Below, one piece after another: positions 1-25,005 of a DNA stretch of 25,005 bases; positions within the stretch are counted from its first letter, which is position 1, and each line of letters begins with the position of its first letter. Both the position numbers and the translations under genes were made by a program. This DNA is from a virus. The stretch spans positions 1 through 25,005 of IMG/VR virus record IMGVR_UViG_3300032047_000120; one strand, written 5' to 3'. The notes under the pieces were generated by a model that was not told the origin of the DNA, made no database searches, and was given only the letters and a program-made list of their open reading frames with translations.

Positions 1-3000
1 TGTTGTGATAAGTTTTTACTGTACATCACACCTGTAGATTTTAATGCTTTTAAATTATTTTTTTGAGCAGCATCAAAAGCTTTTTTATCTTTTATTATTT
101 CAGGACCTATTACTTTACCAGTTGATAATTGTTTTAGTTTAACATTAAATTTACCAATTGTAAATGGATTGTAATATCTAACTAGAGACATCATAGTACC
201 ATCATACCAAGAAGGCATAAAGTCTTTATAAAATTTATTTACAGACTTATGAGCTTCTTTAGATATTAAAGCTGTTCTATAACTGTTTAACTTATTTTTA
301 AAATCAGTATTTTTCTTACCACCCGTTATGTATTCAAACATAGACAAAGCTATATCTTTAGCTGGTGTCATATGCTCAAGATCTATTTTACCAGCAACTA
401 AACCTTCTTGCACAAAATCCATAATACCAGCTAACCTTAATAATGAAGCTGGATTATTGTTCATTGTTTGCATTAAAGCAGCTACTTGTGTATCGCTTAT
501 TTGATTATTTTCATAAGCTGTTTTTAAACGATCAGCTAATTCACCTAAAAACTTATTATGTTTTTTACTATTTTCTACAGCTTTAGTTAATTCTGGTTTT
601 GTAAACATACGTTTCTTTCTATGTAAGTCGTATGTTATAGCATTTCCTTTTATATCTACCTTATCTCCTGGCGCATACTTATCTACAAAAGCATTGAAGT
701 CTGCTTTGTTGTCAAACAAACCATATCTATTTGTATTTTTCTTGTCAGGTTTATAATTTTTGTTTTCTATTAGTGTTGTGCTACCTGGTTGTGTTGGTGT
801 AAATCTACCATCACCAATTTTTGAAGCAGCAGCCATACCACTAAGGTTTTCTATAAACTCTTGTCTACTTATTAATTTATTTTTTAACATAAAAGCTAAA
901 GTAGCTCTTGTATTTTCTACATCAGATTTATTATTAAATATAGTTGATCCAGTTGGCCCATCATAACCATTTATACCTTTAAAACTTAATGGTGAATCAG
1001 GATCTAAACCTGCTTGTATTTTTATTTCTTGTTTAAATAATTCTGTTGCTGTTAAATTAGCTGCAGCTACAGATGGTTGAAAACTATTATACTTTTTCCA
1101 TATATCATTTAAGTCTTTTACAATACCATTTAGTTGTGATTTAGTTAAATCAAATTCAGCTAAATGACCAGGTAAAACAGCTGGTAAATTATTCATATCA
1201 TTAGGTGATAAATTTAAAGAAGATAACTTGTTTACTAAATTTATAGCTAAGATAGAGTTTGTGTTACCAACTTTTCTTATAGTTTTACTAAACATAACTT
1301 CTGACTTACCATCTTCTATAAATTTAAGAGCATTTATAGATTGACCACTCTCTAACTGTTGATCTCTTACAGCTTGATTAGTTAGCATTTTACCAGTTTG
1401 CATTACTAAAGCTTTTATTCTAGCACTAACATTAGTTTCTTTTTTATAAAGATTAGCACCGTCTTCTATAATACCAAAATATTCAAGAAAATCTTTTTTA
1501 TAAGCTTTGTAAGCGTCTGTTTCTACTTTTGATTGTACTATTTCACCACTTTCATTTGTGGTTTGTTTTACTGTAAATTGTTCTGGTATAGGATTTTTAA
1601 CTTGTGTAGTTAAATTTGTTGCGCTACCTGTTTTAGCATATGATACTTTATCACCTTTAGTGTAAAATTTATCTAATAAAACTTTTTGAACACCTGTTGA
1701 TGTTCCACTAGCTGTTGTACCGTTTGGTAACATAGACATTAAAACATCTGCGTTCTGCTCTATAAACTCTTGAGCATTTTTTATATCACCTCTAGTTAAG
1801 TTACCAGCTTTAGGTTTAATACCAAACATTTCTTGTGTTTGATTAGGTGTTCTATCTGTTAAGCTTTTAAAAGTTTGTCCCTCTGGATCTATGTTTAATT
1901 CTTTTACCAAACCATCAATTTGTTTTGCTATGTCAGAATTTAATTCATCTTTTAATCTTATTTTAACTTTAACATCTGTAGTTGTGTTAGCTGCTTTACT
2001 TGTTTGATCATAGTTGTTTTCACTTACTATGTTATCTATTTCACCTGGCGTGAAATCACCTAAACTAACTTTAAAATCTAAACCAACACCGTACTTTTTT
2101 CTTACACCGTCTATCTTTTGTTCTATTTGACCATTTATCCAAGCACTAATACTTTTACCTTGAGCTGGATCCCATCTTCTTATTATATCTACAATACCTC
2201 TAGCACCTTTAACATCACCATACGCTACATCAGCTATCATGTCTTCTATATGTTTACCGTAATCTGAAAACTTAGAATACTTTTTAAATCTTCTTGCTAT
2301 TTCATTTCTCCAACCAAAGCCTGCTTCCATAGCTTTATTTGCGTCAAAACCATCCCATGAGTAATTACCGTCAGCATCTTGCTTTATATTTAACAGTCTT
2401 TCTGTTTGATCAAACAATTGTTCTTTACCCATAGAAAAATCAACACCATCTTTCTTTTGCATTTCTTGTACAGCTTCTGTAGCCTGAGCCATTTTTACTT
2501 CGCCTTTTATAACAGACGCAGCTGCTCCTTGTATTTCACCAGCTTCAAAACTATCAGAAAAACTTTTAAGTAAATTAAAAACATCTTGACCTGTTTTTAT
2601 TTCTCCAAAAGTATCAATGTTGTTTGTAGTACTTTGCCACCAGTCTAAAGCTCCTTTTAATATAGATTGATCTGCTTTTAAATCATACTTTCTCATAAAG
2701 TCAATAGCTCTAGCTAGCTTTTCTTCAGCTCTTTTAGCCTCGTTAAATCTTTTATAAGCAGGATCATCTTGTACAGCTTCAAATAAACCTTTATATCTAC
2801 CAGATAAATAACTTTCAAGCATGTTAGCCATTTTTATCATATCGCCACCTTGTTCAACAATTGATCTAAATAATGTTTGATGACTAAGCTCATGTGAAAA
2901 TACACTAGCGTTACCTATACCACCACCTCTTTCAGAGTTTGTTAAATCTTGAAAAGTAAAGTTTTGGTTACCTTGACTCATAGAAAAACCATGAACATCA

Positions 3001-5282
3001 TATTTACCGTCTTTTGCTTTTTTTACTTCTTCGTTTAATCTATCTTTTAATATTTTTTTATCTTGATTACCTAAGTTAGAATCTTCTATTTGTTGTAAAC
3101 CATTTTTTAACAAATTATCTACACCTCTACCTTTTATAACATTTATGTTTTTACCAGAAAGCACAGCGTCTTTCATTGCTAATTTACTTGCCAACTTAGA
3201 ATCTTTACTTAACTGTGATTTGTTAAGTATTATTTCATGTTGTAACTCTAACTTTTGTATATCTTTTATTATATTGTTTATAGACTTTGCTTTTTCTACA
3301 GATGTTTGTGAGCTGTTGTTTATTTTATCAATATCTGATTTTTTACCACGTATCTCAATCATGAGATCCATAGCTTGTCTTTTTTCAGACTGTGTTAAGT
3401 TATCTACTCTTTGTTCTGTTTCTAACTTAGCATCTAAATTAAATCTTAATAATTGATCTTGTTGTGCTCTAGCTTGTTTAATAGCAGCTCTATTTTCTGG
3501 AGTATCATTATTTTCTAATCTAGCTATTTCAGTATCTAATGATATTATCTCAAGCGTGTTTGAATTTATTTTACCCCATGTTTCTTTTGTAGTATAAGCT
3601 TGATACATATCTTTAGCAACTACTGGAGCTTGAAAACCAAAACCAGACATCATAGCACCTGTTAAATAAGCAGTACCAACACCATCTAACATATCAACAT
3701 CATTGCCTAAAACGTATTTATCTATAGCGTTTTGACCTAATGTTGCAAACATTTCAGCAGAACCTTCTTGATTAACATTAACAGCATATCTACCCAAAGC
3801 TTTACCAAAAGTCATTTGCCTAAGCGTATATTTAGGAACATCACTTGTTAAGTCTAAAGCTTGTTTAGAAGATTCTTTTACAAATGCTTTTTTAAAATTA
3901 TTTTTTGTAAAACCAGAACCTAACGCTTTCATCATACCTTTTGCTTGACCTAAGCTAACTTTTTCAGTTACATATTCAGCAAGACCAAATCCCATAGCAC
4001 CACCATAGTATTGCAAAGCGTTTATGTCTTTACCATCTGCCATTTGTAAATTCATTTCCGACATTTTGTTACCAGCAGCACCAGCAGATATAATAGCTAA
4101 ACCTGTACCACCTGTGCTAAGTGTTACAGCTGTGTTAATAGCTTGCTCAGAAAATAAGTCTAGCATAAATGTTCCAAAGTCATCTAAACTATCAATATCA
4201 CCAAGTTGTATGTTTTTTCGAGCTTGACCACCAATTTCATCTGCGGCATTAGCAATCATATCAGAGGCGTTGTCTATGGTTTTATATATCATACCTTTTT
4301 GCTTTAAAATAGGTCTTAAAGCAGCTGGTACCATAGCTAAATCATCTTCGTTTGTTAAATCAACACCTAATATATTTTTAGCTAAACCACCATAAGTTAA
4401 TGTTTCAGCACCTAATTGTGTTAAACCACTTATTAAACTTAAACCAGTTTTAGTTAGCTTCATTACAGAAACATCTAGCTCGTTATAAGATCTTTTTGAA
4501 ACATCAGCTAGCTCGGCTAATGTTTTAGCTTCAGCACTCATACCGTTTAAAACTTCTATATCTTCTTCAAATAAAGATACATGTGCTTTAAACTCTTCTT
4601 GTAAAGCTCTGTGTTGTTGTACTATGTCTTGTGTGATTTGATCTTCAGGTAGGTCTACTATTTGTTGTAGCTGATTAGCTACGTTTTCTATGTGAGATTT
4701 ACGGTTTTTTATTGTCTGTACTTTTTTTGTTACAGCTTCTTCTTTTGTTTTGTATTCTGTTTTATATTGCGCAGACAAAGCCATCCTTGACAGCTCGTAT
4801 TTACTAGGTTTGTAACCACCAGGTCCAGCTTTTGTAACAAGATTAGTTATATCTTTGTACCAAGGTTGTATATCATCTTCCATGTCTTCAAGAATATCAT
4901 AACTTCTTTCGTTTATAATATTTTTTCTTTGCTCATCAACCCACATAGATCTAGCTTGATCTCTGTCTACACCGTCTTTTATTAAGTCTTCATATGGTAA
5001 AACCTCATAATCTTCGTATGTAGTGCCAACCATTTTATCTAGTTTAGCATTGTATATACCTATATCTTTTACTCTCTGCTTTGTTATTTTAGTGTCAGCT
5101 TGTAAATTAAGTTGTTCCTCTTCTTCAGGTTTTAACTTAGCTTCATTGTCAAGCCTATACTTGTACAAACTAGTTTTATTTGTAACTCCAGGTAGTTGTT
5201 GATTAAGTCTTGCTTCATCAGAATCTTTTTTAACTAATTTAAAAGTTCCGTTTGGAAGCTTAATTCCTATTAGTTCTTCCAT
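1..5282 (-). CDS. Giant polyvalent-type internal virion protein with zincin-like metallopeptidase motif (3' truncated by window)
   Basis: This reading frame was checked codon by codon: it stays open from an ATG at 5282-5280 to base 1, giving at least 1760 residues with no stop, so the C-terminus is outside the window. It starts 8 bases after the preceding gene's stop. Visible parts in order: a charged helical N-terminus (about 1-260); several Gly/Ala-rich amphipathic stretches (about 375-405, 423-441, 535-550); a coiled-coil-like region (about 590-720); a HELSH zinc-binding motif at residues 797-801 followed by helical sequence, as in zincin-like peptidase domains; a WDPAQGKSISAW motif from residue 1037; and an LEHMTPA motif at about 1635-1641. 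Very large, multi-domain proteins of this kind, called polyvalent proteins, are known in phages and are thought to be packaged and injected with the DNA. Position after two small Ala/Gln-rich proteins supports an ejected-cargo role. Substrate and partners are unknown. No DFDGD polymerase motif was seen in the visible part. Confidence 0.85.
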   Translation of the reverse strand, partial: MEELIGIKLPNGTFKLVKKDSDEARLNQQLPGVTNKTSLYKYRLDNEAKLKPEEEEQLNLQADTKITKQRVKDIGIYNAKLDKMVGTTYEDYEVLPYEDLIKDGVDRDQARSMWVDEQRKNIINERSYDILEDMEDDIQPWYKDITNLVTKAGPGGYKPSKYELSRMALSAQYKTEYKTKEEAVTKKVQTIKNRKSHIENVANQLQQIVDLPEDQITQDIVQQHRALQEEFKAHVSLFEEDIEVLNGMSAEAKTLAELADVSKRSYNELDVSVMKLTKTGLSLISGLTQLGAETLTYGGLAKNILGVDLTNEDDLAMVPAALRPILKQKGMIYKTIDNASDMIANAADEIGGQARKNIQLGDIDSLDDFGTFMLDLFSEQAINTAVTLSTGGTGLAIISAGAAGNKMSEMNLQMADGKDINALQYYGGAMGFGLAEYVTEKVSLGQAKGMMKALGSGFTKNNFKKAFVKESSKQALDLTSDVPKYTLRQMTFGKALGRYAVNVNQEGSAEMFATLGQNAIDKYVLGNDVDMLDGVGTAYLTGAMMSGFGFQAPVVAKDMYQAYTTKETWGKINSNTLEIISLDTEIARLENNDTPENRAAIKQARAQQDQLLRFNLDAKLETEQRVDNLTQSEKRQAMDLMIEIRGKKSDIDKINNSSQTSVEKAKSINNIIKDIQKLELQHEIILNKSQLSKDSKLASKLAMKDAVLSGKNINVIKGRGVDNLLKNGLQQIEDSNLGNQDKKILKDRLNEEVKKAKDGKYDVHGFSMSQGNQNFTFQDLTNSERGGGIGNASVFSHELSHQTLFRSIVEQGGDMIKMANMLESYLSGRYKGLFEAVQDDPAYKRFNEAKRAEEKLARAIDFMRKYDLKADQSILKGALDWWQSTTNNIDTFGEIKTGQDVFNLLKSFSDSFEAGEIQGAAASVIKGEVKMAQATEAVQEMQKKDGVDFSMGKEQLFDQTERLLNIKQDADGNYSWDGFDANKAMEAGFGWRNEIARRFKKYSKFSDYGKHIEDMIADVAYGDVKGARGIVDIIRRWDPAQGKSISAWINGQIEQKIDGVRKKYGVGLDFKVSLGDFTPGEIDNIVSENNYDQTSKAANTTTDVKVKIRLKDELNSDIAKQIDGLVKELNIDPEGQTFKSLTDRTPNQTQEMFGIKPKAGNLTRGDIKNAQEFIEQNADVLMSMLPNGTTASGTSTGVQKVLLDKFYTKGDKVSYAKTGSATNLTTQVKNPIPEQFTVKQTTNESGEIVQSKVETDAYKAYKKDFLEYFGIIEDGANLYKKETNVSARIKALVMQTGKMLTNQAVRDQQLESGQSINALKFIEDGKSEVMFSKTIRKVGNTNSILAINLVNKLSSLNLSPNDMNNLPAVLPGHLAEFDLTKSQLNGIVKDLNDIWKKYNSFQPSVAAANLTATELFKQEIKIQAGLDPDSPLSFKGINGYDGPTGSTIFNNKSDVENTRATLAFMLKNKLISRQEFIENLSGMAAASKIGDGRFTPTQPGSTTLIENKNYKPDKKNTNRYGLFDNKADFNAFVDKYAPGDKVDIKGNAITYDLHRKKRMFTKPELTKAVENSKKHNKFLGELADRLKTAYENNQISDTQVAALMQTMNNNPASLLRLAGIMDFVQEGLVAGKIDLEHMTPAKDIALSMFEYITGGKKNTDFKNKLNSYRTALISKEAHKSVNKFYKDFMPSWYDGTMMSLVRYYNPFTIGKFNVKLKQLSTGKVIGPEIIKDKKAFDAAQKNNLKALKSTGVMYSKNLSQ

Positions 5283-5290
5283 GTAAATTA

Positions 5291-6556
5291 TTATTTAAAT
5301 CTAGATTTCAACCAATTACTTGCTCCAGGGCTAGTTGTTTTTATTCTACTAAGTTCTTTATCTTGTGACATATCATATTCAATCCAATAATCCCCTTGTT
5401 TTCTAAGTTGTCTATTTGTACTATATTTATTTGTTGCTGATGGGTAAGCTGTATATCCAGGTACCGTTTCTTCTTTTTCTGTTATAGCGTTTACTTGTGT
5501 AGTTTCTTCAATAACTTCACCATAACCTTCTTCACCAGCAAGTATACCATCAAGCACGCTGTCGCCACCTTCACCACTTTTAGCAGCTTTACCTTGTTTT
5601 GCAACAGTTTGCAAGTTACCAACTAAATGATCTTCTAGAGCTTCATTAATAGCTTCTCTTGCATCAACGTATACAGCAGGATCTTTACTATTAGCTGCGG
5701 CAACAGCTTCGTCTAAGCTACCAAAACCAGCAACGCTTAAACCTTGTTTAGCTATAGGGCTTTTACCAAATAAATCATCGTATAAAAATGATCTTGTAAC
5801 TTCCCAGCCACCTTCATCTAAAGTGTTGGCAATATCGTTTCTGTGCATTGTAATATCAGCACTACTTAAATCTCTACCAGCATTATAAACTGATTTGTTT
5901 TTTGTTAAAAAACTTTTAGCTTCACCAAAAGCTTTATTAAATGGTTGATCTTGTGTAGCTATATTAAAGTTAAATTTTTCAACTCCTTCACCACCAAAAA
6001 ATAAATTACCATCATCACCTATTTCTATATCTAATTCATCTGTATACAAGCTAGCATTTCTAGACATTGTTCCTTCTGGATCATTTGCTGCAGAAAAATT
6101 CTTATTACTATAATCTTCTAAAAAAGATTGTTTTTGACTACCAAAAGCTGTAAACTGGTTTTTCATATTAACCATAGCGTTTTTAGCATTGTTTATAATA
6201 TCAACTCTAGCTTGATAACCTTCTTCACCTGGTTGAAAATGTATTATATCTCTAGCTGCAGCGGCTGCATTTATTTTCAACTCTTGTAACTTAGTACTTA
6301 TAGCACCTCTATATTTTTGTGGTATTTGTGAAACATCAAAGTTTGCAGGTATACTATCTATATAACCAGCTATAGTTTGATCGTTTTGTGCTTTTTTATA
6401 TTTTTTTTCAGCTTGAGCTCTTTGCGCAGCTTGAATCATAGCTGCTCCATAGTCAGGCGACTGTCTACTTATATTTGCTTGTCTCATAGCAGCCGCGTTA
6501 CCTATACCTGACCCGTATGCTGTAGCTGCTCCTTTTATTAATGCTTCGTTTGCCAT
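5291..6556 (-). CDS. Probable internal virion / ejection protein (421 aa)
   Basis: The product is soluble-looking, with an Ala/Gln/Lys-rich helical N-terminus (about residues 1-60), a mixed middle with an acidic segment (around 170-190), and a hydrophilic C-terminus ending in basic residues (LKSRFK). There is no signal peptide or clear membrane helix, and I recognise no catalytic motif. Its place between the 211-aa Ala/Gln-rich protein and the giant polyvalent-type protein matches the usual cluster of three internal virion proteins in podoviruses (compare T7 gp14, gp15, gp16 or P22 gp7, gp20, gp16), so a role as an internal or cargo protein delivered with the genome is inferred from context rather than sequence. 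The gene starts 14 bases after its upstream neighbour and has an A/T-only leader without a Shine-Dalgarno sequence. Confidence 0.75.
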   Translation of the reverse strand: MANEALIKGAATAYGSGIGNAAAMRQANISRQSPDYGAAMIQAAQRAQAEKKYKKAQNDQTIAGYIDSIPANFDVSQIPQKYRGAISTKLQELKINAAAAARDIIHFQPGEEGYQARVDIINNAKNAMVNMKNQFTAFGSQKQSFLEDYSNKNFSAANDPEGTMSRNASLYTDELDIEIGDDGNLFFGGEGVEKFNFNIATQDQPFNKAFGEAKSFLTKNKSVYNAGRDLSSADITMHRNDIANTLDEGGWEVTRSFLYDDLFGKSPIAKQGLSVAGFGSLDEAVAAANSKDPAVYVDAREAINEALEDHLVGNLQTVAKQGKAAKSGEGGDSVLDGILAGEEGYGEVIEETTQVNAITEKEETVPGYTAYPSATNKYSTNRQLRKQGDYWIEYDMSQDKELSRIKTTSPGASNWLKSRFK

Positions 6557-6570
6557 ATTACTTTAATTTA

Positions 6571-7206
6571 TTATCCTTGATTTTGTACAGCTGAAGCTGG
6601 TCCTGCAAGACCGCTTGCTACAGCGCCACCAATTTGTCCTATACCACCAATTACCGATTGTTTAGCTGCTTCCCTAGCTGCATTTGCGGCACCTAATCTT
6701 TGTTGTGCCATACCTAACATTGTACCTGTTTTTTCATACTGCAACTGTCTAGCCATACCAGCACCTTGTCTTTCCATAGCTTGATTTGAAGCTGCTTGTT
6801 GTGCCATTGCTGCTTGATTGCTAGACTCTTGTTGAGCTATACTAGCTGAAGCCGCTTGGTTTTGTTGAGCTGCTTGATTTGACATAGCTTGAGCTAATGC
6901 TGCTATACCACTGCCACCAGCGGCACCTTGCATACCAGACATTATATTAGCTTGTGAAGCTTGATTTTGTTGGGCAGCAAAATCTGCTGCTTGAGTATTT
7001 ACAGTTAAGTCTTCAGCGGTGTTTTCTAAGTTAGCGTATAAGTTAGACGTGTCTAAACCCATGTATTGCTGTTTCATAGCGTTCATCTCTGCTTTAGCTC
7101 TTCTTTGCTCTCTTCTTCTTTTTCTACCGCCTATTAAACCGCCCACAAGATTAGCCACTCCACCTAACGCTTGTGCTGCCATCATACCACCTGAAATTGG
7201 ATCCAT
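6571..7206 (-). CDS. Probable small internal virion / ejection protein, Ala/Gln-rich (211 aa)
   Basis: Residues 5-30 are Gly/Ala/Leu-rich with a GGLIGGR step, followed at once by a strongly basic KRRREQRR cluster, then a long Ala/Gln/Met-rich helical region (about 75-180) and a second Gly/Ala-rich hydrophobic C-terminus (about 184-205). This amphipathic, hydrophobic-basic-helical layout is typical of small podovirus internal core proteins (T7 gp14-like) and P22 gp7-like ejection proteins that insert into the host envelope to extend the DNA conduit. The assignment rests on composition and context, not on a recognised family signature. It opens a run of three presumed cargo genes that continues with the 421-aa and giant proteins. 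Upstream is a 34-base A/T gap with a short TTA repeat. Confidence 0.7.
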   Translation of the reverse strand: MDPISGGMMAAQALGGVANLVGGLIGGRKRRREQRRAKAEMNAMKQQYMGLDTSNLYANLENTAEDLTVNTQAADFAAQQNQASQANIMSGMQGAAGGSGIAALAQAMSNQAAQQNQAASASIAQQESSNQAAMAQQAASNQAMERQGAGMARQLQYEKTGTMLGMAQQRLGAANAAREAAKQSVIGGIGQIGGAVASGLAGPASAVQNQG

Positions 7207-7221
7207 ATTTATTATTTTAAG

Positions 7222-7236
7222 TTATTATTATTATTA
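7222..7236. repeat. Short (TTA)5 microsatellite in intergenic gap
   Basis: Five perfect TTA units lie in the 34-base gap between the 152-aa and 211-aa genes (7207-7240). The gap is wholly A/T except for a few bases and holds no hairpin or Shine-Dalgarno sequence; it acts as the leader of the 211-aa gene. Slippage could change leader length, but no function is shown. Confidence 0.5.
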
Positions 7237-7240
7237 CACA

Positions 7241-7699
7241 TTATTTGCTACTTTCAACTATCTCACTACCAACAGAATATATCTCAGCAAAAGTATTACT
7301 AGTATTTGTAAAAGTAACCTCAGCATAATAACCAGCTAAGCTAGACATGTTTGCTCTGTTATCTTTACTAAACAAGAAAAAAGATGATGTTGTTGGTCTA
7401 GTTGATAAATTATCTATGACAACGTTTAAAACCATAGAACCATCAGACAAAGGACCTTGTATACTTACAACAGGCCCAAGCTCATTTAAACCAGTTTGAT
7501 AACCGTATTGTTGAGTTGGATTTGCGTTTCCTGATTGACCAGACCCTTGATTTTCTGTAAAAACACCAGTACTAGTATTTAAGTCGTATTCATTATCTGT
7601 TAACACATGTGGTGTTTCTGTATTTAAATAATACAAAGTATCACCAACTTGTAGCGACGCGTTTAAATCATACTGAAAAGATATATTTAAGTTTGCCAT
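7241..7699 (-). CDS. Conserved phage structural protein of unknown role (152 aa)
   Basis: The protein is short and beta-rich, without signal peptide, membrane segment or catalytic motif. It begins MANLNISFQYDLN, has a Gly/Ser/Asn/Gln-rich low-complexity stretch at about 50-68, and a more ordered C-terminal half containing FLFSKDNRANMSSLAGYYAE (about 106-125). It reminds me of proteins that sit between the tail-fibre-like and internal virion genes in marine Bacteroidota podoviruses, where its kind is annotated only as hypothetical or structural. It could be a fibre adaptor, fibre chaperone or minor tail component. It starts 3 bases after the stop of the 699-aa adhesin-like gene, so the two are probably translated from the same message and may work together. 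Confidence 0.75.
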   Translation of the reverse strand: MANLNISFQYDLNASLQVGDTLYYLNTETPHVLTDNEYDLNTSTGVFTENQGSGQSGNANPTQQYGYQTGLNELGPVVSIQGPLSDGSMVLNVVIDNLSTRPTTSSFFLFSKDNRANMSSLAGYYAEVTFTNTSNTFAEIYSVGSEIVESSK

Positions 7700-7702
7700 A
7701 TG

Positions 7703-9802
7703 TTAAGGTGTTGCGTTGTTTTTATAAATTATAACTATTTCTAAAGTGTGAGGTTCAGAAGCTAAGTTATTAGTATTTGTATCTAATACATTTGTTTGAA
7801 CAGTACCTGTTCTAGCACTATTATCAAATGTTGATGTTGAGTAATTTATAGGTATTTGACCATGATTAATTACTGTGTTAGAACCGTTTTTAAGTCTATA
7901 GAAAACTTCATCATAATCATACTTATCATTCATGTATGTAGGTATACCCGCGTGTGTTGCATCTAAATTCCAGTTTTGTACTTTTAAAGTTAAATCGTTA
8001 CTTGAACCTGCTGAAAAGTTTTGAGCAACTAAACTACCACTAAATACAGCTGATAAATTATGTTCAGTACTACCAGCTTCTGAGTCTCTATATTTATAAA
8101 CTGTATTATAACTAAACACACTACTTGAACCTAACGTTATGTTAACAGTAGATGTATTACTATCTTCAAACGAGTCGTTTACTTTAAATCTAAATAAATC
8201 AGTTCCACTTTGACCAACGTTTCTTGTATATGTTGCAACTCCACTGCTAGCTATACTTAAAGTACCTTTTGAAGGAGCTGTTACAACAATATAACTTAAC
8301 GTATCATTGTTAGGATCTGACGCTGTTAAACCATGTGTTGTTGCGCCACTAGCAGCCGCTGTAAAACTTGATGTACTTGTTACAGGTGCTTGATTAATTA
8401 TATTATCTAAATTTAAAACAGAAGAAACACCTGAAGTTCCTGTAGAGTGTATTTCTATATCACTAGCAGAAACAGTTATAGTTTGCGTTCCGTTACCTAC
8501 GGCAGCTAAACCTTGTATTGTAAAATCAGTACCATTGTTTGATGATGCTATAGTGTTTGTAAAATCATTTGTACCAGATGTGTTATAAGCTGTTGAATTA
8601 CTAAACACAGGTTGTCTTCTTAAATATAAATTTTTACTAGCATGTGTAGCTGTAATTTGCATTTTTGCTAAATTATATAATGGTCCTTCTTGTTCTTCTA
8701 AATTAAGACTTACGTTTAAAGTATTGTTCACGTGTGTTTTAGTAAACGTTTGGGCTGCAGAATTACCTGTTACAGAAAATATAGCTGGTGCGGACTGTGT
8801 CCATGTAAAAGTTGGATTACTATTATTATAGTTATTAACAGCACTAGACATTGATGTTGGTGAAACTGCCGTTACTTTAACATTATACGTGTCACCAGAA
8901 GCGTTAGCTGGTATTTCAATAACCTTAGATATATTAAACTCATTACCAACTGTTATAGTTCCACTGTTTGTAGAAGCAGATGTAAATGTATCAGTGGTAA
9001 AATCATATGTATTACCATTACCTCTTGTTATTGTTATAGTAAACTTTGAAGTTGTTTTTGTACCAAACACATTAATTGATCTGGTTTCTCCAGTAGAGTT
9101 AATTACATCCGTGTTAGTATTAACAGCATTTATTTCATCAACTTCTGTTGGAATTGCTCTAGCTGTTCCACTATAAGTTATATTATTACCCGTAGTAGAA
9201 GCTGTGGGAAACACATAGCTTACTGTATAATTTTTTGCAGTAATTCTTGATGAAGAATCTGTAACAATACTTGAGTTTTCTATTGTATGACTACTAGAAT
9301 AACTACCGCTTACTACAGGATCACCTGGTTCTTCAGCAAAATAATGACCAGAAGAAGCTTGTAGCGTAAAATTATCAACTGTTTTTGATTCACCAGCGCT
9401 ACCAGTTTGTTGTGTTATTGATGTTGTGCCTGCGTTTTGCACGTTAGTACCACTAACAATTCTATTACCGTCCCAAGTATAAGGTATTAATTTTTCTGCT
9501 AACGCACTACCATCTATATCTATTACAGAGTTTGTATTACTGTTTGCAACAAAAGAATTTTTTAAATCAACAGTTACTAAAACTGTATTTCCAGCTGCAT
9601 ATGCATTACCACTATTAGTTAGTGTTATACTTTGTATTGGCCCACTAACCAAAGAACCTGTGTTGTTTGTAAAATCAGACGCAGCAACTCGATAACCAGT
9701 ATTAGGTGTTATTGTTAACACTTGACTAGCAGTAGAACCTAATGCTTGACCTTGAGTTACATTTACAGAAGCTGAATTTATAGTACAATTAGTTAATGCC
9801 AT
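7703..9802 (-). CDS. Adhesin-like tail/fibre protein with cadherin-like (tandem-95 type) domain (699 aa)
   Basis: The whole protein is rich in Thr, Ser, Asn and Gly and reads as consecutive beta-sandwich modules. The clearest is at residues about 469-558: it opens with NQAPV, contains HGLTASDPNNDTLSY and closes with DLFRFKVNDSF then an STVNITLG strand, the pattern of cadherin-like/Ig-like tandem-95 domains common in bacterial and phage adhesins. Upstream (about 25-65) is an ITPNTGYRV module, and residues about 200-350 look like further beta domains. No signal peptide is present, as expected for a virion protein. The start ATG shares one base with the stop of the 1450-aa gene (TAATG), implying translational coupling. 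Direct placement after the stabilisation/muzzle gene suggests a distal tail fibre or appendage and hence a candidate receptor-binding protein; this role is inferred. Confidence 0.75.
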   Translation of the reverse strand: MALTNCTINSASVNVTQGQALGSTASQVLTITPNTGYRVAASDFTNNTGSLVSGPIQSITLTNSGNAYAAGNTVLVTVDLKNSFVANSNTNSVIDIDGSALAEKLIPYTWDGNRIVSGTNVQNAGTTSITQQTGSAGESKTVDNFTLQASSGHYFAEEPGDPVVSGSYSSSHTIENSSIVTDSSSRITAKNYTVSYVFPTASTTGNNITYSGTARAIPTEVDEINAVNTNTDVINSTGETRSINVFGTKTTSKFTITITRGNGNTYDFTTDTFTSASTNSGTITVGNEFNISKVIEIPANASGDTYNVKVTAVSPTSMSSAVNNYNNSNPTFTWTQSAPAIFSVTGNSAAQTFTKTHVNNTLNVSLNLEEQEGPLYNLAKMQITATHASKNLYLRRQPVFSNSTAYNTSGTNDFTNTIASSNNGTDFTIQGLAAVGNGTQTITVSASDIEIHSTGTSGVSSVLNLDNIINQAPVTSTSSFTAAASGATTHGLTASDPNNDTLSYIVVTAPSKGTLSIASSGVATYTRNVGQSGTDLFRFKVNDSFEDSNTSTVNITLGSSSVFSYNTVYKYRDSEAGSTEHNLSAVFSGSLVAQNFSAGSSNDLTLKVQNWNLDATHAGIPTYMNDKYDYDEVFYRLKNGSNTVINHGQIPINYSTSTFDNSARTGTVQTNVLDTNTNNLASEPHTLEIVIIYKNNATP

Positions 9803-12800
9803 TAGTCGTTATTTTCAGTTATTGTTATAGTTACTTGAGCTGGCGTTACATCTCCTGTTATTTCTGATGAAAAACCTATGCCTTGAACGTTAAAATCTTT
9901 AGTGTTTAAATTTAAAGCACTACTAACTTTTTCTCCAACAATGTAGTTAAACCATTTACCTTCTTTATCAATAAACTGTGGTATACGTCCACTTTGTAAA
10001 TTAGTTGTTATCGAATTAACGTACCATCCGTTTGTTGCGTTAGGATGGTTTGCACTTATTAAACCATCAGTATCTGTTGCGTCACTTAATATTCTACCTT
10101 GAGTACCTTCGTAGTTTATTGTTTTAAAACTTTTTATAGTACCTGGAAAATCATTTAACAACAGTGTTATAGATGAATTTGTAAAGCTATTATAAAATGT
10201 ATTTCTTACAGGGTTATCATGTGAATATATTTGACCATCTTTAAACGTATAATATATATTATTTAATGATACACCGCTTTCAGGTATAAATGATTTTCTA
10301 CTTGTCCAACCATTAACTTGTTCACTAAAAGATATTGTATCTTCTACACCATCTCTTTTTGAAAAATTAGGATCACACTTAAATGTAATATTATATAGAT
10401 TTTTAGTTACATCATAACTACCTAAAACAATATCAGATTCAGCTAAACGATCTCTAAAGAAATCTACCATACCTTTTGAAGATATTGGTGTTAAACCATC
10501 TCTTGATAATCTTAAAATAACACCTCTAGCTTTGTCTGAAAAATAAGCTCTAAAACCAGAAGCAGCAAAGCTTTCAGGGTTTTGACTAATACCATACTCT
10601 CCTACAAACGGTGTTGTTTGTCCTAAAACATTGTTTGTTGACGTTAAGTTTGCATTTCCGTCTGCATTAAATAAAGCGTCTTTATTTGCTAAAACTCTTA
10701 ATATTTTATCTTCACAACAAACTATTAAATCAGTGTTTCTTGTGTGTAGCTTTTGTATTGAACCATATTCTGGGTTTAACTCTTTTGTTATTTTTTCTGC
10801 TTGTATAAATTGATTAGTTCTATTTATACTACTTGGAGAGTTGTATATACCAGAATATATTAAACCTGCTTTTTTTCTTTCTTCTTTATATTGTTCGGCA
10901 AGAACAGCAGATGCTTTTACACCTTTAGCTATAGTTGTGGCGTTAAAATCATCTCTTATTCTATTAGACTCAACACCGTTACCAAACGAATAACAATTAT
11001 AATAAACTAAATCATGTGAATTACCATGATTAGCTATAGGTATTGCATTACTAGCTTCGTAATATATATCTACATCTATATTTTCTTTAGGTTCTGTTTC
11101 AAAAACAGCTGGGTTTGATGTGGTAAAAGATCCATCATCTTCTGGAATAAGTATATCTATATGAAAAGGATTTATAGGCGGGTCAATATACTCGTTACCC
11201 CAACCCTGAGCATAAGCGTTTTCTGTAAAACCAGTAATTGGTTTATCTAATTTTATTACAAACACTGTTCTTTTATTACTAGGCCAACTATCTCTACTAG
11301 ATCTTGAAGAATAATTTCTTACAGCAACAACTAGTGAATCTTTTACTTCATATACAACAGCATTAGGATCTTGTCTAAATCTAAATTTAGTACCTATTTT
11401 TCTTATATCATCTGAAAACTTTTTACGCGCCCCATTGTTGTCTCTATCTCCAGTTATAGTAGAATGCCACTCATCATAATTCCAAAGGTGTGCAAATGTT
11501 ATAAATATATTACCTTCTTTTATACCATCTGGTTTGTTTTTATTTCTACCTTTGTAGTGGGCTTCTTCACCACCTCCCCACCATATATTTTTATTACCAT
11601 ATCTATAAGTTCTATAACCAACACCTGTTGGGTTACCTGCACCAGATTGATCTACGATTTCTTCTGTTACATAACCTTGTTTATGAGGTTGATAATCTCT
11701 CCATGCGCTACCATCTAACTGAGATGTTTTTCTCTGCATTGTAGCAGAAGTACTAACTCTATAGGTTGGATCTGGTTTTTTACTTAATATGTATTTTTCA
11801 AGAGTAGGATCTCTTAATAGTTTTATAAAAAATCTACCAGTAAACTCAGGTTTATTTTTACTTTCAGTTTTACTTAATTCTAATCTTAAAGAATCATCAC
11901 TAACCATGTTGTTGTCAGATTTAGAAGCATCATACGCAAGATTATCACTGCTACCTGAAAATAAAATACCTATATCAACCCCAAAAAATTCTTTAATTTC
12001 TATTTCATAAATATCACCACTACCTTTTTTAAAAGATTTTACTTTATAGTAATTACTACCTCCATTTGAACTAAGAAATCTCATTTGTAAACCAGCATTT
12101 TGCAATGTTTCTTCTTTTGTAAAATTACTATTATCTAAAAGAGCTTCTTTGCTAACCTGAAATTTACTACCATCTATAAATGGAACACGGTTTGCCATGT
12201 TATCTTGTTTTAACTCATCTAAAGAAGCTGTACCTATAATTTCTTGCTCTTCTCTTATATACAAAGGAGCTTCGTTTGATATTGATAAAACTCTATATTT
12301 AGCTTGATCTTCTACAAACTCACTTGATGTATGAGCTTTTTTTAGTATCAAATACGTGTCATCTTGAATTTTATTTCTTTCAGATGATGGTAAGCTGATC
12401 CAAACGTTTCCGTCTTCAGCATCGTAATATCTATCAATAGTAACATTATAATATTCATTAGAAGGTTCTTTTATAAAAAACTTAAAATGAGTAAAACCGC
12501 TAGGAGCGGTGTGTAAATTTTTAACAATAAATTTATTATAATTTATAGCGTTAGATTTTGATATAAACTTACCACCATCCTTATGTGTAAAAACAGGTGT
12601 TTCTCTACCATATTCATCTCTGTAAACAACACCTAATTGATACGTTCTTTGTGATTTTATAGATTCACCAGGTTCGTCTTCAATTGAAGGAGAACCATTT
12701 AACTCTACATTAAATCTTGGTTGTAAATCACCTACGTTAAAGTTTTGTAAATAATTACCGTATATTATTCTGTTAGCAGCTAATTCTTGTGCTTTTGCTT

Positions 12801-14154
12801 TTCTAGGAACATTATCCCATGGTCTTAGAAGTTGATTAGACTCAACTGTTTTATATATTAACTCTGTTTCTATTTCATATTCATTTGTTGTCCAAAATGA
12901 ATCATTTACCTTAACAGTATCTACAACATAAACATTATTTACACCATCTTCTTTATATAATATGTCAACTTCGTCTACTTGCTTAGGTATATCTGTTGGC
13001 CTAAAACCAGATAATTTTAAATACCTTAAATCGTTTTCCATGCCTAAATTATAACCTTTTCTAGGATCAAAATCATATAGTTTAGGAACAAAAACTGTTT
13101 TTGTAAATGGCGCAAATGTAGAATATTCACCATCTTTATATTTATATCTATAAGAAAATCTTACAAATTTATCTATAAACATTGCTTCTTCCTGGTCTAA
13201 TGTTAAAACCCAATTAACCTTTGCGTTAGGTACTTCATCAGGTATATTTAATATTTTTAATTGAAGCGTTGTTACGGTAACAGGTATTTGTTGATAACTA
13301 TTAACAACCTCACACCTTATGTCTTTGTCAACATCAAGTACTTCATCATCTGAATCTTCAAGTTTTAAAGTAACTGTATCACCAACAACTAGATGCGGTC
13401 TATTACCTAAAATATCTGCTTGCAGCACAACAACTATTTCACCAACTGCTAAAGGCGCTGCGTTTGCTGTGTGATAAAAATTAGCAGCAACAATTGTTTT
13501 TATAATACCTGGCACACCTAATATACCTACTCTTTTAGTATCTCTAGCATCAAAAGTTAAAGCGTTTATAGGTCCTTTTTTTATTACAGTAATATCTTCT
13601 TCTGTAAAATTATAAGCCATAGAAGCTAAACCAGTACCGCTAATATTATATGGATTCACTGGTAATAAAGTAGTGTGTGTTGTAAAGTTTATAGAACCAT
13701 AAGTTGAACCATCACCTTTAAATTTATCTATATTTATAACTTTAGGTTCGTTTAAATTATCTGTAAAAAATAATAAACCATCTATAATATTAACACCTGT
13801 TATATGGTGGGTTGTACTAAAATCTAAAACACCGTTTGTATCTACTAATACAGGTTTTATTTGATTTCTTACTTGATCATACTCAGCAATAGCATCTACG
13901 CTGGTACCATTTATAAAAAAGTATATTTTTTCGTTTTCTGTATCTGCAATACTACCAACACAAGTGGCACCAGATATATTAATAAAACTTCTTTGAAAAT
14001 TACCTAATATATTTTGAGCTGCACCAACACTACCGTTTTCAGAGTTGGCTAAATCTATATTCATCGCATCCCTATATTCACCATTAGGCAATATTCTTTC
14101 GTCCAGGTCTTTGTTCATACGACCTGCTTGAAAAGTGTGTTTTATTTCTGGCAT
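9802..14154 (-). CDS. Tail stabilisation / muzzle-type protein, crAss-like and marine podovirus family (1450 aa)
   Basis: The N-terminus carries the family's hallmark: an AGRMNKDLDERILPNGEYRD block (residues 10-29) followed by DAMNI and an AQNILGNF block. Further conserved-looking blocks are an AANRIIYGNYLQNF segment, TYQLGVVYRDEYGRETPVF near residue 500, and a C-terminal beta-rich region with GQTTPFVGEYGIS (about 1177) and AYFSDKARGVILRLSRDGL. Proteins of this type are labelled stabilisation proteins in crAss-like phages and in many marine Flavobacteriia podoviruses; in the solved crAss001 virion the comparable large protein forms the tail muzzle closing the short tail. At 1450 residues the length fits. 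It follows the two neck/ring genes by 3 bases and is coupled to the fibre-like gene by a one-base overlap. I am confident of the family, less so of the exact position in the virion. Confidence 0.88.
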   Translation of the reverse strand: MPEIKHTFQAGRMNKDLDERILPNGEYRDAMNIDLANSENGSVGAAQNILGNFQRSFINISGATCVGSIADTENEKIYFFINGTSVDAIAEYDQVRNQIKPVLVDTNGVLDFSTTHHITGVNIIDGLLFFTDNLNEPKVINIDKFKGDGSTYGSINFTTHTTLLPVNPYNISGTGLASMAYNFTEEDITVIKKGPINALTFDARDTKRVGILGVPGIIKTIVAANFYHTANAAPLAVGEIVVVLQADILGNRPHLVVGDTVTLKLEDSDDEVLDVDKDIRCEVVNSYQQIPVTVTTLQLKILNIPDEVPNAKVNWVLTLDQEEAMFIDKFVRFSYRYKYKDGEYSTFAPFTKTVFVPKLYDFDPRKGYNLGMENDLRYLKLSGFRPTDIPKQVDEVDILYKEDGVNNVYVVDTVKVNDSFWTTNEYEIETELIYKTVESNQLLRPWDNVPRKAKAQELAANRIIYGNYLQNFNVGDLQPRFNVELNGSPSIEDEPGESIKSQRTYQLGVVYRDEYGRETPVFTHKDGGKFISKSNAINYNKFIVKNLHTAPSGFTHFKFFIKEPSNEYYNVTIDRYYDAEDGNVWISLPSSERNKIQDDTYLILKKAHTSSEFVEDQAKYRVLSISNEAPLYIREEQEIIGTASLDELKQDNMANRVPFIDGSKFQVSKEALLDNSNFTKEETLQNAGLQMRFLSSNGGSNYYKVKSFKKGSGDIYEIEIKEFFGVDIGILFSGSSDNLAYDASKSDNNMVSDDSLRLELSKTESKNKPEFTGRFFIKLLRDPTLEKYILSKKPDPTYRVSTSATMQRKTSQLDGSAWRDYQPHKQGYVTEEIVDQSGAGNPTGVGYRTYRYGNKNIWWGGGEEAHYKGRNKNKPDGIKEGNIFITFAHLWNYDEWHSTITGDRDNNGARKKFSDDIRKIGTKFRFRQDPNAVVYEVKDSLVVAVRNYSSRSSRDSWPSNKRTVFVIKLDKPITGFTENAYAQGWGNEYIDPPINPFHIDILIPEDDGSFTTSNPAVFETEPKENIDVDIYYEASNAIPIANHGNSHDLVYYNCYSFGNGVESNRIRDDFNATTIAKGVKASAVLAEQYKEERKKAGLIYSGIYNSPSSINRTNQFIQAEKITKELNPEYGSIQKLHTRNTDLIVCCEDKILRVLANKDALFNADGNANLTSTNNVLGQTTPFVGEYGISQNPESFAASGFRAYFSDKARGVILRLSRDGLTPISSKGMVDFFRDRLAESDIVLGSYDVTKNLYNITFKCDPNFSKRDGVEDTISFSEQVNGWTSRKSFIPESGVSLNNIYYTFKDGQIYSHDNPVRNTFYNSFTNSSITLLLNDFPGTIKSFKTINYEGTQGRILSDATDTDGLISANHPNATNGWYVNSITTNLQSGRIPQFIDKEGKWFNYIVGEKVSSALNLNTKDFNVQGIGFSSEITGDVTPAQVTITITENND

Positions 14155-14157
14155 GTT

Positions 14158-15267
14158 TTAGTGTTTTATTACTTTTGATTTACCTCTCATTGTTTGAGCA
14201 AGCTCTTCAGCTTTATAATTAGATAACCTAATTTTAGCATTTTTCATAGTTGCAAATCTTTCTTTTTTATACCTTGCTATTATATATTCTGGTATACCTA
14301 TTCTTGTAGATAAAATTGCGTGAGCAACCCATTTATATAAAGCTTCTTCAGCAAATTTATGTATAACAGCATCTTCATCTACAGCTATACCATCACTAAT
14401 ATATTTAAGAGTTATTCTTTTACCACTCATATCTGAGCTAAAATGTATATTACCTTTTAAATGATCTATATAAAAAACTCCGTTTCTTTGAGCATGTTGA
14501 GGTTCTAAACCATATCTTCTACCATCATTATATATGTAAAAATCAGCATCAGGATCGTCTATATTAGTGTCTACGTTTGTAGCAGAACTTGATAAATAAC
14601 TATTCCATGTATCTGAATCACTAGCTACAGAAACATTTCCATTACTATCAAATATATAACCAAAATCACTAGCTTGTAAGAGAGCTGTTGGGTTACTTGT
14701 TTTTATTGCTGGATATAAAACTCTTTCTATACCGTCTCCAGCTGAATGTGATAACTTAACATAATTAACATAATCGTGTGGTAATGGCATTTTTAATGAT
14801 GGTGGTAATTCTATTTCTAAAGCTTTTTCTGATCTAAGTATATCATAACTAAATTCTTGTAAACCTCTTTGAGCGTGAAATAATACATCTGCTCTTTTTA
14901 CTTTAGATATAATTTTACTTTCACCAACATAACTGATAATAAAGTTGTTTATAAATTGTTGTAGTGATATGTATTGATAATTACCAAGATCTGGATTTAT
15001 AATTGAAATAACTACAACATCACCGTTTGTTGCTCCTGAACCTAATGTTAAAGTATTTGTTGTACCTGATTTAGGAAAAGTAAAACTACTAGTTATTGTA
15101 CCGTTTATTGTTACACTGAGCTGACCAGCCGCGTCTGGCATTGTTGCTAAATTGTTTAATAACGTTTCGTTTTCTGGAAATGTTAATACAAAATCAACTT
15201 GTCCACCAGCTGCTGTAAAACTTTGAGATCCGTAATACTGTTGTTGTGTTCCTTGGAATAATGGCAT
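14158..15267 (-). CDS. Neck/ring protein, P22 gp4-like head-to-tail connector, with N-terminal beta module (369 aa)
   Basis: Residues about 98-369 match a neck protein family of crAss-like and marine podoviruses: SLQQFINNFI, YVGESKIISKVKRADVLFHA, QEFSYDILRS, then PPSLKMPLPHDYVNYVKLS and a C-terminal helix with EEALYKWVAHAILSTR and a basic end. These proteins are usually annotated as tail tubular or P22 tail accessory factor gp4-like and form a ring under the portal. Residues about 8-90 are a separate beta-rich module (YYGSQSF, VDFVLTF, VTINGT, GDVVVISI) that resembles the N-terminal beta modules of T7-type tail fibres; this resemblance is by eye only. The gene starts 2 bases after the 241-aa neck gene and is followed 3 bases later by the muzzle gene, a compact neck-and-tail cassette. 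Confidence 0.82.
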   Translation of the reverse strand: MPLFQGTQQQYYGSQSFTAAGGQVDFVLTFPENETLLNNLATMPDAAGQLSVTINGTITSSFTFPKSGTTNTLTLGSGATNGDVVVISIINPDLGNYQYISLQQFINNFIISYVGESKIISKVKRADVLFHAQRGLQEFSYDILRSEKALEIELPPSLKMPLPHDYVNYVKLSHSAGDGIERVLYPAIKTSNPTALLQASDFGYIFDSNGNVSVASDSDTWNSYLSSSATNVDTNIDDPDADFYIYNDGRRYGLEPQHAQRNGVFYIDHLKGNIHFSSDMSGKRITLKYISDGIAVDEDAVIHKFAEEALYKWVAHAILSTRIGIPEYIIARYKKERFATMKNAKIRLSNYKAEELAQTMRGKSKVIKH

Positions 15268-15269
15268 AA

Positions 15270-15995
15270 TTATTTATTTTCTTGTTGTACGTTCTGTGCT
15301 TCTTCTGTAGCAGCCACTTGATAAACTTGTGGGTCTTTTAATGTTATACCTGCTAATTCTAGTATTTTAATTACTAATTCTGTTTCTTCAGAATCATGTA
15401 GTTCAAAATGCCTAGCTAAATTAGAGTTATATAAAGCTTTACCGTTAGTTGCATTTATAACATAAGCCCAATTAACAGAAACTGGATTTGCTATATAATT
15501 ACAATAAACATTGTTTACTATACTAACTGGAAATACTTTGATTGCTACTTCACCATTTGATGCGCCGCCTTGTGATCTAACATAGACTGGTCTTGTAGGT
15601 GAGGGTGCTGTTAATGGAGAATTTTCTATATGATGCACCTCGTTTTGATTTATTTTTTCTATTTCTATATAACCACCTTTATATTTATAGAATAATTCAC
15701 CCATTCTATAGTGATTAGGTAATGTAAAGTCGTTACCACTTACATAGGTAACAGCTTGTCTAAATCTTTCAAATATATCTATTTTTTCTTGTAATATATC
15801 TACTTGATCTGAATAAGTGTAATCATTACCTGGTAATCTACTAAAAGCGTTTAAGTCATAAAAATATTGCTCAAAAATATCCATTTGAGCTTGGTTGGCA
15901 TATAGATTAAATTCTTGAGGTGTTAAATAACCTCTTTGTTCTTTATTAGCTATTGCCAAAACTCTTTGATAAACTGTATCTATATTTACTGCCAT
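15270..15995 (-). CDS. Neck/ring structural protein (241 aa)
   Basis: The protein starts with a helical segment and then a strongly conserved-looking block, RGYLTPQEFNLYANQAQMD plus IFEQYFYDLN (about residues 21-48), a signature of a neck or ring protein found next to the P22 gp4-like protein in crAss-like and marine Bacteroidota podoviruses. A beta-rich middle (about 85-185) and a helical, acidic, Gln-rich tail (about 200-241) follow. It has no signal peptide, membrane segment or enzyme motif. It is the first gene after the second hairpin (16006-16045) and begins a tightly packed run of genes reaching the end of the window, so it probably heads the neck-tail-cargo translation unit. The exact ring to which it belongs cannot be fixed from sequence alone. 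Confidence 0.78.
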   Translation of the reverse strand: MAVNIDTVYQRVLAIANKEQRGYLTPQEFNLYANQAQMDIFEQYFYDLNAFSRLPGNDYTYSDQVDILQEKIDIFERFRQAVTYVSGNDFTLPNHYRMGELFYKYKGGYIEIEKINQNEVHHIENSPLTAPSPTRPVYVRSQGGASNGEVAIKVFPVSIVNNVYCNYIANPVSVNWAYVINATNGKALYNSNLARHFELHDSEETELVIKILELAGITLKDPQVYQVAATEEAQNVQQENK

Positions 15996-16005
15996 ATTTT
16001 TTTAT

Positions 16006-16045
16006 TTATAGTAAGCAACCACCATAGAGATGGTTGCCTCTATAA
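16006..16045 (-). terminator. Bipartite hairpin between the 254-aa and 241-aa genes; probable terminator or processing site
   Basis: A 7-bp perfect stem (16015-16021 with 16031-16037, 9-base loop) is extended after a small internal loop by a 6-bp A/T-rich stem (16006-16011 with 16040-16045). On the transcribed strand it is followed by an A/T-rich run before the 241-aa start codon. It is weaker and less U-rich downstream than the hairpin at 16847-16880, so it may terminate only partly or serve as an RNA-processing or stability element. Confidence 0.6.
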
Positions 16046-16053
16046 GTGATTAA

Positions 16054-16818
16054 TTATTTTAATCTTTTTTCTAATGTTGCAAGAACTTCTAATCCTTCAT
16101 CAGTTTTAAACCATGCTGCTAATGCAGAATATGGATGCTCATCAAATGGAACTGTAAATAGTTTTCTACCGTTAGATTTCCATTTAAAAGTTCTACCGTC
16201 ACCTGATAAAGCTATTATGTTTTGTTCTACAGCTTTAATCCCTAAGTTTCTAAGTTGAACGTTGTCATCGTTTGCAACTTCTAAAAACATAGCTGGATTA
16301 TTTTTAGCCATAACTAAAACATCTCTTTTAACTTCACTAGATGACATTTTTGAAACAGCGCTACCTTTTTCTACTCTTAAAACAGCTTCCATTTCATCTA
16401 TGTTCATTTGTTTTGCAGCTGATAAAGCTTCAAATTCTAGTTCAATCCAACCTACTTGATCAGTAGCTGTTGCTACTTCATCATTTTCTGTATAAGTACT
16501 ACCTTTTGAAGGGTGATACAACGATAATAATGTTTGTAATGCAACTTTTTGTTTAGGAACAGCTAATATACCGTTTCTAAATAATATATGACCAAGAGTT
16601 GCTACACCTTTTTGTTCATCAACAAAAGGTGATGGTTGATTAGTGGCATACCTTAATTCTCTATTATAACCAACTTCTTCGTCAAAATATAATAAAGGTT
16701 TTGATGCCGTATGTTTACTTGATATTTTATATATAACAGGTTGTTTATTACCTTTTAATACATAAATTCTGTCTTTGTACTCCCAATTTTCTGGAAGATT
16801 TAATTTTTGTTTTTTCAT
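16054..16818 (-). CDS. Conserved virion-module protein of unknown function (254 aa)
   Basis: The product starts with a lysine-rich stretch and has a short beta-rich N-terminal region (about 15-55), a block containing RELRYATNQPSPFVDEQ (about 53-69), a middle acidic helical region (about 120-150, with ELEFEALSAAKQMNIDEMEA), and a C-terminal region with SSEVKRDVLVMAKNNPAMFL and FTVPFDEHPYSALAAWF. Similar proteins appear beside the major capsid gene in marine Bacteroidota podoviruses, but I know of no assigned function. It lacks a signal peptide, membrane helix or recognisable catalytic site. It is the only gene in the window set off by hairpins on both sides, so it may have its own expression level. 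Capsid-associated or head-completion protein is a guess from position. Confidence 0.75.
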   Translation of the reverse strand: MKKQKLNLPENWEYKDRIYVLKGNKQPVIYKISSKHTASKPLLYFDEEVGYNRELRYATNQPSPFVDEQKGVATLGHILFRNGILAVPKQKVALQTLLSLYHPSKGSTYTENDEVATATDQVGWIELEFEALSAAKQMNIDEMEAVLRVEKGSAVSKMSSSEVKRDVLVMAKNNPAMFLEVANDDNVQLRNLGIKAVEQNIIALSGDGRTFKWKSNGRKLFTVPFDEHPYSALAAWFKTDEGLEVLATLEKRLK

Positions 16819-16846
16819 GATATAATATAATATAAATTAATAAAAA

Positions 16847-16880
16847 TAAAGAGGTGGGTGCCGAAGCACCCGTCTCTTTA
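16847..16880 (-). terminator. Strong intrinsic terminator after the major capsid gene, UUCG tetraloop
   Basis: A 15-bp stem (16847-16861 paired with 16866-16880, two G-U wobbles near the middle) encloses a 4-base loop. Read on the transcribed minus strand the loop is C(UUCG)G, an exceptionally stable tetraloop, and the stem is followed by a T-rich stretch (TATTTTTATTAATTTA). It lies 14 bases past the capsid stop codon, so it should end or thin out transcription right after the most highly needed virion gene and protect the capsid message from 3' decay. Confidence 0.88.
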
Positions 16881-16894
16881 TATAAAATAAAATG

Positions 16895-18352
16895 TTACGA
16901 TACTCTCTTCAATAACACAAAGTTATTTGCAGCTTGTACACATAAACATCTTTCTGATAGGAAGTTAACTTGCATTTTATCTAATGTCGAAGTATAATTT
17001 CCACCAACAGAACCTGTAATCCAAGATTTCAGTTTTCTGTCATCAGCTTCAGAAGCTCTATATCTAACATGTAAGAATGGTCTTGAGATGTTTTTACCCA
17101 TAGACTCATCATAAACTGTTGAAGTTCCAGCAGGAACGATAACACCTTCAATGTCAGAGAAACCTCCTCTAGTTACTGAATCATTTAAGTATTTCCAGTC
17201 AGTTTTGTAGAAGTCATAAGAACCTCTTCTGAAACCAGAGAAACCTAAATTTAGCGCCATATCCTCAGAGTTGTTGAATACACCGTAAGATGTACCACCT
17301 GAACCATAAGAATTTTGAGCAGCTAACATGTTGTCAATACTTAGAGATGTGTTTCTATCTAAGAACATCATGTTTTCTTCAATAGCTCCTTGCTTGTCTA
17401 ATTCTGCAAGAATTAAATCAAACTCAGATAAACCACCAGCACCACCAGCAGGATCGAAATCTTCATCTTCAAATACTAAACCTCTATCTGATAAAGCAGC
17501 AAAAAGACCTTCAGTACCATAGATATTAGCAGATGTAAGTGCACTTTGATTAGAAGCTTCACCTTCAATCATTGCCATTTCTAGGTAATCGTTAAATCTT
17601 AATCTTGCTTCAGCTTCAGACTTTAGGTACCATAGGTAACCAGAAGCTCCGTTTTCTGAAGTAACTTCAACCCAACCAATCTGAGCAGTATCAGAACCGT
17701 TTACACTGTACTGATCTCTGATGATTATTGGACTATTGCTGAATTTTGTGAAAGAAGCATCTTTTGACTTGTAAGTTGAAGACATTTCAGATCCTTTGCT
17801 AAATTCAGTACCGTATACAAACACAGTATTACTATCATCGCCATCAACGAATTGTACTTCGCTACCTGAACCAGATAAATTTTGTTGCGTATATGGTTGT
17901 ATTAACGCAGTTGTAGCACTAGGCAATGAAACGACATAACACTTTAGTGTTTTCGCTACAGAAGCCGAGATTATAATAGTATCACCAACGTTGATTAAGT
18001 GACCAGAAGGTAATGTAATTACACCACCGTTACCTGAACTGTTATCAGCATCAGCAATTGCTACGCCTGTGTATTGTGTGTGGATTCTTCCTTGCTCAGA
18101 CCAAATAACTTGATCAGAAGCAAGTGGCATTTCCGCGCCAACCATACCTAGAAAACCAGATATAGTTCTTTTTCCAAATCTCTCCACTTCTTTTTCATAA
18201 ATTTCTGGCAAAAACTGTTGTGCAAAAGTTCCACCTCCACTTGCGGAGTCAAAACTTAAGTAGTTATCTGCAAACAAATTCTGAACTGGACGAGGAGTGA
18301 CATGTGCTAAAGCCGAAGCCGGGTTATTAGCACCACTTGTATTAAAACTCAT
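16895..18352 (-). CDS. Major capsid protein (485 aa)
   Basis: The C-terminal half carries the block typical of capsid proteins in crAss-like and marine Bacteroidota podoviruses: FSGFRRGSYDFYKTDWKYLN (371-390), then VIVPAGTSTVYDE, a RPFLHVRYRASE segment (424-435), WITGSVGGNYTSTLDKM (444-460) and a C-terminal QAANNFVLLKR. An HK97-type fold is expected for the family. Residues about 93-190 are beta-rich with many Gly/Ser (GHLINVGDTIIIS) and look like an inserted or surface domain. The gene follows the scaffolding-type gene by 26 bases and is followed by a strong terminator. Its GC content and use of C-ending codons look higher than in most neighbours, as expected for a highly expressed gene. The leader is A/T-rich with no Shine-Dalgarno sequence. 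Confidence 0.92.
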   Translation of the reverse strand: MSFNTSGANNPASALAHVTPRPVQNLFADNYLSFDSASGGGTFAQQFLPEIYEKEVERFGKRTISGFLGMVGAEMPLASDQVIWSEQGRIHTQYTGVAIADADNSSGNGGVITLPSGHLINVGDTIIISASVAKTLKCYVVSLPSATTALIQPYTQQNLSGSGSEVQFVDGDDSNTVFVYGTEFSKGSEMSSTYKSKDASFTKFSNSPIIIRDQYSVNGSDTAQIGWVEVTSENGASGYLWYLKSEAEARLRFNDYLEMAMIEGEASNQSALTSANIYGTEGLFAALSDRGLVFEDEDFDPAGGAGGLSEFDLILAELDKQGAIEENMMFLDRNTSLSIDNMLAAQNSYGSGGTSYGVFNNSEDMALNLGFSGFRRGSYDFYKTDWKYLNDSVTRGGFSDIEGVIVPAGTSTVYDESMGKNISRPFLHVRYRASEADDRKLKSWITGSVGGNYTSTLDKMQVNFLSERCLCVQAANNFVLLKRVS

Positions 18353-18378
18353 AATTGTTTAATTTTTAATGTTTAACT

Positions 18379-19626
18379 TTATTTTCTCATTTTAACTCGG
18401 AGTTGCCTTGAATCACTACCACTAATAGCTTTAACTTTCATACCACCAGCTTCAACAACACCTGAGTGAGTTTGTCTTGGTGACATATCAACATTTTTTG
18501 CTTTAGCCATACTATCCTTGATAGCATCTGCTTTGCCTTGTTGATAGAAGTGATTAGCTACAGCGTCAGGATTCATTGCAGTGTACAAAGCTTTATGGTA
18601 ACCACTAGGATCAATTAATTGATTTTTTTTATCTAAAAATTTAGAAGCAAAATTATTAATATCACTTTGTGACTCTTTAACCTTGTCAGCATTTTTAACA
18701 TTGTATCTATATCTTTTATCTCCAACATTGAATTCAAAACCTTTGAACTCTTCGTTAAACAACTTGTTGGTTTGATTTTCAAATACAGATCTTTGTTCTT
18801 CAGCTAACTTATTACCTTGTTCACTTTCCTCGTTGTATCTGTTGAAAAAATCTATAGCTTTTTGTTGTTCTGGAGTCAACTTGCTCCCCGCCTTGATTTC
18901 TTCATAATATTTGGACTTTTGCCCGTCCAAGTGGCTTTTGGCATTCGCAACTTGCTCTTTTAATGCCAATTTTTTACGTTTAACTTCTATTTCTTCATCG
19001 ACTTCTTCGTCGTAAGAATACAAGTCCTTCATAACAAAACTAACTTCATCATCGCTAAGATGTGGTTTAGTTTGTTTTAAATATTCTTTTACTAGTTGAT
19101 TATCATCATAATTACTATAATCTTGATTTAACTTTACGTAATCTTCAAGACTTCCACCAGTATCTTTCATAAAGTCTAAAACTTTCTGTATATTTTCTGG
19201 TAAAGCTTCACCTGTTTCTTTAGATTCTTCAATAGCTTCAACAACTTCTTCTTTTGTTTCTTCTACCTTTTTTTCTACTTCTTCATCTGTTATCTCTTCA
19301 ATAACAGGTTCTTCTTCTTTAACCTCTTCTTTTAGTTGTTCTTCTTTTATTTCTTCAACAACTTTTTCTTCAACAGGTTTTTCTTCTTCTTTTTTACTTA
19401 AATCAACTTTAGTGACATTACCCTCTTGTGTAACATCTTCTTCTTTTACTTTACTTAAATCAACTTTTGCAACGCTTTGCTCTGTTGATGTGTTAAATTT
19501 TTTAGGTGATTTCATTTTCATGTCTCCACCTTCAGTTTTAACTTCTTCAGTTTTTGTAGGTTGTTCTATAACCTTTTCCTCGGTTTGTTGAATTTCTTCA
19601 ACAACCTTTTCTTCTTTTTTAGCCAT
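18379..19626 (-). CDS. Acidic scaffolding-type protein preceding the capsid gene (415 aa)
   Basis: Residues 1-140 are extremely rich in Glu, Lys and Val with repeated EEKVVEE-like steps, which suggests a long disordered or coiled-coil arm. Residues 141-345 are helical and charged (LPENIQKVLDFM, LTPEQQKAIDFFNRYNEE), and the C-terminus (about 375-415) is basic and ends in SRQLRVKMRK. An acidic helical body with a basic C-terminal tip, directly upstream of the capsid gene and downstream of the portal, is the classic layout of phage scaffolding proteins, whose basic C-terminus binds the capsid lattice. Two identical KVDLSK peptides occur at 54-59 and 73-78. No protease gene or prohead-protease motif is visible in the window. 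The role is inferred from composition and position. Confidence 0.8.
   Translation of the reverse strand: MAKKEEKVVEEIQQTEEKVIEQPTKTEEVKTEGGDMKMKSPKKFNTSTEQSVAKVDLSKVKEEDVTQEGNVTKVDLSKKEEEKPVEEKVVEEIKEEQLKEEVKEEEPVIEEITDEEVEKKVEETKEEVVEAIEESKETGEALPENIQKVLDFMKDTGGSLEDYVKLNQDYSNYDDNQLVKEYLKQTKPHLSDDEVSFVMKDLYSYDEEVDEEIEVKRKKLALKEQVANAKSHLDGQKSKYYEEIKAGSKLTPEQQKAIDFFNRYNEESEQGNKLAEEQRSVFENQTNKLFNEEFKGFEFNVGDKRYRYNVKNADKVKESQSDINNFASKFLDKKNQLIDPSGYHKALYTAMNPDAVANHFYQQGKADAIKDSMAKAKNVDMSPRQTHSGVVEAGGMKVKAISGSDSRQLRVKMRK
19393..19467 (-). repeat. Direct repeat of 18 bp, 57-base period, inside the scaffolding gene
   Basis: The 18-mer TTTACTTAAATCAACTTT occurs at 19393-19410 and again at 19450-19467. 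In the coding frame both copies give KVDLSK plus a flanking lysine, 19 residues apart. The repeat lies in the low-complexity acidic arm and preserves frame, so it probably arose by in-frame duplication. Confidence 0.85.
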
Positions 19627-19652
19627 AATATAATATTATAAAATTAAACAAA

Positions 19653-22076
19653 TTATCTAGGACCAAACATACCTAAATCTAACCCAGCTAAATTATCATT
19701 ACCAGCTGATTCAAAATTCTTAGGTGGTTTGCCCGTGTTTCTCTGATCTATTAGTTCAGATTGTTGAGAGGCTTGTATTCTAGTTCTCTCGTCTTTTCTA
19801 TCTTCTTTATCGACATCTTTTTGTTTTAAAGTGTCTTGCTCCATAGTTTTTAATTGCATGTTATATTGAAATTCTAATGCCATTAACTCCTTTTTTAACC
19901 TAGCTTCAGACATTAATTTTTGTTCATCTATCTGAGCTTCAAGTTGAATCAACTGAGACTTTTGTTGAGTCAATGCTTGATTTTTTTGTACTTCTGCTTG
20001 AGCTGCAACTTGTTGAGCTTGAGCGTTAGCTTCTGCTTGAGCCTGCATATTTTGCTGTTGCATAATTTGATCAGTCTCTTGTTTCTTTCTACGTCTTATT
20101 TTTAAAACTTGATTAGCTAGCTTTAGATTTTTTATTTCTCTAACATCTATAGCGTCTTCTAAATTAATAGTTTCTTTAGCTAAAGCTGCTTGTATATTGT
20201 TTTCAAGCATTTGTTTTTCTTCTTCATCTGGCGCTAATTCAATAAATATACCAAAATCGTATAAATGTAAATTAGTCATTTCATCTAATGTAGCAACGTT
20301 GTGAGCACCTATTTTTTGAATAAAAGCTTCTCTTGTTGGTGAATATTCTATTATATCAGATATTCTTAACGATATACCTTCACACAAATCAGTTGTTAAA
20401 AATAAACCACCTTGTAATATATGTCTAGTTGCTGTATTACTGTTAGCAGCTGCAAGTTTTTGCACACCTACTAAAGCATCTTTTGAAGGTGTACTAGCAT
20501 CTCTAGCTTCATTTAAACCGGTCACGTCTCTTATCATTTGTAGATAATAATTATACGTACCAATTAAACTCTGTATTTTATTACCACCACTACCTGATTG
20601 TATTTCTTGTATAGGTACTTTACCTGGATTCATATCTCCGTCACCAGTAAATGATCTACCTATAACAGAACCTGTTTGAAAAAACATATTTAAAGCCTCT
20701 TGTGGACTATAATTTGTTCCGTTACCTAAATCTATTTCAGCTAATCCATCAGCATCTAAATAAACACCGTCAGGAACCATTCTAGACATCACCTGTTGCA
20801 GTTTTAAATGAGTAAGCTGTATCATGTCAGCAAAACCAGTAATACGTCCTACAAGTGATTCTATTCTACCTTTATACATTCTAGGTGCACATATACTATA
20901 GTTCATTTTAACCTTAGTATAATCACTTTTAGGTCTTACCATGTTTTTAGCCATTTCCCATTTAAGTACTTTATCAGTTCCTAATATAATAGCTCCTTCG
21001 TATAAAACTTCTAAAACTCTTTCAAGCTTACCAAATCTTTGTTCTAAAACTTCAACTGGTGGATCAAAAGTATCATCTCTCATTATGATTTTTTCAGCAC
21101 CACTTGCAGATTCTTTTAATTTATAAACCTCATTCATATAAGTTTTATAATTAAAATACAAAACTCTTATTTGGTTTTTATCTATATTCTCACCTATGTA
21201 AGCAGCTTTATCGTGTACTCTATTGTTTTTATAACTTTGACCCGATATTTCTTCAAGATCTTGATCACTTAAATTTGGAAACTCTTTTTTAATTTCATTT
21301 ATAGGTAGTGTTTTTACTTCACCTACGTAATATAAATCATCAAAATAAGGTGATTCAGTATATGAGTAAACTAAGTTAGCTGGATCAACATATTCAACTT
21401 TAACTCCTTCAGCTTGATTAAAAGTGTGTTTTACAGCTCCAATACCTAATGTTACTAAATCATAGTTAACTCTTTTCTTAGTTAAATCATATCTATTACC
21501 ATCAAGCAAAACATTAATAGCTTGTTCTTCAGCTAATTCAACAGCTTGTTTATAGTTTAGCTGCATGTGTAACTCAAGTTCTTCTTCTGAGTCTGGTAAT
21601 TTTTCAGCAGGAGTAGAAGATAAACTTATACCAAAAGCTTCTCTTGAAAACTCATCTAACTCTCTAGTTCTCATGTCAGCTAGTATATTTTCCATATAAG
21701 CTGTTCTTTTACTTACACCATAAGGATCTTGTGAATAAGCTTTTATATCAAATAATCTTTCTGATATACCATTAACAACTATATCTACAAATTTAGGTAT
21801 AATAGGTACTGGTCTCCAGTCTAAATTTAAATAAGATAAATCACCATTAATAGATAACTCGTCTTTATATTTTTGTATCGACTGCTCTCCTCGAGCATAT
21901 AGTCTTAGTTTGTGATAGCTATTTTCATTATTATGGAATTTGTTAAAACCAACACCTTCGTCAAACCACTCTTTTTCAATAGCCTTACCAATCTTAAGTC
22001 CATACTCTGAACTAAGCTTTTCTTGGTCGCTAACGACTTGACTTGGAAAATAACCTTTTATATATGAATCAGCCAT
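19653..22076 (-). CDS. Portal protein (807 aa)
   Basis: The portal forms the dodecameric channel at the capsid vertex and docks the terminase. The N-terminal region contains YLNLDWRPVPIIPKFVDIVV (82-101), a block shared with portals of crAss-like and marine Bacteroidota podoviruses. Residues about 200-260 hold the wing/stem strands (VEYVDPANLVYSY at 227-239), and about 395-525 the conserved core with LVGRITGFADMIQLTHLKLQ and YNYYLQMIRDVTGLNEARDA, as in many portal families. From about 664 to 775 lies a long Gln/Ala/Lys-rich coiled coil, comparable in place to the helical barrel of P22 portal, followed by a Gly/Asn-rich tail. The length fits large podovirus portals. The start codon lies one base after the terminase stop, so the two are translated together. 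Confidence 0.9.
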   Translation of the reverse strand: MADSYIKGYFPSQVVSDQEKLSSEYGLKIGKAIEKEWFDEGVGFNKFHNNENSYHKLRLYARGEQSIQKYKDELSINGDLSYLNLDWRPVPIIPKFVDIVVNGISERLFDIKAYSQDPYGVSKRTAYMENILADMRTRELDEFSREAFGISLSSTPAEKLPDSEEELELHMQLNYKQAVELAEEQAINVLLDGNRYDLTKKRVNYDLVTLGIGAVKHTFNQAEGVKVEYVDPANLVYSYTESPYFDDLYYVGEVKTLPINEIKKEFPNLSDQDLEEISGQSYKNNRVHDKAAYIGENIDKNQIRVLYFNYKTYMNEVYKLKESASGAEKIIMRDDTFDPPVEVLEQRFGKLERVLEVLYEGAIILGTDKVLKWEMAKNMVRPKSDYTKVKMNYSICAPRMYKGRIESLVGRITGFADMIQLTHLKLQQVMSRMVPDGVYLDADGLAEIDLGNGTNYSPQEALNMFFQTGSVIGRSFTGDGDMNPGKVPIQEIQSGSGGNKIQSLIGTYNYYLQMIRDVTGLNEARDASTPSKDALVGVQKLAAANSNTATRHILQGGLFLTTDLCEGISLRISDIIEYSPTREAFIQKIGAHNVATLDEMTNLHLYDFGIFIELAPDEEEKQMLENNIQAALAKETINLEDAIDVREIKNLKLANQVLKIRRRKKQETDQIMQQQNMQAQAEANAQAQQVAAQAEVQKNQALTQQKSQLIQLEAQIDEQKLMSEARLKKELMALEFQYNMQLKTMEQDTLKQKDVDKEDRKDERTRIQASQQSELIDQRNTGKPPKNFESAGNDNLAGLDLGMFGPR

Positions 22077-22077
22077 A

Positions 22078-24291
22078 TTAGTTTTCTATTAATTTTGATT
22101 GTAAGCCTTTTTGCTTATACCTTGCTATGCTTATATTTATTTTTTCTTTTTCTATTTTAGCATTTGGATTATATAAATGCCTGTTACACGCCATTATAGC
22201 TAAACCAGAGCTAATAGTTGCGTCAAACTTTGTTCTGTTGTTTATATCAAATTTAGCCCAGTCTTGTAACGTTTCATTAAAATACATGTTACCGTGAGAT
22301 CCATCTTGTTTTGCACCAACGCTAGCTTGTATATACATTTCTATAGCAGCAGCGTGTGCTTGTTTTACATCTTCACTAGAATTAGGTATACCACCTATTT
22401 CTTTTTCTGTTAAAGATAATTTATTCCACAACTTATCTGGTCTATTCATACTAAATCCTCTATAACCTCTTCTTTTTAAATAATATAACAACCTGGGTTT
22501 ATTGTTTTCAGCAAGTATTGGCATACCATAAAAAACCAAAGCCATTAACATATCTTCAAAAAATATTTCAGAAGTTGCAGGTCTAGCTACATATTCTAAA
22601 AAAAATTGATTAGGTGGACAATCTTCCATGCTAAACTTAGTTAATCCATGTAAAGATCCTTTTGAACCCCTACCATCTACAGTTCCAGATATATCGTAAC
22701 TATCACATCCAAAAGCACCCATGTGTTCATTACCTGGGTATTTTAAGCCATTTTTCATAACAACTCTATTTTGTAGATGTTGTGGAGGAACCCAAGACAC
22801 TTTAAATCTACCTTTTGATTCTGGATAAAATATTACATTAGTATCTTTAACACCATTAATCCATTGAAAATTTCCAGTTGTGTATGAGGTACCAGCCTCT
22901 TCATTAAAATCTATTTGCTCGTATATTTTTGCTAAATTAAATATACTGTTTTGTGTTTCGTCTCTGAAAGCATGTTCTTCAGTTCTTGGAAATTGCCTGT
23001 AAAACTCATTTAAAGCATCTCCATCGTGTTTTAATCCATCAACTTCGTTTTGCCAATGATCTATAACACCTATATCTATAAAGTCACCATAAGGTCCTTT
23101 AACCTCTTCTGTTGGCGTTTCAAATACAGGTAATCCATAAGAATCAATGAATCCCTCGTAGTTCCATTCCATAGGTATGAACAAACTATATAATCCCGAG
23201 CTAGTCTGTCCATTGCGGTTTCTTTTTGTGACATCTGAGTTTTTATATAATTTTTTAAATTCATTACCACCTTTATCTAATGCATTACTGGTTGAACCCA
23301 TCATGCATTTACCAATAATTCTACTACCTAATCGTAGTGTCGTTTTCGTGACCCTCCAGTTGTTGAGGATGTTGTTCGGCCTCTCCCATTTACCTGATTC
23401 ATCGTGGACGAGGAGTTTGAGTTTTTCTCCATCATAGGAGTTATCACCTGTGTTCTTCCAATCAATGGTGGTGTCAAGACCTGTGAGCTCCTCGGGCCTA
23501 TCACTCGTACTCGTGATGTTTCTTCTTGTAAGCTTGGATGCGGGTACACGATAGGCAAGCTCGGTTTTTGGTCGATCCATACCATCTTGTATCGGTTTGA
23601 AAAAGAACGGATAGTTAACGGATATTGGTACGACTTTATCAGTAAACATTTTTTTTGCATCTGGCCCAGACTTGGATAATATTCCAAACCTAGCATCGCT
23701 TGATATGGTTGCCATGTTAACAGCTTCCCCTGATGCCATAAAGGAGAACCCAGATCTTCTATTTTTAAGATAGCACATTCCGTAACATCTGGTATCCGCT
23801 TTGCAAGCTTCCCAGAAAATGTAGAATAATCTATTTGCTTCTCGAAAGTCTGGTTTCCCAACATCAATCTTGGACCACTGCAAGTACATATAATGAGTGC
23901 CAGTAACATAAGTAGGAATACCTTTGTTATAAAACCAAAAACCTTCATCTCTTTTTGTAAACTCATTTTCTATATAATCTATGTACTTGTTTTTAAATTC
24001 TTGAGGATAATCTCTCCAATCAAATATACTTTTTATTCTATTTAATTCTTTTGGATATTCAGTTACTTGCCAACTGTCATTATCGAATTTTTTTATTTTA
24101 CTAGGTATTTTTGGTAAAGCTATTTTTAAATTTTGTATTTCATATACTTCACCTATTTGACCTGTTTTAGATATAACAATAACATCATTTTCTTTGTTAT
24201 AACCATATTTCCACTTTTTAGATTTGTTTAATCTTTTAATAGTGTTAGTTTTTATATGGTCTATTACTTTATATAAAACTTGATTATACAT
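22078..24291 (-). CDS. terL: Terminase large subunit: packaging ATPase and nuclease (737 aa)
   Basis: This is the DNA-packaging motor. ATPase domain: a Walker A-like segment KNRRSGFS at 176-183, Walker B LKLLVHDE at 291-298 with catalytic Glu298, and a coupling-type motif MGSTSN at 331-336. The usual lysine after the glycine is missing (Phe instead); the lysine sits at the start of the loop, as in lambda gpA (KSARVGYS). Nuclease domain: likely RNase H-type acidic triad Asp530 (GCD), Glu595 (PILAENNKPR) and Asp690 (KFDATISSG). Length is slightly above the usual 450-650 residues. The gene overlaps the upstream YkgJ-type gene by 8 bases and is followed after one base by the portal. Within it, bases about 23300-23880 are far richer in GC than the rest, with C-ending codons around Walker B, which hints at recombination. 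Confidence 0.95.
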   Translation of the reverse strand: MYNQVLYKVIDHIKTNTIKRLNKSKKWKYGYNKENDVIVISKTGQIGEVYEIQNLKIALPKIPSKIKKFDNDSWQVTEYPKELNRIKSIFDWRDYPQEFKNKYIDYIENEFTKRDEGFWFYNKGIPTYVTGTHYMYLQWSKIDVGKPDFREANRLFYIFWEACKADTRCYGMCYLKNRRSGFSFMASGEAVNMATISSDARFGILSKSGPDAKKMFTDKVVPISVNYPFFFKPIQDGMDRPKTELAYRVPASKLTRRNITSTSDRPEELTGLDTTIDWKNTGDNSYDGEKLKLLVHDESGKWERPNNILNNWRVTKTTLRLGSRIIGKCMMGSTSNALDKGGNEFKKLYKNSDVTKRNRNGQTSSGLYSLFIPMEWNYEGFIDSYGLPVFETPTEEVKGPYGDFIDIGVIDHWQNEVDGLKHDGDALNEFYRQFPRTEEHAFRDETQNSIFNLAKIYEQIDFNEEAGTSYTTGNFQWINGVKDTNVIFYPESKGRFKVSWVPPQHLQNRVVMKNGLKYPGNEHMGAFGCDSYDISGTVDGRGSKGSLHGLTKFSMEDCPPNQFFLEYVARPATSEIFFEDMLMALVFYGMPILAENNKPRLLYYLKRRGYRGFSMNRPDKLWNKLSLTEKEIGGIPNSSEDVKQAHAAAIEMYIQASVGAKQDGSHGNMYFNETLQDWAKFDINNRTKFDATISSGLAIMACNRHLYNPNAKIEKEKINISIARYKQKGLQSKLIEN
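23300..23880 (-). other. GC-rich compositional island inside the terminase gene
   Basis: A hand count gives 116 G or C in the 240 bases 23341-23580 (48%), against 18 of 60 (30%) at 22501-22560 and again 18 of 60 at 23881-23940. The raised zone extends more weakly (about 37-45%) to about 23880 on one side and 23300 on the other. It encodes roughly residues 138-331, including Walker A and Walker B. In the core, leucine is mostly CTC instead of TTA, and Asn, Ile, Val and Thr codons end in C or G. Reading frame and protein motifs are intact. Confidence 0.85.
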
Positions 24292-24580
24292 CGTATTCTT
24301 TAATATCTATTTTATAACTAGAATCTAAATTTTCTTCATCTATTAAAACATGGCATCTTTTAGTTGCTTGTATAAAATATGATTTTTTAGATTGATAAAA
24401 AGGTTTATGAGTCATTTCACTAACTCTACATATATTAGGTCTTTTATCGTATATAGAACAAATATTACCTACTAAATTAGCACAGCTACCATCTTTTTTT
24501 ATTGGCAAACCGTACTCCGCGCCATTCATTTTACCAGCAGCTCTACAACAAGCACCGCACTTAGAGCATAAAAAATCCAT
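24284..24580 (-). CDS. YkgJ-family cysteine-cluster protein (98 aa)
   Basis: The protein has the YkgJ-type (UPF0153) pattern: an N-terminal CSKCGACC (Cys5, 8, 11, 12), then Cys33, then Cys41 in CSIYDKRPNIC with Cys51, and Cys76 near the end, eight cysteines in all. The family is thought to bind a metal ion (zinc or an iron-sulphur cluster), and its function is not settled; some bacterial members act in assembly or modification of surface structures. The start codon shares one base with the preceding stop (TAATG) and the 3' end overlaps terL by 8 bases, so it is fully embedded in the packaging operon. That makes it more likely a helper of packaging, assembly or host takeover than a passenger, but no role is shown. 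Confidence 0.85.
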   Translation of the reverse strand: MDFLCSKCGACCRAAGKMNGAEYGLPIKKDGSCANLVGNICSIYDKRPNICRVSEMTHKPFYQSKKSYFIQATKRCHVLIDEENLDSSYKIDIKEYDV

Positions 24581-24858
24581 TACTTAGAAGATCTTTTTTC
24601 AGCAAAACCACTAAAAGTCTTAACTTTGTTTTCTTCTTTGACTTTACCCTCTAACATATCTTCTTCGTTTTGTATTCTATTTAAAATTTCAAACGCATCG
24701 AATATTGCTAATTTTTTTGTTGCAGCTGCGTTTTTTAAACGATCAGCCGATATATCATCATCAGAATCTACAATAGGTTCTTTAGCTACCTTAACTAATT
24801 CTTCTACAGCTTTATAACCAGCTTGGATTATATTCTTTTTCCTCTCCTTGATATTCAT
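24580..24858 (-). CDS. Small conserved helical phage protein upstream of terminase; possible small-terminase candidate (92 aa)
   Basis: The product is highly charged and mainly helical. A conserved-looking core is ADRLKNAAATKKLAIFDAFE (38-57) followed by ILNRIQNEEDML, and the protein ends in GFAEKRSSK. Similar short proteins occur just before the terminase in marine Bacteroidota phages, unassigned. Size, charge and position would fit a small terminase subunit, since no other candidate lies in the window, but there is no recognisable helix-turn-helix and the call is only a hypothesis. The ATG at 24858 lies inside the end of the upstream gene (47-base overlap), a larger overlap than elsewhere in the window; a later start at the next Met would remove most of the protein, so the first ATG is preferred. 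Confidence 0.75.
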   Translation of the reverse strand: MNIKERKKNIIQAGYKAVEELVKVAKEPIVDSDDDISADRLKNAAATKKLAIFDAFEILNRIQNEEDMLEGKVKEENKVKTFSGFAEKRSSK

Positions 24859-25005
24859 ATTTAATTGTAATAAAATTGCTTTTTACTCTATATAGTCTTT
24901 CACCTTCTAAAATAAACTCATATTCACTTGATGGCCTAAAACCTACTAAATCATTAACATTTACAGTACCGTCTGAGTACTTAACTATTCCAACTAATGG
25001 TTTTT
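24812..25005 (-). CDS. Probable GroES-like co-chaperonin, C-terminal part (5' end outside window)
   Basis: An open frame enters from the right edge and gives 63 residues before a TAA stop at 24814-24812. It contains NVNDLVGFRPSSEYEF, then GERLYRVKSNFITIKYEY and ends NPSWL. The sequence fits the end of a GroES-like barrel: a Val/Asp-x-Val-x-F strand, a Ser-Glu-Tyr-Glu-Phe segment and an ILEGERLYRV strand corresponding to the idGeeyLilR strand of co-chaperonins, then a phage-specific acidic tail. Phage GroES-like proteins help host GroEL fold capsid proteins (for example T4 gp31), which would suit the position ahead of the packaging and capsid genes. The start is not visible, the family match is by eye, and the last 47 bases overlap the next gene. 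Confidence 0.6.
   Translation of the reverse strand, partial: KPLVGIVKYSDGTVNVNDLVGFRPSSEYEFILEGERLYRVKSNFITIKYEYQGEEKEYNPSWL

Follow-up and report, generated by a model that had tools for sequence, protein, structure and literature searches.

The DNA analysed here, which we call the window, is a 25,005-base virus record (IMG/VR IMGVR_UViG_3300032047_000120), and the giant protein encoded at its edge almost certainly contains a zincin-like metallopeptidase domain. On balance, we lean toward the HELSH motif of this domain being the active site of a zincin within a polyvalent-type internal virion protein, serving mainly in self-processing. Taken as separate claims, catalytic activity as a peptidase is likely, and self-processing as the main role has a little under an even chance. 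The gene and the elements of the domain are as follows.

3..5282, minus strand: giant protein gene (open reading frame list and translation), encoding at least 1760 aa with no stop and continuing past the contig edge.
2577..3152, minus strand: zincin-like metallopeptidase domain, about residues 711-902 (65-domain profile; AlphaFold2 model).
2979..2993, minus strand: HGFSM (residues 764-768), a strand that precedes the active-site helix (63 of 65 domains keep G765; model).
2880..2894, minus strand: HELSH, residues 797-801, with predicted zinc ligands H797 and H801 and predicted general base E798 (65 of 65 aligned domains).
2721..2723, minus strand: E854, predicted third zinc ligand, in helix AEEKLARAIDFMRK; 52 residues separate H801 and E854 (65 of 65 domains).

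A first-pass annotation had placed an exact HELSH at residues 797-801 of a long open frame, with a Gly-rich turn ahead of it and a helix behind. Each of these points held: the frame runs from its start at 5282 to position 3 through 1760 aa without a stop, and the motif lies between GGGIGNASVFS and a helix. HELSH is the sole HExxH in this protein, and shuffling the protein's residues yields an HExxH in 0.5% of cases. Among 76 giants from uncultivated viral contigs (L018-L101, at least 2000 aa), 74 have a single HExxH and no giant has two, versus 0.9% by shuffling; the set holds some near-duplicates, so the count does not represent 76 independent events. The annotation had leaned away from coincidence, and these counts bear it out.

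Four close relatives of the giant protein (L002-L005; 50-74% identity, with L005 full length at 2721 aa) keep GN-x-x-V-x-SHELSHQTLF and a downstream NEA-x-R-x-EEK. Profile searches with alignments of these close relatives recovered only the same four loci, and a profile search of genome contigs gave one match, nearly identical to L004. A giant protein almost the same as that of L004 is found in L014 (DQLC01000007.1), which was deposited as an Alphaproteobacteria MAG contig and is probably a phage contig binned into that MAG. Whole-protein alignment reached distant giants (L018-L022) at 26-33% identity, and one of these giants in turn reached 364 related viral-contig stretches; we kept 80 of them.

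We aligned 65 domains twice, by profile and independently by MAFFT. Most of them are only 10-22% identical to the window domain, and the only invariant columns in the unguided MAFFT alignment are H797, E798, H801, and E854. The x positions of HExxH vary among relatives (LL, FL, VL, IG, and others), and E853, beside E854, is not conserved (E/D/Q). Domains entered the set of 65 through a profile match and are thereby biased toward the motif; the HExxH count in the giants is independent of that. Free variation at H797, E798, and H801 had been named in advance as the sign of a wrong call, and all three are invariant in 65 of 65 domains. The search for a Glu or His near H797 and H801 that could act as a third zinc ligand led to E854, which is likewise invariant in 65 of 65 and lies in a predicted helix. 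By these residues, the predicted metal-ligand set of H797, H801, and E854 is complete, with E798 as the predicted general base. Along with the secondary-structure order and the named-phage homologues described below, the full ligand set supports the proposal that a giant and probably virion-borne protein holds a zincin-like domain.

With no more than 5 close sequences as input, AlphaFold2 first gave a poor model (pLDDT 49.7). The model built from the 65 sequences reached a pLDDT of 78.2 and a pTM of 0.70, and in it one strand is followed by helices, then two more strands (strands 21-27, 74-79, and 82-88), the helix with HExxH, and the E854 helix, with helix 100-111 covering HExxH. This modeled arrangement of strands, HExxH helix, and Glu helix fits the zincin plan, and the same secondary-structure order is given for the zincin-like MPTases of polyvalent proteins (PMC5512222). 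As here, a small beta sheet in those MPTases is followed by an HExxH helix and, further downstream, a Glu helix (Iyer et al. 2017, PMC5512222), and in both cases the domain is embedded in a giant protein of several domains whose gene neighbours virion genes. The window domain differs from the polyvalent MPTases of PF18818 and from other Pfam and PHROG models in giving no profile match; that paper sorts 12 clades. PF18818 (MPTase-PolyVal) found no match even at an E value of ≤10 in the window, L005, L018, elemo, Gundel, and phi18:3 records. With the window protein and the domain as queries, Pfam, PHROG, and PDB sequence profiles did not recognise the domain, the best PDB profile match being the zinc endoprotease 1c7k (E 0.069, HExxH in register). 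Foldseek against PDB and BFVD returned nothing at an E value of ≤0.001; its weak matches, which include viral proteins annotated as lethal-factor, IrrE, and SprT-like and a segment of the Gundel_1 structural protein, are at most noncontradicting. The domain is a branch of the known polyvalent-protein zincin theme that is invisible to the domain libraries tested. We found no earlier description of it in the literature on metallopeptidases of crAss-like or Cellulophaga phages.

The 65-sequence profile also finds homologues in named phages. In an hmmsearch over six proteins it recovers the part of elemoA gp21 that holds HEIFH (2.5e-11), and hhalign of the profile gives 9e-9 for elemoA gp21 (HEIFH) and 1.8e-5 for Gundel_1 gp074 (HEFGH). 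The match to the N4 vRNAP zincin family is weak (E 0.0058), with HExxH in register. Controls gave 0.11 for the reversed profile, 0.78-0.89 for column-shuffled profiles, and 0.14-0.17 for unrelated domains. Both elemoA gp21 (3694 aa) and Gundel_1 gp074 (2482 aa) are structural proteins with a homologous zincin and occupy the same place in gene order as the window giant. The zincin is unannotated in both, and its surroundings differ: in the elemo giant a DUF3293 adjoins it, unlike in the window protein, and in the giant of Gundel_1 (a Tenacibaculum phage) the neighbouring segment appears GNAT-like, by eye only. GNAT acetyltransferase-like segments were seen, again by eye, in the giants of phi46:3 (L006:11371-15687) and Gundel_1 (L015:7522-14967). 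The Cellulophaga phage proteins phi18:3 gp123 and phi46:3 gp120 (Pachyviridae) have an N-terminal region in common with the window giant (about residues 302-722). The giants of phi46:3, phi18:3, and phi13:2 have this N-terminal region in common, but no HExxH occurs anywhere in them. Because these Cellulophaga relatives lack the motif, the zincin is dispensable across the wider group.

The window encodes a head-and-tail module with a terminase, a portal, a scaffold-like protein, and a major capsid protein (Pfam/PHROG), together with two virion proteins of 241 and 369 aa; a 1450-aa protein has a crassvirus-muzzle signal at its C-terminal end (Pfam/PHROG). The major capsid protein is 50% identical to the capsid protein of Flavobacterium phage elemoA across 310 aa, and the N-terminal region of the giant protein matches Cellulophaga and elemo phages. 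Because of these two resemblances, the host is likely flavobacterial-type. The window phage is uncultivated and related to marine flavobacterial phages (elemo phages and Pachyviridae). Two genes lie upstream of the giant gene.

5291..6556, minus strand: 421-aa protein, corresponding in position to phi18:3 gp121 and N4 gp51 (homologues in L005, L018, and L019; position).
6571..7206, minus strand: 211-aa Ala/Gln-rich protein, Gly-rich at its N terminus, corresponding in position to phi18:3 gp120 and N4 gp52 (homologues in L005, L018, L019, L024, and L026; position).

The giant gene of the window, like its counterparts in elemoA, Gundel_1, and phi18:3, comes after a gene of about 200 aa and then one of 400-500 aa, with one additional small gene within this series in phi18:3. 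The giants of 2.0-3.4 kaa are encoded after portal, capsid, and tail genes, which is the polyvalent-type setting. The order small, mid-size, giant is also that of N4 gp52-gp51-gp50, an analogy in position and size. The N4 vRNAP is expelled into the cell along with two further ejection proteins (PMC12633501). This virion RNA polymerase, N4 gp50 (Schitoviridae), resembles the window giant in being an ejected protein, of 3500 aa, whose C1 domain has an HExxH and a Glu helix. The window giant and its relatives differ from N4 gp50 in that Pfam and PHROG recognised no polymerase module in them. The description of the giant as a virion protein is supported for the window phage by homology and gene order; the recorded MS/MS identification belongs to phi18:3 gp123, the homologue of its N-terminal region. 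Judged from these likenesses, the giant protein is very probably packed in the phage particle, and there is good reason to expect that the domain is part of the ejected cargo.

Other roles for the giant were considered. A virion RNA polymerase was rejected, since family searches and the DxDGD pattern found none; a T7-like single-subunit RNAP gave no Pfam or PHROG match in P0001, P0002, L018, and L081. A segment at window positions 2080-2240 (residues about 1015-1068) is conserved as GIVDIIRRWDP..G..ISAWINGQ and recalls sigma-factor region 2. A sigma-70 region-2-like reading of residues 1015-1066 (GIVDIIRRWDPAQGKSISAWINGQ) is not claimed because a profile search found no sigma factor in PDB. 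Nothing supported a peptidoglycan hydrolase role.

The giants have further features downstream of the zincin. In relatives, a HAD-like domain with invariant DFDxT, T, K, and DD residues lies further along the giant, beyond the end of the window contig, so that among enzymatic domains the window chain has the zincin and the HAD-like domain is seen in relatives only. In L005 (L005:14287-14874, plus strand), with homologues in about 80 loci, it is a HAD-like phosphatase domain whose DFDDT, T, K, and DD residues are invariant or nearly so; in L018 and L081 the domain has a weak PHROG match to polynucleotide kinase. The motif [K/V/M]FS[K/R] recurs in linkers after the zincin and on both flanks of the HAD-like domain in the window, L004, L005, and other giants, and two copies in the window are candidate processing sites.

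1284..1295, minus strand: MFSK linker motif, residues 1330-1333, candidate processing site (FS[KR] enrichment in zincin-HAD linkers).
15..26, minus strand: MYSK linker motif, residues 1753-1756, candidate processing site (in L005 it directly precedes the HAD-like domain).

Between the zincin and the HAD-like domain of the giants, [FY]S[KR] occurs 141 times versus 36 expected, an excess whose significance is overstated to some degree because the motif was noticed before testing. Permuted motifs were mostly near or below expectation in that region, and the overlapping [KR][FY]S was 2.4-fold up. The motif stands just after the HAD domain in 55 of 68 giants and just before it in 36 of 68, where 6-7% would be expected. 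Many copies are homologous: masked-flank clustering gave 60 clusters versus 22-41 for control motifs. With aligned positions collapsed, FSR ranks 1st, KFS 2nd, and FSK 11th among tripeptides of the zincin-HAD region; in the N-terminal part of the giants, FSK ranks 5049th. L004 has AMFSLNL in both linkers and L005 has VMFSKTI and VMFSKVD, a matched change at two sites. The elemo and Gundel giants, which carry a zincin, show no obvious abundance of the motif, and L082 has lost HExxH and kept FSK. FS[K/R] is a candidate cleavage site; it may instead act as a signal in assembly or in packaging. One candidate cleavage substrate for the zincin domain is a linker fragment that includes GKSEVMFSKTIRK. 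The first-pass annotation had offered three functions for the zincin, namely, cutting a host protein, opening the envelope, and processing the polyprotein. Of these, processing has some circumstantial backing from the repeated linker motif, and envelope opening has none.

In the mechanism that we propose, the giant protein would be packaged and delivered with the DNA in the manner of N4 gp50, and the zincin domain would bind zinc and cut peptides. Its main substrate may be its own giant protein, attacked in cis or by another copy, with cuts falling in the linkers after the zincin where FS[K/R] recurs and releasing parts such as the HAD-like domain. The specific version, in which the zincin cuts giant copies at the repeated FS[K/R] linkers during or after injection and so frees the HAD-like phosphatase and other parts, is tentative and less likely than not. 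Counting against processing, the vRNAP of N4 has a comparable domain and goes into the particle without being processed (PMC5512222).

The same zincin could take a host protein as its substrate, as an injected effector that cuts a host factor (defence, envelope, or transcription) early. Polyvalent proteins have been proposed as carriers of conflict effectors, zincins included (PMC5512222), and the variation of the zincin's surroundings by lineage, along with the Cellulophaga giants without a zincin, is as for an exchangeable effector. However, an active-type zincin in 74 of 76 giants exceeds the usual spread of an exchangeable accessory, and no host target is indicated; we regard this role as rather unlikely. 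Improbable, in our judgment, is a structural or degenerate zinc site, in which the fold would serve packaging or assembly of the giant and peptidase activity would be unneeded. The MPTase region of the N4 vRNAP is needed for encapsidation of a protein that is packaged uncut (PMC5512222), and two giants are natural variants with the domain kept: L082 (L082:3148-11565) has EELFH and an intact AEE in the second helix, and L097 (L097:3541-11700) has HDAFH in place of HExxH. The Glu of HExxH (E798 here) is required for catalysis and not for metal binding. Its invariance in 65 of 65 aligned domains argues against a purely structural site. The reading of HExxH as a coincidence in a structural protein that is long and helical and has no metal site has shuffling (0.5%) and the lack of a significant fold-library match in its favour, but we exclude it because a single HExxH is near-universal among the giants and the catalytic columns alone are kept in 65 diverged sequences whose x positions vary.

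Self-processing by the zincin, the reading that we prefer, bears on an older prediction. Zincin processing of polyvalent proteins was proposed in 2017 (PMC5512222), and in the literature we found no named cleavage site for it. The clade is large (364 related viral-contig stretches), with one conserved zincin per giant and a candidate linker motif, and distant isolated relatives exist in the elemo phages (Flavobacterium sp. BAL314) and Gundel_1 (Tenacibaculum), where processing is testable. If true, FS[K/R] self-cleavage would supply a defined motif for the autoproteolysis that has been predicted of polyvalent proteins.
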